Below, in pieces: positions 1-64,000 of a stretch of 64,000 nt of DNA (within the stretch, counting starts at the first letter, position 1; every line of letters begins with the position of its first letter). Origin of the DNA: Frondihabitans sp. 762G35 (GTDB taxonomy: Bacteria > Actinomycetota > Actinomycetes > Actinomycetales > Microbacteriaceae); assembly GCF_002074055.1 (NCBI RefSeq), contig NZ_CP014619.1, positions 1,860,001 through 1,924,000 on the forward strand, written 5' to 3'. A program made the translations under genes and the position numbers. Under the pieces are notes generated by a model. The model had not been told where the DNA came from. It worked only from the letters and a program-made list of their open reading frames with translations, and did not search any database.

Positions 1-1
1 C

Positions 2-736
2 GCGATCGTCGGCCGCAACCCCGATCGCACGCGCGCGGTCGCGGAGGAGGTCGGCGGCGTCGCCCACGTCTGCGACTTCGATCGCCTCGACGACGTGCGA
101 CGCCTCGCCGACACCCTCCTCGACGCGCACCCCCGTATCGACGTCCTCGCCAACAACGCCGGCGGGCTGGTCAGCCGCCGCGAGACCACCACGGACGGCT
201 ACGAGCGCACCCTGCAGTCGAACCATCTCGCGCCGTACCTCCTCACGCGGCTCCTGCTGCCCCGTCTCGTCGAGAGCTCCGGACGGGTGGTGTCGACCTC
301 GTCCGCGGCCAACCTGTTCGGCCGGGTCCGCCTGGACGACCTCAACTACGGGAAGCGGGCCTGGCTGGGTGGCTGGGGCGCCTACAGCCAGGGCAAGCTC
401 CTGACGAACATGTTCATCAGCCAGCTCGCCGCCCGGTCGAGCGTGTCCGCGTTCGCCTTCCACCCCGGCTTCGTGTCGACGAACTTCGGCATGGACACCT
501 CCGTGATGCGCCTGATGAACACGGTGACGAACGGGAACTACGGGATCAGCGCCGAGGCCGGGTCGGTGCCCCTGGTCCAGCTCGCCGGTCCGACGACGAT
601 CGACGTGCCGAGCGGCACCTATTTCGACCAGCTGAAGCCCTTCGGCCGGCAGAACCATCAGGCGAAGAACGTGCTCCTCGCGGAGGCCGTCTGGGATCGC
701 TCCGCGGAGCTGGTGGGTCTCCCCTCGACGCTCTGA
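2..736 (+). CDS. SDR-family oxidoreductase, 5' end outside the window
   Basis: Short-chain dehydrogenase/reductase missing its N-terminus: the frame is open from base 2 with no start, and the cofactor glycine motif lies upstream of the window. What remains is 244 codons. The visible family marks are an NNAG motif (bases about 152-163), a serine-rich strand (VVSTSSAAN) carrying the catalytic Ser, and a YSQGK stretch that is the YxxxK catalytic pair. The pattern fits the NAD(P)-dependent retinol-dehydrogenase/WWOX-like branch of SDRs, and the substrate is unknown. It ends with TGA at 734-736 and is followed by 350 bases without a gene. The family call is safe; the function is not. Confidence 0.85.
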   Translation, partial: AIVGRNPDRTRAVAEEVGGVAHVCDFDRLDDVRRLADTLLDAHPRIDVLANNAGGLVSRRETTTDGYERTLQSNHLAPYLLTRLLLPRLVESSGRVVSTSSAANLFGRVRLDDLNYGKRAWLGGWGAYSQGKLLTNMFISQLAARSSVSAFAFHPGFVSTNFGMDTSVMRLMNTVTNGNYGISAEAGSVPLVQLAGPTTIDVPSGTYFDQLKPFGRQNHQAKNVLLAEAVWDRSAELVGLPSTL

Positions 737-1086
737 GAGTGAGCGCTCCCTGAGTGCCGTGTACCCCGGTGTCCCCCTCATAGCCGACACCCTGCTTGGG
801 GGATGTCACGGCCCCGGAAACCTGGTTCTCTGGACCCAGGAAGAACAAGGCGGCACCGTCCACTGGGTAAGCGGGCGCGGTACCGCCCCTCCGGCTGTCG
901 CGCGGTGACGTTTTCGGGAACGTCGCCGCGCGGGCCGAGGTCCGAAGGGCTCCCCGGTGTTCGGGACGCCGAGTCGGTCCCGGGGTCCCACCTCGGCGCC
1001 ACCTCGACGTATCCGGGGAGCCTTCGGCGACCCTTCCGCGATCCGTCGACTCCGGCGGGGTTCCCTCCCGAGACGAGGAGCGGACC
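737..1086 (+). other. Non-coding leader upstream of the GH16 gene, with a strong hairpin
   Basis: No convincing gene lies in this 350-base stretch. It contains several self-complementary segments. The clearest runs from 899 to 932: a 7-bp CGCGCGG/CCGCGCG stem, one T-G pair, a 6-bp GACGTT/AACGTC stem and a TTCGGG loop. A smaller CCTGG/CCAGG hairpin lies near 820-840. The length and folding suggest a long structured 5' untranslated region for the secreted glucanase. I could not match it to any riboswitch class I know. Confidence 0.4.
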
Positions 1087-2214
1087 ATGCGGACACCGAT
1101 CAGGCTCGTCGCCGCCGTCGCCGCGGTGCTCGCCGGCCTCGCGGGGCTGAGTCTCCACCCGGACCTCGCCCGCGCCGCGGCGGTCCCCTCCACGGACGCG
1201 GCCCTCGTGGCTCACGTCGGACGACTCGTCTCCGGACTATCGACCTCCGCCGCCCGGCAGGCGCTCTCCGACTCGACCGCGGCCGTCTCCACCCCCTCGG
1301 CCGCCGCACGCTCGACCTCGGCCGCCCCGACCGCTGCGCAGACGTCCGCGCAGTCCGCCCAGCGCGCGGTCACGCAGCAGATCCGCGCCTCCGTCCGCAC
1401 CCCCTCGACCGCTCGCCAGAAGGCCCTCCCCGTCCCCGTGTCGGTAGCGTTGCCTCCCGTGGGAGACCCCGGAACACCGACGACCGATCCGACGACTCCG
1501 GCGGCCGGGGACACGCTGCCCCGGGGCGACGTCACCTCGAACGGCCGCACCTGGACCCAGAGCTACGCGGAGGACTTCTCGCGCGACGCCCCGCTCGGCC
1601 GCGTGTCATCCGTGTACCCCGGCATCGACACTTACGACGGCTTCTCGGACACCTCCGGTCAGGGCCTGTACGCGCCGGACCGCGTCCTCAGCGTGGCGAA
1701 CGGCACCCTGGACTTCTGGCTGCACTCGGAGAACGGTCGACCCCTCGTCGCGGCGATCATGCCCGACGGCTACGCCCCGCACACCACCGGGCGCGTGTCG
1801 ATCCGCTACCGCTCCGACACGACGGCGGGCTACAAGTTCGTCGGGATGTTCTGGCCCGTGAGCGACGACTGGAACGAGGGCGAGATCGACTGGCCGGAGG
1901 CGGACCTCGGTCGGACGCCGCGCCCCGCGTCGGCCGTCCCCGGCAGCTTCCGCAACGGCGGCATGACGTTCCGGCCCGCCACCGAGGCGTTCGCCCCCAC
2001 CGACTCCACGGGCTACCACGTGGCGACGACCGAGTGGGACACCCACGCGATCCGCTACTACTGGGACGGCGTCCTCGTCTCCACCGTGACCGACGCCGTG
2101 CCGACGACGCCGATGCGGGTCACGCTGCAGGCCGAGACCTTCCTCGGCCAGGGTGCCGTGCCGAAGACGTCGAGCGGCCACCTCGACATCGACTGGATCA
2201 GCATCTGGGACTGA
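1087..2214 (+). CDS. Secreted GH16-like glycoside hydrolase (beta-glucanase fold)
   Basis: A 375-residue exported protein. Residues 1-31 form a Sec signal peptide (basic MRTPIR, hydrophobic core, cleavage near ARA-AAV). Residues 32-150 are a Ser/Ala/Thr/Pro-rich linker. From about 153 to 375 there is a concanavalin-like jelly-roll domain of glycoside hydrolase family 16. The GH16 active-site signature ExDxxE is present as E266-I-D268-W-P-E271; E266 would be the nucleophile and E271 the acid/base. Family members cut beta-1,3/1,4-glucans or related polysaccharides outside the cell. The ATG start is supported by a GAGGAG ribosome site 5 bases upstream. It appears monocistronic. The polysaccharide substrate cannot be read from the sequence. 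Confidence 0.85.
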   Translation: MRTPIRLVAAVAAVLAGLAGLSLHPDLARAAAVPSTDAALVAHVGRLVSGLSTSAARQALSDSTAAVSTPSAAARSTSAAPTAAQTSAQSAQRAVTQQIRASVRTPSTARQKALPVPVSVALPPVGDPGTPTTDPTTPAAGDTLPRGDVTSNGRTWTQSYAEDFSRDAPLGRVSSVYPGIDTYDGFSDTSGQGLYAPDRVLSVANGTLDFWLHSENGRPLVAAIMPDGYAPHTTGRVSIRYRSDTTAGYKFVGMFWPVSDDWNEGEIDWPEADLGRTPRPASAVPGSFRNGGMTFRPATEAFAPTDSTGYHVATTEWDTHAIRYYWDGVLVSTVTDAVPTTPMRVTLQAETFLGQGAVPKTSSGHLDIDWISIWD

Positions 2215-2239
2215 CCTCCTGCGCCCCCGATCCTCCCGC

Positions 2240-2251
2240 TAGGGTGATCCG
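2240..2251 (+). promoter_or_regulatory. Leaderless -10 element for the APH-family gene
   Basis: TAGGGT at 2240-2245 is followed by 6 bases and then the ATG at 2252, with no ribosome site. This places the predicted transcription start at the start codon. Confidence 0.5.
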
Positions 2252-3145
2252 ATGCCCGACGCGACCCCGGTTCCCGACGACCGCGAGGTGACCGTGGCGC
2301 TCGTGCGGAGCCTCCTCGACGAACAACGGCCCGATCTGGCCCGCCTCGACGTCCGTCACGTCGCGGACGGCTGGGACAACGCCGTCTTCCGCCTCGGCGA
2401 CCGACTCGCCGCCCGGCTCCCCCGCCGCAGCACCGACATCGTCGGCAACGACGTCGCCTGGCTCCCGCGCCTCGCCGGCCGGTTCACCGTACCCGTGCCG
2501 GCGGCCGTGTTCGTCGGCCGGCCGGGTCGGGGCTATCCCTGGCCGTGGAGCATCGTCCCCTGGTTCGAGGGCGACCTCGTGGCGCTCTCCCCCGTCGCCG
2601 AGCGTGCGACCCTGGTCGCCGACCTCGCGGTTTTCCTCCGGGAGCTCCACGTGCCGGCACCCGCCGACGCGCCGGTGAACGCCGTAAGGGGCGTTCCCCT
2701 CGCCACGCGCGGCGAGGCGATGCGCGCGCGATTCGCCACGGGGCTCCTGCCCGACGCCGCGCGCCTCCGGCGGGTCTGGCAGGAGTCGCTGGCCACGCCG
2801 GGCTGGACGGGCGCCCCGCTCTGGATCCACGGCGACCTGCATCCGGCGAACCTGCTCGGTCTCGACGGTCGCCTCGCCGCCGTCATCGACTTCGGCGATC
2901 TCACGTCCGGCGATCCGGCGACCGATCTCGCGACGGCCTGGCTGACCTTCGATCCGGAGTCGCGGGCGGCGCTCCGGGATGCCCTCGGGCCGGACGACGA
3001 CACCTGGCGGCGAGCCCGCGGCTGGGCTGTCGTGATGGCGGCCGCCATCCATGTCTCTCCGCAGAGCGACGCCACCCTCCGCGGTGTCTCGACGCACGCC
3101 CTCGGCGAGATCGCGCGCGACGACGCCGTCCGCCCGGGAGGCTGA
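2252..3145 (+). CDS. Aminoglycoside phosphotransferase-family kinase
   Basis: A 297-residue soluble kinase of the APH/choline-kinase fold. The catalytic loop HGDLHPANLL (near residues 194-203) supplies the catalytic Asp and metal-binding Asn. The following IDFGD (about 213-217) is the DFG-equivalent metal site, and WDNAVFRLG near the N-terminus is the nucleotide-binding strand. Homologues phosphorylate aminoglycosides, macrolides or small metabolites such as homoserine and choline, and the substrate here is open. The gene is alone, leaderless, and convergent with the iron-transport operon, 24 bases away. It should not be read as a proven resistance gene. Confidence 0.85.
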   Translation: MPDATPVPDDREVTVALVRSLLDEQRPDLARLDVRHVADGWDNAVFRLGDRLAARLPRRSTDIVGNDVAWLPRLAGRFTVPVPAAVFVGRPGRGYPWPWSIVPWFEGDLVALSPVAERATLVADLAVFLRELHVPAPADAPVNAVRGVPLATRGEAMRARFATGLLPDAARLRRVWQESLATPGWTGAPLWIHGDLHPANLLGLDGRLAAVIDFGDLTSGDPATDLATAWLTFDPESRAALRDALGPDDDTWRRARGWAVVMAAAIHVSPQSDATLRGVSTHALGEIARDDAVRPGG

Positions 3146-3173
3146 GGATCGGGACCGCCGCGCGAGTCCTCAG
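3142..3173. terminator. Short convergent-gene hairpin covering both stop codons
   Basis: CTGAGGA (3142-3148) pairs perfectly with TCCTCAG (3167-3173). The APH stop and the ABC ATPase stop both fall inside the stem. There is no T-tract, so it is at best a weak bidirectional terminator. Confidence 0.35.
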
Positions 3174-3955
3174 GCCCCGGTGCGCGCGAGCGGGACGACG
3201 AGCGGCGTGTGCGACTGCGGGTCGTCGATGATCTCGCAGGGCAGCCCGAAGACGTCCTCGACGAGATCCGGTGTGAGCACGTCGCCCGGTCGCCCCGCGT
3301 CGACGATGCGCCCCTCCTTCATCACGACGAGATGGGTGGCGTAGCGGGCCGCCTGATTGAGGTCGTGCAGCACCACCACGAGGGTCCGGCCCTCCCGGTG
3401 CAGGCGGGCGCAGAGCTCGAGGACGTCGTACTGGTGCGCGATGTCGAGGAACGTCGTCGGCTCGTCGAGCAGCAGGATGCCCGTCTCCTGCGCCAGCACC
3501 ATCGCGATCCACGCCCGCTGCCGCTGGCCGCCCGACAGCTCGGACACGTGCCGCGCCGCCAGGCCGTCGACGTTCGTGGCGACGAGCGCGCCGGAGACGG
3601 CCTCCTCGTCCGCGGACGACCACTGTCGGAAGAGCCCCTGGTGCGGGAACCGGCCCCGACCGACGAGGTCGCGCACCGTGATGCCCTCGGGCGCGATCGG
3701 GCTCTGCGGCAGCATGCCGAGTCGCTTCGCGATGTCCCGGCTGCGGTAGCTGCGGAGCGGCCGGCCGTCGAGCTCCACGACCCCCGCCGTCGGCGTCAGC
3801 GTGCGGGCGAGGGCCTTCAGCAGGGTGGACTTGCCGCAGGCGTTCGGCCCGACGATCACCGTCAACTCCCCCTCGGGGACGTCGAAGGTCAGGTCGTCGA
3901 CGACGATCCGGTCGTCGTAGGCGAGGCGCACGTCCTTCGCGGTCAGGAGCGACAT
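3170..3955 (-). CDS. Ferric-siderophore ABC transporter ATPase (FecE/FepC family)
   Basis: The 261-residue ATP-hydrolysing subunit of an iron-siderophore importer. It has Walker A GPNACGKST near residues 36-44, the signature LSGGQRQRAWIAMVLAQ, Walker B GILLLDEPTTFLDI and the H-loop VVLHDLNQAARYA. The DLNQA stretch after the H-loop is typical of FecE/FhuC proteins. I placed the start at the ATG at 3955 (MSLLTAKDV), which overlaps the TGA of the upstream permease as ATGA. The longer open frame upstream is read-through of the opposite reading phase. It is the last gene of a three-gene iron-box operon. Confidence 0.93.
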   Translation of the reverse strand: MSLLTAKDVRLAYDDRIVVDDLTFDVPEGELTVIVGPNACGKSTLLKALARTLTPTAGVVELDGRPLRSYRSRDIAKRLGMLPQSPIAPEGITVRDLVGRGRFPHQGLFRQWSSADEEAVSGALVATNVDGLAARHVSELSGGQRQRAWIAMVLAQETGILLLDEPTTFLDIAHQYDVLELCARLHREGRTLVVVLHDLNQAARYATHLVVMKEGRIVDAGRPGDVLTPDLVEDVFGLPCEIIDDPQSHTPLVVPLARTGA

Positions 3956-5040
3956 CAGAGGGTTCCCTTCTTCCACTCCCGGAGGAGCAGGTAGCCGAGG
4001 TAGACGCCGCCGAGGAGCGCCGTGAGGAGGCCGACCGGCAGCTGCGAGCCGAACACGCCGCGCTGGACCACGAAGTCGGCCAGGACCATCAGGAGCGCGC
4101 CCACGAGGCCGGACAGGACGATGCTCGCACCCGGCGCCCGGGCCAGGCGCCTGGCCACCTGCGGTGCGGTCAGAGCGACGAAGGCGATCGGCCCGGCGCT
4201 CGCCACGGCCGCCGTCGAGAGACCGATCGCGGTGAGGACGACGAGCGTCCTCGTCGCGGTGCTCCGCGCTCCGAGCGCGTCGGCCACGTCGTCGCCCATC
4301 TCGACGAGGTCGAGGCGGCGGCCGAGGGCGACGGCGCACGGGACGAGGACGACCACGGCGACCCAGACCACCGAGGCGTCGCCCCACGAGCGGTCCGCGA
4401 GGGTGCCGCTGAGGTACGCGGCGAGGGCCGTCGCCTCCTGCAGCTGGACGCGGGTGAGGACGAACTGCACGAACGCCGTCGCCATCGCGGACACGCCGAT
4501 GCCGACGAGGATCATCCGGCCGGGCGACGAGAAGCCCCGGCCGGTGCCCAGGTAGACGAGGCCGATGGCGACCAGGGCTCCGACGAGCGCGCCGACGGGC
4601 GTCGGCAGGATGCCAGGCAGGAGCAGCCCGAACGTCGCGGCACCCGCGCTCGCCCCCGCCCCCAGGCCGATGACGTCGGGACTGCCGAGCGGGTTGCGCG
4701 TCACCGTCTGGAACAGCGCGCCGGAGACGCCGAGGGCCGCTCCCGCGCCGATCGCGGTGACGAGACGCGGGCCCCGGTAGACGTTCAGGACGAACTGCGT
4801 CCGCGCGTCGCTGTCGCCGAGAACGGCGCGGGCGAGATCCGGGAGAGGCACCCCGAGGCTCCCGAGCGCGAGCGTCAGGAGGGAGAGCACGAGGAGCCCG
4901 AGCAGGGCGACGGAGCCGACGACGATCAAGCGACGACGGAGCGGCAGGCTGAGCCACGAGCCCAGCCGGAGCACCGGCCGGGACGGCGCGGGAGGGGCGG
5001 CGGGGAGCGACCGGGCGGGTCGGGTGACGGGCGCGGTCAC
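3955..5040 (-). CDS. Ferric-siderophore ABC permease (FecCD family), second subunit
   Basis: A 361-residue integral membrane protein with about ten predicted helices and FecCD hallmarks: GAALGVSGALFQTVTRNPLGSPDVIGLGAGA near residues 99-129, the GPIAFVALTAPQVARRL segment, and GVFGSQLPVGLLTALLGG near the C-terminus. It pairs with the upstream permease to form the heterodimeric channel for a ferric siderophore. The start is GTG at 5040, overlapping the last codons of the upstream permease by 4 bases, and its stop overlaps the ATPase start. The N-terminal 35 residues are an Ala/Pro/Arg-rich cytoplasmic tail. Confidence 0.92.
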   Translation of the reverse strand: MTAPVTRPARSLPAAPPAPSRPVLRLGSWLSLPLRRRLIVVGSVALLGLLVLSLLTLALGSLGVPLPDLARAVLGDSDARTQFVLNVYRGPRLVTAIGAGAALGVSGALFQTVTRNPLGSPDVIGLGAGASAGAATFGLLLPGILPTPVGALVGALVAIGLVYLGTGRGFSSPGRMILVGIGVSAMATAFVQFVLTRVQLQEATALAAYLSGTLADRSWGDASVVWVAVVVLVPCAVALGRRLDLVEMGDDVADALGARSTATRTLVVLTAIGLSTAAVASAGPIAFVALTAPQVARRLARAPGASIVLSGLVGALLMVLADFVVQRGVFGSQLPVGLLTALLGGVYLGYLLLREWKKGTL

Positions 5041-6062
5041 TCGGCGCCGCGCATCCTGCGGACCGCCAGGAGCAGGACCGGCGCGCCGAGGAACGCGGTG
5101 ACGACACCCACCTGCAGCTCGCCGGGGCTCGCGACGACGCGGCCCAGGACGTCGGCCGACACGAGCAGTACCGCGCCGCCGACCGCGCTGAACGGCAGCA
5201 GCCAGCGGTGGTCCGCGCCGGTGAGGAGCCGCACGACGTGCGGGACGGCGAGACCGATGAAGGCGATGGGCCCGACGGCCGCGGTCGAGCCGGCGCAGAG
5301 GAGCGCCGTGGCGAGAGCACCCACGAGGCGCGTCCGGCCCACCGTGGCACCGAGGGCCGTCGCCGTGTCGTCGCCGAGAGCGAGCGCGTTGAGCGACGAC
5401 GGCAGGACGAGCGCCAGCACGAAGCCGGCGACGAGGTACGGCAGCGTCTCGACGATCAGCGCCGGATCGCGCCCCGCGAGAGAGCCGACGACCCAGAAGC
5501 GGTAGCTGTCGAACGCCTCCGGATGCGTCAGCGTCACCGCCTGGATGTACGCGCTGAGGACGGCGGTGACGACCGCGCCCGCCAGGACGAGCCGCACCGG
5601 CGTCACCCCGCGTCGCCCCGAGCCGAGCGCGAAGACGGCGACGACGGCCACGAGAGCGCCCGGGAGGGCGAGCCAGACCCGCTCCTGTCCCGAGCCGACC
5701 CCGAAGAAGGCGAGTCCGGTTACGATCGCGGCCGCGGAACCCGCCCCGATGCCGAGGAGGCCCGGGTCGCCGAGAGGGTTCCGGGTCAGGCCCTGCATGA
5801 TGACTCCCGCGGTCGCGAGCGCCGCTCCGGAGAGGAGGCCGAGGACGGTGCGCGGGACCCGGGAGAGGACGACCGTGTCGTCGAACGATGACGACGGATC
5901 GGTCAGCGCCCGCCAGACGGTGTCGAGCGGGACCGAGCGCGTGCCGACGGCGACGCTGACGAGACCCACCAGCACGAGGAGCCCCAGGGCCAGGGCGAGG
6001 GCGGGCAGGAGCCTCGTGGCCCGAGCGCGCGTGGGGGCGGGTCGGGCAGAGAGCAGGAGCAT
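5037..6062 (-). CDS. Ferric-siderophore ABC permease (FecCD family), first subunit
   Basis: A 341-residue permease, first gene of the iron-import operon. It shows GAALATAGVIMQGLTRNPLGDPGLLGIGAGSAAA and GPIAFIGLAVPHVVRLLTG, the two conserved FecCD loops that contact the ATPase and the binding protein. I chose the ATG at 6062 (MLLLSARPAP) because GGAGGG lies 3 bases upstream. A longer frame beginning at GTG 6089 would start inside the iron box and is unlikely. Transcription should be iron-repressed through that box. No FecB/FhuD-type binding protein gene accompanies the operon anywhere in the window. Confidence 0.92.
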   Translation of the reverse strand: MLLLSARPAPTRARATRLLPALALALGLLVLVGLVSVAVGTRSVPLDTVWRALTDPSSSFDDTVVLSRVPRTVLGLLSGAALATAGVIMQGLTRNPLGDPGLLGIGAGSAAAIVTGLAFFGVGSGQERVWLALPGALVAVVAVFALGSGRRGVTPVRLVLAGAVVTAVLSAYIQAVTLTHPEAFDSYRFWVVGSLAGRDPALIVETLPYLVAGFVLALVLPSSLNALALGDDTATALGATVGRTRLVGALATALLCAGSTAAVGPIAFIGLAVPHVVRLLTGADHRWLLPFSAVGGAVLLVSADVLGRVVASPGELQVGVVTAFLGAPVLLLAVRRMRGAE

Positions 6063-6074
6063 GGTCCCTCCAAT

Positions 6075-6093
6075 ATAGGTAAGGCTCACCTAA
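6075..6093 (-). promoter_or_regulatory. Iron box (DtxR/IdeR/DmdR operator)
   Basis: The 19-bp site matches the actinobacterial iron-box consensus TTAGGTTAGGCTAACCTAA at 16 of 19 positions, as read on the plus strand. It is an imperfect palindrome 12 bases upstream of the FecCD ATG, placed to block the promoter. In the family, Fe(II)-bound DtxR/IdeR binds such sites and represses siderophore uptake. It also lies in the divergent region shared with the Dpp-type operon, whose first gene begins about 260 bases away. Confidence 0.85.
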
Positions 6094-6351
6094 ATTGCCA
6101 CCGGAGCGACCGGAGGCCCGTCGCCACCGTGCTATTTTTCCTTAGCGCCCTCTCCAGCAGCGATCGGGAGCGAAGGACTGACGACCGTTCACCAGCGACG
6201 GACGACTCAGCAGCGATACCGGGTTCAACAGCGACGGGTGTCCCCTCCATGCACCGTGCCCTCCGACACGGTGATCCCCACCGCCCCGCACCCGCGGGGA
6301 TCAGGAATCATGGACCCGACACCGCTGGTCCTGAAAGGTCTGCCCACACCC

Positions 6352-7857
6352 ATGCGCCCCGCACGACTCCTCGCCGCCGCAGCCATCGCCGCGAGCCTCG
6401 CCCTCGTGGCTTCCGGCTGCACCTCCGCCGGAGGGTCCCCCGGAACCTCGAAGGCCCCCGACACCGCGGCCACCGTCAAGGTCGGCCTCGTGCTCGAGCC
6501 CACCGACCTCGACATCCGCACGACGGCGGGCATCGCCCTCGACCAGGTGCTCATCGACAACGTCTACCAGGGGCTCGTCGGCCGCACGTCGACGAACGAC
6601 GTCGTGGACGTCCTGGCCGCGAGCCACACCGTCTCCGCCGATGCGCTGACGTACACCTTCACCCTCCACAAAGGGGTGACCTTCGGCGACGGCGCCGCCA
6701 TGACGGCGGCCGACGTCGTCTGGTCGCTCGAGCAGGTCAAGAAGACCACCGCGTTCCAGAACAGCCAGGACCTCGCCGGGGTCTCCTCGATCACCGCCCC
6801 GTCGGCGGACACCGTGAAGATCACCCTGGCGAAGCCCGACTCCAACCTCCTCTGGGCGCTCTCCGGACGCGCGGGGCTCGTCCTCGAGAAAGCCGCCACC
6901 AACGACCTCTCCACCACCGCGAACGGCACCGGGCCGTACCGGCTCGCGAGCTGGAAGCAGGGCGACAGCATCCGGCTCACCCGCAACGACTCCTACTGGG
7001 GCACGAAGGCGAAGGTCAAGGAGGTCGACTTCACCTACTACACGAGCCCCTCGGCCGCGATCAACGCGGTGATCTCCGGCGACGTCGACGTCCAGACGGC
7101 GGTCGACCCGACGCTCAAGGCGCAGCTGAACGGCGTCAGCGGGATCACCCTCAAGTCGGGCAAGACGACCGACAAGTACACGCTCGCGTTCAACGACCGC
7201 GTGGCCCCGTTCACCGATCCGAAGGTCCGCCAGGCCCTCCGCGAGGCGATCGACAGCAAGGCGCTCATCACGGCGCTCGGCGGAGCGGGCGTCGAACAGG
7301 GCGGCCCGATCCCGGAGCTCGATCCCGGATACCGCGACCTCACGAAGGTGGACGCGTACGATCCCGCGAACGCGCGGAAGCTCCTGAAGGAGGCCGGTGC
7401 GACGAACCTCACCCTCGACCTCACCTATGCGAACTTCTACCCGGCCTCGATCGGCGACGTCCTCACGACGCAGCTCAAGGCCGTCGGCATCACGCTCCGG
7501 GTGAAGCAGACCGACTTCACGACGTGGATCAACAACGTCTTCGTGAAGCACGACTATCAGCTGAGCATCGTGAACCACGCCGAATCGCACGACTTCGGCA
7601 ACTGGGCGAACCCCGACTACTACTTCGGCTACGACAACAAGAAGGTCCAGGCGCTCTATCAGGAGTCCCTGGCGGCGACCGATCCGAAGGTCGTCGACGA
7701 GAAGCTCGCCGCCGCCGCGGAGATCGTCGCGCAGGATGCCCCGGCCGACTGGCTCTACACGGCGACGACCCTCACGGCCATCCACGACGGCGTCACGGGC
7801 TTCCCGACCTCGTCGACCAGCGCCCGCCTCGACCTGGCGAACCTCGCGAAGTCGTAG
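6352..7857 (+). CDS. Lipoprotein substrate-binding protein, Dpp/Nik/Opp type (SBP_bac_5)
   Basis: A 501-residue extracytoplasmic receptor of a Dpp-type ABC importer. It has a lipoprotein signal: MRPARLL, a hydrophobic core, then lipobox VASGC with Cys at residue 23, so it is anchored to the outer face of the membrane. The mature part shows family-5 binding-protein features: a GLVGRT-like first strand, TYTFTLHKGVTFGDG, and GTGPYRLASWKQGDSIRLTRNDSYWG. Family members carry di- and oligopeptides, nickel or opine-type metallophores. An upstream ATG at 6310, with AGGA close by, would add 14 residues; I prefer 6352 because it gives a normal-length signal. It is transcribed away from the iron-box operon. 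Confidence 0.88.
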   Translation: MRPARLLAAAAIAASLALVASGCTSAGGSPGTSKAPDTAATVKVGLVLEPTDLDIRTTAGIALDQVLIDNVYQGLVGRTSTNDVVDVLAASHTVSADALTYTFTLHKGVTFGDGAAMTAADVVWSLEQVKKTTAFQNSQDLAGVSSITAPSADTVKITLAKPDSNLLWALSGRAGLVLEKAATNDLSTTANGTGPYRLASWKQGDSIRLTRNDSYWGTKAKVKEVDFTYYTSPSAAINAVISGDVDVQTAVDPTLKAQLNGVSGITLKSGKTTDKYTLAFNDRVAPFTDPKVRQALREAIDSKALITALGGAGVEQGGPIPELDPGYRDLTKVDAYDPANARKLLKEAGATNLTLDLTYANFYPASIGDVLTTQLKAVGITLRVKQTDFTTWINNVFVKHDYQLSIVNHAESHDFGNWANPDYYFGYDNKKVQALYQESLAATDPKVVDEKLAAAAEIVAQDAPADWLYTATTLTAIHDGVTGFPTSSTSARLDLANLAKS

Positions 7858-8810
7858 TGGCCCGCTTCGTCCTCTCGCGCGTCGTCCTGCTCCTGGTGGG
7901 CCTGGTCGTCGCCAGCGCCCTGATCTTCGGCACGCTCCGGCTCCTCACCGGTGACGTGGCGCAGGTCATCGCGGGGACGCAGGGCACGCCCGAGCAGGTC
8001 GCGGCGATCACGCGGTCGCTCGGGCTCGACCGCCCGCTGATCGTGCAGTACGGGTCGTGGTTGGCGGGGCTCCTGCGCGGCGACCTGGGCGACTCCCTCG
8101 TCACCGGGACCCCCGTGGCGTCGCAACTGGTCGAGAAGCTGTCGGTGACGCTCCCCCTCGCCGGGCTCTCGCTCCTGTTCGGCCTGGCGCTCGGGATCCC
8201 GCTCGGGGTCGTGTCGGCGCTGCGGCGTCGGCGGGTGTCCGGCACGCTGATCTCCGTCTCGGCGCAGGCGCTGGCCGCGGTGCCGGCGGTCTGGGGAGGC
8301 ATGATCCTGATCGCGGTCTTCGCCGTGGCGCTCAAGCTCCTGCCGACCCAGGGCTACCCGAGCGACGGTTGGGCGGAACCCGGCCTGGCGGTGCGCAGCC
8401 TGCTCCTGCCGGCCCTCACGATCGGGGTGATCGAGGGCGCCGTCCTGCTGCGGTTCACACGCTCGGCCACCCTCGGCGCACTCGACGAGGACTACGTGCG
8501 GACGGCGGCGGCCAAGGGCCTGACCCGGACCCAGGCGGTGATCCGGCACGGTCTGCCGAACGTGCTGCTGAGCGTCGTGTCAGTGCTGGGGGTGCAGATC
8601 GCCGCGCTCCTGGTGGGCGCGGTCCTCGTCGAGCAGCTCTTCGCCCTCCCCGGGGTGGGCAGGATGCTCGTGGCCGACGTCGCCGTCCGCGACCTCACGA
8701 AGGTCCAGGGCGAACTGCTGGCGCTCACGGGTCTCGTTCTCCTCACCGGCTTCGCCGTCGACCTCGTCCACCGCGCCGTCGACCCGCGCCTCCGGGAGCC
8801 CGGCGAATGA
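7857..8810 (+). CDS. ABC transporter permease, DppB/OppB type
   Basis: A 317-residue inner-membrane permease. The GTG start at 7857 uses the G of the binding protein's TAG stop. Its N-terminus (ARFVLSRVVLLLVGLVVASALIFGTLRLLTGD) is the usual DppB first helix, followed by the extracytoplasmic LGLDRPLIVQYGSWLAGLLRGDLGDSL segment conserved in DppB/NikB. The EAA loop (YVRTAAAKGLTRTQAVIRHGLPN) that docks on the ATPase is intact near residues 212-234. Six helices are predicted. It ends in ATGA overlapping the next gene. Confidence 0.92.
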   Translation: MARFVLSRVVLLLVGLVVASALIFGTLRLLTGDVAQVIAGTQGTPEQVAAITRSLGLDRPLIVQYGSWLAGLLRGDLGDSLVTGTPVASQLVEKLSVTLPLAGLSLLFGLALGIPLGVVSALRRRRVSGTLISVSAQALAAVPAVWGGMILIAVFAVALKLLPTQGYPSDGWAEPGLAVRSLLLPALTIGVIEGAVLLRFTRSATLGALDEDYVRTAAAKGLTRTQAVIRHGLPNVLLSVVSVLGVQIAALLVGAVLVEQLFALPGVGRMLVADVAVRDLTKVQGELLALTGLVLLTGFAVDLVHRAVDPRLREPGE

Positions 8811-9697
8811 GCGGCGCGGCGACGACCCTCGAGCGGACCTCCCGGCGCCGGGCGACCTGGCTGACGGAGCTCCTACGACGCCCGGCGGGTGTCGTGGCCG
8901 CGGCCTGGATCCTGCTGCTCGTCGTGTCCGCGGCGGTCTCGGCCGTCTGGACGCCGCACGACCCCTTCGCGACCGATCCCTATCACGCGTGGGCGACGCC
9001 GTCCCCCGCGCACCTGTTCGGCACCGACGGCGTGGGCCGCGACATCTTCAGCTACGTCTTCCGCGCGAGCGGGACGACGCTCACCGTCGCCGTGGCGGCC
9101 GGCCTCATCGCCTCCGCCGTCGGCATCGGCCTCGCGGCCCTCGGCTCGCTCACGACCCGCTGGGTCCGCGAGTCGATCGCGGTCCTCATCGACATCCTCA
9201 TCGCCTTCCCGACGATCCTCGTCGCGATGCTCCTCGCCTCCGTCCTCGGCGGCTCCCTCGGCGTCGTCGTGGTGTCGGTCGGCATCGGCTACGGCGTGAC
9301 CATCGCGCGCGTCTCGCGGGGCGAGATCCGGCGCGTGCGTCGGACCGACTACGTGCTCGCGGCGCGGGCCGCGGGGGTCTCGGGGGCGGGCATCCTGCGG
9401 CGGCACCTCCTCCCCAACGTCGCACCCGTCTTCGTCGTCCAGCTCTCGCTCGCCATGGCGACGTCGATCCTGGCCGAGGCGGGCCTGTCGTACCTCGGCT
9501 ACGGCGCCACCGCGCAGACGGCGTCGTGGGGTCGCCTCCTGAACGACCTCCAGGTCTACATCTCGATCCACCCGGGCAGCGTCGTCTGGCCCGGGCTCGC
9601 GATCACCCTCACCGTGCTCGCGTTCAACCTCCTCGGCGACGCCCTCCGCGAGGCCTCCGACCCGAGGCTCCGCAGCACCGGGAAGGGAGCGGCATGA
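8807..9697 (+). CDS. ABC transporter permease, DppC/OppC type
   Basis: A 296-residue partner of the DppB-type permease. The ATG start at 8807 overlaps the upstream stop by four bases. After a 30-residue basic tail comes the first helix, then DPYHAWATPSPAHLFGTDGVGRDIFSYVFRASGTTL, the conserved DppC periplasmic motif with GTDxxGRDxxS. The EAA loop YVLAARAAGVSGAGILRRHLLPN lies near residues 181-203. The end DALREASDPRLR is also typical of the family. It forms the channel with DppB. Confidence 0.92.
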   Translation: MSGAATTLERTSRRRATWLTELLRRPAGVVAAAWILLLVVSAAVSAVWTPHDPFATDPYHAWATPSPAHLFGTDGVGRDIFSYVFRASGTTLTVAVAAGLIASAVGIGLAALGSLTTRWVRESIAVLIDILIAFPTILVAMLLASVLGGSLGVVVVSVGIGYGVTIARVSRGEIRRVRRTDYVLAARAAGVSGAGILRRHLLPNVAPVFVVQLSLAMATSILAEAGLSYLGYGATAQTASWGRLLNDLQVYISIHPGSVVWPGLAITLTVLAFNLLGDALREASDPRLRSTGKGAA

Positions 9698-10473
9698 GCC
9701 TCGACGTCTCTCACCTCCGCGTGTCGATCGGCGGGACGGCCCTCGTCGACGACGTGTCGTTCAGCGTGCCGACCGGGGGGCGCCTCGGCCTCATCGGGGA
9801 GTCGGGCTCGGGGAAGTCGCTGTCGCTCCTGGCGATCCTCGGGCTCGCGCCGTCCGGCGCCGAGGTGACCGGGAGCGTCCTGCTCGACGGCGAGGAGATC
9901 CTCTCGCTGCCCGAGCGCCGGCTCGCCCGTCTCCGTGGCTCGCGGATCGGCACGGTGTTCCAGGACCCGCTGACCGCACTGAACCCGCTCCACACGATCG
10001 GACGGCAGCTGGCCGAACCGCTCCGGATCCACGAGGGGCTCGGCAAGCGCGAGGGGCGGGCGCGAGCCGTCGAGGCGGCGCGCGAGGTCGGGCTCCCCGA
10101 CCCGGAGACGATCGTCGACCTTTTCCCGCACCAGATCTCCGGCGGACAGCGGCAGCGCGTCGGCATCGCGATGGCGCTGGCCTGCCGACCCGGGCTCCTC
10201 CTCGCCGACGAGCCGACGACGGCTCTCGACGTGACGACGCAGAAGGAGATCCTCGACCTGTTCCGCCGGCTCTCGGACGAGCTCGGCGTGGCGCTCGTGT
10301 TCGTCACGCACGACCTCGCCGTCCTGGCGCAGATCACCGAGGAGGTCGTCGTGCTCTCCGGGGGGCGCGCGGTCGAGCGCGGCACGGTGACGGGCATCCT
10401 GCAGGAGCCCCGCCACCCCGTGACCCGGGGTCTCGTCGATGCCGCACGGGCCACCACCTGGGGGGATCGATGA
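9694..10473 (+). CDS. ABC transporter ATPase, DppD/OppD type
   Basis: A 259-residue ATPase with Walker A GESGSGKS, signature ISGGQRQRVGIAMALA, Walker B LLLADEPTTALDVTTQ and H-loop VFVTHDLAVLAQ. The Q-loop region TVFQDPLTALNPLHTIG is characteristic of the peptide/nickel subfamily. It lacks the C-terminal iron-sulfur or oligopeptide extension seen in full-length DppD, so it is closer to NikD in size. The ATG at 9694 overlaps the DppC stop, implying coupled translation. Confidence 0.92.
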   Translation: MSLDVSHLRVSIGGTALVDDVSFSVPTGGRLGLIGESGSGKSLSLLAILGLAPSGAEVTGSVLLDGEEILSLPERRLARLRGSRIGTVFQDPLTALNPLHTIGRQLAEPLRIHEGLGKREGRARAVEAAREVGLPDPETIVDLFPHQISGGQRQRVGIAMALACRPGLLLADEPTTALDVTTQKEILDLFRRLSDELGVALVFVTHDLAVLAQITEEVVVLSGGRAVERGTVTGILQEPRHPVTRGLVDAARATTWGDR

Positions 10474-11279
10474 GTGCGCTGCTGACCGCGAGCGGCGTCG
10501 GTCGCGACTTCGTGCTGCCCCGTCGGACCCTCTTCACGCCGGGGGTCGTCCGGCACGCGGTCGTCGACGCCTCCCTCGAGGTCGGCCCGGGCGAGAGCGT
10601 CGGGCTCATCGGGGAGTCGGGATCCGGCAAGTCGACGCTCGTGCGCATCCTGCTCGCCCTCGACCGGGCGACCACGGGGACCGTGACCTTCGACGGCCGG
10701 CCGGTCGTTCCGGGCCCCGCATCGCGCCTGCGGTGGCTGCGTCGCCAGACCGGGGTCGTCCTGCAGGATCCGTACGCCTCGCTCGACCCGCGGATGCGCG
10801 TTCTCGACATCGTCGCCGAACCCCTGCGGGCGCTCCGCATCGAGGGCTCGCACCGCGACCTCGTCGTCGACGTGCTCGCCCGCGTCGGCCTCGACGACGG
10901 CACCCTCGACCGGTACCCGCACGAATTCAGCGGCGGTCAGCGGCAGCGGATCGCGCTCGCCCGCGCCCTCGTGCACTCGCCCCGGCTGCTCGTCGGCGAC
11001 GAGCCCCTGAGCGCGCTGGACGTGACCGTGCGGGCGCAGATCCTCGAGCTGCTGGCGTCGCTCCGCGAGGAGCTGGGGCTGTCGCTCCTGATCGTGTCGC
11101 ACGACCTCGGGCTCGTCGATCACCTCTGCGATCGGGTCGCGGTGATGAACGCCGGGCGGATCGTCGAGCAGGGTCCGACCCGCGACGTGCTGGCCGACCC
11201 GCAGGATGCGTACACGCGGCGGCTCGTCGCGTCGGTGCCGAGGTTGCCCGGTGCGGGGCCCGTCGGGTCGTCAGCGTGA
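10470..11279 (+). CDS. ABC transporter ATPase, DppF/OppF type
   Basis: A 269-residue second ATPase closing the five-gene importer. It has Walker A GESGSGKST, Q-loop VVLQDPYASLDPRMRV, signature FSGGQRQRIALARALVHSPR, Walker B LLVGDEPLSALDVTVRAQ and H-loop LIVSHDLGLVDHL. The C-terminal GPTRDVLADPQDAYTRRLVASVP segment is the DppF/NikE-type tail. The start overlaps the DppD stop as ATGA, like every junction in this operon. The gene ends 12 bases before the first palindromic repeat array and is convergent with the amidase. Confidence 0.92.
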   Translation: MSALLTASGVGRDFVLPRRTLFTPGVVRHAVVDASLEVGPGESVGLIGESGSGKSTLVRILLALDRATTGTVTFDGRPVVPGPASRLRWLRRQTGVVLQDPYASLDPRMRVLDIVAEPLRALRIEGSHRDLVVDVLARVGLDDGTLDRYPHEFSGGQRQRIALARALVHSPRLLVGDEPLSALDVTVRAQILELLASLREELGLSLLIVSHDLGLVDHLCDRVAVMNAGRIVEQGPTRDVLADPQDAYTRRLVASVPRLPGAGPVGSSA

Positions 11280-11290
11280 CCCCCGGGGCG

Positions 11291-11430
11291 CGAGACTCCA
11301 CGACGTGCGAGGTTTCGCGAACGTGAGCGGCGAGTCGTGGAGTCTCGCGGGGGGCGGCGTGGGGCAGCGGCACCGAGACTCCACGATTGGCGACGTTTCA
11401 CGAACGTGAGCGGCGAGTCGTGGAGTCTCG
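11291..11430 (+). repeat. 57-bp palindromic element array A (2 copies, 83-bp period)
   Basis: Two copies, 11291-11347 and 11374-11430, each exactly 57 bp and separated by 26 bp. Both have perfect 13-bp arms CGAGACTCCACGA and TCGTGGAGTCTCG. The core of the second copy reads TTGGCGACGTTTCACGAACG and then GAGCGGCGAG. The array lies between the convergent dppF-type gene and the amidase. Other arrays of the same element lie at 30264-30486 and 45627-46011. Confidence 0.9.
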
Positions 11431-11459
11431 CCGAGGTGGGCAGGCCGGGCGCAGCCCAC

Positions 11460-12881
11460 TCACCACTGCCGCGGGTGCCGCCTCTGCCAGTGCAGGCGCC
11501 GTTCGAGCTGCGCGCCGATCGCGAGAAGCACGTCCTCGCGCCCGGGCCGCCCGATCAGCTGCACTCCGACGGGCAGGCCGTCGACCTCGTGCACGGGCAG
11601 CGAGATCGCCGGGAGCCCCGCCACGTTGACGAACGACGTGAACGGCGCGTAGAGGCACTGCTGCTCGAAGTTCCGCTCGGCGTCGTCCGCGTCGTACCAG
11701 CCGACGGGCCGTGGCGGGAGGGCCAGCGTCGGAGTGAGGATCGCGTCGAACGACGAGAACTGCTCGATGACGCTCCGTTCGAACGCCGTCAGCCCGGCGA
11801 GCGTCTCGGCGAGATCGCGCGCCGACATGGCGCGACCGCGCTCGACGAGCCAGCGGGTGATCGGCTCGAGCAGGTCGAGGTCCGCCCCCTCGGCCGGAAT
11901 GGACGCCGCGCCCGCCTGCCAGAGCGAGTGGAAGAGCTCCCCGTAGTTCGAGGGCCGGAGCGAGGCCTCGTCGACACCGTGCCCCATCGCCACCAGCTCG
12001 TCGGTCGTGACCGCCAGCGCCTGGAGCACCGACGGGTTGAGGACGACGTCGTAGGTGTCGTCCCACGGGCTCGCGGTGAGAACCCCGACCTGGAACCGCC
12101 CCTCGCCGCGCACCGCCGCCCCGAGGAACGATCCGGCCGGATTCTCGGGGGCCCCCAGAGCGAACGGGTGACGGGCGGGCATCCCCTCGGGCGACACCAT
12201 CGCGTCGAGCAGCATCCCCGCGTCGGCCACCGTCCGCGCGATCGGACCGCCGACGGCGAGTCCGCCGAGGCTCGTGATGCCCGACTGCGCGGGGACCCGC
12301 CCCCGAGAGGGTTTCAGCCCGACGAGACCCGTCGCCGACGCCGGGATCCGGATGGACCCCCCACCGTCCGATCCCGGGGCGAACGGCAGGAGCCCGGCGG
12401 CGACCGCCGCCGCGGCTCCCCCGCTGGAGCCGCCGGGACCGAGCTCGAGGTTCCACGGGTTGCGGGTCGGGGGTCCGATGAGCGTCTCGGTGTAGGCGGT
12501 GAGACCGAACTCGGGGGTCGCGGTCTTGCCGAGGCTGACGGCTCCTGCGCGGTCCACGACCTCGACGATCTCGGAGTCCGACCGGGCGATGCGCCCGCGG
12601 CCGAGGCGCGACCCCGACCACGTCGGAACGCCGCGGCGATCGGTGAGGTCCTTGTCGGCGAGCGGGAGACCCCAGAGGGCGGCCGTCGTGCGCCCCGCCT
12701 CGGTGAGCGCGTCCGCCCGGGCCCGGGCTCCGTCGGCGGTCACCGTGACGAAGGAGCCGATCGCGGGGTCGAGCCGCGCGATGCGCTCGAGGTAGTGGTC
12801 GGTGAGCTCGCGGGGCGTGACGTCGCCGCGGCGCAGCCAGTCCCACTGCTCCTGCGCGCTGAGGTGGTGGAGTTCGAACAT
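11460..12881 (-). CDS. Amidase (amidase-signature family)
   Basis: A 473-residue serine hydrolase of the amidase-signature family, which cleaves carboxamides with a Ser-cisSer-Lys triad. The signature GPGGSSGGAAAAVAAG is present, the lysine is in LADKDLTDRRGVPT near residue 76, and the nucleophile lies in GSDGGGSIRIPASATGLVGLKPSRGRVP. The overall layout resembles 6-aminohexanoate-cyclic-dimer hydrolase and GatA-like amidases of unknown substrate. I set the start at the ATG at 12881 (MFELHHLSAQ); a TAGGAT box lies 8 bases upstream, so the transcript is nearly leaderless. The much longer open frame upstream is a GC-driven artefact antisense to the next gene. Confidence 0.88.
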   Translation of the reverse strand: MFELHHLSAQEQWDWLRRGDVTPRELTDHYLERIARLDPAIGSFVTVTADGARARADALTEAGRTTAALWGLPLADKDLTDRRGVPTWSGSRLGRGRIARSDSEIVEVVDRAGAVSLGKTATPEFGLTAYTETLIGPPTRNPWNLELGPGGSSGGAAAAVAAGLLPFAPGSDGGGSIRIPASATGLVGLKPSRGRVPAQSGITSLGGLAVGGPIARTVADAGMLLDAMVSPEGMPARHPFALGAPENPAGSFLGAAVRGEGRFQVGVLTASPWDDTYDVVLNPSVLQALAVTTDELVAMGHGVDEASLRPSNYGELFHSLWQAGAASIPAEGADLDLLEPITRWLVERGRAMSARDLAETLAGLTAFERSVIEQFSSFDAILTPTLALPPRPVGWYDADDAERNFEQQCLYAPFTSFVNVAGLPAISLPVHEVDGLPVGVQLIGRPGREDVLLAIGAQLERRLHWQRRHPRQW

Positions 12882-12940
12882 CGACACCGATCCTACGGAC
12901 CGCACTCGGCGATCTCGCAGCAAACCGTCTCGTTCGATCC

Positions 12941-12970
12941 TGGACATCCGGTCGACCGCGGGCGTATGGT
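12941..12970 (+). promoter_or_regulatory. Sigma-70-like promoter for the secreted repeat-protein pair
   Basis: TGGACA (12941-12946), an 18-bp spacer, then TATGGT (12965-12970). The predicted start near 12977 leaves an untranslated leader of about 80 bases before the GTG at 13056. Confidence 0.45.
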
Positions 12971-13055
12971 CATCGACACAGGCGGGCTCAACCATCCCGT
13001 CGCTCGGAGACCAACCACCTCCGGCAGACACGATCGACCGAAGAAGGTGATCGCC

Positions 13056-14096
13056 GTGGATCAGACGGCTGAACGCACCCCCTTCGTTCTCGTGCGCCTT
13101 CTCCTCGTCGCCGGCCTCGTGGCCGCGGCGTGGCTGATCCTCGGTTTCGCGCTCTCCTCGCCGGCCGCATCGGCCGCCGACACACCGTCCGCGTCCGCCG
13201 CGACCGCCCCCGCGAAGCCCTCTCTCGTCGGCTCCGTGGCCGGAGTCGTCGGACGCGTCGCCGCGCCCGTCGCGAAGGTCACCACCACCGTGGGATCCGG
13301 CGCCGGAGCCACGGTCGGTCGGGTCACGACGACCGTAGAGAAGGTCACCGCGCCCGTCCCGGTCGTCGGGAAGGTCGTGGCGAAAGCCGCCCCCGTCGTC
13401 CCCGCCGTCGTCACGCACGTCACCGCATCGAAGCCCGTGTCGGCCGTCGTCACGCCCGTCGCGACCACCGTCGACCACGTGGTCGACAGCGTGGGCACCG
13501 CGGCTCCCGTCGTCACCGCGGTCACCGGAAAAAGCCCGGTCAGCACCGTGACCGCACCGGTCGTGTCGACCGTCGACGAGACGCTCTCTTCGGTCGCCGA
13601 CGGTGCCGACGGCGCGATCGCGGCCCCCTCGCCGAGCGCTCCGACCGGCCCGCAGGCGGGCACTCCCGGCTCGTCCCCCGCGGCGCCGACCGAGGCCGTC
13701 GTGCCCGGCCACGACGCACCGATCGTCGCCACCGCGTCCGCCGCAGCCGCGTCCGCGACGACGACTCACGCGTCCCCCTTCTCGACCGCGACGGCTTCGA
13801 CCACCACAGGAGCCACGGCCCGCGCCACCGCCGCCACGCACTCCCCCGTGCAGCCGGTCACCGCCCCCGCGCCCGTCCCGGCCCCGCAGCCCGGACCCGT
13901 GGCTCCGGCCCCCGTCGCTCCGGCGCCGACCGCCGGCGCCGGCGGAGCCGGCTCGGGTCCTGCCGCCTCGGCCCCCGCCGCCGTCACCACGGACGGCGTC
14001 CCGCTGCCGTCCCCGGCCGCACAGCTCCACGCTTCCGCGGACGGCTCGCGCCTCCCGCTGGCCCCCACGTACGACTCCGACACGACGCCCGACTGA
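13056..14096 (+). CDS. Secreted Ala/Val/Thr/Pro-rich protein of unknown function
   Basis: I do not recognise this 346-residue protein. The GTG start at 13056 has AAGAAGG 8 bases upstream. Residues 12-33 are a hydrophobic export segment followed by [10 protein letters not shown], a likely cleavage region. The mature part has two halves. Residues 50-190 are rich in Val/Thr with recurring VxxV(T/A)xPV blocks. Residues 190-346 are a disordered Ala/Pro/Thr/Ser stretch that includes PAPVPAPQPGPVAPAPVAPAP. There is no cysteine, no sortase motif and no C-terminal helix, so it is presumably released or loosely held at the wall. The tandem chaplin-like gene begins 116 bases downstream, suggesting a shared surface role. 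Confidence 0.7.
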   Translation: MDQTAERTPFVLVRLLLVAGLVAAAWLILGFALSSPAASAADTPSASAATAPAKPSLVGSVAGVVGRVAAPVAKVTTTVGSGAGATVGRVTTTVEKVTAPVPVVGKVVAKAAPVVPAVVTHVTASKPVSAVVTPVATTVDHVVDSVGTAAPVVTAVTGKSPVSTVTAPVVSTVDETLSSVADGADGAIAAPSPSAPTGPQAGTPGSSPAAPTEAVVPGHDAPIVATASAAAASATTTHASPFSTATASTTTGATARATAATHSPVQPVTAPAPVPAPQPGPVAPAPVAPAPTAGAGGAGSGPAASAPAAVTTDGVPLPSPAAQLHASADGSRLPLAPTYDSDTTPD

Positions 14097-14212
14097 CGGT
14101 CCGCTCACTGCCCCTGCGGCAGAACGAGCACACGTCGCACCAGCGACACGACCATCACTCATCCGGGTCGAGATCCCTCGACTCGAGAACGTCGACACAG
14201 GAGTTCTTTCTC

Positions 14213-16024
14213 ATGAACAAGTACGTCTTCCGCGGGCTCATCGGAGCCTGCTTCGTCGGAGGCCTCTGGGCCGCCGGCACCACGGCGGCCAGCGCCGCCA
14301 CGACCTCGGGAGCCGAAGGACTCGTCTCCGGCACCCAGGTCACCAGCGCCGTCTCCGCACCCGTCACCGCGACGGGCAACGCGATCAGCGTGATCGGCCA
14401 CTCCCGGAGCACCGGGGCGACGACGCACACCGCGGCACCCGCCGCATCGACCGCCCCGGCGGCGCCGGCGACGGCTCCCGCCACCTCCCGCACCAGCGGG
14501 CTCGGCGGCATCCTCTCCGGAACGCAGGGCATCGTCTCCGTGAAGGTGCCGGTCACCGTCACCGGGAACGCCGTCTCGGCGGTCGGTCACTCGGCGTCGA
14601 CGAACAGCAGCGCGGCTCCGGCCGCCCCCGCAGCGGCCCCCGCGACGTCGGCACCGGCGGCGGCCCCGTCCGCTCCCGTGACATCCGGCGCCCACGGTGT
14701 CGCTTCGGGCACGCAGGTCGCCCCGGCGGTCTCCGCTCCCGTGACCGTCTCGGGCAATGCGGTCTCGGTGGTCGGCGACTCCTCGTCGACGGACTCCCGC
14801 ACCTCGGCTCCGACCGCAGGAGCCACGGGCCCGGCGTCCTCCGCCCCGTCCGCCGCCACCACGTCCGGTGCCGACGGCGCAGCCAGCGGGACGCAGGCCC
14901 TCGTCGACGTGACCCTGCCGGTCACCGTCTCCGGGAACAGCCTGTCGGTGCTCGGTGACAGCGCCTCCACCGGCAGCACCACCGGATCCGGCACCACCCC
15001 GGCCACCGGCACGACCGGCACCACCGGCACCGGAAGCACCACCACCGGCACCGACAGCGTCCTCGGCGGAACCCAGATCATCCCCGTCGTCACGGCGCCC
15101 ATCACCGCCGGCGGCGACGCCGTCTCCGTCATCGGTGACAGCGCCTCCACCGGCAGCACCACCGGCACCGGCACCACCCCGGCCACCGGCACCACCGGCA
15201 CCACCGGCACCGGAAGCACCACCACCGGCACCGACAGCGTCCTCGGCGGAACCCAGATCGTCCCCGTCGTCACGGCGCCGATCACCGCCGGCGGCGACGC
15301 CGTCTCCGTCATCGGTGACAGCGCCTCCACCGGCAGCACCACCGGATCCGGCACCACCCCGGCCACCGGCACCACCGGCACCGGAAGCACCACCACCGGT
15401 TCCGACGGCATCGGCTCCGGCACGCAGATCGTGCCGGTCGTCGGTCTCCCTGTGACCGTCTCGGGTGACGCGATCTCCGTCATCGGCGACTCCAGCAGCA
15501 CCGGAAGCACCGTCACGGGTCAGCCCACCGGCACGACGACCGGCGGCGGCAGCACCACGAGCGGGAACGGCGGCCTCCTCGGAGGCACGCAGGTCGTGCC
15601 CGTCGTGTCCCTGCCCGTCACGATCGGCGGCTCGGCCGTCTCGGTGATCGGCGACAGCTCGACCACCGGCTCGACCACCACGCCGACCACGCCGACCACC
15701 CCGACGACACCCACCACGCCGACGACGCCGACGACGCCCACCACGCCGTCGACACCGTCCGGACCGACCCTGCCGACCACCCCGGCGACCCCGATCACCC
15801 CGGCAGCCCCCGCCTCCGACGGTCTCCCGACCGTGACGACGGCCGCCGCGACGGGTAGCGGCTCGGCTCTCGACCCGGCCGGCCTGGGCGCCGCCACGAC
15901 CGTGGCCTCCACGGGCAGCCTCGCCTACACCGGCAGCGACTCGCCGCTCCCCGGCCTGCTCGCGGGCCTGCTCATCCTGCTGGGAGGTGCCGGCCTGCTC
16001 CTGCGGGCTCGCCTCCGCCGCTGA
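14213..16024 (+). CDS. Chaplin-like repeat surface protein with LAYTG sortase signal
   Basis: A 603-residue exported protein. Residues 1-28 are a signal peptide ending in AASA. Eight copies of a ~27-residue unit begin at G-T-Q residues 40, 103, 166, 226, 286, 346, 403 and 458. Each follows the plan SGTQ-x5-x-PVT-x3-GNAxSVIGDS. This resembles the chaplin domain (SGNxxQxPVxxPVxxCGNxxxVIG) but has no cysteines. Linkers are Thr/Gly/Ser-rich, and a TPT-repeat stalk spans about 488-540. The C-terminus has LAYTG at 570-574, a hydrophobic helix and RARLRR, a class E sortase LAxTG signal that would bind it to peptidoglycan. CAGGAG precedes the ATG by 11 bases. Cell-surface hydrophobin-like or adhesion roles are inference. 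Confidence 0.8.
   Translation: MNKYVFRGLIGACFVGGLWAAGTTAASAATTSGAEGLVSGTQVTSAVSAPVTATGNAISVIGHSRSTGATTHTAAPAASTAPAAPATAPATSRTSGLGGILSGTQGIVSVKVPVTVTGNAVSAVGHSASTNSSAAPAAPAAAPATSAPAAAPSAPVTSGAHGVASGTQVAPAVSAPVTVSGNAVSVVGDSSSTDSRTSAPTAGATGPASSAPSAATTSGADGAASGTQALVDVTLPVTVSGNSLSVLGDSASTGSTTGSGTTPATGTTGTTGTGSTTTGTDSVLGGTQIIPVVTAPITAGGDAVSVIGDSASTGSTTGTGTTPATGTTGTTGTGSTTTGTDSVLGGTQIVPVVTAPITAGGDAVSVIGDSASTGSTTGSGTTPATGTTGTGSTTTGSDGIGSGTQIVPVVGLPVTVSGDAISVIGDSSSTGSTVTGQPTGTTTGGGSTTSGNGGLLGGTQVVPVVSLPVTIGGSAVSVIGDSSTTGSTTTPTTPTTPTTPTTPTTPTTPTTPSTPSGPTLPTTPATPITPAAPASDGLPTVTTAAATGSGSALDPAGLGAATTVASTGSLAYTGSDSPLPGLLAGLLILLGGAGLLLRARLRR
14953..15312 (+). repeat. 180-bp in-frame tandem repeat inside the chaplin-like gene
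   Basis: Two near-identical 180-bp units (14953-15132 and 15133-15312) encode 60-residue modules, each a Thr/Gly linker plus one chaplin-like repeat. A third, shortened by 12 bp, follows to about 15480. The near identity at DNA level points to recent duplication or ongoing length variation. A 9-bp ACC-ACG-CCG-like repeat follows at about 15676-15780. Confidence 0.85.
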
Positions 16025-16030
16025 GTGTCC

Positions 16031-16067
16031 GCCCGGTGCCCCGTCGCTCGACGGCGAGGCACCGGGC
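16031..16067 (+). terminator. Hairpin terminator after the chaplin-like gene
   Basis: GCCCGGTGCC (16031-16040) pairs perfectly with GGCACCGGGC (16058-16067), and an inner CCGTC/GACGG stem is capped by GCTC. It lies 6 bases past the stop. There is no T-tract, which is usual in GC-rich actinobacteria. Confidence 0.6.
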
Positions 16068-16286
16068 GACACCGGCAGGATGCCCGGAACCGATCGATCC
16101 GCTCGACCCGACCCGCTCGGGCCGACGCGGATCGTTCCCGTGCGCTCGGAGAGCGGCACCGCCCGGCGGTCCGCATCGGACCGCGCGGGCCGCTCCGCGT
16201 TCACCCGCGTCGGCTACGGTGTGGCCGATAGCGCTCCCCCGGTCGAGCAGACGGCCGGCGGCGTCGGGGCGCGACACGGAGAGATC

Positions 16287-16628
16287 GTGATCGGTTACCT
16301 GTTCCTGGCGCTCGCCATCGTCGGCGAGGTCGTCGCCACCAGCTTCCTCAAGGTCGCCAGCGGGCCGAGCGCCCCCTGGTGGCCGTACATCGTGGTGGTC
16401 GTGGGCTACGTCTTCGCCTTCGCGATGCTGGCGCAGACCCTCGGGCACGGCGTCCCCCTGGGGATCGCCTACGCGATCTGGGCCGGGGTGGGTGTCGTCC
16501 TCGTCGCCGTCATCAGCCGGCTCGTGTTCCACGAGACGCTGTCGCTGGTCCAGCTCGGCGGAATCGTCCTCGTCATCGGCGGCGTGACCATGCTCGAACT
16601 CGGCGGCGGGCACCGCGTCGAGTCGTGA
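16287..16628 (+). CDS. Small multidrug resistance (SMR/EmrE-type) exporter
   Basis: A 113-residue four-helix membrane protein. The essential SMR glutamate is at position 14 in the first helix (YLFLALAIVGE14VVATSFLK). The central signature GIAYAIWAGVGVVLVAVI is characteristic of the EmrE/QacE branch, which exports lipophilic cations in exchange for protons as a dimer. The GTG start at 16287 has GGAGA 4 bases upstream; the longer open frame upstream is not coding. A TACGGT box at 16215-16220 is a possible -10. It could also be a guanidinium (Gdx) exporter, but I saw no guanidine riboswitch. It is convergent with the following GNAT gene. Confidence 0.9.
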   Translation: MIGYLFLALAIVGEVVATSFLKVASGPSAPWWPYIVVVVGYVFAFAMLAQTLGHGVPLGIAYAIWAGVGVVLVAVISRLVFHETLSLVQLGGIVLVIGGVTMLELGGGHRVES

Positions 16629-16647
16629 GGCACCCGGGACGGCTCCG

Positions 16648-17250
16648 CTACGCCCGCTCGCGCCGCGGTTTCTTCTTGATCGACTTCTGCATCATCACGG
16701 TTCCGAGCCAGCGGTCGAATTTGAAGCCGACCCTGCCCATCCTGCCGACCTCCTTGAAGCCGAACGACGCGTGGAGGCGGATCGACGCGTCGGCGCCCCG
16801 GTCGGCGATGACCGCGATGATCTCGCGGATCCCGACCTCCTGGCAGGCGTCGATGAGGGCGGCGAGGAGGGCCTTGCCGAGACCCTTGCCTGTCGACGCC
16901 GGGTGCAGGTAGATGGAGTTCTCGACGGTGAAGCGGTAGGCCGCCTTGGACTGCCACGGCATCACCATCGTGTAGCCCAGGATGTGGCCCGAGGGCGACT
17001 CCGCCACGAGCATCGGCATCTGGAGCTTCTGCGCCTTCGCGAAGGTGGTCCGCCACTCTCGGAGCGTCTTCGCCTTCTCGTCGAAGGTGACCGTGGAGTT
17101 CGCGACGTAGAGGTTGTAGACCTCCCGGATCCCGGGGAGGTCGGCCTCCAGCGCGGGCCGGATGACGTAGCTGAACGGCGGCTCCTCGGGCGGCTGCTTG
17201 CGGAGCGCGCGCGGGAGCTGACGACGCTGCTGGTATTCCTCTTCGAGCAC
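16648..17250 (-). CDS. GNAT acetyltransferase, phosphinothricin-acetyltransferase-like
   Basis: A 200-residue protein with one GNAT domain. The acetyl-CoA-binding motif A is TGKGLGKALLAALIDACQEVGIREIIAVIADRG (about residues 122-154), followed by ASIRLHASFGFKEVGRMGRVGFKFDRWLG, the C-terminal pattern of Pat/MnaT-type N-acyltransferases. A 25-residue basic N-terminal extension precedes the domain. The C-terminus KSIKKKPRRERA is strongly basic. These enzymes acetylate phosphinothricin, methionine sulfone or other small amino compounds, and the substrate here is unknown. The start is GTG at 17250. It lies 4 bases downstream of ung. Confidence 0.88.
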   Translation of the reverse strand: MLEEEYQQRRQLPRALRKQPPEEPPFSYVIRPALEADLPGIREVYNLYVANSTVTFDEKAKTLREWRTTFAKAQKLQMPMLVAESPSGHILGYTMVMPWQSKAAYRFTVENSIYLHPASTGKGLGKALLAALIDACQEVGIREIIAVIADRGADASIRLHASFGFKEVGRMGRVGFKFDRWLGTVMMQKSIKKKPRRERA

Positions 17251-17254
17251 GTCT

Positions 17255-17983
17255 CTACCCTGCCACGGGTCCCGGCAGAGCCGGTAGGCGCCAGTCGACG
17301 GGCGCGGCCCCCTGCTCCTCGAGGAGCTCGTTCACACGGCTGAACGGACGCGAGGAGAAGAACCCGCGCGAGGCCGACAGCGGGCTCGGATGCGCGGACT
17401 CGACGACGGGGGTGTCGCCGAGGAGAGGCTTGAGCGACTGCGCGTCGCGACCCCAGAGGACGGCGACGAGGGGGCCTCCCCGCTCCACCAGCGCCTGGAT
17501 CGCACGATCGGTCACCGCCTCCCAGCCGGCACGACGATGCGAGGCGGCCTCGCCCGGACGCACCGTGAGAACACGGTTCAGCAGCATCACCCCCTCCTCC
17601 GACCACGCCGTGAGATCGCCGTGATCGACCGGCAGGAGCCCCAGGTCGTCGTTCAACTCGCGGTAGATGTTCGCCAGGCTCCTCGGGATCGGCCGCACGT
17701 GCGGGTCGACCGCGAACGACAGACCGATCGGGTGCCCCGGCGTCGGGTAGGGATCCTGCCCGACGATGAGCACCTTCACCTCGTCGAACGGGTACGTGAA
17801 GGCACGGAGGACCTGCGACCCCGCCGGGAGATAGGGCCGCCCGGCGGCCACCTCGTCGCGGAGGAAGTCGCCCATGCGCGCGACCTGAGAGGCCACCGGC
17901 TCGAGCGCCTCGGCCCAGCCGGGGTCGATCAGGTCGCCGAGCGGGTGCACGCCCGGGGCGCCCGCAGCGGCGTCAGGAGACAC
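17255..17983 (-). CDS. ung: Uracil-DNA glycosylase, family 1
   Basis: A 242-residue DNA repair enzyme that removes uracil from DNA. The water-activating motif is GQD77PYP near the N-terminal third, in a version with Pro instead of the Escherichia coli His after Tyr. The DNA-intercalating loop is [12 protein letters not shown], and LLNRVLTV and the [12 protein letters not shown] segment are also family 1 features. The GTG start at 17983 overlaps the end of the S51 peptidase gene by 11 bases, so it is probably translated with that gene. It is one of two DNA repair genes in this minus-strand cluster, with alkB. Confidence 0.93.
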
Positions 17984-18719
17984 CGATCGTCCCGACCGAG
18001 ACCCCGACGATCTCGCCGGAGTCGTCGTCGAGCTGCGGCTCGACCCGCCAGACGCTGCCCGCGCCGATGACGGCGAGGGCTCCCTCGCCGACGACCAGGG
18101 CCGTGTTCTCGTCGATGGCGACGCCGCCCGTGACGAGGCCCGCCTCCGTCGCGGCGATGAGGCGCGTGAGGGTGCCCCACTGGGCCGCGTGGACGTCGAT
18201 CGCGAGATCGACGAGGCCGAGGCCCTGGGCGAGCGTGACCTCGTCGAGGTCCTCCGACGACTCCTGCGGGCAGACCTCGACGCCGCCGATGCGGTAGCCG
18301 CCGAGGATCGCCGTGTCGGCGGCGATCATGGCGCCAGCCGAGAACCCGAGGTAGGGCAGGCCGTCGGCGACGAGCAGCCTGACCTGGTCGATCAGCGGGA
18401 CGATGGCCTCGAAGTAGGCGGGGGTGATGCCGCCGCCGATCAGCAGGCCGTCGATGTCGGAGAGGACGCGCGTGTCGAAGACGTCGCTGGAGACCACCTC
18501 GGTCACGAGCGGTTCGCACGGGCCGATCGCGGCCAGGAGCCCGGGGAACTCGGAGCGGTAGTCGGCGCTCGGCACGTCGTCCTCCACGACGATGAGCACG
18601 GCGATGCGGGGCACGTCGCGGCCCACTCGCGCGCCGCGGGTCGCGGCCTCGGCCACGAAGAGCTCGTAGACCTCCGTCGACTCGCTCGACCAGCCTCCTC
18701 CGACGAGGTGGATGCTCAC
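17973..18719 (-). CDS. Peptidase S51 / cyanophycinase-like, type 1 GATase-like fold
   Basis: A 248-residue protein of the S51 family (dipeptidase E and cyanophycinase). The nucleophile elbow is [12 protein letters not shown] (Ser near residue 130) and is preceded by [30 protein letters not shown] resembles the conserved segment downstream of the active site. I placed the start at GTG 18719 because it overlaps the TGA of the phosphoribosyltransferase as GTGA; a longer in-frame start lies inside the upstream gene. Cyanophycinase itself releases Asp-Arg dipeptides; no cyanophycin synthetase is in the window, so the substrate is uncertain. Confidence 0.82.
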
Positions 18720-19285
18720 GCGCTCACCGTCACCGGGGGCAGAGCGCTCCACGGGAACGTGATCCAGTCGGCCGTGCGGCGCCAGATGTGGTCGGGCTCC
18801 AGGATGGTGCGGGGCTTCGAGTAGAGGCAGACGGTGTGGACGTCGGCGCCATGACCGCGCAGGATGTCGCGCACGAGCTGAAGGGTCCGCCCCGAGTCGG
18901 AGACGTCGTCGACGAGGAGCACCCGCTTCCCGGCGAGGGCGGGAGCGTCGAGCGCCGGAGGCAGGACGACCGGCTTCTCAAGGACCGCGTTGACGCCGGT
19001 GTAGAACTCGACGTTGATCGAGCCGCACATCTTCGTGTCGAGGGCGTAGGAGATGGCCCCGGCGAGGACGAGCCCGCCGCGAGCGATCGCGACGACCACG
19101 TCGGGGCGGAATCCGCTCGCCAGGACGTCCTGCGCCAGCTCGCGAGCGGCCTCGCCGAACTCCAGCCAGCCGAGGATCTCGCGGCTGGAGTCGCGGGAGG
19201 ATTCCTCCACCCCGAGGGACGTCGGGTCGCCGTCGCCGCGCTCGGCACCGCCTGGACTCTGGGCATCGTCGGGGAGGAGAACCAT
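18716..19285 (-). CDS. Phosphoribosyltransferase (xanthine/hypoxanthine type)
   Basis: A 189-residue type I phosphoribosyltransferase. The PRPP-binding loop is VLLVDDVSDSGRTL (about residues 121-134), and the hood region near DVVVAIARGGLVLAGAISYALD contacts pyrophosphate. The first 33 residues are a poorly conserved acidic tail. Family members attach ribose 5-phosphate to purine bases such as xanthine or guanine. ATG 19285 is preceded by TACGGT and 7 bases, a leaderless arrangement. It heads a minus-strand cluster with the S51 peptidase, ung and the GNAT gene. Confidence 0.85.
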   Translation of the reverse strand: MVLLPDDAQSPGGAERGDGDPTSLGVEESSRDSSREILGWLEFGEAARELAQDVLASGFRPDVVVAIARGGLVLAGAISYALDTKMCGSINVEFYTGVNAVLEKPVVLPPALDAPALAGKRVLLVDDVSDSGRTLQLVRDILRGHGADVHTVCLYSKPRTILEPDHIWRRTADWITFPWSALPPVTVSA

Positions 19286-19292
19286 GCGGACA

Positions 19293-19298
19293 ACCGTA
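19293..19298 (-). promoter_or_regulatory. Leaderless -10 for the phosphoribosyltransferase cluster
   Basis: TACGGT on the minus strand, 7 bases before ATG 19285, with no ribosome site. Confidence 0.45.
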
Positions 19299-19339
19299 GT
19301 GCCAGAGCACCCCGCGCGCTCACGGCGGTCGACCCGGTC

Positions 19340-20122
19340 TCAGCGGGCGGGCGCCGCGAAGGTGGTGTCGACGCCGCGCGAGTAGAGCAGGGAGTCGGGC
19401 GCGCGGTCGGTGACCCCGGGCAGCCCCGCCCAGGCGACCAGCTCGTCGTCGAGGTCGACGAGCTCCGCCCGCTGGAGCGGCCAGGCGCCGTGCTCGTTCG
19501 GCCAGTAGCGGGTGCGGGCCCCGCGGGCGACGTGCATGCCCCAGCGGGCCGTGAGGAAGTCGGCGAGCGGGTCGCCGACGACGGTCTCGGCCAGCGGCCG
19601 GATGGTCATCCGGCTGCGCGGTCGCGTCAGCCGGCGACCCGACTCGGCACCGGTGCCGACGCGGGCCGGCCACCGTCTCGACGTCTCGTAGCTGATCGTC
19701 CCGCCGCCGCGGACGATGCTCATGTCGGCCCACATGTAGGGCAGGCCCAACCCGATGCGTGCGGTCAGCACGGGGACGAGCCTGGCCGCCTCGAGCGAAC
19801 GGAAGACCACCCCGCGCCGACCCTCGGAGTCGACGCTGTAGAGGCGGACGTTGGTCTCGGCGAAACGCCCGAAGTAGGGGACGGCCGGGGTCGGCGGGAA
19901 AGCGCTCCGGGACAGCTCGAACGGGATCAGACCGACCCAGGCGGAACCGTCGAAGACGTCGGGCCGCGTCCCGGGCGGCAGGAGCGGCGCGACGCGCTCG
20001 GGCTCGACCCGCCAGTGGGCGAACGCGAGATCGCCCCAGTGCTGGCTGATGACCGCCCTCCCGGCGAGCGCCGGAGCGACGGAGGACACGGCCTGCGGCG
20101 GGACGCCTTCGCGGTCGTTCAT
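19340..20122 (-). CDS. DUF2071 (YqjF-like) protein
   Basis: A 260-residue protein of the DUF2071/YqjF family, whose biochemical function is not established. Family features are QHWGDLAFAHWRVEPERVAPLLPPGTRPD at the N-terminus, WVGLIPFELS, and FAETNVRLYSVDSEGRRGVVFRSLEAARLVPVLTAR in the middle. The fold is acetoacetate-decarboxylase-like. The ATG at 20122 overlaps the TGA of alkB as ATGA, so the two are translationally coupled and both would be expressed from the SOS-linked alkB promoter. Confidence 0.85.
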   Translation of the reverse strand: MNDREGVPPQAVSSVAPALAGRAVISQHWGDLAFAHWRVEPERVAPLLPPGTRPDVFDGSAWVGLIPFELSRSAFPPTPAVPYFGRFAETNVRLYSVDSEGRRGVVFRSLEAARLVPVLTARIGLGLPYMWADMSIVRGGGTISYETSRRWPARVGTGAESGRRLTRPRSRMTIRPLAETVVGDPLADFLTARWGMHVARGARTRYWPNEHGAWPLQRAELVDLDDELVAWAGLPGVTDRAPDSLLYSRGVDTTFAAPAR

Positions 20123-20757
20123 GCGGTTCGCGACCAGACGGGTCGGAACTGGATGCTGATGCGGGGTCCGACGGCGCGCTTCGACTTCGCGATCGAGTGC
20201 TCGTGCGTGCGCTGGCAGCTCCCGCCCATGACGAGCAGGTCGCCGTGGCCGAGGGGGAAGCGTCGGACGTCGCCGCCGCTGCGGGATCGGACGGCGAGCG
20301 TGCGTTCGGCTCCGACCGAGACGATCGCCACCATCGTGTCGTCGTCGATGCCGGGCCCGACGTTGTCGCCGTGCCAGGCGATGCTGTCGTCACCCGTGCG
20401 GTAGAAGCACAGACCCGCCGTCTCGAAGACCTGACCGGGCGGGCGCCCATAGTGGTCGTTGAGGGCATCCCTGGCCGCCGCGAGCGCAGGGTCGGGGAGG
20501 CCGTCGGAGGGGCCGAACCAGGAGACGAGTCGCGGGACGTCGACGACGCGGTCGTACATCTGCCGCCGGTCGGCCTGCCACGGCACGCTATCGACGAGTC
20601 GTTCGAAGAGCGCGTCGGAGTTCTGGACCCACCCGGGCCGGAGGTCGAGCCAGGCTCCTTCGCCGAGGTCGATGCGCTCGACCGTGGTCGCGAGCGCGCC
20701 GATCAGGGGCTCGGCGTCGAGGTCGTCGAAGAGCGAGGTCTGGAACGCGAGGGTCAT
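20119..20757 (-). CDS. alkB: AlkB-type 2-oxoglutarate/Fe(II) dioxygenase, DNA repair
   Basis: A 212-residue oxidative demethylase that repairs 1-methyladenine and 3-methylcytosine in nucleic acids. The iron ligands are H129 and D131 in WHGDN and H187 in RTHEHS. The 2-oxoglutarate arginines are R199 and R205 in RISIQFRP. FYRTGDDSIAWHGDNVG and PLGHGDLLVMGG are the surrounding AlkB segments. It is leaderless: TAGGCT (20764-20769, minus strand) sits 6 bases before the ATG. A perfect LexA box lies just upstream. The stop overlaps the start of the DUF2071 gene. Confidence 0.92.
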   Translation of the reverse strand: MTLAFQTSLFDDLDAEPLIGALATTVERIDLGEGAWLDLRPGWVQNSDALFERLVDSVPWQADRRQMYDRVVDVPRLVSWFGPSDGLPDPALAAARDALNDHYGRPPGQVFETAGLCFYRTGDDSIAWHGDNVGPGIDDDTMVAIVSVGAERTLAVRSRSGGDVRRFPLGHGDLLVMGGSCQRTHEHSIAKSKRAVGPRISIQFRPVWSRTA

Positions 20758-20763
20758 GGGTGA

Positions 20764-20769
20764 AGCCTA
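20764..20769 (-). promoter_or_regulatory. alkB -10 element
   Basis: TAGGCT on the minus strand ends 6 bases before ATG 20757, so the alkB transcript is predicted to be leaderless. Confidence 0.6.
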
Positions 20770-20776
20770 CCCCGCT

Positions 20777-20792
20777 TCGAACGTGTGTTCGA
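20777..20792. promoter_or_regulatory. LexA/SOS box at the alkB promoter
   Basis: TCGAAC-GTGT-GTTCGA, a perfect 16-bp palindrome with the actinobacterial LexA consensus TCGAAC-N4-GTTCGA. It covers the -35 region of the alkB promoter. It is also 98 bases upstream of the divergent membrane propeller gene, so it could affect both. Confidence 0.85.
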
Positions 20793-20889
20793 GTCCGTCT
20801 TCTCGTCGCGGAGCGCTTCGGGTCCCCGTCGGCCCGGGAGACCTAGCATGGGCGGTGGGCGGTGCCGCCGCCGAGCGCGAAGGAGCGAC

Positions 20890-22473
20890 ATGGACGTCGA
20901 GGAGGGCCGGTGGGTGCCACCGAGGCCGAGCCGGGTCGACGTGCGCGGCGCGGCGGTCGACGGTCCCGGGCATCCTGCGGTTCCCTCCTCCGCATCTTCC
21001 GGCCCGCTCCCGGGCGACCGCGGCCTCGAGAGCCGACGAGCGGACGGTCGCCGGTCGCCCCTCCGGCGCGTCGGTCTCCTCTACCTGGGACTCCTCGCGC
21101 TGACTGCCCTGGTCGCCGGCGCAGGAGCCGCGGCGCAGCCCGTCTACGGATCGCTCGCTCCCGCGGGCGGGACCACCGTGGCCGACGTCCGCGACCGGCC
21201 CACCCCGACCGGCTGGACCCGGGCGCTCGTCCCGCTCTTCGGCGAGGGGATCCCGGCCTCGTGCTTCTCCTTCCGGGACGAGACGATCGACGCCCGCCAC
21301 GTCGTCGTCACGGCCACGGTCCCGCCGCCGAGCTCGACCGCCGAGAACCAGGAGTGCCAGGTGTCGGGGGCCAGGACGGCCGGCATCGTCGTCGCCCTCG
21401 ATCCCGAGAGCGGTGCGGTGCTGTGGAGGCGCGACCTGGAGCTCGACCTCGGCACCACCGTCTCCTCGCTGATCGCCCACGCGGCTCCCTCGGCCGGCGC
21501 CGTGGTGATCGGGATCGACGGCTCCGGCGGCGACACGCTGATCGCCCTCTCCGCAGCGAACGGCGACACGATCAGCCAGGGCAGCATCGACCGGATCGAC
21601 GAGGTGATCAACTTCGCCGTGTCGGGCTCGCTGGTGCTGAGCGTCGTCCCCGACAGCGGCGGCACCGTGCAGACCTACTCGCTCCGGCGACTCGACAGCC
21701 TCGACACCCTGCGCTGGCGGCGGGCCATGTCCACGGCCATCTACCCCGAGTTCCTCTCCGACCGCGTCGTCGTCCCCCTGGTGTCGGGCACGATCCAGGT
21801 GAGCGGGGAGACGGGTCGGGAGACCCCCTGGGGCACGGACATCCGCCGGGTGCAGAGCGTCCGGCCGGTCGACGACGACCAGCTGCTGACCGTCACCTAT
21901 CCGCGCGGTGTCGGCCTCTCGTCGACGATGACCCTGCTCGACCGCGACGGGAGGGCGCTCTGGAGCCAGCCCATCCCGCAGCTGGCGGCCCTCGTGCCGT
22001 CCCGCACCTGCATCGTCGCGTCGACCGGCGCCGCGAGCCTGACCTGCTTCGACCGCTCGACGGGCAGGAGCCGGTGGACAGCCCCGATCTCGGGCGATGT
22101 CATCGGCACTCCCCCGGGCTCGACGACCGACGACATCCAGGTGATCGGACCGGTCGGGGGCACCGACTCCACGCTGACGATCCGCGAGGTCGACGCCGGG
22201 TCGGGACGGATCCGCTTCACGACGACGATGCCCCGCGGAAGCGCCGTCGTCGGCCAGGGCACGACCACCGGCTACGGCCTCGACACGACCGGGGGCGACG
22301 GCCGGTCCCGGGCGACGGCGTTCGATCTCGACGACGGCCGGACCCTCTGGACGATCGCCGCGGCGGACGTGCGGCTCTGGGGCGGTCGACTCGTCGAGAT
22401 CTCGTCGAGCGGCGTCGCCGGCGAGCTCGTCGGCACCACCCGGCCTCCCCGGCATGGGATGCTCGACGGATGA
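20890..22473 (+). CDS. Membrane-anchored PQQ-like beta-propeller protein
   Basis: A 527-residue protein. Residues 1-61 are a cytoplasmic Arg/Pro/Ser-rich tail, and about 62-85 form one transmembrane helix (VGLLYLGLLALTALVAGAGAAA). The rest, outside the cell, is a PQQ_2-type propeller with recurring strands such as IVVALDPESGAVLWRRDL, IALSAANGDTI, LTCFDRSTGRSRWTAPI and ATAFDLDDGRTLWTI. No PQQ-binding or dehydrogenase residues stand out, so a structural or binding role is more likely than catalysis. The ATG at 20890 has a strong AAGGAG site; the longer open frame is not used. The stop overlaps the transglutaminase start as ATGA. Confidence 0.78.
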   Translation: MDVEEGRWVPPRPSRVDVRGAAVDGPGHPAVPSSASSGPLPGDRGLESRRADGRRSPLRRVGLLYLGLLALTALVAGAGAAAQPVYGSLAPAGGTTVADVRDRPTPTGWTRALVPLFGEGIPASCFSFRDETIDARHVVVTATVPPPSSTAENQECQVSGARTAGIVVALDPESGAVLWRRDLELDLGTTVSSLIAHAAPSAGAVVIGIDGSGGDTLIALSAANGDTISQGSIDRIDEVINFAVSGSLVLSVVPDSGGTVQTYSLRRLDSLDTLRWRRAMSTAIYPEFLSDRVVVPLVSGTIQVSGETGRETPWGTDIRRVQSVRPVDDDQLLTVTYPRGVGLSSTMTLLDRDGRALWSQPIPQLAALVPSRTCIVASTGAASLTCFDRSTGRSRWTAPISGDVIGTPPGSTTDDIQVIGPVGGTDSTLTIREVDAGSGRIRFTTTMPRGSAVVGQGTTTGYGLDTTGGDGRSRATAFDLDDGRTLWTIAAADVRLWGGRLVEISSSGVAGELVGTTRPPRHGMLDG

Positions 22474-23261
22474 TGCGCACCGCGACCGCCCGCCTCGTCC
22501 TCGACGCCGCCTCCGATGCGGAGCTCGTCTTCAGCGTGGCGGTCGCGGAGGGGCAGGATGCCCGGGAGACGCTGTCCATCACCCAGGCCGGCCGGCCCCT
22601 GCCCGTGCGCGAGCTCCTCGACGACCGGGGCACGCGGCTCCACGTCGTCCGAGCCGGGAAGGGCCGCGTCGAGGTGGACTACCGCGTCGACGTCGCAGGC
22701 CGGACGGCACCGATCCCGGTCGTGCCGCTCGATCCGATCCAGTACCTGCGCCCGAGCCGCTACTGCGAGTCCGACACCCTCGGCCCCACCGCGAGAAGCG
22801 AGTTCCGCGGGCTCGCGGGGCTCGAGCTCCTCGCGGCCGTGTCGTCATGGGTGGGCGGGCGCCTCCTCTACGTCCCCGGCGCGAGCCAGCCGACCGACGG
22901 CGCCGTCCAGACGTTCCTCGACCGGCGGGGTGTCTGCCGCGACTACGCCCACCTCGTGATCGCCCTGCTGCGAGCGCTCGACGTGCCGGCGAGGCTCGTG
23001 TCGGTGTACGCGCCGGGGCTGTGGCCGATGGACTTCCACGCCGTGGCCGAGGCGCTCGTCGACGGTCGCTGGTACGTGGTCGACGCCACGACCCTCGCGC
23101 CCCGGCAGAGTCTCGTGCGGATCGCGACGGGTCGCGACGCCTCCGATACCGCGTGGCTGTCGACCTCCGGCGGTTGGGTGTCGCTCGTCGAGATGGAGAT
23201 CGGCGCGGTGGCCGACGTCCTGCCGCGCGACGACGTCACCGAGCTCGTGCAGATCGGCTGA
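22470..23261 (+). CDS. Transglutaminase-like (papain-fold) protein
   Basis: A 263-residue protein with an N-terminal bacterial transglutaminase-like beta domain (residues 1-95) and a transglutaminase/protease-like core. The catalytic triad is visible: Cys in RRGVCRDYAHLVIALLRALDVPAR (near 154), His in DFHAVAEALVDG (near 191) and Asp in WYVVDATTLAP (near 206). There is no signal peptide. Homologues act as cysteine peptidases or amidases of unknown substrate. The start ATG 22470 lies within the stop of the propeller gene, so the two products are made together. It is convergent with an SDR gene. Confidence 0.85.
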   Translation: MMRTATARLVLDAASDAELVFSVAVAEGQDARETLSITQAGRPLPVRELLDDRGTRLHVVRAGKGRVEVDYRVDVAGRTAPIPVVPLDPIQYLRPSRYCESDTLGPTARSEFRGLAGLELLAAVSSWVGGRLLYVPGASQPTDGAVQTFLDRRGVCRDYAHLVIALLRALDVPARLVSVYAPGLWPMDFHAVAEALVDGRWYVVDATTLAPRQSLVRIATGRDASDTAWLSTSGGWVSLVEMEIGAVADVLPRDDVTELVQIG

Positions 23262-23313
23262 CGCCGCGGCGCGACCCTCGTGGTCGGGCGGAGCCTCAGC
23301 CCCCGGCGGGGCC

Positions 23314-24096
23314 TCAGCGAGTCGAGAGCGGCCCGCGCGTCAGCTTGTGGGGCGCCGCCTGCGCGACGGGCTTGATCGTCACGAGGTCGAGGTTGACGTG
23401 CGGGGGCAGCAGGGCCGCGTGCACGATCGACTCGGCGATGTCGGCGGCCGTGAGCGGGGCCTCGACCCCGTCGTAGACGGCGTCCGCGCGCGCACGGTCG
23501 CCGTCGAAGCGGATGAGCGAGAAATCGGTCTTGACCATCCCGGGCGCGATCTCGATCACCCGGAGGGGCTCGCCGTTGAGCTCGAGCCGGAGCGCCGCGA
23601 CCAGAGCGTGCTCGGCGAACTTCGCGGCGTTGTAGCCGCCGCCGTTCTCATAGGCGACGTGACCGGCGATCGAGGTGACGGTGATGATGTCGCCGGACCC
23701 CGTCTCCTGCGCCCCGCGTCGGAGCGAGGGCAGCAGCGAGGAGACGGCGCGCTTCGTGCCGAGCACGTTGACGTCGAACATCCGCTGCCAGTCGTCGATC
23801 GAGCCCTCCTCGACCGAGTCGAGGCCGAAGGCGCCGCCGGCGTTGTTGACGAGGGCGTGGAGGGGCCCGGTGGCCTCGACGTGGGCACGGAGGGCGGCCA
23901 TGTCGTCGTCGCTCGTGACGTCGGCCCGGAACCAGGTGGCCCCGGTCTCCTCGGCGAGCGCCCGGAGGCGGTCCTCACGGCGGGCGACGGCGAGCACCTC
24001 CCAGCCGTGCTCGCGGAAGAGGCGGACCGTGGCCTCGCCGATCCCCGAGCTCGCTCCGGTGACGAGGGCCCGCCTGGTGGTCTCCGTGCCTGTCAT
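23314..24096 (-). CDS. SDR-family NAD(P)-dependent oxidoreductase
   Basis: A complete 260-residue classical short-chain dehydrogenase. The Rossmann motif TGASSGIG is at 13-20 and NNAG at 84-87. The catalytic residues are S142, Y155 and K159, and the PGMVKTDF segment follows. The sequence is close to the YdfG/serine 3-dehydrogenase-like group, which reduces 3-hydroxy acids or aldehydes; the substrate is not determined. It is monocistronic, convergent with the transglutaminase gene and divergent from metY, with 212 bases between. Confidence 0.9.
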   Translation of the reverse strand: MTGTETTRRALVTGASSGIGEATVRLFREHGWEVLAVARREDRLRALAEETGATWFRADVTSDDDMAALRAHVEATGPLHALVNNAGGAFGLDSVEEGSIDDWQRMFDVNVLGTKRAVSSLLPSLRRGAQETGSGDIITVTSIAGHVAYENGGGYNAAKFAEHALVAALRLELNGEPLRVIEIAPGMVKTDFSLIRFDGDRARADAVYDGVEAPLTAADIAESIVHAALLPPHVNLDLVTIKPVAQAAPHKLTRGPLSTR

Positions 24097-24207
24097 GCCG
24101 ATGTGCCTCTGTCTCTCGTCGCGGTCGGTCCCCCCACGCTACCGCGTGCTCCGCACCGCCCCGCCGGAGCGCAGGATGCCCGGGGTTACGCCCCGTGTCC
24201 GTGCCCG

Positions 24208-24236
24208 TTGCCAGGGCCCCCGCCTGTCCCTAGGCT
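24208..24236 (+). promoter_or_regulatory. metY promoter
   Basis: TTGCCA (24208-24213), a 17-bp spacer, then TAGGCT (24231-24236). The predicted start near 24243 leaves a leader of about 65 bases. This contains a GTCGCTC/GAGCGAC hairpin but no recognisable SAM riboswitch. Confidence 0.5.
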
Positions 24237-24308
24237 CGCCCGCAACGGCGCGTCGCTCATCGACGAGCGACTCCCGACCCGACGCCCCATGACGACCCAG
24301 GAGACACC

Positions 24309-25628
24309 ATGACCGATCAGCCGAAGGACTGGAAGTTCGAGACCCAGCAGATCCACGCCGGTGCTCAGCCCGACCCCACGACCCACGCGCGCGCCACGCC
24401 CATCTACAAGACGACGTCGTACGTCTTCGACAACTCGCAGCACGCGGCGAACCTCTTCGCCCTCGCCGAGTTCGGCAACATCTACTCGCGCATCATGAAC
24501 CCGACCCACGACGTCGTCGAGCAGCGCATCGCGACGCTGGAGGGCGGCTCCGGCGCTCTCCTGGTCTCGTCCGGCCAGGCGGCGGAGACCCTCGCGATCC
24601 TCAACATCGCCCGGGCCGGCGACCACCTCGTGTCGTCGTCGTCGATCTACGGCGGCACGTACAACCTCTTCAAGTACACCCTGGCGAAGCTCGGCATCGA
24701 GACGACCTTCGTCGAGAACCAGGACGACGCCGACGAGTGGCGCCGCGCCGTCCGCCCGAACACGAAGCTCTTCTTCGCCGAGACGATCGGCAACCCGAAG
24801 ATCAACATCCTCGACATCGACCTCGTCTCGGAGGTCGCTCACGAGAACGGCGTGCCGCTCATCGTCGACAACACGATCGCGACCCCGTATCTGATCCGCC
24901 CGTTCGAGCACGGCGCGGACATCGTGGTCCACTCGGCCACGAAGTTCCTCGGCGGTCACGGGACCGTCATCGGCGGCTTCATCGTCGACGGCGGCCGGTT
25001 CGAGTGGTCGAAGAACGTGGAGAAGTTCCCGGAGCTCACCGAGCCCGACCCGTCGTACCACGGGGCGAGCTACACGACGGCCGTCGGCGACCCGCTGGCC
25101 TACATCATCAAGGCGCGCGTGCAGCTCCTGCGCGACCTCGGCTCGTCCAACTCCGCCGACACGGCCTTCGCGCTGATCCAGGGCATCGAGACGCTGTCGC
25201 TCCGGATCGAACGCCACGTGCAGAACGCCCAGGACATCGCGGAGTGGCGCGACGACGTCGCCGCCGTCTACTACGCCGGCCTCCCCACGTCGCCCTGGTA
25301 CGCGGCGGCCAACAAGTACGCCCCCCGCGGAGTCGGCGCGGTGCTGTCGTTCGAGCTGAAGGGCGGCGTGGACGCCGGGCGCGCGCTCGTCGACAGCCTC
25401 TCGCTGTTCAGCCACCTCGCCAACATCGGCGACGTCCGGAGCCTCGTCATCCACCCGGCCTCCACGACGCACTCGCAGCTGACCCCCGAGCAGCAGCTCA
25501 CGACGGGTGTGACGCCCGGCCTGGTGCGCCTCTCGGTCGGCCTCGAGAACGTCGACGACCTGAAGGCCGACCTCGACGCCGGCTTCGCGGCCGCCGCGAG
25601 CGTCACGGAGGCGTCGCTCCGGTCCTGA
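24309..25628 (+). CDS. metY: O-acetylhomoserine aminocarboxypropyltransferase (sulfhydrylase)
   Basis: A 439-residue PLP enzyme that makes homocysteine directly from O-acetylhomoserine and sulfide. The cofactor lysine is K212 in [12 protein letters not shown]. The active-site entries [37 protein letters not shown] and the C-terminal [18 protein letters not shown] are diagnostic of MetY rather than cystathionine gamma-synthase. GGAGACACC precedes the ATG. It is followed by a strong hairpin and then metX, which supplies its substrate, so the pair makes the direct-sulfhydrylation route to methionine. Expression in response to methionine or sulfur is likely, but the regulator is not visible. Confidence 0.95.
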
Positions 25629-25675
25629 CGGCGGCCGCTCCGGCGGCACCAGGACGACCACGACACCCCCTCGGA

Positions 25676-25706
25676 GGGCATCGGCCGTAACACGCGGCCG
25701 ATGCCC
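25676..25706 (+). terminator. Perfect 12-bp hairpin between metY and metX
   Basis: GGGCATCGGCCG (25676-25687), loop TAACACG, CGGCCGATGCCC (25695-25706), then TTCG. It would terminate or attenuate transcription between metY and metX. Confidence 0.65.
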
Positions 25707-25731
25707 TTCGCCGACTGCGACACTTACCCTG

Positions 25732-26937
25732 ATGGACTGGCAGACGACCCCCGAAGACACCGTGCCCTCGAGTGTGATCACCGAGCGGACGCGGCTGTCG
25801 ATGCTGGGCAAGCCTCCCGTGACGGGGGCGTGGCGGGAGGGGGATCCTGCGGGCCGGAGGCTCTTCGTCACCCTCGACGACCTCCCCCTCGAGAGCGGTG
25901 CGGTGCTGCCCCGGCCCCGCATCGCCTACGAGACGTTCGGCGAGCGGCTCGCCGACGACTCCAACGTCGTCCTCGTCCTCCACGCGCTCACCGGCGACAG
26001 CCACGTCGCGGGACCCGCCGGCGAGGGCCACGCGACCGGCGGCTGGTGGAGCGGGATCGTCGGGCCGGGCCTCGCCGTCGACACCGACCGCTGGTTCGTG
26101 GTCGCCCCCAACATGCTCGGCGGCTGCCAGGGCTCCACGGGTCCCGCCTCCCTCGATCCGGACGGACGCGAGTGGGGGTCGCGCTTCCCGTCCCTGACGA
26201 TCCGCGACCAGGTCGAGGCGCAGCTCCGGTTCGCGGACGCGCTGGGGATCGTGCGCTTCGCCGCCGTGATCGGGGGCTCGATGGGCGGGATGCACGCGCT
26301 CGAGTGGGCCGTCACGGCTCCGCACCGCGTCGAGCGGCTCGCCGCGCTCTCGACGACGGCGCTGTCGAGCGCCGACCAGATCGCGCTCAACATCGTGCAG
26401 ATCGAGGCCATCCACATGGACCCCCACTTCGACGACGGCGACTATTACGAGGCCCCCGAAGGCGAAGGCCCCTACCGCGGTCTCGCCCTCGCCAGGCGGA
26501 TGGCCCTGCTCAACTACCGGTCGCCCGACGAACTGAACGAGCGCTTCGGCCGGAGCTGGCAGAGCGACCTCTCTCCCCTCACCGGGCGGGGGCGGTTCGC
26601 CGTCGCGAGCTACCTCGACTTCCACGGCAACAAGTTCACCCGGCGGTTCGACGCCAACAGCTACGTGACCCTCGTCCACGCCATGAACACGCACGATCTG
26701 GGGCGCGACCGCGGCGGCGTCGACTCGGCGCTTCAGCGCATCACGGCGCGCGCACTCGTCCTCGGGATCGACAGCGACCGGCTCTTCCCGCCCGACGATC
26801 AGCGCAGGATCGCGGACGCCCTCCGGCCGACGTCGTCGACCGGTGCGATCATCCTCCCGAGCGAGTTCGGGCACGACGGCTTCCTCATCGAAAGCGTCGA
26901 CGTGGGAGAGCACCTGCGGTCGCTTCTCTCGGCGTGA
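25732..26937 (+). CDS. metX: Homoserine O-acetyltransferase
   Basis: A 401-residue alpha/beta-hydrolase-fold enzyme that acetylates homoserine with acetyl-CoA, the first committed step of methionine synthesis here. The nucleophile is S183 in GGSMGGMHALEW. The rest of the triad lies in LGIDSDRLFPP (Asp) and FGHDGFLIE (His). HALTGDSHV and NMLGGCQGSTGP are family segments. No ribosome site precedes ATG 25732, and a TACCCT box ends only one base before it. The real start may therefore be one of the in-frame GTGs at 25762 or 25774. It lies directly downstream of metY. Confidence 0.93.
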   Translation: MDWQTTPEDTVPSSVITERTRLSMLGKPPVTGAWREGDPAGRRLFVTLDDLPLESGAVLPRPRIAYETFGERLADDSNVVLVLHALTGDSHVAGPAGEGHATGGWWSGIVGPGLAVDTDRWFVVAPNMLGGCQGSTGPASLDPDGREWGSRFPSLTIRDQVEAQLRFADALGIVRFAAVIGGSMGGMHALEWAVTAPHRVERLAALSTTALSSADQIALNIVQIEAIHMDPHFDDGDYYEAPEGEGPYRGLALARRMALLNYRSPDELNERFGRSWQSDLSPLTGRGRFAVASYLDFHGNKFTRRFDANSYVTLVHAMNTHDLGRDRGGVDSALQRITARALVLGIDSDRLFPPDDQRRIADALRPTSSTGAIILPSEFGHDGFLIESVDVGEHLRSLLSA

Positions 26938-27061
26938 CTCTCGACGGCCGAGGGATTCTCCGACCAATCCGCGCGCCACGGCCCTCGGACGGGGTCGAAA
27001 TATGGAACGATGTGTCTAGGCGTCGTGCATCGACGCCCTTCCCCATACCTCTTGGACTCGA

Positions 27062-28213
27062 ATGGACCTCTTCGCCCAGGAGCGCGATCGGCTGCTCCGG
27101 ACGACGTCGCGCTTCCTCGGAATCGCGTGCACCGTGGCGTCTCTCGCCGCTCTCGCGTTCCCTGGGGTGACGGACGTCCCTCGACAGGCGATGATCACCG
27201 CCGCGGGCCTGGCCATGATCGCGATGTTCATCATGGTGGGGCGAAGTGGAAAGATCCTGTGGGTCCTCCTCGGAATCGCTGCGGGTCTTGTCGCCGGCGG
27301 GATCGCCCTCGTCCCGGGCGGCATCGACGGCCCCGTGACCAGCGCCCTGGCGCCGCTGCTCGGCGGATCGGTCGCCTCGTTCGCCATCCTGCTGTCGACC
27401 AGCAAGCGCCGGGTGGCCCTCGCCGCGGTCTCCGCGGCCCTCGCCGTCCTCCTCGTCGTCCTCGGGACCCACGAGATCTTCAGCGTGCAGGTCGCCGCCG
27501 TCCTCCTCGGTTGGGTCCTCTGCTTCGTCGCCGGGTTCTGGATCAGCAACAGCGTGCCCCGCGCCGCCCGCCGCATCTACTCGATCGGCAACGCCCACCG
27601 CGCGGAGCGGCAGGCGAGCGAGACGGAGGCGCAGCGGCGACAGGGGGCGCGGCTCCTGCACGACACGGTCCTCGCGACCCTCACCCTGCTCGCCCACTCG
27701 GGCTTCGGCGTCACGCCCGACGCCCTCCGCGCCCAGGCCGCCGAAGACGCGCGCCTGCTCCGCCACCTCCGACTCGGCTCGACCCCGCAGCCGCAGGCCT
27801 CCGGCAACTACAACCTCGACACCGCCGAGGAGAGCCCCCTCGGCCAGACCCTCGAGTCCGTCAAGCAGCGCTTCGGGCGCATGGGCCTCGAGGTGAGCTG
27901 GCACGGCACGGGTCAGGTGCTCCTGCCGACGCACGTCCTCGACGCCTTCCTGCTCGCCCTCGCCGAATGCCTCGAGAACGTCCGGCGTCACGCCGGCGTC
28001 ACCGAGGCCCACGTCACGATCATCCACGACGAGACGATGGTCCGCGCCATGGTCACCGACGCCGGAGTCGGCTTCGAACTGAACGGCGTCTCGGAGGAGC
28101 GGCTCGGCTTCAAGGAGAGCGTCGTCGAACGCCTCCGCGAGGTCGGCGGCGGCGCGCGGCTCTTCTCGGCGCCGGGCGCCGGAACAACGGTCGTGCTGGA
28201 GGCACCACGATGA
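27062..28213 (+). CDS. NarL-type sensor histidine kinase, six-helix membrane sensor
   Basis: A 383-residue membrane kinase. Six helices are predicted between residues 17 and 160, with short loops and no large external domain, so the signal is probably in or near the membrane. The dimerisation and phosphorylation segment is GARLLH200DTVLATLTLLAH. The ATPase domain has the N-box ECLEN306VRRHAG and the G1 box VTDAGVGFEL. This layout is the HPK7/NarL-DesK class, which pairs with LuxR-type regulators such as the one encoded two genes downstream. A GGCGTCG/CGACGCC hairpin lies in the leader at 27019-27037. The start has no clear ribosome site. Confidence 0.88.
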   Translation: MDLFAQERDRLLRTTSRFLGIACTVASLAALAFPGVTDVPRQAMITAAGLAMIAMFIMVGRSGKILWVLLGIAAGLVAGGIALVPGGIDGPVTSALAPLLGGSVASFAILLSTSKRRVALAAVSAALAVLLVVLGTHEIFSVQVAAVLLGWVLCFVAGFWISNSVPRAARRIYSIGNAHRAERQASETEAQRRQGARLLHDTVLATLTLLAHSGFGVTPDALRAQAAEDARLLRHLRLGSTPQPQASGNYNLDTAEESPLGQTLESVKQRFGRMGLEVSWHGTGQVLLPTHVLDAFLLALAECLENVRRHAGVTEAHVTIIHDETMVRAMVTDAGVGFELNGVSEERLGFKESVVERLREVGGGARLFSAPGAGTTVVLEAPR

Positions 28214-28226
28214 ATCGGACCACCGC

Positions 28227-29477
28227 GTGAGCATCGACGAGAACACCCTCGGAGTCCCCCGCCACCGGCGCGCGGCCCGCGGGCTGCCGACGTCCTCCAC
28301 CGGAGCGCGGTCGCTTCGGCAGGCCCAGGCGGCCGGAGCCACGCTCGGTACCGGCTACCTCGGCATGGGGGCGGCCGCCGTCGCAGCCGTCCAGGCCGTC
28401 TACGGGCTGATCTTCTTCCTCGTGCACCTGTCCCGCTACCCGGTCGCCGCCCCGGCGATCATCGCGTGGCTCCTCTACCTGGCCGCCTTCGTCGGCGTCG
28501 TGACTCTCGTCGCCATCCAGGGCGAGAGACTCACCGGCCCGGTCATGATCGCGCTCTGCGCCGCACTCGCCCTCGTCGTGGTCCTCGACTTCGTGGCCGT
28601 CTGGCCGCTCCACGACGTCGGCGTCTACGCGACCGCCAGCGCCTCCGTCGGATTCGGGCTCCTGCCCCTGGCGACACTCCGGCCCGCCCGTGAACTGGTC
28701 GTCGCCACCGCCGTGCTCTTCGTCGTCTTCGTCCTGGCGATCGCGCTGTCCACGCCGCTCGACCACGTCACCTTCCCCCAGCAGGTCGCCGTGCTCGCCC
28801 TCGCCGTGCTCCCGCCCGCCGTCGGCACCTACGCCGTGCAACGCTTCCGCCACATGGTGCAGATCGAGCTCGACCGGGTACTCGTCCAGTCCACCGTCAC
28901 GCAGCCGCGCTTCGCGGTCGGCATGCTCGCGAGCGACGAGCTCGCCCGCCTCGACCTCGCCGCCGAGAAACTCCTCGACGGGGTCGCGACCGGAGACGTA
29001 CCGCTCCCCCTCGAACCCCAGGTCGCGTCCACAGCGGCGTCCCTCGCCACGGAGCTGCGCCTCCACCTCATCGAGGGCCGGCGCGAGACGTGGCTCTACC
29101 ACGCGGTCACCGAGTCGGAGTACCTGGGTCGAGCCGTGAAGCTCGCCGACCCGTCGTCGCTCGCCGGGCTGCTCACGCCGGAGCAGCGCGACGGGATCCT
29201 GCAGGCCGTCTGGCTGCTCCTCGGGGACCGCCGCACCCGGGCCGCCGGCACCGGCATCACCCTGACCCTCGGGCCCATCTCGACCACGATCCAGAACCTC
29301 GCCGGCCGCCAGGTCGAGGTGCCGATCGACCTCACCTCGACCGGCATCCGACGCAACCGCGTCACCCCCGCGACCTGGAACGCTCTCGCCCGCGTCGGCG
29401 AGTACTCCGTGTCGACGCACGAGGGCAGTTTGCGGCTCGCCATCCGCTGTACCGTCGACAACCCCGCCGAGACCTAG
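28227..29477 (+). CDS. Multi-helix membrane protein of a two-component cluster, function unknown
   Basis: A 416-residue protein with a 35-residue N-terminal basic tail, about six helices between residues 45 and 205, and a 210-residue cytoplasmic domain. The architecture copies that of the kinase just upstream, but I see no phospho-accepting His and no N or G ATPase boxes. It could be a degenerate sensor or a co-sensor. The GTG start at 28227 is 13 bases after the kinase stop, and the regulator gene follows 73 bases later. A TAGCAT box overlaps its stop codon, so the regulator may have its own promoter. Identity below the level of membrane protein is not supported. Confidence 0.75.
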   Translation: MSIDENTLGVPRHRRAARGLPTSSTGARSLRQAQAAGATLGTGYLGMGAAAVAAVQAVYGLIFFLVHLSRYPVAAPAIIAWLLYLAAFVGVVTLVAIQGERLTGPVMIALCAALALVVVLDFVAVWPLHDVGVYATASASVGFGLLPLATLRPARELVVATAVLFVVFVLAIALSTPLDHVTFPQQVAVLALAVLPPAVGTYAVQRFRHMVQIELDRVLVQSTVTQPRFAVGMLASDELARLDLAAEKLLDGVATGDVPLPLEPQVASTAASLATELRLHLIEGRRETWLYHAVTESEYLGRAVKLADPSSLAGLLTPEQRDGILQAVWLLLGDRRTRAAGTGITLTLGPISTTIQNLAGRQVEVPIDLTSTGIRRNRVTPATWNALARVGEYSVSTHEGSLRLAIRCTVDNPAET

Positions 29478-29550
29478 CATTAGCCCTGACGGCGCCCCTG
29501 TGATCCGGCTCCATCAGCGCCACACCCTCCCAGTGAAAGAGAGTTCACAC

Positions 29551-30228
29551 GTGCCCGACTCCGAAGGCCGCATTCGCCTCGCCCTGGTCGACGACCACAA
29601 GATGCTCCTCGGTGCGCTCAGCGAGTGGATCCGCGGTGCCGCCAGCGACATCTCGATGGTCGCCGCGGTCGCGTCGTGGCCCGAGCTCCTGACCCACCCC
29701 GAGTTCCCCGTCGACGTCGTGCTGCTCGACCTCGACCTGAAGGATAACCTCCCGATCTCCCTCAAGATCTCCACGCTGAAGACCGCCGGGGTCAAGACGG
29801 TCTTGATGAGCACCTACTCCGAGCCCAACCTGGTGCGAGAGGCCCTCGCCGCCGGCGCGCTCGGCTACCTCGTCAAGAGCGAGGACGCCGAGATGATCGT
29901 CGAGGCGATCCGCTCCGCGTCGAACGGCGAGTCGTACATCTCCGCCGAGCTCGACCTCGCGCTCAACGCGGCGGAGGTGGGCGGCGTGCCGAAACTCAGC
30001 GCGCAGGAGCGACGGGTCATGGCCCTCTACGGCGGCGGCGAGCCCGTCAAGGCGGTCGCCTACCAGCTCGGCATCTCCGAGGAGACCGCGAAGAGCTACC
30101 TCAAGCGCATCCGCGAGAAGTACCGCGTCGCGGGCTTCGACGTCGGCACCAAGGTGGCGCTGCGGAAGCGGGCCATCCAGGACGGCATCCTGCTCCAGAC
30201 GGACGACGCCGGCCCCGCCGGCTTCTAG
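29551..30228 (+). CDS. LuxR/NarL-family response regulator
   Basis: A 225-residue transcription factor. The receiver domain has the acidic pair DD at 14-15, the phospho-acceptor D60 in VVLLDLDLKDN, and the conserved Lys in GYLVKSEDAE. The LuxR-type helix-turn-helix occupies about residues 150-215 (LSAQERRVMALYGGGEPVKAVAYQLGISEETAKSYLKRIREKY). I prefer GTG 29551, with AAAGAGAG 8 bases upstream, over a GTG at 29500. It is the partner of the NarL-type kinase two genes upstream. It ends 36 bases before palindromic array B. Confidence 0.9.
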   Translation: MPDSEGRIRLALVDDHKMLLGALSEWIRGAASDISMVAAVASWPELLTHPEFPVDVVLLDLDLKDNLPISLKISTLKTAGVKTVLMSTYSEPNLVREALAAGALGYLVKSEDAEMIVEAIRSASNGESYISAELDLALNAAEVGGVPKLSAQERRVMALYGGGEPVKAVAYQLGISEETAKSYLKRIREKYRVAGFDVGTKVALRKRAIQDGILLQTDDAGPAGF

Positions 30229-30263
30229 CCCGGCCGGGCTCCGCCCGCCCCGCGCCTCTCGCG

Positions 30264-30486
30264 CGAGACTCCACAACACGCCGCTCACTTTCGCCAGAAC
30301 GCACCAATCGTGGAGTCTCGCCGCACGCGCCGGTGCCCGCGCTTCGCGAGACTCCACAACACGCCGCTCACTTTCGCCAGAACGCGCCAATCGTGGAGTC
30401 TCGCCGCTCGCGCCGGTGCCCACGCTTCGCGAGACTCCACGACACGCCGCTCAACTTCGTGAGAACGGGCCAATCGTGGAGTCTCG
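30264..30486 (-). repeat. 57-bp palindromic element array B (3 copies, 83-bp period)
   Basis: Copies at 30264-30320, 30347-30403 and 30430-30486, each 57 bp, with near-identical 26-bp spacers. The asymmetric core is in the opposite orientation to arrays A and C. Arms are CGAGACTCC and GGAGTCTCG plus 3-4 further bases. Two copies have CAA in place of CGA in one arm, which becomes a G-U pair when read on the minus strand. The array lies between the convergent regulator and MFS genes. Confidence 0.9.
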
Positions 30487-30506
30487 CCCCGGGCGATAGC
30501 GCCCGG

Positions 30507-31757
30507 CTACGCGGGGATGGTCCGGATCTCCCGCGTGTCCGACGGCACGGGCTCGCCGCGCAGAGCCTGGCGCCGCTGCACGGCGTAGCTCACCGCCGTC
30601 AGCACGATGCCGCCCAGGGCGAGCGCGACTCCGACCCACGCCGGAGCCTGGAACCCCAGCCCCGCGGCGATGACCGCCCCGCCGAGGTACGCGCCCAGGC
30701 TGTTGCCGAGGTTGAAGGCCGAGTGGTTGAGCGCGGCCGCGATCACCTGGCTGTCGCCCGCCACCTCCATCAGCCGCGTCTGAATAGCGGGGCTGATGAG
30801 CGAGGAGGTCAGCCCCAGGAGGAAGGCGAAGAAGAAGATCCCGACGATCGTGTTCGCCGTGAGCCCGTATCCCACGAGGGACACGACGAGTCCGCCGAAG
30901 CCGAACACGAGGGTGCGCCGGATGCTCTTGTCGGCGCCCCAGCCGCCGAGGAGGTTGCCGATGGTCATGCCGACGCCGACGCCGACGAGGACGAACGGGA
31001 CCAGCGACTCCGAGTAGCCCGTGTGGGTGACGGCCGGCGAGACGTAGCTGTAGACGGCGAAGAAGCCGCCGAAGCCGATCGCGCCGATGCCCATGACCAG
31101 CCACACCTGCGGTTTGGCGAAGGCCTGCAGCTCGCGCCTCAGCGACGCGCCCTCGGCGGCGTCCTGGTGCGGCAGGGCGAGCGCGACGGCCGCGAACGTG
31201 AGGGCGAAGATGAGCGCGACCGCGACGTAGGCGATGCGCCAGCCTGCGACCTGGCCGAGCCAGGTGATGAGCGGCACTCCGACGATGTTGGAGATCGTGA
31301 GGCCCGACAGGACGAACGCCACGCCCTTGCCCTTGTTCCCGGGCCCCATCAGAGAGGCCGCGGCCAGCGAGGCGATTCCGAAGTAGGCGCCGTGCGGGAG
31401 ACCGGCGGCGAACCGCGCCAGCAGCACCAGGCCGAACGACGGGAGGACGGCCGACGCGACCGTCCCGACGACGAACGCGGCGAGCAGGATGAGCAGCAGC
31501 TTCTTCCGGGGCACGTGCGAGGTGGTCGCGGCGATCGTGGGGGCCCCGACGACGACGCCCAGGGCGTAGGCGCTGATCAGCATGCCGGCGTGCGCCGTCG
31601 TCGTCGAGGCCGACTGGGCGAACGCGGCGGGCATCAGGTCGCGCGCGATGTTCGGCAGGAGCCCCATCGCCACGAACTCCGTGGCGCCGATGGCGAAGCC
31701 GCCCATCGCGAGGGAGACGAGCGCGAAGCGCCGGCGGCGGGCGGAGATCTGGGACAC
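30507..31757 (-). CDS. MFS transporter, AraJ/arabinose-efflux type
   Basis: A 416-residue, 12-helix major facilitator of the drug:H+ antiporter-1 group. It starts MGGFAIGATEFVAMGLLPNIARDL, the AraJ/NepI signature, and has the motif-A-like loop TTSHVPRKKLLL and motif C GLTISNIVGVPLITWLGQVAGWR. The likely job is proton-driven efflux of a drug, sugar or purine; the substrate is not evident. The GTG start at 31757 has AAGGG upstream. It stands alone, with array B at its 3' end. The 203 bases upstream show no other gene. Confidence 0.9.
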   Translation of the reverse strand: MSQISARRRRFALVSLAMGGFAIGATEFVAMGLLPNIARDLMPAAFAQSASTTTAHAGMLISAYALGVVVGAPTIAATTSHVPRKKLLLILLAAFVVGTVASAVLPSFGLVLLARFAAGLPHGAYFGIASLAAASLMGPGNKGKGVAFVLSGLTISNIVGVPLITWLGQVAGWRIAYVAVALIFALTFAAVALALPHQDAAEGASLRRELQAFAKPQVWLVMGIGAIGFGGFFAVYSYVSPAVTHTGYSESLVPFVLVGVGVGMTIGNLLGGWGADKSIRRTLVFGFGGLVVSLVGYGLTANTIVGIFFFAFLLGLTSSLISPAIQTRLMEVAGDSQVIAAALNHSAFNLGNSLGAYLGGAVIAAGLGFQAPAWVGVALALGGIVLTAVSYAVQRRQALRGEPVPSDTREIRTIPA

Positions 31758-31960
31758 GGCGGGAGCCCTTTCGGACGGAAGCGGGGGCTCGCCATCGAGC
31801 GGGGACTGGAGCGGTGACGCGATCGGAGCGACCGACGGCCGACCGGGGCCGACCCAGGGGCCGACCAGGGCTGACCCGGAGGCCGACGGGGCCGCACGGA
31901 GACAAGCTGCCGTGATCGTGAACGAACGCCCGAGACGAGTCTAGGGCTCGACCCCGCTCG

Positions 31961-33517
31961 TCACTTCGTCAGGACGAGTTCCTGCCCCCGGAGCGCGATG
32001 TATCCCTGCTTCGGCAGGTAGAGGTCGACGTCGTCCAGACGGATGTGGTCGAACCGCGACGCGTTGGCCCGGAGGAACCGGGCGACGCCGACGTCGGAGG
32101 CGCGGTCGGTCGCCCGGTAGGCGATGGCGCCGTAGGGCGCACCGTAGAGGAGGGGCGCTCCGGACGCGGTGACAAGCGGACTGGTCGCCTGCGGGCGGAG
32201 GTACGGGCGCCACTGCCACGGCAGGTAGCCGACGGCCAGGACCCCGGGCACGGTCTGGCCGTGCTCCTGCAGGACCCCGCGCACGCGGGCGAAGCCGGTG
32301 GGGCGCTCCGCCGCGATCGCGACCGAGGTGGTGACGGCGTTCACGACGGCGACCGCGAGGACGGCGGCGACGAGGGCGCGCGGCAGGATCCACGGACGTG
32401 CCCCGTCCCGCCGCCGACGGCGGACGAACGGCGACGCCATCAGCCAGAGGTTCCGGAGACCGATCGTCGCGAGGGCGATCAGCGACCACATCCAGACGTA
32501 GCAGTACTGCGCGAGCGCGTTCGACACCACGACCGAGTAGAAGGCGACGAGGAGCACCGTGGTCGCACCCAGGTAGACGGCGAGCCCGCTCGGGCGGGGC
32601 AGGAACGCGAAGACGGCCGCGACCACGAGGGCCGTCAGGAGCCACGGGCCGAGCGCCTGCTCGGTGAAGTACAGGTTGGCCCACCAGGGCGGGTGCGCCA
32701 CGAGCCGACCGTTCAGGAGGACCGCGTGTCCCTGTTCCTTCTGGACCGCCTGGAACCTCAGCATGTACTCGATCGCCGTGACGACGCCGACCGGCAGGTA
32801 GACCACGACGAACGTCACCGCGAAGCCGACGCCGTAGAGCACGAGCGGGAGAAGGACCTTCCGGAGGCCGTCGCGACGCCCCGCGGCAACGACGAGACCC
32901 GCGAACGTGAGCACGAGGATCGCCGTCGAGATCTTCGACGTGACGGAGAACGCCATCAGCACGCCCGCCAGCGGCGCGGCCCACCAGCGCCCGGACGTGA
33001 ACCACCACCACCCGACGGCGAGCGACACGACGGCGAAGCCGGCCATGTAGGGCTCGAGGAGGGCGAAGCGATCGAGCCGGATGCCCGACGGCTCGAGAGC
33101 GCGCGGCAGGAGCCACCAGAGCGCCGCGACGACGACGGCCCACGCGAATCCGAGCTCCTTCCGGAACCAGGCGAACAGCACCCAGCCGACCGCGAAGACG
33201 AAGCTCGTCGTGAGGAGCCGCGCCGCACCCTTCCCCTCGTGGAGGAGGAGCTGGACGCCGCCGAGGAGGTACTTGACGAGGGGCGGGTGCTCGAGGTTCT
33301 GGCTCAGGTCGCCGTGGACGTACTGCCAGCCGACACCGACGTAGAGCGACTCGTCGGATGCCGCGTTCGCTCCGGTGAGGTTCCAGTAGCACTGGTAGAG
33401 ACCCCACGTGACGAGCACCGCGAGGACGGCGATGCCGACCAGGCCGCGCGGCCTCCGTCGACGGGCCGTGACCGACGTGTCGAGCACGTCGGGAACGGTC
33501 GTCGGGGCGGCTGGCAC
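31961..33517 (-). CDS. GT-C membrane glycosyltransferase, PMT/GT39-like
   Basis: A 518-residue polytopic protein with 10-11 predicted helices. The first external loop carries DESLYVGVGWQYVHGDLSQNLEHPPLVKYLLGG. The acidic residue after the first helix and the EHPPL motif are hallmarks of GT-C enzymes that use polyprenyl-phosphate sugars (PMT/ArnT/GT39 superfamily). It probably mannosylates or otherwise glycosylates secreted proteins or wall lipids. I chose GTG 33517, preceded by TAGGGT and 7 bases (leaderless). The longer frame upstream is not coding. The adjacent GT87-type gene suggests a glycosylation theme. Confidence 0.82.
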   Translation of the reverse strand: MPAAPTTVPDVLDTSVTARRRRPRGLVGIAVLAVLVTWGLYQCYWNLTGANAASDESLYVGVGWQYVHGDLSQNLEHPPLVKYLLGGVQLLLHEGKGAARLLTTSFVFAVGWVLFAWFRKELGFAWAVVVAALWWLLPRALEPSGIRLDRFALLEPYMAGFAVVSLAVGWWWFTSGRWWAAPLAGVLMAFSVTSKISTAILVLTFAGLVVAAGRRDGLRKVLLPLVLYGVGFAVTFVVVYLPVGVVTAIEYMLRFQAVQKEQGHAVLLNGRLVAHPPWWANLYFTEQALGPWLLTALVVAAVFAFLPRPSGLAVYLGATTVLLVAFYSVVVSNALAQYCYVWMWSLIALATIGLRNLWLMASPFVRRRRRDGARPWILPRALVAAVLAVAVVNAVTTSVAIAAERPTGFARVRGVLQEHGQTVPGVLAVGYLPWQWRPYLRPQATSPLVTASGAPLLYGAPYGAIAYRATDRASDVGVARFLRANASRFDHIRLDDVDLYLPKQGYIALRGQELVLTK

Positions 33518-33552
33518 GCCGTCGACCCTATCGCGCGAGCGGCTCTCGCCCG

Positions 33553-33882
33553 CTAGGCCTCGTCGAGCGCCCGCTCGAGTCGCTCCACCTTGCCGTCGAG
33601 CTCGCCCGTGCGCCCGGGGCGGATGTCGGCCTTGAGCACGAGCGAGACCCGGCTCCCGAAGGGCGCGACGGCTTCGGTCGCCTTCTTCACGACCGCGAAC
33701 ACCTCGTCCCACTCCCCCTCGATCTCGGTGAACATCGACGAGGTGCGGTTGGGCAGGCCGGAGTCGCGGACCACCTTCACGGCGGCGGCGACGGCGGTGT
33801 GGACGGAGTCCGGTTCGCTCCCGGCCGACGGCCCTCCGTCGTGGGCGGAACCGCTGGGCGACACGCTGAAGGCGACGATCAT
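33553..33882 (-). CDS. MTH1187/YkoF-family thiamine-binding-like protein
   Basis: A 109-residue single-domain protein of the MTH1187/DUF77 ferredoxin-like fold. It begins MIVAFSVSPSG, and has VHTAVAAAVKVVRDSGLPNRTSSMFTEIEGEWDEVFAVVKKATEAV, the strand-helix core of the family. Related proteins bind thiamine or hydroxymethylpyrimidine. The ATG at 33882 overlaps the TGA of the upstream glycosyltransferase as ATGA, so it is co-translated with it. That pairing has no obvious functional explanation. Another small-ligand role is possible. Confidence 0.82.
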   Translation of the reverse strand: MIVAFSVSPSGSAHDGGPSAGSEPDSVHTAVAAAVKVVRDSGLPNRTSSMFTEIEGEWDEVFAVVKKATEAVAPFGSRVSLVLKADIRPGRTGELDGKVERLERALDEA

Positions 33883-35210
33883 GCGTCCATCCTCGCACCG
33901 GGCGGTCGGTTCGCGTCGGCTTCCGAGGCGGGCACGGCGGGTGCGACGAACCCGGCGCCGGCCCGGCCGACGCGCCACACCCGACGCGCCGCCAGGACGA
34001 GGAGCACCACGAGCAGCGTGTTCCGCACGGTGATGACCCCGACGATCCACGGCTCGGCCAGAAGGAGCGGGTCGTAGCCCCACGGGTACACGACCTGCGT
34101 CAGCACCGCGATGGCGAGGGTGACACCGGCGAACGGCGTGAACGACGGCGAACCGCGACGGGCTGCGACGAGCCCCACGAGGACGGGGACCGCCAGCCAG
34201 GTCTCGTACTGCGGCGAGCCGACCTTGTTCGTGACGATGAACGCGGTGGTGAGGGCGAGGGCGAGCGGCGCCAGGAGCGCGTCGGGCGCCGCTCCCCGAC
34301 GCACCGCGCGGACCCCCAGGAGCAGGAGGCCCGCCATCACGACGGCCATCACGGGCGTCATCGCGGTCGACGCCGCCTCGGCCCCTGGCCCTCTGATCTG
34401 GAACGTCAGGAGCTCGGGGTTCCACACGGTCGCAGCCCCGGGCACGCGGAGCGCCTCCAGCCAGAGCCACCAGGTCGCGACCGGCGCCTCGATCTGGAGC
34501 CCGCGCCCGGTCTGCTGCGTGACGAAGCCGAGGAGCCCCGTGGCCGTGCCGCCGAGGGCGAGGACGCCGACCACGACGAGGAGGCCGAGGGCGGCGAAGC
34601 CTCCGACCACGGGCATCCTGCGCTTCGACGCCACCACCGCGGCGACCACGAGGGCGACCGGCCAGACCTTGATCCAGGTGGCGATCCCGAGCAGGATGCC
34701 CGCCACGAGGGGTCTCCGGGAGACCCAGAGCAGCCCGACCAGCGCCACCGGCACGGTGATCGTGTCGATGCGCCCCACCGCGATCGGCCCGAGGAGCAGG
34801 AGGAAGACGAGCCACCAGGCGCCGAGGCTCCTGCGCCGCGTGCCGAAGCGGGTGAGCACCGCGAACGCGACGGCGTCGAGGATCGCGACGAGGACGAGCC
34901 AGGTCTGCGTGTACGCGGCGAAACCGAGGGCGGCCGACGCGAGCATCGGCACGAGCGCGAGCGTCGGGTAGACCCAGACGCGGTCGATGCCGACCCAGCC
35001 CTCGCCGCGGACGCCCTCGAGCATCCAGTCGTGGTAGACCGTCGTCACGTCGTTGAGGGGCGTGTGCGCACCCACCAGGGCGGCGGTCGAGAGCCCCGCG
35101 TGCACGACGACGAAGGCCAGCCAGAGAGAGGCGGTCGGCAGCCAGGAGCCGCGTCGCCCGGCCGCGGTCGTCGGGGCCGCGGTGGTCGGCGCGACGCGGA
35201 TCTCGGACAT
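33879..35210 (-). CDS. Polyprenyl-phosphate mannosyltransferase-like membrane protein (GT87/DUF2029)
   Basis: A 443-residue polytopic membrane protein with about ten helices. The external loop DVTTVYHDWMLEGVRGEGWVGIDRVWVYPTLALVPML and WIKVWPVALVVAAVV match the GT87/DUF2029 group, which in actinobacteria includes alpha-1,2-mannosyltransferases acting on lipomannan or arabinomannan precursors. It is leaderless: TACCCT (35218-35223, minus strand) is 7 bases from ATG 35210. The stop overlaps the thiamine-binding-like gene. Together with the GT39-type gene downstream, a cell-envelope glycan role is reasonable but not shown. Confidence 0.82.
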   Translation of the reverse strand: MSEIRVAPTTAAPTTAAGRRGSWLPTASLWLAFVVVHAGLSTAALVGAHTPLNDVTTVYHDWMLEGVRGEGWVGIDRVWVYPTLALVPMLASAALGFAAYTQTWLVLVAILDAVAFAVLTRFGTRRRSLGAWWLVFLLLLGPIAVGRIDTITVPVALVGLLWVSRRPLVAGILLGIATWIKVWPVALVVAAVVASKRRMPVVGGFAALGLLVVVGVLALGGTATGLLGFVTQQTGRGLQIEAPVATWWLWLEALRVPGAATVWNPELLTFQIRGPGAEAASTAMTPVMAVVMAGLLLLGVRAVRRGAAPDALLAPLALALTTAFIVTNKVGSPQYETWLAVPVLVGLVAARRGSPSFTPFAGVTLAIAVLTQVVYPWGYDPLLLAEPWIVGVITVRNTLLVVLLVLAARRVWRVGRAGAGFVAPAVPASEADANRPPGARMDA

Positions 35211-35217
35211 GACTGCC

Positions 35218-35223
35218 AGGGTA
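35218..35223 (-). promoter_or_regulatory. Leaderless -10 for the GT87-type operon
   Basis: TACCCT on the minus strand, 7 bases before ATG 35210. Confidence 0.5.
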
Positions 35224-35274
35224 CCGGGCCCCTCCGGGCGACCGGCCCGGCGGGTGGATCCGGCGGGCGGATCC

Positions 35275-36099
35275 TCAGGCGTCGGCGAGGAGGGCCGCGA
35301 TCGTCGCGGGGACGCGGTCGACGAGGCCGAGCACGGTGAGGGGTCCCCCGCCGCTCGCCCGGGACGCCGCCAGGCCGTGGACGACGGCCGCGGTGGCCGC
35401 GAGTCGCGCCAGAGCGCCCTCGTCGGCGTCGATCGCGTCGGCGTGCGTCGCGACGAGTGCTCCGAGGATGCCGCCGAGGGCGTCTCCGGCCCCGGCCGTG
35501 GCCAGCCACGAGGGCGCGCTGGCGGCGACGAGTCGGACGCCGTTCGGCGAGGCGACGTAGGTGCTGTGGCCCTTGAGCAGGACGGTGGCGCCCCAGGTCT
35601 CCGCCGCCTCGATCGCGGCCGCCGCAGGATCGGCGGCGATGTCGTCGACCGTCCGACCGGTGGCCTTCGCGAGCTCGCGGAAGTGCGGGGTGACGACGAC
35701 GGGGGCATCGGTCCGGTCGCGGAGGGAGAGGGCGCCGGCGTCGAGCACGAGCGGGACTCCCGACGCGGCCGCCTGCCGGAAGCGCTCCGTCGTCACGCCG
35801 TCGAGGGTGTCCGGGTCGATGCCGGAGCCGAGGAGATACGCCTGCACGCGCCCCGGGCTGGTCACGGCCTCCGGACGTCGCTGCAGGACGAACGACGCCG
35901 CCCGCTCCGGCCCGAGGTAGCGGAGCATGCCGACGCCCGTGTGGAGGGCCGCCTCGACGCCGAGCACGGCGGCTCCCGGGTACTGGTCGGAGCCGGTGAC
36001 GACCCCCAGCACGCCGCGGGAGTACTTGTCGTCGTCGTCCCGCGGGACGGCGATCCACGCCGCCGCGTCGCGGGGCGTCCAGGCGGCGTAGTCGGTCAT
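35275..36099 (-). CDS. nnrD: ADP-dependent NAD(P)H-hydrate dehydratase
   Basis: A 274-residue ribokinase-fold enzyme that dehydrates damaged NADHX/NADPHX back to NAD(P)H using ADP. Diagnostic segments are SRGVLGVVTGSDQYPGAAVLG near 27-47, TPHFRELAKATG, LLKGHSTYVASPNG, and the catalytic ATAGAGDALGGILGALVA with the Asp base. The usual fused NAD(P)HX epimerase domain (NnrE) is absent, so this is the stand-alone dehydratase. It is leaderless: TATCGT lies 6 bases before the ATG. It is a metabolite-repair housekeeping gene. Confidence 0.93.
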   Translation of the reverse strand: MTDYAAWTPRDAAAWIAVPRDDDDKYSRGVLGVVTGSDQYPGAAVLGVEAALHTGVGMLRYLGPERAASFVLQRRPEAVTSPGRVQAYLLGSGIDPDTLDGVTTERFRQAAASGVPLVLDAGALSLRDRTDAPVVVTPHFRELAKATGRTVDDIAADPAAAAIEAAETWGATVLLKGHSTYVASPNGVRLVAASAPSWLATAGAGDALGGILGALVATHADAIDADEGALARLAATAAVVHGLAASRASGGGPLTVLGLVDRVPATIAALLADA

Positions 36100-36105
36100 G
36101 CCCTC

Positions 36106-36111
36106 ACGATA
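36106..36111 (-). promoter_or_regulatory. Leaderless -10 for nnrD
   Basis: TATCGT on the minus strand, 6 bases before ATG 36099. Confidence 0.5.
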
Positions 36112-36214
36112 GGCCCGCCGACGCGGGGCGCACCTCGGAATGATCTCGGGAGCCGGGTGTTGGGTCGAGAGGTCCCATGCCCGATCCCTCGACAGGAAGG
36201 CGGTTCACCTCCTC

Positions 36215-37294
36215 GTGACCTCGCAGCTCTTCTCCCCCATCACCCTCCGCGGAGTGACGTTCCGCAACCGGCTCTGGGTGCCGGCCATGTGCCAGTACTC
36301 CGCCGAGAAGCGCGACGGCGTGCCCACCGCGTGGCACCTCGTCCACCTCGGTTCCTTCGCCCGCGGGGGCGCCGGCGCCATCGTCACCGAGGCCGCGGCC
36401 GTCGTGCCGGAGGGCCGCATCTCCCCCCAGGACCTCGGCATCTGGAACGACGCCCAGCGCGACGCGTTCCGCCCCATCGTCGACTTCGTCCACTCGCAGG
36501 GCGCGAAGATCGGCGTCCAGCTCGCCCACGCGGGCCGCAAGGCGTCGACCCCGCGCACCTGGGAGGAGCAGGTCGGCACCCTCGACGAGGCCCACCACGG
36601 CTGGCCGACCGTGGGCCCCTCCGCCGTCGCCTTCGACGGCTACGACGTCCCGCGCGCCCTCTCGGCCGACGAGGTCCGCGCCGTCATCGACGCCTTCGTC
36701 GCAGCGGCCGTCCGCTCGCGCGACGCCGGCTTCGACTTCGTCGAGTTGCACGCCGCCCACGGGTACCTCCTGCACCAGTTCCTGTCGCCGCTCAGCAACG
36801 AGCGCACCGACGAGTACGGCGGCTCCCTCGAGAACCGCGCCCGGCCCGTCCTCGAGATCGTGAAGGGCATCCGCGCCACGCTCGGCGAGGACTTCCCGAT
36901 CCTCGTCCGCTTCTCCGCCACCGACTGGCTCGAGGGCGCCTGGGACGAGCACGACACCGCCCGGGTCGCGAGCTGGGCGAAGGAGGCCGGTGCCGACCTC
37001 TTCGACATCTCCTCCGGGGGCAACGCCGCGGCGAAGATCCCCGTCGGCCTCGGCTACCAGGTGCCGCTCGCCGAGTCCGTCCGTCGCGAGGGCGACGTCG
37101 AGACCGGGGCCGTCGGCCTCATCGTCGGCGCCCAGCAGGCCGAGGAGATCGTCTCGTCCGGTCGGTCGGACGTCGTGTTCGTCGGCCGCGAGTTCCTCCG
37201 CGACCCGCACTTCGCCCTCCGTGCGGCGTTCGAGCTGGGCGTCGAGCTCGACTACTTCCCGCAGCAGTACCACCGGGCGCCGTTCCACGCCTGA
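36215..37294 (+). CDS. Old Yellow Enzyme-family NADH:flavin oxidoreductase (YqjM-like)
   Basis: A 359-residue FMN-dependent ene-reductase. It has PAMCQYSAEKRDGVPTAWHLVHLGSFA, where the Cys (near residue 25) is the redox-tuning residue of YqjM/thermophilic-like OYEs, and VQLAHAGRKAS. The substrate-binding His pair is in ELHAAHGYLLHQFLSPLSNERTDEYGGSLENRAR. The C-terminal VFVGREFLRDPHFALRAA is the FMN phosphate site. These enzymes reduce activated double bonds of enones and maleimides, often in detoxification. I chose GTG 36215; an upstream ATG at 36140 would add residues without homology. It ends just before a strong terminator. Confidence 0.92.
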   Translation: MTSQLFSPITLRGVTFRNRLWVPAMCQYSAEKRDGVPTAWHLVHLGSFARGGAGAIVTEAAAVVPEGRISPQDLGIWNDAQRDAFRPIVDFVHSQGAKIGVQLAHAGRKASTPRTWEEQVGTLDEAHHGWPTVGPSAVAFDGYDVPRALSADEVRAVIDAFVAAAVRSRDAGFDFVELHAAHGYLLHQFLSPLSNERTDEYGGSLENRARPVLEIVKGIRATLGEDFPILVRFSATDWLEGAWDEHDTARVASWAKEAGADLFDISSGGNAAAKIPVGLGYQVPLAESVRREGDVETGAVGLIVGAQQAEEIVSSGRSDVVFVGREFLRDPHFALRAAFELGVELDYFPQQYHRAPFHA

Positions 37295-37333
37295 CGACCG
37301 TCGGCCGGGCGGCGGCGACGCCGGACGGTGAGA

Positions 37334-37374
37334 CGCAGGATGCCCGGGGCGAGGTCGGCCCCGGGCATCCTGCG
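37334..37374. terminator. 17-bp bidirectional terminator stem made of two inverted 12-mers
   Basis: 37334-37350 pairs perfectly with 37358-37374 around the loop GAGGTCG. Each arm contains one copy of the recurring 12-mer GCAGGATGCCCG, in opposite orientation. It lies between the convergent OYE and CorC/HlyC genes and could terminate both. Confidence 0.8.
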
Positions 37375-37436
37375 CGTCGTCACGGTGCCAGCGTCGTCAC
37401 GGTGTCAGCGTCGTCACGGTGTCAGCGTCGTCACGG
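37374..37436. repeat. 17-bp tandem repeat (3 full copies plus 12 bp) at a stop codon
   Basis: Units 37374-37390, 37391-37407 and 37408-37424 share the sequence GCGTCGTCACGGTGYCA, followed by a 12-bp partial copy. The partial copy includes the TGA (minus strand, 37431-37433) of the CorC/HlyC gene. This looks like slippage duplication of a gene end. Confidence 0.85.
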
Positions 37437-38471
37437 CCGCCGGGTCGTGGCGTCCTGCACCTCGCCGACGAGCTCCTCGATGATGTCCTCCAGGAAGAGC
37501 ACGCCTCGCGTGGTGCCGTCCGCGTCGAACGAGCGGGCCACGTGGATCCCGGCCCGTCGCATGGTGGCGAGGGCGTCCTCCAGCTCGGTGCCCTCGTAGA
37601 TCGAGATGAGCTGGCGGATCCGCTTCGGCGGCACCGGGTCGAAGAACTCGTCCGCGTCGATGTCGAGGACGTCCTTCAGGTGGAGGTACCCCGTCGGTTC
37701 GCCCCGGTCGTCGACGAGGACGTACCGGGAGAAGCCGCGCTGGGCGACCGCCCGTTCGACCTCCGCCGGCGTCGCGGCCTCCGACAGCGTCACGAGACCG
37801 TCCATCGTCACGGCGATGTCGAGCACGCGCTTCTCGGTGAACTCGAACGCCGCTCGGAGGGTGCCCGTCGTGTCCATCAGAACGCCCTCGCGCTGGGACT
37901 GCGCCACGATCGTCTGCACCTCCTCGACCGTGAAGGCGCTCGTCGCCTCCGACTTCGGCTCCACCCGGAAGGCCTTGAGCACGAGGTTGGTCAGCCAGTT
38001 GAGCGTGACGATGACGACGCGGAACACGCGAGCGACGAACACCAGGGGCGGGGCCAGCAGCAGCGCCGCCCGATCCGGCACCGAGAACGAGAGGTTCTTC
38101 GGCACCATCTCGCCGAACACGACGTGGAGGAACGACACCAGCAGCAGCGTGATGACGAAACCGACCGTGTCGATCACCTCGGTGGTCCAGCCCGTGAGGC
38201 CCAGGGGGCCCGCGAGGAGATGGTGGATCGAGGGTTCGGAGACGTTCAGGATCAGCAGCGAGCAGACCGTGATGCCGAGCTGGCTCGTCGCCAGCATGAG
38301 CGTCGCGTGCTCCATCGCGTAGAGGGTCGTCTTGGCGGCGCGGTTGCCCGCCTCCGCCTTCGGCTCGATCGACGACCGTCGGGCCGAGATGACGGCGAAC
38401 TCCGCGCCGACGAAGAAGGCGTTGCCGATCAGGAGCACGACCAGCCAGACGATTCCCCACCAGTCGCTCAT
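37431..38471 (-). CDS. CNNM/CorC/HlyC-family membrane protein (DUF21-CBS)
   Basis: A 346-residue protein with an N-terminal DUF21/CNNM transmembrane domain of four helices (residues 1-150, FFVGAEFAVISARRSSIEPKAEAG; FLHVVFGEMVPKNLSFS). A paired CBS domain follows (about 200-335, [50 protein letters not shown]). It lacks the C-terminal CorC_HlyC transporter-associated domain present in its neighbour. Family members export or sense Mg2+ and some affect stress resistance; the old hemolysin name is misleading. The ATG overlaps the upstream paralogue stop (ATGA). Confidence 0.9.
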   Translation of the reverse strand: MSDWWGIVWLVVLLIGNAFFVGAEFAVISARRSSIEPKAEAGNRAAKTTLYAMEHATLMLATSQLGITVCSLLILNVSEPSIHHLLAGPLGLTGWTTEVIDTVGFVITLLLVSFLHVVFGEMVPKNLSFSVPDRAALLLAPPLVFVARVFRVVIVTLNWLTNLVLKAFRVEPKSEATSAFTVEEVQTIVAQSQREGVLMDTTGTLRAAFEFTEKRVLDIAVTMDGLVTLSEAATPAEVERAVAQRGFSRYVLVDDRGEPTGYLHLKDVLDIDADEFFDPVPPKRIRQLISIYEGTELEDALATMRRAGIHVARSFDADGTTRGVLFLEDIIEELVGEVQDATTRRP

Positions 38472-39814
38472 CGGCCCGCCTCCTGCGTGGTCGGGACCGC
38501 AGGAGCCTCGGCCCGCGTCTCGTCGACGGTCGGCGTGTACCGGATCCGGTCGATCCTCCGGCCCTCCAGCCGCTCGACGCGGAACGCTCCCTCGGCGGCC
38601 TCGACGACGTCGCCGATCCGCGGGAGGTGGCCCAGCTCGCTCATGAGCCAGCCGCCCACCGTCTCGTAGGGGCCCTCGTCGGGAACCCGGACCCCGGCGC
38701 GCTCGAGGAGCTCGTCGGGGCGCAGGAGGCCGGGGAAGGTCAGCCAGTCTCGGGAGCGCACCACGTCGACGCGGCTCCGGTCGTGCTCGTCGGACACCTC
38801 GCCCACGAGCTCCTCGATGAGGTCTTCGAGGGTGACGACTCCGGCGGTCCCGCCGTACTCGTCGACGACGACGGCCATCTGGTAGCCCTTGCCGCGCACC
38901 TCGCTCAGGAGGTTGTCGAGCTTCATCGTCTCCGGCACCCGGATCGCCTCCGTCTGGAGGGCCGACACCGGGACGTCTCTCCGCTTCTCGCGCGGCACCG
39001 AGACGGCCTGCTTGACGTGGACGAGGCCCACGATGTCGTCGATGTCGTCGTCGGTCACGGGGAAGCGCGAGTAGCCCGTGCGGCGGGCGCGCTCGAGCAC
39101 CGTCTCCGCGGAGTCGGTGCGCGAGACGCTCGTGACGCGCGGACGCGGGGTCATCACGTCGGACGCCGTGTGGTCGCTGAACACGAGCGTGCGCGCGAGG
39201 AGCGTCGCCGTGTCGAGGTCGAGGCTGCCCTCGAACGCCGAGCGGCGGACGAGGCTCGAGAGCTCCTCCGCCGTGCGGGCGCCGGAGAGCTCCTCCTTCG
39301 GCTCGATGCCGATGGAACGGAGCACGACGTTCGCCGTGCCGTTGAGGAGGGCGACGGCCGGGCGGAAGACCCGCGTGAACCCGACCTGGAAGGGCATGAC
39401 GAGCTTCGCGGTCGCCAGCGGGAGCGCCAGCGCGAAGTTCTTGGGGACGAGTTCGCCGATGATCATCGACAGGAGCGTCGCGAAGACGATCGACACGATC
39501 GGTGCGACGACGTCGACGACCACGAGCGAGACGCCGGCCGAGCGGAAGGGATCCTCGATCAGGGTCGAGATCGCCGGCTCCATCGTGTACCCGGTGAGAA
39601 GCGTGGTGAGCGTGATCCCCAGCTGCGCGCTCGAGAGGTGGGTCGACGTGACCTTGAGGGCGCCGATGGTGGTGCCGAGGCGCTTCTCACCCCGGTTCTG
39701 GCGCGCCTCCAGGTCGGCGCGATCGAGGTTGACGAGCGAGAACTCGCTGGCCACGAAGAGGCCCGTCCCGATGGTCAGGACGAGGCCGAGACCGAGCAGG
39801 ATCCATTCGTTCAC
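38468..39814 (-). CDS. CNNM/CorC/HlyC-family membrane protein with CorC_HlyC C-terminal domain
   Basis: A 448-residue paralogue and operon partner of the next gene. The DUF21 membrane domain (residues 1-190) contains [26 protein letters not shown] and [20 protein letters not shown] pair (about 210-340, [56 protein letters not shown]) and a C-terminal CorC_HlyC domain (about 350-430) follow. This is the full-length architecture seen for Mg2+/Co2+ efflux accessory proteins. Two tandem non-identical copies are common in actinobacteria and may form a heterodimer. The 228 bases upstream hold a possible TAAGAT -10 at 39973-39978. Confidence 0.9.
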
Positions 39815-40042
39815 GACGAGGCCTCCCGCTCGGCGGGCCTATGGTGCGAGGGTCCGTCGAGGGCGGAGGAGCCGTCCTCGGACGAGTCGAGGGGCGTCGT
39901 GGTCGGCGACGCCGCGGTGTGTTGACAAGAGGGCTCTGACGTACGAGACGGAGGGTCATCCATAATCCGTCGATCTTAGCCGACCCTAACCGGGTCGACC
40001 CCGGGCATCCTGCGCCTCTCAGCGACCACGCAGGAGGAGTCG

Positions 40043-41482
40043 TCACCAGGAGACGGGGAGCGCTTTGCCCTCCTCGTAGCCCGCCGCGGACTGGATGCCC
40101 ACGAGCGCGCGCTCGGCGAACTCCTCGCGGGTCCGTGCCCCGGCGTAGGTGAAGGAGCTGCGGACGCCGGAGGTGATCATGTCGAGGAGATCCTCGACCG
40201 AGGGCCGCTGGGGATCGAGGTAGATGCGCGACGACGAGATGCCCTCCGCGAACAGCGTCTTGCGGGCCAGCTCGTAGGGGTCGAGGCGTTCGAAGCGGCT
40301 CTGCACCGCCTTCGTCGAGGCCATGCCCCAGCTCTCCTTGAACACCCTTCCGGACTCGTCCGCGTCCAGCTCCCCCGGCGCCTCGATGGTGCCCGCGAAC
40401 CACGAGCCGATCATGACCGAGGCGGCCCCCGCCGCCAGGGCGAGGGCGACGTCGCGCGGGTAGCGGACCCCTCCGTCGGCCCAGACGTGGGCGCCGAGGG
40501 CACGGGCCGTCTCGCTGGCCTCGAGCACGGCGGAGAATTGCGGGCGTCCGACGGCGGTCATCATGCGCGTGGTGCACATGGCGCCGGGGCCGACGCCGAC
40601 CTTCACGATGTCGGCGCCCGCGCTCACGAGGTGACGGACGGACTCGGCCGTCACGACGTTGCCGGCCACGATCGGCAGGCCCAGCCCGAGCGCCGCCACC
40701 TCCGCGATGGCGCGGAGCATCGACTCCTGGTGCCCGTGCGCGGTGTCGAGGACGAGCACGTCGACCCCCGCCGCCGCGAGCGCCCTGGCCTTGACCGCGA
40801 CGTCGCCGTTGATCCCGACGGCGGCGGCCACCCGCAGCCTCCCTCCGGCGTCGACGGCGGGCCGGTAGAGGGTCGAGCGGAGGGCGCTCTTCCTGCTGAG
40901 CGTGCCGATCACGTGTCCGTTGTGGAGGACGGGCGCGAAGTCGATGTCCGCGGCCACGAGGAGGTCGAAGGCCGCGCGCGGACCGTCGATGTCGTCGGCG
41001 TCGATCGAGGTGAGCGCGCCGTGGACGAGGTCGCCGAGCAGCGCGTCGCGCGGGGCCGTGGCGAGTCGCGAGGCCGCGATGCACCCCGCGTAGGAGCCGT
41101 CGGAGTCGTGCAGCACTATGCCCTGGCCGTCGACCGGCGGGAGCTTCGCGAGCGCGTCGGCGACGGTGTCGTGCGGCGCCATCGCGTAGGGCGTGTCGAA
41201 GCCGACCGGCTGCGCCTTCACCCAGCGGATCGCGCCGTCGAGATCCTGCAGGTGCATGTCCTGGGGAAGCACCCCGAGGCCGCCGCGACGAGCGAGGGTG
41301 GCGGCGAGACGCGGGCCCGTGACGGAGTTCATGTTGGCCGAGACGAGCGGGATCGTCGCGCCCGTCCCGTCGTTGGGCGCGAGCGACACGTCGAGCCGGC
41401 TCGCCACGGAGGATCGGCTCGGGACGAGGAAGACGTCGGAGTAGGTCAGGTCGTGCGTCGGGGTCGTCTCGTAGTACCTCAT
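40043..41482 (-). CDS. guaB1: GuaB1-type IMP dehydrogenase-related protein (probable GMP reductase)
   Basis: A 479-residue IMPDH/GMPR-family barrel: LTYSDVFLVPSRSS at the N-terminus, a CBS insert at about 95-205, the flavin-like phosphate loop, and the catalytic loop VGVGPGAMCTTRMMTAVGRPQ with its Cys. DGGVRYPRDVALALAAGAASVMIGSWFAGT is the second phosphate site. The GuaB1 branch of actinobacteria, long annotated as IMPDH-related, has been shown in mycobacteria to be a GMP reductase, so purine salvage is the likely role. The ATG at 41482 is leaderless (TAGGTT, 7 bases); an upstream TTG frame start overlaps this -10 and is rejected. Confidence 0.88.
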   Translation of the reverse strand: MRYYETTPTHDLTYSDVFLVPSRSSVASRLDVSLAPNDGTGATIPLVSANMNSVTGPRLAATLARRGGLGVLPQDMHLQDLDGAIRWVKAQPVGFDTPYAMAPHDTVADALAKLPPVDGQGIVLHDSDGSYAGCIAASRLATAPRDALLGDLVHGALTSIDADDIDGPRAAFDLLVAADIDFAPVLHNGHVIGTLSRKSALRSTLYRPAVDAGGRLRVAAAVGINGDVAVKARALAAAGVDVLVLDTAHGHQESMLRAIAEVAALGLGLPIVAGNVVTAESVRHLVSAGADIVKVGVGPGAMCTTRMMTAVGRPQFSAVLEASETARALGAHVWADGGVRYPRDVALALAAGAASVMIGSWFAGTIEAPGELDADESGRVFKESWGMASTKAVQSRFERLDPYELARKTLFAEGISSSRIYLDPQRPSVEDLLDMITSGVRSSFTYAGARTREEFAERALVGIQSAAGYEEGKALPVSW

Positions 41483-41489
41483 GCGGATC

Positions 41490-41495
41490 AACCTA
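41490..41495 (-). promoter_or_regulatory. Leaderless -10 for guaB1
   Basis: TAGGTT on the minus strand, 7 bases before ATG 41482. Confidence 0.55.
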
Positions 41496-41648
41496 TTCCT
41501 TCGCGACGCCGGGAACGAGGGGGACGAATCCGTGCCGCGCCTGTGGATGGCCGCTACCCGCGCCAGACGAAGCGATTAGTCTTGACACCTGGCGAGCAGC
41601 GGACGGCTCGCCTCTGATCAACAATCAACGGAGAGTGGGCGATCGGCT

Positions 41649-44600
41649 GTGTCAAGCCACGTGACCGGAACAACCGACGAGGGCGCTGCCGCCGAATTCG
41701 GCGCGAACGAGTGGCTCGTCGACGAGCTGTACGAGCAGTACCTCGTCGACAAGAACTCGGTCGATCGGTCGTGGTGGCCCACCCTCGAGACCTACCGGCA
41801 GTCCGACGCCGGTGGGGCGGGCACCGCAGGAGCCCCGGCTCCCGCCGCGACCGCCCCCGTCCCCTCCTCGCCCGGCGCGCCCGCCGACCAGCCCGGCGTC
41901 TCCGGTGCCGGCTACGCCGCGACTCCTGCCCCCGTCTCTCCTGCCCCCGTCTCTCCGGCCCCCTCCCCCGCCGCGCCCGTCGCGTCGGCTCCCGCCACCC
42001 CGGCTCCCGCCGGCAAGGCGGCTCCCGCGAGCACCTCCGGCCCCGTCGTCGCCGCGCGCACCACCTCCGTCCAGCCGCGCGAGAAACCGATCCCGGCCGA
42101 CGCGCCGACCGCTCCCGCGGCCAAGAAGAAGCCCGACGCCGAGCAGCCGGTCGCCGAGGCCGAGAACGTCGTCCAGCCCCTCCGCGGCATGTCGAAGAGC
42201 CTCGCGACCAACATGGACGCCAGCCTCACCATGCCGACGGCCACCAGCGTGCGGACCGTCCCGGCGAAGCTGATGATCGACAACCGCATCGTCATCAACA
42301 ACCACCTCAAGCGGGCTCGCGGCGGCAAGATCTCCTTCACCCACCTCATCGGCTGGGCGCTCGTCCAGGCGCTGAAGGAGTTCCCCAGCCAGAACGTGTT
42401 CTACGACGTCGTCGACGGCAAGCCCAGCGTCGTGACTCCCGCGCACATCAACCTCGGCCTCGCGATCGACATCCCGAAGCCCGACGGCACCCGTGCGCTC
42501 CTCGTTCCCGGCATCAAGAAGGCCGAGACCCTCACCTTCGCGCAGTTCCTCACCGCTTACGAAGACATCGTCAAGAAGGCCAGGGCCAACAAGCTCACCG
42601 CCGACGACTTCGCCGGCAACACGATCTCCCTCACCAACCCCGGCGGCATCGGGACCGTCCACAGCGTCCCGCGCCTCATGAAGGGCGCCGGGGCGATCAT
42701 CGGTGCGGGTGCCCTCGAGTACCCCGCCGAGTTCCAGGGCTCCTCCGCCAAGACGCTCGTCGAGCTCGGCATCGGCAAGACCATCACGCTGACCTCGACG
42801 TACGACCACCGGGTGATCCAGGGGGCCGGGTCGGGCGAGTTCCTCAAGATCGTGCACGAGATGCTCATCGGCGGTCGCGGCTTCTACGACGACATCTTCG
42901 CCGCGCTCCGCATCCCCTACGCGCCCATCCGCTGGAACTCCGACATCAACGTCAACCTGTCGGAGCGCGTCGGCAAGACGGCCCGCGTGCAGGAGCTCAT
43001 CAACAGCTACCGCGTGCGCGGCCACCTCATGGCCGACATCGACCCGCTCGAGTACCGCCAGCGCACGCACCCCGACCTCGAGATCGAGCGCCACGGGCTG
43101 ACCTTCTGGGATCTCGACCGCGAGTTCGTCACCGGCGGCTTCGGCGGCCGGTCCAGCATGCTCCTGCGCGACATCCTCGGCGTGCTCCGCGACTCCTACT
43201 GCCGCACCATCGGCATCGAGTACATGCACATCCAGGACCCCGCGCAGAGGCGTTGGGTGCAGGAGCACATCGAGGTCCCCTACACGAAGCCGACCCACGA
43301 CGAGCAGATGCGCATCCTGGGCAAGCTCAACGAGGCCGAGGCCTTCGAGACGTTCCTCCAGACGAAGTACGTCGGTCAGAAGCGGTTCAGCCTCGAGGGC
43401 GGCGAGTCCGCCATCGCCCTGCTCGACACCGTCATCCAGGAGGCGGCGGCGTCCGGCCTCCAGGAAGTCGCGATCGGCATGGCCCACCGCGGTCGCCTCA
43501 ACGTGCTCACCAACATCGCGGGCAAGACGTACGGCCAGATCTTCCGCGAGTTCGAGGGCACGCAGGATCCCCGGACCGTCCAGGGCTCGGGAGACGTCAA
43601 GTACCACCTCGGCACCGAGGGCGAGTTCACCTCCGCCGCCGGCAAGACGATCCCCGTCTACATCGCGGCCAACCCCTCGCACCTGGAGGCCGGCGACGGC
43701 GTCCTCGAGGGGATCGTGCGCGCCAAGCAGGACCGCGGAGCCCCGATGAGCTTCGCCGTCCTGCCGATCCTCGTCCACGGCGATGCCGCCATGGCGGGCC
43801 AGGGCGTCGTCGTCGAGACGATGCAGATGTCCCAGCTGCGCGGCTACCGGGTGGGCGGCACGATCCACGTCGTCATCAACAACCAGGTCGGATTCACGAC
43901 CTCGCCCTCCGAGGGGCGCTCGTCGATCTACTCGACCGACGTCGCAAAGACGATCCAGGCTCCGATCTTCCACGTGAACGGCGACGACCCCGAGGCCGTC
44001 GCCCGCGTCGCCGAGCTGGCCTTCGCGTACCGGCAGGAGTTCAAGCGCGACGTCGTCGTCGACCTCATCTGCTACCGCCGCCGCGGGCACAACGAGGGCG
44101 ACGACCCGTCGATGACCCAGCCGCTCATGTACAGCCTGATCGAGGCCAAGCGAAGCGTCCGGACCCTCTACACCGAGGCCCTCGTCGGTCGCGGCGACAT
44201 CACGCAGGAGGAGTACGAGGGCGCCCACCGCGACTTCCAGGACCGCCTCGAGCGCGCCTTCGGCGAGACGCACGCGGCTCAGACCGGCTCGATCCCGGTG
44301 GTCACCGACGACGACAACGCCGTGGCCGACCTCGAGCGTCCCGTCGCGCAGCAGAACGACGACGGAGCGAACCAGGTCTTCGACACGGGCGTCGACCTCA
44401 GCCTCATCCACGCGATCGGCGACTCCTTCGACAACCCGCCCGCCGGCTTCACCGTCCACCCGAAGCTCCAGCAGCTCCTGAAGAAGCGCGTCGAGATGAC
44501 CCGCTCGGGCCAGATCGACTGGGCCTTCGGAGAGCTCCTCGCGCTCGGGACCGTCCTCACGGAGGGCACCCCCGTCCGGCTCGCTGGCCAGGACAGCCGC

Positions 44601-45542
44601 CGCGGCACGTTCGTGCAGCGCCACGCCGTCCTCCACGACCGCGAGAACGACCAGGAGTGGATCCCGCTCCAGAACGTCACCGACGGCCAGGCCAAGCTCT
44701 GGATCTACGACTCCCTGCTGAGCGAGTTCGCGGCGATGGGCTTCGAGTACGGCTACTCGGTCGAGCGCGCCGACGCCCTCGTGCTCTGGGAGGCGCAGTT
44801 CGGCGACTTCGCGAACGGCGCCCAGACGATCGTCGACGAGTTCATCTCGAGTGCCGAGCAGAAGTGGGGCCAGCGCTCCAGCGTCGTGCTCCTGCTCCCC
44901 CACGGCTACGAGGGTCAGGGTCCCGACCACTCCTCGGCTCGTATCGAGCGCTACCTCCAGCTCTGCGCCGAGAACAACATGACGGTCGCCCGGCCCTCGA
45001 CACCGGCGTCGTACTTCCACCTGCTCCGCCGCCAGGCGTACGCGCGACCCCGCCGTCCGCTGATCGTCTTCACGCCGAAGGCCATGCTGCGGCTGCGCGG
45101 TGCCACAAGCGACGTCGAGGCCTTCACGGGCGGCCGTTTCGAGGAGGTGCTCGACTGCACCCGGGTGTCCGATCCCTCGAAGACGAAGCGGATCGTCCTC
45201 CACTCCGGCAAGATCCACTACGACCTGCAGGCCGAGCTCGAGAAGCGCGGCGTCGACCAGAACGACGTGGCTCTCATCCGTCTCGAGCAGCTGTACCCGC
45301 TGCCTCTCGAGCGCATCCGCGAGATCCTGGCGCGCTACTCCGGCGCCGACATCGTGTGGGCGCAGGAGGAGCCGGAGAACCAGGGCGCCTGGCCGTTCAT
45401 CGCCCTGGAGCTCGCGCCTCACCTCGGTGGGCGCTCCGTGAGCGTCGTGTCGCGGCCGGCGTCCGCGTCTCCTGCCGCCGGATCGTCGAAGCGGAGCGCG
45501 GCCGAGCTCGCCGACCTGCTCGATCGGGCGCTCACCCTCTAG
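41649..45542 (+). CDS. kgd: Multifunctional 2-oxoglutarate dehydrogenase/decarboxylase Kgd (E1 with fused E2-like domain)
   Basis: A 1297-residue enzyme with three parts. Residues 1-50 are the E1 N-terminal helix ([27 protein letters not shown]). Residues 52-175 are a long Ala/Pro linker. Residues 180-420 form an E2-type succinyltransferase-like domain ending in [16 protein letters not shown]. From about 430 comes the thiamine-diphosphate E1 core, with AHRGRLNVL, the TPP/Mg motif [14 protein letters not shown]...NNQVGFTT, and [16 protein letters not shown]. There is no lipoyl domain, as in mycobacterial Kgd and corynebacterial OdhA. The product feeds succinyl-CoA, or an alternative semialdehyde, into the TCA cycle. 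In relatives OdhI/GarA regulates it; that gene is not in this window. The start is GTG 41649, and a GGCGAGC/GCTCGCC hairpin (41591-41612) lies in its leader. Confidence 0.96.
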
Positions 45543-45553
45543 TCGCACCGGTG

Positions 45554-45583
45554 CGGGGCGTTCGACTTCGGTCGGGCGCCCCG
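45554..45583 (+). terminator. kgd terminator with TTCG tetraloop
   Basis: CGGGGCG (45554-45560) pairs with CGCCCCG (45577-45583). Between them CGAC-TTCG-GTCG forms an inner tetraloop stem. It starts 11 bases after the kgd stop and precedes array C. Confidence 0.65.
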
Positions 45584-45626
45584 TCTCGTCGTGCTCTCGT
45601 GTCGTCGTGCTCGCTCTCCGCACGGG

Positions 45627-46011
45627 CGTGACTCCACGTTTGGCACGTTCTCCCGAACGTGAGCGGCGTGTCGTGGAGTCACGCCGCGGGGCGTGCGGCG
45701 CCGGCCCCCGAGACTCCACATTTGGCACGTTCTCCCGAACGTGAGCAGCATGTCGTGGAGCCACGTTGCGGAGCGTGCGGGGCCGGTTCCCCGGACTCCA
45801 CGTTTGGCACGTTTCCCCGAACGTGAGCAGCGTGTCGTGGAGTCACGTTGCGGGGCGTGCGGCGCCGCCCTCCGAGACTCCACGTTTGGCACGTTTTCCC
45901 GAAAGTGAGCAGCGTGTCGTGGAGTCACGTTGCGGGGCGTGCGGCGCCGCCCTCCGAGACTCCACGTTTGGCACGTTTTCCCGAAAGTGAGCAGCGTGTC
46001 GTGGAGTCTCG
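45627..46011 (+). repeat. 57-bp palindromic element array C (5 copies, strict 82-bp period)
   Basis: Copies start at 45627, 45709, 45791, 45873 and 45955, each 57 bp, with 25-bp GC-rich spacers that are themselves nearly the same. The core TTTGGCACGTT...GAACGTGAGC contains a second small hairpin (CACGTTC/GAACGTG) in copy 1. Copy 1 has reciprocal changes (CGTGACTCC with GGAGTCACG) that keep the arms paired; copies 2-4 carry mismatches. The array lies between the convergent kgd and GNAT genes. I see no gene in 45543-46060. Confidence 0.92.
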
Positions 46012-46060
46012 CGGCGACGCGCCCGAGCGCGACGGCGCGCGGGGGCGGAGCGCGACCGCG

Positions 46061-46504
46061 TCAGGCGATCTTCGTGTAGCGGAGCACTCCCGAGTCGTGG
46101 TACCCGCGCTTCTGATAGAAGCGGTGCGCCGAGTCGGTCGCCGCAGCGGACACGGCGCTGAGCTGCAGCGCCCGGTGCGACCGCCCCCAGCGTTCGAAGT
46201 GCGCGAGGACGAGCGAACCGAGGCCGTCGCGCCGCACGTCGGGCCGGACGACGAGCAGCAGGAGCTGCGCGGTCGGTTGATCGGAGTTGTACGCCCAGGT
46301 GACATGGCCACCGGCGACGGCGGAGATCCTGCCGTCCGCGTCGCGAACGACCCACGTCTCGTGGCCCGCCTCCCGCGTCAGCCGCGCGAGGCGCGACGCG
46401 AGCTCGTCGGACTCGATCGAGTAGCCGAGCAGTCGGATGAGGGCGACGAGATCGTCGAGGTCACGAGCGGTCGCCTGGCCCAGCGACTCCACGGTGGCGG
46501 TCAT
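46061..46504 (-). CDS. GNAT-family N-acetyltransferase
   Basis: A 147-residue single GNAT domain. The acetyl-CoA loop is VRPDVRRDGLGSLVLAHFERWGRSH (about residues 86-110). The C-terminal SAAATDSAHRFYQKRGYHDSGVLRYTKIA is the typical strand-helix pair ending the fold. The substrate cannot be predicted. It is leaderless: TAGCGT (46511-46516, minus strand) is 6 bases before ATG 46504. It is monocistronic, with repeat array C immediately past its stop. Confidence 0.86.
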   Translation of the reverse strand: MTATVESLGQATARDLDDLVALIRLLGYSIESDELASRLARLTREAGHETWVVRDADGRISAVAGGHVTWAYNSDQPTAQLLLLVVRPDVRRDGLGSLVLAHFERWGRSHRALQLSAVSAAATDSAHRFYQKRGYHDSGVLRYTKIA

Positions 46505-46510
46505 GCGTCG

Positions 46511-46516
46511 ACGCTA
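46511..46516 (-). promoter_or_regulatory. Leaderless -10 for the GNAT gene
   Basis: TAGCGT on the minus strand, 6 bases before ATG 46504. Confidence 0.5.
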
Positions 46517-46547
46517 CCGCACGCCCGGGACGCGTGACGCCGAGGCG

Positions 46548-46583
46548 GAGCCGGCCCCCTCGCACGCGAGGACGGACCGGCTC
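46548..46583 (-). terminator. Hairpin at the end of the sigR-rsrA operon
   Basis: GAGCCGG (46548-46554) pairs with CCGGCTC (46577-46583), with an inner CCTCG-CACG-CGAGG stem. It overlaps the first two bases of the rsrA stop codon. Confidence 0.45.
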
Positions 46584-46824
46584 AGTGCGACGACTGCAGA
46601 TCGCGCAGTCGCGCGAGGACCTGCAGGCGCAGCACCTCGGGTGCCGTCTCCCGGCAGGCCCGCTGGACGGCCTCGGTCATGACGACGTTGACGTGCAGCT
46701 CGCTGGAGCAGTCCGTGCATCCGGCCATGTGCTCGCGGATGTCGGCGGCGTCGTCGCGCGCCAACTCGTTGCGGAGATACTCTTCGAGCTCAGCCTTGGC
46801 TTTGTCGCAGCCGCAGTCGGTCAT
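46582..46824 (-). CDS. rsrA: RsrA-like zinc-binding anti-sigma factor
   Basis: An 80-residue redox-sensitive anti-sigma factor. The zinc-binding motif H32-x3-C36-x2-C39 ([13 protein letters not shown]) is intact and two further cysteines (C4, C6) lie at the N-terminus. In Streptomyces RsrA and mycobacterial RshA the reduced Zn form holds the sigma factor inactive. Disulfide formation on thiol stress releases it. The ATG at 46824 overlaps the sigma gene stop, so the pair is co-translated in the usual 1:1 arrangement. The ORF ends at a hairpin. Confidence 0.92.
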
Positions 46825-47525
46825 TTCTTGCTGCCCTTCGTTGCGGGGGCCGGCACGGCGATGCCGCGATCGCGCGCGTAGTCGGCCAGGAGGTCGCGGA
46901 GGAGTCGGCGGCCCCGGTGGAGTCTGCTCATGACGGTGCCGACGGGCGTCTTCATGATGTCGGCGATCTCCTGGTAGGAGAATCCCTCGACGTCGGCGAA
47001 GTAGACGGCCATCCGGAAGTCCTCCGGCACGAGCTGGAGGGCGTCCTTCACGGCGCTGTCGGGGAGGTGGTCGATCGCCTCGGCCTCGGCGGAGCGCGAC
47101 GTCGTCGTCAGGGTGGCGGAGGTGGCGCCGCCCATCTGCCAGTCCTCGAGGTCGTCGATGGTGCCCTGGTAGGGGTCGCGCTGCTTCTTGCGATACGTGT
47201 TGATGAACGTGTTCGTCAGGATGCGGTACAGCCACGCCTTGAGGTTGGTGCCCTGCGTGAACTGGCCGAAGGCCGCGAAGGCCTTGACGTAGGTCTCCTG
47301 CACGAGGTCGGCCGCGTCGGCCGGGTTGCGCGTCATGCGCATGCCGGCCGCGTAGAGCTGGTCCATGAACGGCAGGGCCTGCTCCTCGAAGAGGGCTCGG
47401 ACGTCCGGCACCTCGTCGGGAAGGGTCTCGACGGGGGGCGGGGTGGTGTCGCCAGTGGGAGTGCTCATCAGCGCCAATTCTAGTTCGGCGATGGTGGGCG
47501 GCTCCGCTACGGATGTCGCTGCCAC
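46821..47525 (-). CDS. sigR: ECF sigma factor SigR/SigH (thiol-oxidative stress)
   Basis: A 234-residue extracytoplasmic-function sigma factor. Region 2 is [65 protein letters not shown]. Region 4 is [58 protein letters not shown] chose GTG 47525 because a perfect AAGGAGG site lies 4 bases upstream. The in-frame ATG 47468 has no such site and would drop 19 residues. The gene has a SigR-type promoter of its own, so positive autoregulation is likely. It is followed by its anti-sigma rsrA and is divergent from aroA with only 39 bases between start codons. Confidence 0.94.
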
Positions 47526-47549
47526 GGGTCCTCCTTCGTGCGCTTGCAT

Positions 47550-47555
47550 TACCCT
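47550..47555 (+). promoter_or_regulatory. aroA -10 element
   Basis: TACCCT, 9 bases before ATG 47565. The aroA leader is predicted to be only a few bases long. Confidence 0.45.
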
Positions 47556-47559
47556 TGAC

Positions 47560-47585
47560 AACCGATGCAGGTATTCAGGTATTCC
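47560..47585 (-). promoter_or_regulatory. SigR-type promoter for sigR-rsrA (GGAAT-N18-GTT)
   Basis: On the minus strand GGAAT (47585-47581), exactly 18 bases, then GTT (47562-47560). This matches the SigR/SigH -35 and -10 consensus. It overlaps the start codon and first seven codons of aroA and lies about 35 bases upstream of the sigR GTG. Confidence 0.75.
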
Positions 47586-48992
47586 GGCCCCGAGTTCAGC
47601 CCCTACGAAGACGGCAGGCTGCCGGAGATCGACGAGGGTTTCTGGGTCGCGCCCCGCGCGGCCGGCCCGCTGAGCGCGACGGTGTCGCTCCCCGGCTCGA
47701 AGTCGCTGACGAACCGCGAACTCGTGCTCGCCGCGCTGGCCGACGGTCCGAGCATCCTGCGCCTGCCCCTCCACTCCCGCGACACCACCCTCATGATCGA
47801 GGCGCTCCGATCCCTCGGGGCGACGATCGACGACATCGACGCGCCCGACGGCGAGACGAACGCCTTCGGGGCCGATCTCCGCATCACGCCGGGCCCGGTC
47901 ACGGGCAGCACCTCCATCGACTGCGGCCTCGCCGGGACGGTCATGCGCTTCCTCCCCCCGGTGGCCGCGATGGCGACCGGCCCGGTGACCTTCGACGGCG
48001 ACGAGCACGCCCGGAAGCGCCCGATGCGCACGACCATCGAGTCCCTCCGAGCCCTGGGCGTCGAGGTCGCCGACGACGGTCGTGGCACCCTCCCCTTCAG
48101 CCTCTACGGCACCGGCGAGATCGAGGGCGGCGAGGTGTCGATCGACGCCAGCGCCTCGAGCCAGTTCGTGTCGGGGCTCCTGCTCTCCGCTCCCCGGTTC
48201 GCGCGGGGCCTGACGCTCCGCCACGCCGGCGAGAGGCTCCCGAGCCTGCCCCACATCGAGATGACGATCGCCGCCCTCGCCGCGCGCGGCGTCGAGGTGG
48301 AGTCGCCGGAGCCGGGCGTCTGGGTCGTCCCGCCGGCCCGCATCCGCGCGCGCGACGTGGTCGTCGAACCCGATCTCTCCAACGCCGCGCCGTTCCTCGC
48401 CGCCGCGCTGGTCGCCGGAGGCCGGGTCACCGTCCGCCACTGGCCGGAGACGACGACCCAGGTCGGCGCCGACCTCATCGAGCTGCTCCCGCTCTGGGGC
48501 GCCACCGTCACGCGCGACGGCGACTCGCTCACCGTCGACGGGGGTGCCGGTGTGGTGGGCGGCGCGACACTCCCCGGCGTCGACCTCGACCTCTCGCGCG
48601 GCGGCGAGCTCGCCCCCGCCCTCGTGGCGCTGACGGCCCTCGCAGGAGCATCGAGCACCGTCACCGGGATCGGTCACCTCCGCGGCCACGAGACCGACCG
48701 CCTCGCGGCCCTCGCCGCCGAGATCAACGGTCTCGGCGGCCGCGTGACCGAACTCGACGACGGCCTGCGCATCGAGCCCGCACCGCTCCACGCGGGGCAG
48801 TGGCGGACCTACGGCGATCACCGGATGGCGCACGCCGCGGCCCTGATCGGCCTGGCGGTCCCCGACGTCGAGCTCGACGACGTGCGCGTCGTCTCGAAGA
48901 CGCTCCCCCAGTTCGTCGAGCTGTGGGACGACCTCCTCGGCCGCCGCGTGTACGAGTCCCCCGCCGACACGTCGCTCCTCGGGTTCCTCTAG
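47565..48992 (+). CDS. aroA: 3-phosphoshikimate 1-carboxyvinyltransferase (EPSP synthase)
   Basis: A 475-residue shikimate-pathway enzyme joining phosphoenolpyruvate to shikimate 3-phosphate. Family motifs are [22 protein letters not shown] near 40-61, [31 protein letters not shown] and [17 protein letters not shown]. Near the end, [24 protein letters not shown] and the Lys in [12 protein letters not shown] follow. The N-terminal 25 residues before the first inside-out barrel strand are an actinobacterial extension. It heads an aroA-rsgA-hisN run and is divergent from sigR. Confidence 0.95.
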
Positions 48993-49024
48993 ACCGTGGT
49001 GGGCGACACGAGGGGACGGCACCG

Positions 49025-50095
49025 ATGAGCTGGTGGTCAGACGGCGACGACGCGGACGACGACGAGCGGGAGTACTCCGAGTACGACGAGAGCTCGGTGC
49101 GGATCCGCCCGAATCCGAAGGGCAACAAGCCGCGGACGAAGCAGCGGCCCGCCTACGCGGAAGCCGTCGACGGTGTCGTGTGGACGGTCGATCGGGGGCG
49201 CTACGGCGTCCTCATCGACGCCGGCACCCCCGACGAGCGGGAGATCACGACGGCGAGGGCCCGGGAGCTCGGCAAGAAGTCCGTCGTCACGGGCGACCGG
49301 GTCGACGTGGTCGGCGACACGAGCGGCGCGGAGGGGAGCCTGGCCCGCATCGTTCGCGTCCAGGAGCGGTCGACTCTCCTGCGCCGCAGCGCCGACGACA
49401 GCGACGCCGTCGAACGGGTCATCGTCGCCAACGCCGACCAGATGCTCATCGTCGTCGCGGCCGCCGACCCGGAGCCGCGTCCCCGACTCGTCGACCGCTA
49501 CCTCGTGGCCGCCTTCGACGCCGGCGTCGAGCCGATCCTCTGCATCACGAAGACCGACCTCCGCGACCCGGAGCCCTTCGCCAGCCAGTTCTCGTGCCTC
49601 GATCTGCGGATCCTGACCTCGACCTCGCGGGCGTTCGTCACCGACGGCGGGGAGGAGTCGGACGCCCTGCGGGAGCTCCGCACCGTCCTGGACGACCACG
49701 TCACGGTCACCGTCGGTCACTCCGGCGTCGGCAAGTCGACCCTGGTCAACGCCCTGACCGGGTCGCAGCGCGCGGTCGGCGTCGTCAACACCGTGACGGG
49801 CCGGGGCAGGCACACGTCGTCGTCGACGGTGTCGTTCAAGGTGCCGTCCGGCGGCTGGATCATCGACACGCCGGGCGTCCGGTCGTTCGGCCTCGGCCAC
49901 GTGAATCCGGAGAACATCCTGCGGTCGTTCGCGGAGCACGCCATCGTCCCGGAGGGCTTCGAGCCCCCCGGCGGGATCGCCCTGCGCGACGCGCACGACT
50001 GGGAGATCGTCGACCGCGTGGAGGCGGGCGAACTGGGCGACGTCGGACGCGACCGGCTCCGGTCGCTCCAGGCGCTGCTGGCGAGCAAGGGCTGA
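49025..50095 (+). CDS. rsgA: Ribosome small-subunit GTPase RsgA
   Basis: A 356-residue circularly permuted GTPase that checks 30S assembly. An acidic N-terminus leads to the OB fold (residues 42-105). The GTPase motifs appear in permuted order: G4 ITKTDL (near 181), G1 [16 protein letters not shown] (near 236) and G3 DTPGVRSFG (near 281). The C-terminal zinc knuckle of Escherichia coli RsgA (Cys-x4-Cys-x-His-x5-Cys) is not present; that stretch here reads [17 protein letters not shown]. The ATG at 49025 has GGGGACGG upstream. It follows aroA by 32 bases. Confidence 0.92.
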
Positions 50096-50106
50096 GCCCG
50101 CGTCGC

Positions 50107-50112
50107 TACGCT
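50107..50112 (+). promoter_or_regulatory. Leaderless -10 for hisN
   Basis: TACGCT, 6 bases before GTG 50119. Confidence 0.5.
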
Positions 50113-50118
50113 GAGTGC

Positions 50119-50886
50119 GTGACCCACGACGACGATCTCGCCCTCGCCCTCTCCCTCGCCGACGCCGCCGACGCGATCTCGTCCGCGCGCTTCCGAGCGG
50201 CCGACCTCGACGTGTCGCTGAAGGCCGACAGCACGCACGTGACCGACGCCGACAGGGCGGTCGAGCGGGCGATCCGCGACCGTCTCGCCGCGGAGCGACC
50301 CGACGACGCCTTCTACGGCGAGGAGTCGGGGAGCGCGGGGCAGGGCTCCCGGCAGTGGATCGTCGATCCGATCGACGGCACGGCGAACTTCCTCCGGGGG
50401 GTGCCCGTCTGGGCGACGCTCATCGCGCTGGTCGTCGACGGCGTGCCCGTCATCGGCGTGGTGAGCGCCCCGGCCCTCGGCAGCCGCTGGTGGGCCGCGC
50501 AGGGCGGCGGTGCCCGGTCCACGCACGGCCCCGTCCGGGTCTCCGGCGTCGACACCCTCGCGGACGCCTCCCTCAGCTACAACGGTCTGCAGTACTGGCA
50601 GCGGGCCGGCCGGGTGGAGCAGCTTCTCGCGCTGGCCGACCGGGTCTGGCGGACCCGCGCCTACGGCGATTTCTGGTCGTACATGCTCGTCGCCGAGGGC
50701 GCCGTCGATATCTCGGGCGAGTTCGACCTCCAGCCCTACGACATGGCGGCTCTCTACCCGATCGTGACCGAGGCCGGCGGTCGATTCACCAGCGTCGACG
50801 GCGTCGACGGCATCTGGGGCGGAAGCGCCCTGGCGACCAACGGCCTCCTGCACGACGAGACCGTGGCCGCCGTCGCCCTGCCCTGA
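50119..50886 (+). CDS. hisN: Inositol-monophosphatase-family phosphatase, probable histidinol-phosphatase
   Basis: A 255-residue Mg2+-dependent sugar-type phosphatase. Metal ligands are in FYGEESG (Glu-Glu, near 72-75), IVDPIDGTANFLRG (Asp-x-Ile-Asp-Gly-Thr, near 90-98) and FDLQPYDMAALYPIVTEAGG (Asp near 209). The IDGTANFLRGVPVWATLIAL variant and the WSYMLVAEGAVDI segment resemble actinobacterial HisN, which dephosphorylates histidinol phosphate. Inositol monophosphatase activity is the alternative. The GTG start at 50119 is leaderless, although the gene is only 23 bases after rsgA. It is convergent with fdhA. Confidence 0.85.
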   Translation: MTHDDDLALALSLADAADAISSARFRAADLDVSLKADSTHVTDADRAVERAIRDRLAAERPDDAFYGEESGSAGQGSRQWIVDPIDGTANFLRGVPVWATLIALVVDGVPVIGVVSAPALGSRWWAAQGGGARSTHGPVRVSGVDTLADASLSYNGLQYWQRAGRVEQLLALADRVWRTRAYGDFWSYMLVAEGAVDISGEFDLQPYDMAALYPIVTEAGGRFTSVDGVDGIWGGSALATNGLLHDETVAAVALP

Positions 50887-50934
50887 CCCGGAGGGTCCGG
50901 CACGGCGGCGACGGCCACGGCGGTCGGCGGCGGG

Positions 50935-52158
50935 TCAGGCCGCCTTGCCGTCCAGGTACCCGTTCGGGTTCAGGACGTACTTGGTCGCGGCTCCGGCATC
51001 GAACTCCTTGTAGCCGCGCGGGGCGTCCTCGAGGGTGATGGCCGTCGCGTTGACGTTCTTGGCGATGTGCACCCGGTCGTGCAGGATCGCCTGCATCAGC
51101 CCGTGGTTGTACTTCATGACCGGGCACTGGCCCGTCGTGAAGGACAGCGATTTCGCCCAGCCCGTGCCGAGGGAGAGCGAGAGCGAACCCTTCTTGGCGG
51201 CCTCGTCGGCGGCTCCCGGGTCGCCGGTCACGTAGAGGCCGGGGATGCCCATCGAGCCACCCGCGGCGGTGATGTCCATGAGCGAGTTGAGCACCGTCGC
51301 CGGCGCCTCCTTCGCATCGTGACCGTGGCCCTTCGCCTCGAAGCCGACTGCGTCGACGGCGGCGTCGACCTCGGGCACCCCGAGGATCTGCTCGATCTGC
51401 TCGCCGGGGTCGCCCTTCGAGAGGTCGATCGTCTCGCAGCCGAAGCTGCGTGCCTGCGCGAGCCGCCCCTCGTTCATGTCGCCGACGATGACGACCGAGG
51501 CGCCGAGGAGCAGCGCGCTCGTCGCGGCCGCGAGACCGACCGGGCCTGCCCCCGCGACGTACACGGTCGAGCCGACTCCCACCCCGGCCGTCACGGCGCC
51601 GTGGAAGCCGGTCGGGAAGATGTCCGACAGCATCGTCAGGTCGAGGATCTTGTCGAGCGCCTGGTCCTTGTCGGGGAACCTCAGCAGGTTCCAGTCGGCG
51701 TAGGGCACGAGCACGAACTCCGCCTGTCCGCCGACCCAGCCGCCCATGTCGACGTAGCCGTAGGCGCTGCCGGGGCGGTCCGGGTTCACGTTGAGGCAGA
51801 TGCCGGTCTTGCGCTCCTTGCAGTTCTTGCAGCGGCCGCAGGAGATGTTGAACGGCACCGAGACGATGTCGCCGACCTTGATGAACTCGACGTCCGGTCC
51901 GACCTCCACGACCTCGCCGGTGATCTCGTGCCCGAGCACGAGGTTCGTCGGGGCGGTCGTCCGACCTCGCACCATGTGCTGGTCGGATCCGCAGATGTTC
52001 GTCGCGACGGTCCGCAGGATGGCGCCGTGCGGGACCTTCCGACCGACGTTCGCGGGGTTGACCCCGGGGCCGTCCTTCAGTTCGAAGGTCGGGTACTCCG
52101 TGTCGATGACCTCGACCTCACCCGGTCCTTTGTAGGCGACAGCTCTGTTTCCTGACAT
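50935..52158 (-). CDS. fdhA: Glutathione-independent formaldehyde dehydrogenase (zinc MDR family)
   Basis: A 407-residue zinc-dependent medium-chain dehydrogenase of the Pseudomonas putida FdhA type, which oxidises formaldehyde to formate (or dismutates aldehydes) with tightly bound NAD and no thiol cofactor. The catalytic zinc site is in TNICGSDQHMVRGRT and GHEITGEVV. The structural zinc cysteines are in CGRCKNCKERKTGIC. The Rossmann motif is VYVAGAGPVGLAAATSALLLGA. HGHDAKEAPATVLN and the LNPNGYLDGK end are FdhA-specific. A strong AAGGAGG site precedes ATG 52158. In an organism expected to use mycothiol, a thiol-independent enzyme is a parallel detoxification route. Confidence 0.92.
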   Translation of the reverse strand: MSGNRAVAYKGPGEVEVIDTEYPTFELKDGPGVNPANVGRKVPHGAILRTVATNICGSDQHMVRGRTTAPTNLVLGHEITGEVVEVGPDVEFIKVGDIVSVPFNISCGRCKNCKERKTGICLNVNPDRPGSAYGYVDMGGWVGGQAEFVLVPYADWNLLRFPDKDQALDKILDLTMLSDIFPTGFHGAVTAGVGVGSTVYVAGAGPVGLAAATSALLLGASVVIVGDMNEGRLAQARSFGCETIDLSKGDPGEQIEQILGVPEVDAAVDAVGFEAKGHGHDAKEAPATVLNSLMDITAAGGSMGIPGLYVTGDPGAADEAAKKGSLSLSLGTGWAKSLSFTTGQCPVMKYNHGLMQAILHDRVHIAKNVNATAITLEDAPRGYKEFDAGAATKYVLNPNGYLDGKAA

Positions 52159-52264
52159 CTGAGAATCCTCCTTGATTCCGGGGCCGGGTCTTCGGCCCGC
52201 ACGTCCGCACCCTACGCCCGCGACGTCCGGATCCGCCCCGTCGTGCGCTTTCCGGAGGACTGGG

Positions 52265-52270
52265 TACCCT
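52265..52270 (+). promoter_or_regulatory. Leaderless -10 for the two-component/FetB operon
   Basis: TACCCT, 6 bases before ATG 52277. Confidence 0.55.
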
Positions 52271-52276
52271 GACGGG

Positions 52277-52951
52277 ATGGACACCACCGCGGGTCGCAGG
52301 ATGCGCCTCCTCCTGATCGAGGACGATCCGGCGCTCGGCCCCCTCATCGAGGAGGTGCTCTCGGAGACCTACGACGTGGAGCGGCACGTCGACGGGCGCG
52401 ACGGGCTCCTCGCCGGGCTCGATCGCGACTTCGACGTGATGGTGGTCGACCGCCGGCTGCCGTCGGTGGACGGGCTCGGCATCGTGGAGGCGCTCCGGCG
52501 CGGCCGGGTGACCGTCCCGATCCTGCTGCTGACGGCCCTCGGCACGGTCGCCGACCGGGTCGACGGGCTCGATGCGGGAGCCGACGACTACCTCGTCAAA
52601 CCGTTCGAGTTCGACGAGCTGCTGGCGCGGCTCCGCGCGCTGACGAGGTCGTTCAGCGCGGCGGGCGCCTGGCTCGCGATCGGGACCTGGCGGTTCTCCC
52701 CCGACGACCGCATCCTGACCTCGCCGTACGGAGCCCGGGTCGTCCTGACCGACCGCGAGTCCGAGCTCCTGCGCGTGCTCGCCCTCGAGCCCGACCGGAC
52801 CTTCTCGCGCGACCACCTTCTGCGCGTGGTGTTCCCGGCGGGTGAGAGACCCGGCACGGTCGACACCTACGTGCACTACCTCCGCCGGAAGTCGGAGCGG
52901 GACATCGTGCTCACGATCCGCAACCGCGGCTACCGGCTGGGCGCCCTGTGA
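52277..52951 (+). CDS. OmpR-family response regulator
   Basis: A 224-residue transcription factor. The receiver has the acidic pair E-D-D at 15-17, the phospho-acceptor D58 in VMVVDRRLPSVDG, and the switch Lys in DDYLVKPFEFDELLARLRAL. The winged-helix domain (about 130-224) has LTDRESELLRVLALEPDRTFSRDHLLRVVFP, TVDTYVHYLRRKSE and IRNRGYRLG. The ATG at 52277 is leaderless. The stop overlaps the kinase GTG, making a coupled two-component pair. Confidence 0.92.
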   Translation: MDTTAGRRMRLLLIEDDPALGPLIEEVLSETYDVERHVDGRDGLLAGLDRDFDVMVVDRRLPSVDGLGIVEALRRGRVTVPILLLTALGTVADRVDGLDAGADDYLVKPFEFDELLARLRALTRSFSAAGAWLAIGTWRFSPDDRILTSPYGARVVLTDRESELLRVLALEPDRTFSRDHLLRVVFPAGERPGTVDTYVHYLRRKSERDIVLTIRNRGYRLGAL

Positions 52952-53970
52952 GCCCCCGTCGGCCGAGCGACGACCAGGACGCCCGGGAGACGCGCCGAGC
53001 GTCGTTCCTGATCGGCTGGCAGATCATGCTGGCCTCGGCCGTCCTCGTCCTCGGGATCGTGTCGCTGGCCATCGCGTTCCTCCTTCACCAGTCGCTCCCC
53101 AAGGAGCAGCTCGACCAGCTCCGGAGCGGCCGCCCGCGGGTCTACGTCGACTCGGGCGACCTCGTCCAGGCCCTCGTGCTGATCGGCATCGGCGCCGTCC
53201 TCTTCGCGGGCCTCGTCAGCTGGGTCATCGCCCGGAGGGCCGTGACCCCCCTCGGGACGGCACTCCGCCTGCAGCGCCGGTTCGTCGCCGACGCGAGCCA
53301 CGAGCTGCGGACCCCGCTCGCGGTCCTCGACGCCCGGATCCAGGTGCTCGAGCGCCGCCTGCGGAGCGCGAACCCCGCCGAGCCCGAGGAGACCGCGAGG
53401 ACGGTCGCCGAACTCCGGACCGACTCGAAGGCGCTCGTCGACATCGTGAACGATCTCCTTCTCGCGGCCGGCGGCAGCGACGAGACCGGGAGTCGGGACC
53501 CCGTGCCCGTCGCGCCCATCGCCCGGGAGGCGCTCGACAGCCTGCGGATCCTCGCCTCGGAGCGCCGCGTGACCCTCGCCCTCGACTCGGGCGACGACGA
53601 GATCCGGGTCAGGATGCCCAGCACCAGTCTCCGCCGCGCCGTCGTCGCCCTCGTCGACAACGCCGTCACGCACTCGCCCGAGGGAGGGACCGTCACGGTG
53701 CGCCTCCGCCGGGAGGACGCGCACCTCGTGCTGACGGTGAGCGACGAGGGCGCGGGCATCACGGGCATCGCTCCGGAGCGGGTCTTCGAGCGGTTCGCCC
53801 ACGCACCCGCCCGGGAGACGACGACGACGGGGGCCCCGGCCCGACCCAGCTTCGGAATCGGCCTCGCCCTCGTCCGCGAGATCGCGCAGCGGCAGGGCGG
53901 CCGGGTCTTCGTCGCCGAGACCTCCGCCACCGGCACCTCCATCCGCTTCGACGTGCCGGCGGTGGCGTGA
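52948..53970 (+). CDS. Sensor histidine kinase (HisKA/HATPase)
   Basis: A 340-residue membrane kinase. Two helices (about 21-47 and 72-95) flank a very short 24-residue external loop, and there is no clear HAMP. The phosphorylation box is FVADASH118ELRTPLAVL. The ATPase domain has the N-box ALVDNAVTHSPEGG, G1 VSDEGAGITG, F-box VFERFAHA and G2 GIGLALVREIAQRQGG. The small sensor loop suggests sensing within the membrane or via a partner such as the permease encoded next. The start GTG 52948 overlaps the regulator stop (GTGA). Confidence 0.9.
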   Translation: MSPRRPSDDQDARETRRASFLIGWQIMLASAVLVLGIVSLAIAFLLHQSLPKEQLDQLRSGRPRVYVDSGDLVQALVLIGIGAVLFAGLVSWVIARRAVTPLGTALRLQRRFVADASHELRTPLAVLDARIQVLERRLRSANPAEPEETARTVAELRTDSKALVDIVNDLLLAAGGSDETGSRDPVPVAPIAREALDSLRILASERRVTLALDSGDDEIRVRMPSTSLRRAVVALVDNAVTHSPEGGTVTVRLRREDAHLVLTVSDEGAGITGIAPERVFERFAHAPARETTTTGAPARPSFGIGLALVREIAQRQGGRVFVAETSATGTSIRFDVPAVA

Positions 53971-54717
53971 GTGTCGCTCGTCTCCACCGGCGTGGCCGTG
54001 GCCGCGCTCGTCGTGGTCACGGCCGTCATCGTCTTCTCCCTCCGTCTCGAGAAGCCCTGGCTGCAGCCGTGGGCGGTCGTCCGCGCCGGCGTCCAGCTCG
54101 GGCTCCTGAGCCTGATCCTCGCCGGGGTCATCTCGTCTCCGGTGTGGGTCGGCGTCTTCCTGCTCGCCATGGTGCTGGCGGCGAGCTGGACGGTGTTCAC
54201 ACGGCTGCGGCTCGCTCGAACCACCCTCCCCTTCGTCGTCGCGCTGGTGGCCGTCGCCTCCGCCCTGCCGGTCGTCCTCGTCTTCGCCCTGGGGGCGGTC
54301 GACTTCACGCCCCGCTACGTACTGGCCTTCGGCGGGATCGTGGTCGGCAACGTGATGACCGTCTCGACCCTGATGGGTCGCCTCCTCGCCGATCAGCTGC
54401 TCTCGGGGCGCGACCAGGTCGAGGGCTGGCTCGCTCTCGGAGCCACGCCGCGGAGGGCCGCCCAGGGCGTCTCGCGGTCGGCGGCCTCCTCGGCCCTCGT
54501 CCCCTCGACCGACCAGACCCGCACGACGGGGATCGTCACCCTGCCCGGAGCCTTCGTCGGTGCGGTCTTCGGGGGCGCGTCACCCCTCGCGTCGGCGCAG
54601 TTCCAGCTCGTCGTTCTCGCGGGCATCCTGGCGGCCGGCGCCCTGGCCATCGCGCTGATGACCTGGCGATTCGGGGCGCCGCGGACGCTGCCCCTCGAGC
54701 CGACGCCGCTGCGCTGA
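53971..54717 (+). CDS. FetB/UPF0014-family permease
   Basis: A 248-residue integral membrane protein with seven or so helices, of the UPF0014/FetB group. The family signature is VPSTDQTRTTGIVTLPGAFVGAVFGGASPLASAQFQL (about 169-205). It is preceded by GNVMTVSTLMGRL and a large-helix region LSGRDQVEGWLALGATPRRAAQG. Escherichia coli FetB works with the ATPase FetA in iron efflux and peroxide resistance; no FetA gene is adjacent. The GTG start immediately follows the kinase stop, so the permease may be the direct target or signal partner of the two-component pair. It is convergent with dedA. Confidence 0.82.
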   Translation: MSLVSTGVAVAALVVVTAVIVFSLRLEKPWLQPWAVVRAGVQLGLLSLILAGVISSPVWVGVFLLAMVLAASWTVFTRLRLARTTLPFVVALVAVASALPVVLVFALGAVDFTPRYVLAFGGIVVGNVMTVSTLMGRLLADQLLSGRDQVEGWLALGATPRRAAQGVSRSAASSALVPSTDQTRTTGIVTLPGAFVGAVFGGASPLASAQFQLVVLAGILAAGALAIALMTWRFGAPRTLPLEPTPLR

Positions 54718-54753
54718 CGGCTCGGACGCTCTCGAACCGGTACTCCGTCGGGC

Positions 54754-55386
54754 TCAGCCCTGCGGCGCCCGCGTCTCGCGACGACGGCCTCGCCGTGCGA
54801 CCGACCGGCCGTACAGACCGTGGATCAGGATCGGCAGCACCGACACCGCGACGATGACGACGGCGAGGACGTCGATGTTCTCCGCCACGATCGGGAGCCC
54901 GCCGAGGAGCGAACCGACGACGGTGAGGCCGACGGCCCAGAGGAGGGCGCCCAGGAGGTTCCAGACGAAGAAGGTGCGGTAGCGGTAGTTGCTCGTGCCG
55001 GCCGCGAGCGGGACGTAGGTCCGGACGATCGGGACGAAGCGCCCGAGAACGAGCGCCTTACCGCCGTGCTTCGCGAAGAACGCCTCCGCCTGCTCGAGGT
55101 GGGCGGTCTTGAGGATCCGGGCGTCCGGCTTGAAGAGACGCCGGCCGAAGCGGTGCCCGAGGTAGTAGCCCGTCTGGTCGCCGAGGACGGCCGCGACGAA
55201 GGCGCAGACCGCGATGATCGCGACGGAGAGGCCGAGCTGCTCGTGCAGGAGACCGGCCGTGACCAGCAGGGAGTCGCCCGGGAGGAACGGGAACAGCACA
55301 CCGGACTCGATGAACACGATGAGCGACAGCCCGGCGAGGGCCCAGGGGCCGAGGTCGTTGAGGAGGGTTTCGGGATCGAGCAGCAT
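54754..55386 (-). CDS. DedA-family membrane protein
   Basis: A 210-residue polytopic protein of the DedA/SNARE-associated (VTT) superfamily, whose bacterial members include undecaprenyl-phosphate and phospholipid translocases. Characteristic parts are FIESGVLFPFLPGDSLLVTAGLL with the essential acidic residue, AAVLGDQTGYYLGHRFGRRLF, and the R-containing GRFVPIVRTYVPLAAGTSNYRYRTFFVWNLLGALLW. I chose ATG 55386; GTG 55392 just upstream would add two residues. The C-terminus is strongly basic (RRGRRRETRAPQG). The tmRNA terminator lies 70 bases upstream, so the gene has its own promoter or weak read-through. Confidence 0.9.
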   Translation of the reverse strand: MLLDPETLLNDLGPWALAGLSLIVFIESGVLFPFLPGDSLLVTAGLLHEQLGLSVAIIAVCAFVAAVLGDQTGYYLGHRFGRRLFKPDARILKTAHLEQAEAFFAKHGGKALVLGRFVPIVRTYVPLAAGTSNYRYRTFFVWNLLGALLWAVGLTVVGSLLGGLPIVAENIDVLAVVIVAVSVLPILIHGLYGRSVARRGRRRETRAPQG

Positions 55387-55456
55387 GGACACATGGTTCC
55401 AGCCGACGATCAGAGAACTCCCAGAACGTGCGCGTCGTGAAGAGGTGCAGGGCACG

Positions 55457-55488
55457 CAAAAGCCCTCCCCCGAAACCGGGAGAGGGCT
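55457..55488 (-). terminator. Intrinsic terminator of tmRNA (ssrA)
   Basis: On the minus strand AGCCCTC-TCCCG-GTTT-CGGGG-GAGGGCT is followed by TTTTGC: a classic stem with a T run, about 57 bases after the mature tmRNA 3' end. Confidence 0.85.
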
Positions 55489-55544
55489 GAGCGCGACGCC
55501 CCGCTCGATGAGCGAGGACAGCACAGGCACGACAGAGGCAGGAG

Positions 55545-55918
55545 TGGAGATGGGGGGAATTGAACCCCCGTCCATCGCTGAGATTGAACGTCTTCTACGG
55601 GCGTAGCCAGATGAGGCGTTCTACTCGGCTCCGACCTTTGCTACTGGCTTCTAGGTCGACGAGCCCAGTCGGAGTGGAAGTCCCGTGTGACCCTCCGGCG
55701 CGATCACACAGCGAGCCCTCTAGCTGACGCCAGGATCCGGTTAGAAGGCGATCACCGGTCTGACGGACTTATGTGGCTCTGCTACTTACGCAGCGAGAGC
55801 GAAGTCAGTGCGCGATTTATTGGCACTTATTGTTTTCCAGAGATCGTTTACGAGATAACCCTGGATCCTCGGCCCGCTTCTCGTTCGCATACAGGCGATG
55901 TCGAAACCGATCATCCCC
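55545..55918 (-). ncRNA. ssrA: Transfer-messenger RNA (tmRNA)
   Basis: A 374-base RNA that rescues stalled ribosomes and tags their products. The 5' end GGGGATGATCGGTTTCGACA (55918 downward) is diagnostic. Its first seven bases pair with CATCTCC at 55546-55552, forming the acceptor stem. GGTTCAATTCC is the T-arm. The tag reading frame at 55824-55789 encodes ANKSRTDFALAA, followed by TAA. The base after the discriminator A is C but the genome reads CTC, so CCA is not encoded and must be added afterwards. It lies downstream of smpB, its protein partner, and ends in an intrinsic terminator. Confidence 0.97.
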
Positions 55919-56029
55919 TCGAAGGAGCCTCTGTCGTGCGCTGTGGAGTTGTCGTTCTTCGTGCTGCTGGTGCAGCCCCCTACTCTACCGCGGGAGCGGC
56001 ATCCACCGCCACCCGCGGCCGATCGGCGA

Positions 56030-56521
56030 TCAGTCGCCGAGGTTGCGCCGAGCCGACATTGCCCGATCGGCCTCGCGGCGGTCCGTCCGCTCGCGGAGCG
56101 TCTGGCGCTTGTCGTACTCCTTCTTGCCCTTCGCCACGGCGAGCTCGACCTTGGCCCGACCGTCGGAGAAGTAGATGCGGAGCGGGACGAGCGTGAACCC
56201 GCCCTCCTTGGTCTTGTGGCTGATCTTGATGATCTCGGTCTTGTGGAGGAGCAGTTTCCGCTTGCGCCGCGGCGAGTGGTTGTTCCAGGTGCCCTCGGTG
56301 TACTCGGGGATGTGCACCGCGTCGAGCCAGATCTCGCCGCCGTCGACGAACCCGTAGCCGTCGACCAGCGACGCACGGCCCTGTCGGAGCGCCTTGACCT
56401 CGGTACCCGTGAGGACGATGCCCGCCTCGTACGTGTCGTCGATCAGGTAGTCGAAGCGGGCGCGCCGGTTCGTCGCGACGATCTTCTCGCCGCGATCTCT
56501 CGACGACACTTCTTTCGGCAT
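56030..56521 (-). CDS. smpB: SsrA-binding protein SmpB
   Basis: A 163-residue tmRNA-binding protein required for trans-translation. The OB-fold core has [72 protein letters not shown] and [39 protein letters not shown]. The last of these is the C-terminal tail that enters the decoding centre. I chose ATG 56521 ([11 protein letters not shown]) because GGGAGAGGG lies just upstream; an earlier in-frame ATG 56584 would add 21 non-conserved residues. ssrA lies 111 bases downstream on the same strand. Confidence 0.96.
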
Positions 56522-56595
56522 GGCCCTCTCCCGGTGCTCACGATGGTGCTGCTGGTGCGACTTCGCCGCCGTCGGCAGCGCCACGGCAGCCTTCC

Positions 56596-56601
56596 AGTAT
56601 A
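56596..56601 (-). promoter_or_regulatory. Probable smpB -10 element
   Basis: TATACT on the minus strand, about 75 bases before the smpB ATG. It sits in the loop of a GCCTTCC/GGAAGGC inverted repeat that might also act as the ftsX terminator. No good -35 is visible. Confidence 0.4.
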
Positions 56602-56635
56602 GGGGAAGGCTCGGGAGCTGAGGAGACCGCCGGAC

Positions 56636-57550
56636 TCAGACCTTGAGGTAGCGCCGGATGGCCACGTTGGCGGAGAGCGCCGCCAGGACCGCGCCGATGA
56701 CGATGAGGAGGGGCACGACGAATGCGGTGTCGCCGAGCCCGACGAACGGGGTGCTCGCGAAGGATTCGGCGAGGTAGCCGCGGACGAAGAACTTCACGAT
56801 CAGCACGATGGCGCCGCCGGCGAGCACCGATCCGACGAGCGCGGCGATCACGCCCTCGAGGATGAACGGCGTCTGGATGAACCGGTTCGATGCTCCCACG
56901 AGTCTCATGATGCCGAGCTCCCGTCTCCTGCTGAAGGCGGAGAGGCGGATCGTCGTGGCGATGAGCAGGACCGCCGCGATGAGCATGAGGACGGCGATCC
57001 CGATGGCCGTGTAGCTCGCGGCGTTCAGGACCGAGAAGATCGGCTGCAGGTATCCCCGCTGGTCGACGACGCTCTGCACGCCGGCCTGGTTGGAGAGGCT
57101 CTCGATGAGGACGTCGGACTGCGAGGGGTTCTTGAGGTTCACCCAGAAGGTCTCGTTGAGGTACGACGGCTGCACGAACTCGGTCGCCGGGCTGTTCGAG
57201 AACTGCTGCTTGAAGCGCTCGTAGGCCTGCTGCTGCGTCTCGAAGTAGTCCTTCTTGATGTAGGGCTTGAGCGTCGTCGAGTCGAGCTGCGCCTGGACCT
57301 GGTTCTTCTGGTCGGTCGTGGCCTTGGCCCCGGTGCAGTTGCCGGTGGTGTCGGTGTCGGTGCAGAGATAGACCGCGACCTGCGCCTTGTCGTACCAGTA
57401 GCCCTTCATCTGGTTGATCTGCATCTGCATCAGCACCGCGACGCCGACGAAGGTCAGCGAGATGAAGGTGACGAGCACGACGGAGATGACCATCGAGAGG
57501 TTGCGGCGGAGGCCGGAACCGACCTCGCCGAGAACGAGTCCGAGTCTCAC
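56636..57550 (-). CDS. ftsX: Cell division ABC-like permease FtsX
   Basis: A 304-residue membrane protein. It has an N-terminal cytoplasmic tail, helix 1 (about 22-45), a 130-residue external loop rich in Q/N/Y that would contact a peptidoglycan hydrolase, and three more helices (from about 170 to 300). [54 protein letters not shown] is the conserved FtsX core. With FtsE it activates RipC-type cell-wall hydrolases during division. The GTG start at 57550 overlaps the FtsE stop. It is the standard ftsE-ftsX-smpB-ssrA order of actinobacteria. Confidence 0.95.
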
Positions 57551-58311
57551 TGGGCGGCCTCCTGGACGAACGCGGTCTGGGTCGGGTCGGGCGTCGCCTC
57601 GAGGCCGACGCGCTGGATCGGGACCGCCTGGGTCTGGTACCCGCCGGAGCGCTCGTCGCGCACGATCGTGCCGCCGGAGAGCTCGATGACGCGCCGCTGC
57701 ATCTGGTCGACGATGCCCGCGTCGTGGGTGGCCATGAGCACGGTCGTCCCGGAGGCGTTGATCCGGTCGAGGAGCGTCATGATGCCGGCGCTCGTCGAGG
57801 GGTCGAGGTTTCCGGTCGGCTCGTCGGCCAGCAGGACCGCGGGACGGTTGACGATGGCGCGCGCGATCGCGACACGCTGCTGCTCGCCTCCCGAGAGCTC
57901 GTGCGGCAGGCGCTGGGCCTTGCCGGCGAGGCCGACCATCTTGAGCACGTCGGGGACGGCCTCCTGGATGTAGCCGCGGCTCTTCCCGATGACCTGCAGG
58001 GTGAAGGCGACGTTGTCGAACACCGACTTCTGCGGCAGCAGGCGGAAGTCCTGGAAGACGACGCCCAGGTTGCGGCGGAAGTAGGGCACCTTGCGGCTCG
58101 AGAGCGTGCCGAGGCGCTGGCCGAGGACGTGGATCTGCCCCTTCGAGGGCTTCTCCTCCTTCAGCACGAGGCGCAGGAAGCTCGACTTGCCGGAGCCGGA
58201 GGCACCGACGAGGAAGACGAACTCACCCTTCAGGATTTCCAGGGTGATGCCGTTGAGAGCCGGACGGGGGTTGCCGGCGTAGAACTTGGAGACCTCATCG
58301 AAGCGAATCAT
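57547..58311 (-). CDS. ftsE: Cell division ATPase FtsE
   Basis: A 254-residue ATPase. Walker [10 protein letters not shown] has K42; it is followed by [17 protein letters not shown], the Q-loop [20 protein letters not shown], the signature [19 protein letters not shown], Walker [14 protein letters not shown] and the H-loop [12 protein letters not shown]. The last 35 residues beyond the core are a flexible actinobacterial tail. It energises FtsX. The promoter is probably TAGTGT, 9 bases before the ATG. prfB lies just upstream on the same strand. Confidence 0.96.
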
Positions 58312-58417
58312 GACGGGCCAACACTAGGCACGGATGGGAGGTTTCGCTGCGAGGCGCGCCCCTCCGATCCGACGCGTCACCGACCCCAAGAATCGGCTGT
58401 GCGCGGGGTGGGAACGA

Positions 58418-59527
58418 TCAGTCGTCGTCGCCGCGCTTGCGCCAGCGGATCCCCGCCGAGAGGAAGCCGTCGAGGTCGCCGTCGAAGACGTTCGAGGGGT
58501 TGTTGACCTCGAACTCGCTCCGCAGGTCTTTGACCATCTGATAGGGCGCCAGCACGTAGCTGCGGATCTGGTCGCCCCAGCTCGCCGTGATGTTCCCGGC
58601 GAGCTCCTTCTTCTTCGCGTTCTCCGCCTCCTTCTGCAGGAGCAGGAGCCGCGACTGCAGCACCCGCATGGCCGCGGCGCGGTTCTGGATCTGGCTCTTC
58701 TCGTTCTGCATCGAGACGACCGTGCCGGTGGGGAGGTGGGTGATGCGCACGGCGGAGTCGGTCGTGTTGACCGACTGGCCGCCGGGGCCCGACGAGCGGA
58801 AGACGTCGACGCGGATGTCGTTCTCGGGGATCTCGATCGACTCGGTCTCCTCCATGAGCGGGATGACCTCGACGGCGGCGAAGCTCGTCTGGCGTTTGCC
58901 CGCGGCGCCGAACGGCGACATGCGGACCAGACGGTGGGTCCCCGCCTCGACGCTGAGCGTGCCGAAGGCGTACGGGGCGTCGACCTCGAAGGTGGCCGAC
59001 TTGATGCCCGCCTCCTCGGCGTAGCTGGTGTCCATCACGGTGGTCTTGAAGCCGTGCTGCTCGGCGTAGCGCAGGTACATGCGCAGGAGCATCTCGGCGA
59101 AGTCGGCGGCGTCGACTCCCCCGGCCCCCGCGCGGATGGTGATCACGGCGGGGCGCGGGTCGTACTCGCCGTCGAGGAGCGTCTGGATCTCGAGGGTGTC
59201 CATCATCGCCTGGATGCTCTTGAGCTCGGCCGCGGCCTCGTCGGCGGACTCCTGGTCGTCGCCCTCGTTCGCCATCTCGACGAGCACCTCGAGGTCGTCG
59301 AGACGCTGCCCCGTCGTCTGGATCTTCTCGAGCTCGGCCTTGCGGTGGCTCAGATCGCTCGTGACGCGCTGCGCGTTGTCGGTGTCGTTCCAGATCTCCG
59401 GGTCGGACGCCTCCTGCTCGAGCGACGCGATCTCGGACTCGAGCCGCTCCACGCCGATGACGGCGGAGATGTCGGCGAAGGTGGACCGCAGCGCGGCGAT
59501 CCGGTCGGAGAAGTCGAGCTCGATCAT
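58418..59527 (-). CDS. prfB: Peptide chain release factor 2
   Basis: A 369-residue class I release factor recognising UGA and UAA. The catalytic GGQ motif is at 249-251 ([10 protein letters not shown]), and the stop-codon recognition tripeptide is SPF at 204-206, the RF2 type. The N-terminal coiled domain spans about 1-110. The gene is a single continuous frame: the autoregulatory frameshift known from Escherichia coli is absent. ATG 59527 is preceded by TAGGCT and 8 bases. It stands upstream of ftsE as in other actinobacteria. Confidence 0.96.
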
Positions 59528-59573
59528 GGTCCCCAAGCCTACCCGGCGGCCCGCGAGGGCAGGATGCCCGGAC

Positions 59574-60737
59574 TCAGCGCCCCAGGAGCGGGGTGCGGTC
59601 GGCGTAGCCGGCCTTCGTCGCCCGGGCCACCGCGTCGGGCAGGACCGCGAGGAACGCCTCGACGTCGGCCTCGGTCGTGGTGTGACCGACCGTGATGCGG
59701 AGCGCTCCTCGGGCCTCCTCCTCCGGGACGCCCATCGCCAGCAGCACGTGGGACGGCTCGGGGATGCCCGCCTGGCAGGCCGAGCCCGTGGAGACGCTGA
59801 CCCCCGCGGCATCGAGGAGGAACAGCAGCGAGTCGCCCTCGCAGCCGGGGAAGGTGAAGTGCGCGTTGCCGGGCAGGCGATGCCGGGGATCGCCGCGGAG
59901 CACCGCCCCGGGGACGCCGGCGACGACGCCGCGGACGACTCGGTCGCGGAGCGGTGCGAGGTCGGGGTGAGGATGGGAGGCGGCGACCGCGAAGGAGACG
60001 GCGGCCGGGGCATCCTGCGTTCCCGACCGCACCTGGCGCTGCTGCCCGCCGCCGTGCAGGAGCGGGACGACCGTGGCCGCCCGGGAGAGGACGAGAGCGC
60101 CGATGCCGATCGGCCCGCCGATCTTGTGCGCGGAGACGCTGAGCGCCGCGAGCCCGGACGAGCGGAAGTCGACGGGCACCTGGCGGTACGCCGCGACCGC
60201 GTCGGAATGGACCGGGACGCCGTGGGCCGCGGCGAGCGCGACCACCTCGTCGACGGGCTGGAGGGTGCCCACCTCGTTGTTGGCCCAGAGCAGCGTGACC
60301 AGCGCGACGTCGTCGGAGCGGCGGAGCGACTCCTCGAGCGCGTCCAGCCGGATGCGGCCGAGGGCGTCGAGCGGGATCCACTCGACGACCGCCCCCTCCG
60401 CGGTGGCCAGCCACTCGACGGTGTCGACGGTGGCGTGGTGCTCTCCCCCGGGCACCAGGAGCCGCGGGCGCGGCCGGTCGCGCTGCCTCGCCCACCACAG
60501 GCCCTTGATGGCGAGGTTCACCGATTCGGTGCCGCCCGAGGTGAAGACGACCTCGATGGGGTCGCAGCCGAGCGAGGCGGCCACGCGCTCGCGCGCCTCC
60601 TCGAGGACGCGCTTCGCGTTCTGCCCGGCGGAGTGGATGGAGGACGGGTTGCCGACCTCGCGGAGGGCGAGCGTGTAGGCGTCGATCGCCTCCGGGAGCA
60701 TCGGGGTCGTCGCCGCGTGGTCGAGGTACACCGCCAC
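59574..60737 (-). CDS. Cysteine desulfurase (IscS/NifS family)
   Basis: A 387-residue PLP enzyme taking sulfur from cysteine for Fe-S clusters or tRNA thiolation. YLDHAATTP opens the fold, HHATVDT carries the cofactor-stacking His, K205 in [12 protein letters not shown] binds PLP, and C321 in [10 protein letters not shown] is the persulfide cysteine on a short loop. This matches the IscS-like class I group. No iscU or iron-sulfur genes are adjacent. A tRNA-sulfurtransferase (mnmA) partner is common in related genomes but is not in this window. GTG 60737 has GGAAGGAG upstream. Confidence 0.92.
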
Positions 60738-60787
60738 CGCGTCTCCTTCCGCTCGTTCCGGGTTCCGGCCTTCACCCGCCGTTCATT

Positions 60788-60793
60788 TACTCT
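60788..60793 (+). promoter_or_regulatory. Leaderless -10 for glgX
   Basis: TACTCT, 7 bases before GTG 60801, with no ribosome site. Confidence 0.5.
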
Positions 60794-60800
60794 AAGACTC

Positions 60801-62864
60801 GTGACCGGAGTCCAGCTCGTGCGAGACGAACCCACCGCTGTCGATCCCCTGCGCGATCTGGGGCTCCACCACGGGCCGGACGGGCCCACGCTGCGTGTCT
60901 GGTCGGGGGCCGCCACGAGCGTCGACCTCGTCATCGACGACGCCCCTCAGGAGCGCGTCGTCCCGATGCGACGCGACGCCCACGGCGTCTGGACGGGCTC
61001 GGATCCGCGACTCACGCCGGGACGGCGCTACTGGCTGCGGGCCGACGGCCACCCGAAGAGCGCGCTGGGCGTCGTGACCCCGTTCGACCCGAAGGTCAAC
61101 CTCCTCGACCCCTACGCGCGCGGTCTCGGCCGGACCGGCCGCGGCGAGTGGCGCGGCGTCGTCGTCGACGAGGCCTTCGACTGGGGCGGCGTCGAGAAGC
61201 CCCTGACCCCGCTCGACCACACGGTCGTGTACGAGGCGCACGTCCGCGGCTTCACGCGCCTGTCGCCGCACGTGCCGGAGGATCTCCGCGGCACCTACGC
61301 CGGGCTGGCCCACGAGTCCACCATCGCCTACCTGACGAATCTCGGCGTCACCGCCGTCCAGCTCCTGCCGGTCCACCAGCACGTCGACGAGCAGCGGCTC
61401 GTCGCGCAGGGGTTCGAGAACTACTGGGGTTACAACACCCTCTCCTACTTCGCCCCGCACGCCGGATACGCCTCCCGGGACGCCCAGCTCGCCGGAGCGT
61501 CGGCGATCCTGCGGGAGTTCAAGGGGATGGTGCGGCTCCTGCACGAGGCCGGCATCGAGGTGTGGCTCGACGTCGTCTACAACCACACGGCCGAGGAGGG
61601 CGAGGACGGCCCGGTGACGAGCCTCCGCGGGCTCGACGGCAGCTACTACCGGCACGACGCCGAGGGGCGGCCGATCGACGTCACCGGGTGCGGGAACACG
61701 CTCGACACGAGCCTCCCCGCCGCCCGACGCCTCGTGCTCGACTCGCTCCGGTACTGGGCGAACGAGCTGCAGATCGACGGGTTCCGCTTCGACCTGGCCG
61801 CGACCCTCGGCCGCGGTGCCGACGCGGTCTTCTCGCCCGACGACCCGCTCCTGACCGCGATCCGCGACGACGCGGCGCTCGCGGGCGTGAAACTCGTCGC
61901 CGAGCCCTGGGACGTCGGCCTCGGCGGCTGGCAGACGGGGAACTTCCCCGACGGCTGGAGCGAGTGGAACGACCGCTTCCGCAACCGGGCCCGCGATTTC
62001 TGGCTCCGCGACGTGGCGGACGCCCGGGCGGGCGGAGCGGCCCGGAACGGCCTGGGGAGCTTCGCGTCCAAGCTGAGCGGATCCAGCAACATCTACGCGC
62101 ACGACCGGGGCCCGCTCGCGGGGGTCAACTTCATCACGGCGCACGACGGCTTCACGCTCGCCGACGTCGTCGCCTACGACCAGAAGCACAACCTCCGGAA
62201 CGGCGAGGAGAACCGCGACGGCACCGACGACAACCGGTCGTTCAACCACGGGGTCGAGGGACCGACCGACAACCCGTGGATCCTCGACGCCCGGCGCAGG
62301 GCGAGTCGGAACCTCCTCGCGACGCTCCTGCTGTCGGCCGGGATCCCGATGATCACCGCCGGGGACGAGATCGGCCGGACCCAGCGGGGCAACAACAACG
62401 GCTACTGCAGCGACGACGAGATCTCCTGGGTCGATTGGCAGCTCGACGACGCCCGGGAGGCTCTCCTCGCCGACACGAAGGCGCTGATCCGGCACCGGCG
62501 GGAGAACCCCGCCCTCCGCCCGGTGCGCTTCGGCACCCAGGGGCGCGTCACGCTCTCGGCGACCGACATGAGCTGGTTCGGCGACGACGGCCTGCCGATG
62601 GCCGCCGACGCGTGGAACGACCCCCACCGGCGAACCCTCCAGTACCTGGCCGCGTCGACGCCCGAGACGGAGGAGTTCAACCGGGTCCTGGTCGTGGTCC
62701 ACGGCTCGGAGACCTCCGTGACGGTGACCCTGCCGGAGGCTCCCGGGGTGAGCGGTTACGAACCCCTGTGGACGAGCGGCGACGTCTTCGACCCGGCCCC
62801 GAAGAAGCCGGGCGCGGGTCACGACCTGCACGGGCCGACCGTCACGCTCTGGCGCGTGTCGTGA
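60801..62864 (+). CDS. glgX: Glycogen debranching enzyme GlgX (GH13)
   Basis: A 687-residue isoamylase-type enzyme hydrolysing alpha-1,6 branches of glycogen. The N-terminal CBM48-like domain (1-130) precedes the GH13 barrel: VVYEAHVRGFTRLSP, EVWLDVVYNHTAEEG, IDGFRFDLAATLGR with the nucleophile Asp, LVAEPWDVG with the acid Glu, and FITAHDGFTLADVV with the transition-state Asp. GYNTLSYFAPHAGYAS is GlgX-typical. The GTG start at 60801 is leaderless. Together with the probable glgE downstream it points to glycogen/alpha-glucan turnover. Confidence 0.95.
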   Translation: MTGVQLVRDEPTAVDPLRDLGLHHGPDGPTLRVWSGAATSVDLVIDDAPQERVVPMRRDAHGVWTGSDPRLTPGRRYWLRADGHPKSALGVVTPFDPKVNLLDPYARGLGRTGRGEWRGVVVDEAFDWGGVEKPLTPLDHTVVYEAHVRGFTRLSPHVPEDLRGTYAGLAHESTIAYLTNLGVTAVQLLPVHQHVDEQRLVAQGFENYWGYNTLSYFAPHAGYASRDAQLAGASAILREFKGMVRLLHEAGIEVWLDVVYNHTAEEGEDGPVTSLRGLDGSYYRHDAEGRPIDVTGCGNTLDTSLPAARRLVLDSLRYWANELQIDGFRFDLAATLGRGADAVFSPDDPLLTAIRDDAALAGVKLVAEPWDVGLGGWQTGNFPDGWSEWNDRFRNRARDFWLRDVADARAGGAARNGLGSFASKLSGSSNIYAHDRGPLAGVNFITAHDGFTLADVVAYDQKHNLRNGEENRDGTDDNRSFNHGVEGPTDNPWILDARRRASRNLLATLLLSAGIPMITAGDEIGRTQRGNNNGYCSDDEISWVDWQLDDAREALLADTKALIRHRRENPALRPVRFGTQGRVTLSATDMSWFGDDGLPMAADAWNDPHRRTLQYLAASTPETEEFNRVLVVVHGSETSVTVTLPEAPGVSGYEPLWTSGDVFDPAPKKPGAGHDLHGPTVTLWRVS

Positions 62865-62880
62865 CCGCCTTCGTCGCCTC

Positions 62881-63366
62881 GTGAGCACCAGGGCGCCCGG
62901 CACACCCGCGACCGTCGCGCTCGAGCGGGCCGGGATCCCGTTCACCGCGCACACCTACGAGCACGCCGACACCGCGACGAACTTCGGCCTCGAGGCGGCG
63001 GCCCTGCTGCGGCTCGACGAGGAGCAGGTCTTCAAGACGCTCGTCACGGACGTGGACTCCCGCCTCGTGGTGGCGGTCGTACCAGTGTCCGGTCGTCTCG
63101 ATCTCAAGGCGCTGGCGACGGCGGTCGGCGGGAAGAAGGCGCAGCTCGCCGATCCTCACCTCGCCGAGCGGCGCACCGGCTACATCGTCGGAGGCATCAG
63201 TCCGATCGGGCAGAAGACCGCTCTCGAGACGGTGGTGGACGAGACGGCGTGGCTGTTCGACACCGTCTTCGTGAGCGGCGGGCGCCGCGGCTTCGACATC
63301 GAGCTGACGCCGGACGACCTCCGCCGGGCGACCGGGGCGACGGTCGCGGCCATCGCGCGCGACTGA
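62881..63366 (+). CDS. ybaK: YbaK/EbsC-type Cys-tRNA(Pro) deacylase
   Basis: A 161-residue single-domain trans-editing enzyme that hydrolyses Cys-tRNA(Pro) mischarged by ProRS. Family features are FTAHTYEHADTATNFGLEAAALLRLDEEQVFKTLV, in which the Lys (near residue 53) is the conserved catalytic residue, VVPVSGRLDLKALATAVGGKKAQLAD, and TGYIVGGISPIGQKTALETVVDE with the GxxSPxG signature. The GTG start is 16 bases after glgX. It is followed by a very strong terminator, so glgX and ybaK form one transcript. Confidence 0.94.
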   Translation: MSTRAPGTPATVALERAGIPFTAHTYEHADTATNFGLEAAALLRLDEEQVFKTLVTDVDSRLVVAVVPVSGRLDLKALATAVGGKKAQLADPHLAERRTGYIVGGISPIGQKTALETVVDETAWLFDTVFVSGGRRGFDIELTPDDLRRATGATVAAIARD

Positions 63367-63429
63367 CGCGTTCACCGACCCGGGCGGCTCCTGCCCGGCG
63401 TGAACCGCCGATCGACGTCGGACACACCG

Positions 63430-63465
63430 AAGTCCGCTCCGGATCGGGCATCCGGAGCGGACTTT
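63430..63465 (+). terminator. Perfect 15-bp terminator after ybaK
   Basis: 63430-63444 pairs perfectly with 63450-63464 around the loop CGGGC and is followed by a T. The mirror strand also ends in A/T-rich flanks, so it may act both ways. Confidence 0.85.
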
Positions 63466-63917
63466 CAGGGAGCCGGGCACGTTCGGGCGCGCCGGATCTC
63501 TGTCGACGACCACGCGACTCCGCGTTCGGGCGCGGAGCGGCGCCGTGGCGATCGCTCGGAGGGCGTCCCCGATTCGGGCGGGGGCGAGCCGGGCGGGTAG
63601 TCCCGGGTTCTCTCGAGAGCTGGTGATCGCGTGTCGTCGAGTCGGTGTGGGCACCGGCCGGGCTGATCGTCCCCGCCGGACGGCGATCGGTGGGGGCCGG
63701 TGGAGCTTCTCCGGACCGTTCCGTTCGTCGTGAGAGTGACATTACTGGTCCCCCAGAGTGCGGACAAGCGAACACGCCCGGGCCGGGTCCCCCAGAACGG
63801 GGGTGACTCCCGTATCCGCTGTTCGGCGGACACTCACTTGTCCCCCGATCGCGCCGCGGACCGCAGGATGCCCGTCCCCCGGTCATCCCGCCTGACCCGC
63901 CGACCCGCCAGACCGGG
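63466..63917. other. Non-coding region upstream of the probable glgE
   Basis: No convincing gene in these 450 bases. It holds direct repeats of GGTCCCCCAGA near 63750 and 63789, a CCCCC-AGAAC-GGGGG hairpin at about 63790-63805, and a third TGTCCCCC near 63839. Codon-phase structure is lacking on both strands. A regulatory leader or a decayed gene are both possible. Confidence 0.4.
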
Positions 63918-63923
63918 TACGGT
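63918..63923 (+). promoter_or_regulatory. Leaderless -10 for the last partial gene
   Basis: TACGGT, 6 bases before GTG 63930. Confidence 0.5.
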
Positions 63924-63929
63924 CGATGC

Positions 63930-64000
63930 GTGGCGACGCGAGCAGAATCCAAGGCCGGAACACGAGTCGGGCGGATCCCCATCCAGGGCCTCCGCCCTCG
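63930..64000 (+). CDS. Start of a gene, probably maltosyltransferase GlgE (truncated by window end)
   Basis: Twenty-three codons are visible from GTG 63930 to the window edge: an 11-residue basic lead, then VGRIPIQGLRP. The RIPIxxLRP pattern is similar to the N-terminus of actinobacterial GlgE, the alpha-1,4-glucan:maltose-1-phosphate maltosyltransferase. The position downstream of glgX fits. The identity rests on about ten residues plus context and is therefore tentative; that a gene starts here is better supported, by the leaderless promoter. Confidence 0.4.
   Translation, partial: MATRAESKAGTRVGRIPIQGLRP

What the first reader, a model, noticed from the sequence alone, without database searches (positions are those of the whole stretch)
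45627..46011. A 57-bp palindromic element in strict 82/83-bp arrays, only between convergent genes
Ten copies in three arrays (11291-11430, 30264-30486, 45627-46011) are all exactly 57 bp, with 12-13-bp complementary arms (CGAGACTCC...GGAGTCTCG). Spacing is invariant: 82 bp five times over in array C, 83 bp in A and B. Spacers of 25-26 bp are similar within an array. All three arrays lie between converging genes, and array B has the core reversed. Copy C1 shows reciprocal arm changes that keep pairing, which suggests the folded form matters. This resembles a REP/BIME family, but the even phasing (about eight helical turns) is unusual. Roles could be bidirectional transcription barriers, nucleoid-protein docking, or a mobilised hairpin element.
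Basis: partly seen in the sequence, partly recalled or inferred. Interest (0 to 1): 0.75.

Follow-up and report, generated by a model that had tools for sequence, protein, structure and literature searches.

The report
Evenly phased DNA palindromes at gene ends
This bacterium carries about 170 copies of a 57-letter DNA palindrome, most often where two genes end facing each other, and neighbouring copies are mostly spaced by whole turns of the double helix, which suggests that an unknown protein docks on them side by side.

Summary
In detail: ten 57-bp palindromes in three arrays, each between converging genes. Genome-wide I catalogued 166 units at 72 loci. They are 57 or 58 bp, built from halves of 28 and 29 bp. 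"Only convergent" is true in the window, not in the genome: 39 of 72 loci are convergent, 27 tandem, 6 divergent; none of 49 multi-unit arrays is divergent.

New findings. (1) Spacing is quantised: centre-to-centre mostly 82-86, 91-96 and 102-105 bp, steps near 10.3 bp, across unrelated spacers, inverted neighbours and diverged neighbours. A second genus repeats it at short distances. (2) A pattern that allowed 44-70 bp finds the element in 32 of 398 Microbacteriaceae genomes; 74 of 75 listed sites outside this genome are 55-58 bp. (3) Each arm has a free triplet (26 kinds), complementary between arms in 53 of 75 sites.

Canonical terminators are unlikely (T-run after 0 of 144 array ends). The REP transposase family RAYT was not found in this genome. 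Best reading: a REP-like family whose units are docking sites for an unidentified symmetric DNA-binding protein that contacts neighbours on one helix face. Phasing created by the duplication mechanism is the main rival. No protein was identified.

The parts
11291..11430 (+). Array A: two 57-bp units (11291-11347, 11374-11430), period 83, spacer 26 bp
30264..30486 (-). Array B: three 57-bp units (30264-30320, 30347-30403, 30430-30486), core reversed, period 83, spacers 26 bp
45627..46011 (+). Array C: five 57-bp units (45627-45683, 45709-45765, 45791-45847, 45873-45929, 45955-46011), period 82, spacers 25 bp
10470..11279 (+). left gene converging on array A (ABC-type ORF, 269 aa)
11460..12881 (-). 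right gene converging on array A (amidase-like ORF); the same junction carries one unit with different arms in relative G002
29500..30228 (+). left gene converging on array B (response-regulator-type ORF, 242 aa)
30507..31757 (-). right gene converging on array B (transporter-type ORF, 416 aa)
41649..45542 (+). left gene converging on array C (2-oxoglutarate-dehydrogenase-type ORF, 1297 aa)
46061..46504 (-). right gene converging on array C (GNAT-type ORF, 147 aa); the junction is conserved in 6 of 6 genus relatives, without this array

Best explanation
The 57/58-bp unit is a DNA site, not primarily an RNA signal. It is made of two inverted half-elements of 28 and 29 bp. SHOWN: fixed unit length, co-varying arms, helical phasing of neighbours, 3'-end and convergent preference, growth of some arrays by tandem duplication. 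INFERRED: a two-fold-symmetric sequence-specific protein (or complex) binds both arms of a unit. Bound units in an array contact each other, so units must lie on one face of the helix; duplications or indels that break the phase are lost while whole-turn changes survive. INFERRED and weaker: placed at gene ends, the arrays act as roadblock, insulator or topological anchor between converging transcription units, the kind of role proposed for E. coli BIMEs. The protein's specificity differs between lineages, as the free triplet in each arm suggests.
For: Spacers fall in classes 25-28 (42), 34-39 (36) and 45-47 (11) of 94; 5 lie outside (51, 53, 65, 95, 107) and none at 29-33 or 40-44. One first spacer per array, 47 of 49 (two over 60 bp left out): r=0.84 at period 10.3, against at most 0.52 in 5,000 uniform sets; with the two long ones r=0.82. 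55 values collapsed by array and class give r=0.835. Mean deviation from the fitted phase is 0.75 bp over 92 pairs up to 130 bp (random 2.58); 0.58 bp for 7 inverted pairs; 0.79 bp for neighbours under 75% identical, one pair from each of 10 arrays, with 0 of 100,000 simulations as low. In a second genus (G305, other arms) short spacings 83, 83, 92, 94 x4, 105, 106, 114 share the phase (p=1.5e-4, n=10; p=0.013 for all 19). Unit length: with exact 7-nt arms and lengths of 35-90 bp allowed, 121 of 121 own sites in the held stretches are 57 (103) or 58 (18); 74 of 75 listed sites of other genomes are 55-58 bp although 44-70 was allowed; the same pattern in viral contigs gave 8 matches of scattered length, 44-60. 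Unit orientation is unrelated to transcription in tandem contexts (11 same, 12 opposite, 4 mixed or XX), and a T-run follows 0 of 144 array ends.
Against: No binding protein was found or systematically searched for. Arrays arise partly by tandem duplication (spacer repeated in the outer flank in 12 of 49 arrays), so a phase-prone duplication mechanism could mimic selection. 23 of 72 loci hold single units, which need no phase. In G305, spacings above 115 bp are not clearly phased (117, 122, 126, 130, 131, 136, 146, 150, 193), and the 115-bp cut was chosen after seeing the data. The phase was fitted on the same pairs. Periods of 10.0-10.5 fit nearly as well. Array C is absent from the same junction in 6 of 6 relatives, so that array is not essential to the genus. 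Mismatches in the arms lean to G.T over A.C (109 to 21 without column 14), which could mean folding of one strand as RNA or single-stranded DNA, but 81 of the 109 come from two columns.
Confidence: 0.45

Rival explanations
1. Selfish palindromic element (REP/MITE-like) with no host function. The phase is a by-product of how copies are inserted or duplicated, for example a transposase complex choosing targets on one helix face, or hairpin processing by an SbcCD-type nuclease that cuts in about 10-bp steps followed by duplication.
For: High copy; turnover of position between relatives (2 of 14 tested G002 units share both flanking genes with an own locus); tandem duplication signature in 12 of 49 arrays; lineage-specific arms. 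SbcCD is reported to introduce double-strand breaks at about 10-bp intervals on long hairpins (PMC6265447, passages read).
Against: No Y1/RAYT transposase match in the own genome or in 7 of 8 element-bearing relatives; other transposase families were not searched. No near-identical 57-bp copies between loci (best 96.5%), so no recent spread. Phase is about as tight between diverged neighbours as between near-identical ones, although indels should blur it without selection. No match to phage or plasmid records by blastn with array C.
Confidence: 0.3
2. RNA hairpins: bidirectional U-less terminators or 3'-end stabilisers of converging transcripts.
For: Stable folds in 10 of 10 strands tested; median 41.5 bp from stop codons at convergent junctions (78 distances); compensatory arm changes between species. 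At the array-C junction relative G001 has an ordinary terminator-like hairpin instead. REPs are commonly argued to act as RNA elements (PMC3733652, abstract and passages).
Against: 0 of 144 array ends carry a T-run. Helical phasing and a fixed 55-58-bp length have no evident role in RNA. Orientation is indifferent to transcription. Up to seven tandem copies are not needed for termination. A separate GC-rich inverted repeat lies just after the stop codon before array C (sequence).
Confidence: 0.15
3. Docking site of a known topoisomerase or nucleoid protein (DNA gyrase as at E. coli BIME-2, or an HU/IHF-type protein) rather than of a dedicated protein.
For: Gyrase cleavage sites are over-represented in E. 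coli BIME-2 and the gyrase motif has flanking periodic regions (PMC6379681, passages). Converging genes collect positive supercoils (established knowledge). A+T content of the unit has a period near 9.6-9.8 in G305 and G002 (p 0.014 and 0.011).
Against: The A+T periodicity is not significant in the own genome, G156 or G318 (p 0.15-0.25). Gyrase and HU are widely conserved (recalled), which does not explain lineage-specific complementary triplets or a patchy distribution (at least 32 of 398 family genomes).
Confidence: 0.1

Closest known systems
REP / BIME elements (GTAG and CGTC super-families)
   Same: High-copy extragenic palindromes, predominantly between unidirectional and convergent ORFs, some families species-specific; BIMEs with regularly spaced REPs (PMC3733652, PMC2817692: abstract and passages).
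   Different: Unit is 55-58 bp, not 20-40; both ends are paired CGAG/CTCG with no unpaired GTAG or CGTC tag; no RAYT match in the own genome; spacings form helical-turn classes with unrelated spacer sequences ('helical' has 0 hits in PMC3733652, PMC2817692 and PMC3116915).
REPINs (Pseudomonas fluorescens)
   Same: Two inverted half-elements form the unit; preferred distances (71, 110 bp) and some evenly spaced tandem arrays (PMC3116915, passages).
   Different: REPIN peaks are distances between the two REPs of one doublet, and RAYTs are the proposed movers (PMC3733652 abstract for RAYTs); here the unit's length is fixed over a variable core, and the distances between units are quantised as well.
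Intrinsic terminators between convergent genes
   Same: Hairpin, 3'-end location.
   Different: No T-run (0 of 144 array ends), fixed length, family-wide consensus, arrays.
CRISPR arrays
   Same: Repeats separated by spacers of near-constant length.
   Different: Spacers resemble each other within most arrays, units diverge, 72 dispersed loci of one to seven units.

Membership tests
REP (GTAG/CGTC-tagged) | extragenic palindrome in high copy | tested here: met
   166 units at 72 loci, intergenic
REP (GTAG/CGTC-tagged) | unpaired GTAG or CGTC tag at one end | tested here: not met
   ends are CGAG/CTCG, paired
REP (GTAG/CGTC-tagged) | RAYT (Y1_Tnp, PF01797) in the genome | tested here: not met
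   0 hits in G000; 1 of 8 other element-bearing genomes has one, G288; 6 of 14 control genomes ring
REP (GTAG/CGTC-tagged) | preference for convergent and unidirectional junctions | tested here: met
   39 convergent, 27 tandem, 6 divergent against 16.9, 31.0, 24.1 expected by intergenic length with array loci added back (p=4e-10)
BIME-2 | binding and cleavage by DNA gyrase | not testable with these tools
   needs Topo-seq or in vitro cleavage
MITE | target-site duplication and cognate transposase | not tested
   no TSD analysis; PF01797 was the only transposase family searched
Intrinsic terminator | GC-rich hairpin followed by a T-run | tested here: not met
   0 of 144 array ends
CRISPR | unique spacers between near-identical repeats | tested here: not met
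   spacers resemble each other within most multi-unit arrays
Described structured RNA families (Rfam 15) | match to a covariance model | tested here: not met
   no match up to E=1 for 45540-46070; at gathering scores only tmRNA in the window

The most novel reading that the evidence does not exclude
A family-wide class of chromosomal docking sites in Microbacteriaceae, consensus CGAGAnnnCRCRA-(29-32)-TYGYGn'n'n'TCTCG, read by a dedicated, fast-evolving, two-fold-symmetric protein. The complementary triplet is a lineage-specific identity code, and arrays are held in helical phase so that the protein polymerises or clusters between converging transcription units as a boundary element.
Probability: 0.25. 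Interest if true: 0.85.

Novelty: new variant of a known kind. Interest (0 to 1): 0.64.

Why it matters
Whether REP-like repeats act as DNA or as RNA has stayed open. Phasing by whole helical turns, kept between diverged and inverted neighbours, is a sequence-only signature that points to protein contacts on DNA, and it can be tested directly by 5-bp against 10-bp spacer changes. The fixed length and the co-varying triplet give a concrete bait for finding the protein.

Tried and rejected
Named-organism scan (arms GAGACTCCAC, inner length 20-50): 4 of 22 stretches are Frondihabitans sp. Leaf304, all with 57/58-bp units; their letters are those of relative G004, from which I infer that the genus is Frondihabitans. 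Ten stretches are one Actinomycetota MAG with 67-bp palindromes; the other eight are single matches of other lengths. RAYT as partner: rejected. Phage or plasmid origin: no blastn match. Viral contigs: 8 matches, 44-60 bp, one of them 56, used as a control. Replication-direction bias: + and - loci are similar in both halves of the record, 22/13 and 23/17; overall + excess p=0.11. Carrier gene between nearby units: five regions read, nothing that looked like a mover, no family search run. Orientation against transcription: none. G.T against A.C asymmetry: not used as evidence, because two columns dominate. A+T periodicity: inconclusive.

Rows dropped before counts. One search selected 187 candidates (arms within 6 mismatches, length 40-75): 147 of 57 bp, 22 of 58 bp, 18 of other lengths. 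One search kept only 57 and 58 bp with limited mismatch (166). The 3 dropped of 57/58 bp include one likely member at genome position 1149631, so the 165-bp spacing and 107-bp spacer there are an artefact (84 and 81). One of the 18 others, 61 bp at 1051930, looks like a true member with an insertion. The pattern could not see units under 57 bp and its listing is cut; the length claim rests. One search was capped at 150 candidates; a 395-kb grid placed between known loci held no further unit. Models R1-R3 have 57 positions and lean to 57-bp hits. One search left out spacers over 60 bp and collapsed values by classes one turn wide; one search repeats the test without classes. Gene calls come from my own caller, trained on little sequence for the relatives.

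Full report
CHECK. The ten 57-bp copies, their coordinates, the reversed core of array B and the convergent flanks are all real. Array C has four intervals of 82 bp, not five. In the window, 3 of 4 convergent gaps of at least 60 bp carry an array, against 0 of 22 other gaps (p=0.0015).

GENOME. The window lies in a complete 3,409,251-bp genome. From stretches around these I catalogued 166 units at 72 loci: 145 of 57 bp and 21 of 58 bp; loci hold 1 (23), 2 (23), 3 (16), 4 (3), 5 (6) or 7 (1) units. This catalogue was filtered to 57 and 58 bp; without such a filter, exact 7-nt arms with unit lengths of 35-90 bp allowed give 121 of 121 sites at 57 (103) or 58 (18) in the same DNA, and 121 is also the whole-genome count of an exact pattern. 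A 395-kb grid between the known loci held none. Each unit is two inverted halves: X (29 bp...GACTCGCCGCTCAC) and Y (28 bp...TTTGGCCACG). X+Y gives 57 bp and X+X gives 58 bp.

CONTEXT. 39 loci are convergent, 27 tandem (two of these first called inside a gene because of a 24-bp overlap with an uncertain start) and 6 divergent. Expected by intergenic length: 15.0, 31.5 and 25.4 from the array-free grid (p=2e-12), or 16.9, 31.0 and 24.1 with the array loci added back (p=4e-10). Of 49 multi-unit arrays, 33 are convergent, 16 tandem, 0 divergent; of 23 single units 6, 11 and 6. In the relatives read, 21 of 48 units are convergent, 20 tandem, 5 divergent, 2 inside called genes (my count of the element-like rows: G156 10, G305 15, G318 12, G002 11; other rows there are chance matches, most of them inside genes).

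SPACING. Spacer lengths are quantised: 25-28 (42), 34-39 (36), 45-47 (11), others 5, of 94, with none at 29-33 or 40-44. The first spacer of each array alone, 47 of 49 values under 60 bp, gives r=0.84 at period 10.3; all 49 give 0.82. The best period is 10.2, and 10.0-10.5 are equivalent. Spacers of different arrays share GC-richness (0.85 against 0.69 in other intergenic DNA) and some enriched hexamers, no more that I could see. Phase is kept by inverted neighbours (83, 83, 83, 94, 102, 104, 104) and by neighbours less than 75% identical. Within arrays, spacers that look related differ by 1-2, 8, 11, 19 or 30 bp (my reading; few cases). Arrays grow by tandem duplication: in 12 of 49 the spacer is repeated in an outer flank, against 0.4% for mismatched pairs.

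OTHER GENOMES. A broader model found 26 of 299 family genomes, 10 of 85 genera. The cleanest test is a pattern with free length (44-70 bp) and a free triplet in each arm: 32 of 398 genomes (the own one included), 18 of 85 genera; the backwards control matched in one genome, G218. The pattern is exact, so these are lower bounds: it misses G001 and G005, which the models hit. Of 75 listed sites in 30 other genomes, 74 are 55-58 bp (1, 16, 46 and 11) and one, in G007, is 66; the listing is truncated. The triplets are fully complementary in 53 of 75 sites (1.2 expected for arms that do not pair; sites of one genome are related) and in at least one site of 23 of 30 genomes; 26 different triplets occur. 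In the viral collection the same pattern gave 8 matches of 44-60 bp without a peak. Genomes tend to keep one length: G255 5 of 5 and G156 7 of 7 listed sites are 56, G305 8 of 8 are 57, G288 4 of 4 are 58 (a model hit of 57 bp in G288 is listed). In an alignment of own, G001 and G002 units, 90.7% of arm cells pair and 32 cells have changes on both sides, against 11.7 in shuffles; the number of pairs with such a change, 6, is not unusual (71 of 500 shuffles reach it).

REPLICATION OF THE PHASE. A G305-specific model found 44 sites, 15 clusters of two or more within 200 bp plus singles. Nineteen spacings (three equal 92s in one cluster counted once) fit the own phase at p=0.013; the ten up to 115 bp at p=1.5e-4. 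Longer ones are mixed. The 115-bp cut was chosen after seeing the data.

SYNTENY. The array-C junction is conserved in 6 of 6 genus relatives without this array. G002 has three copies of another palindrome with period 88 there, G004 and G005 have one unrelated palindrome each, G001 an ordinary terminator-like hairpin, G003 about 120 bp without the element, and G006 almost nothing. Two of 14 G002 units tested share both flanking genes with an own locus (array A and genome position 955633) and carry G002-type arms. In G318, another genus, 2 of 12 units lie at the 3' end of a gene whose close match (74% and 79% identical) ends beside an own array, the other flank not matching; given 72 own loci, that may be chance. 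The test could only see own DNA held around arrays.

MECHANISM. A fixed length over a variable core, symmetric co-varying arms, whole-turn spacing independent of spacer sequence and orientation, and indifference to transcription direction together favour a protein-DNA reading over an RNA reading. That a protein binds, and that it acts as a boundary between converging genes, is inference. The strongest alternative is that duplication itself is phased; tight phase between old, diverged neighbours speaks against it but does not exclude it.

LITERATURE. Ten text searches listed no paper that I recognised as describing such elements in Microbacteriaceae in the held library. Papers seen only in part: PMC3733652 (outline, abstract, 4 passages), PMC3116915 (12 passages), PMC2817692, PMC6265447, PMC6379681.

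Noticed in passing
L142:2050-2313 (relative G002, junction orthologous to array C): Three tandem copies, period 88, of an unrelated AT-richer palindrome (TTTTACCTATAGGTAAG...) where the window has array C; different palindromes occupy the same convergent gap in different species.
   Followed up: partly
L139 and L140, just after the orthologous stop codon: G004 and G005 each carry one further unrelated long palindrome (GAAGGAGATTTCGC... and GAAATCGAAGGGGAT...) at the same junction.
   Followed up: no
L055, L057, L059, L060, L071 (MAG SZAS CTRL-6): An Actinomycetota MAG has a family of 67-bp palindromes with GAGACTCCAC arms on ten stretches; in the five read a second similar arm pair is nested inside.
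   Followed up: no
outer flanks of arrays in the own genome: The DNA leaving the X end is G-rich on the outward strand; a G-quadruplex-type motif lies within 100 nt of 23 of 88 X ends (0 of 88 on the other strand) and of 1 of 56 Y ends (2 of 56 on the other strand).
   Followed up: partly
tandem-context loci, own genome: 21 of 27 tandem loci lie between two minus-strand genes, although gene strands in the held stretches are nearly balanced (251 to 218).
   Followed up: no
window 45555-45582 and 30490-30505: Short GC-rich inverted repeats (GGGGCG...CGCCCC, CGGGCG-ATAG-CGCCCG) lie between the stop codon and array C, and between array B and the stop codon of the right-hand gene, so genes may have hairpins of their own.
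   Followed up: no
window 55542-55918 (-): tmRNA gene (Rfam RF00023, 158.7 bits).
   Followed up: no
G288:C47:1993-2232: Y1 transposase-like stretch (PF01797 positions 2-81, E=1.9e-24) with one stop inside, in a genome whose four sites listed are 58 bp.
   Followed up: no
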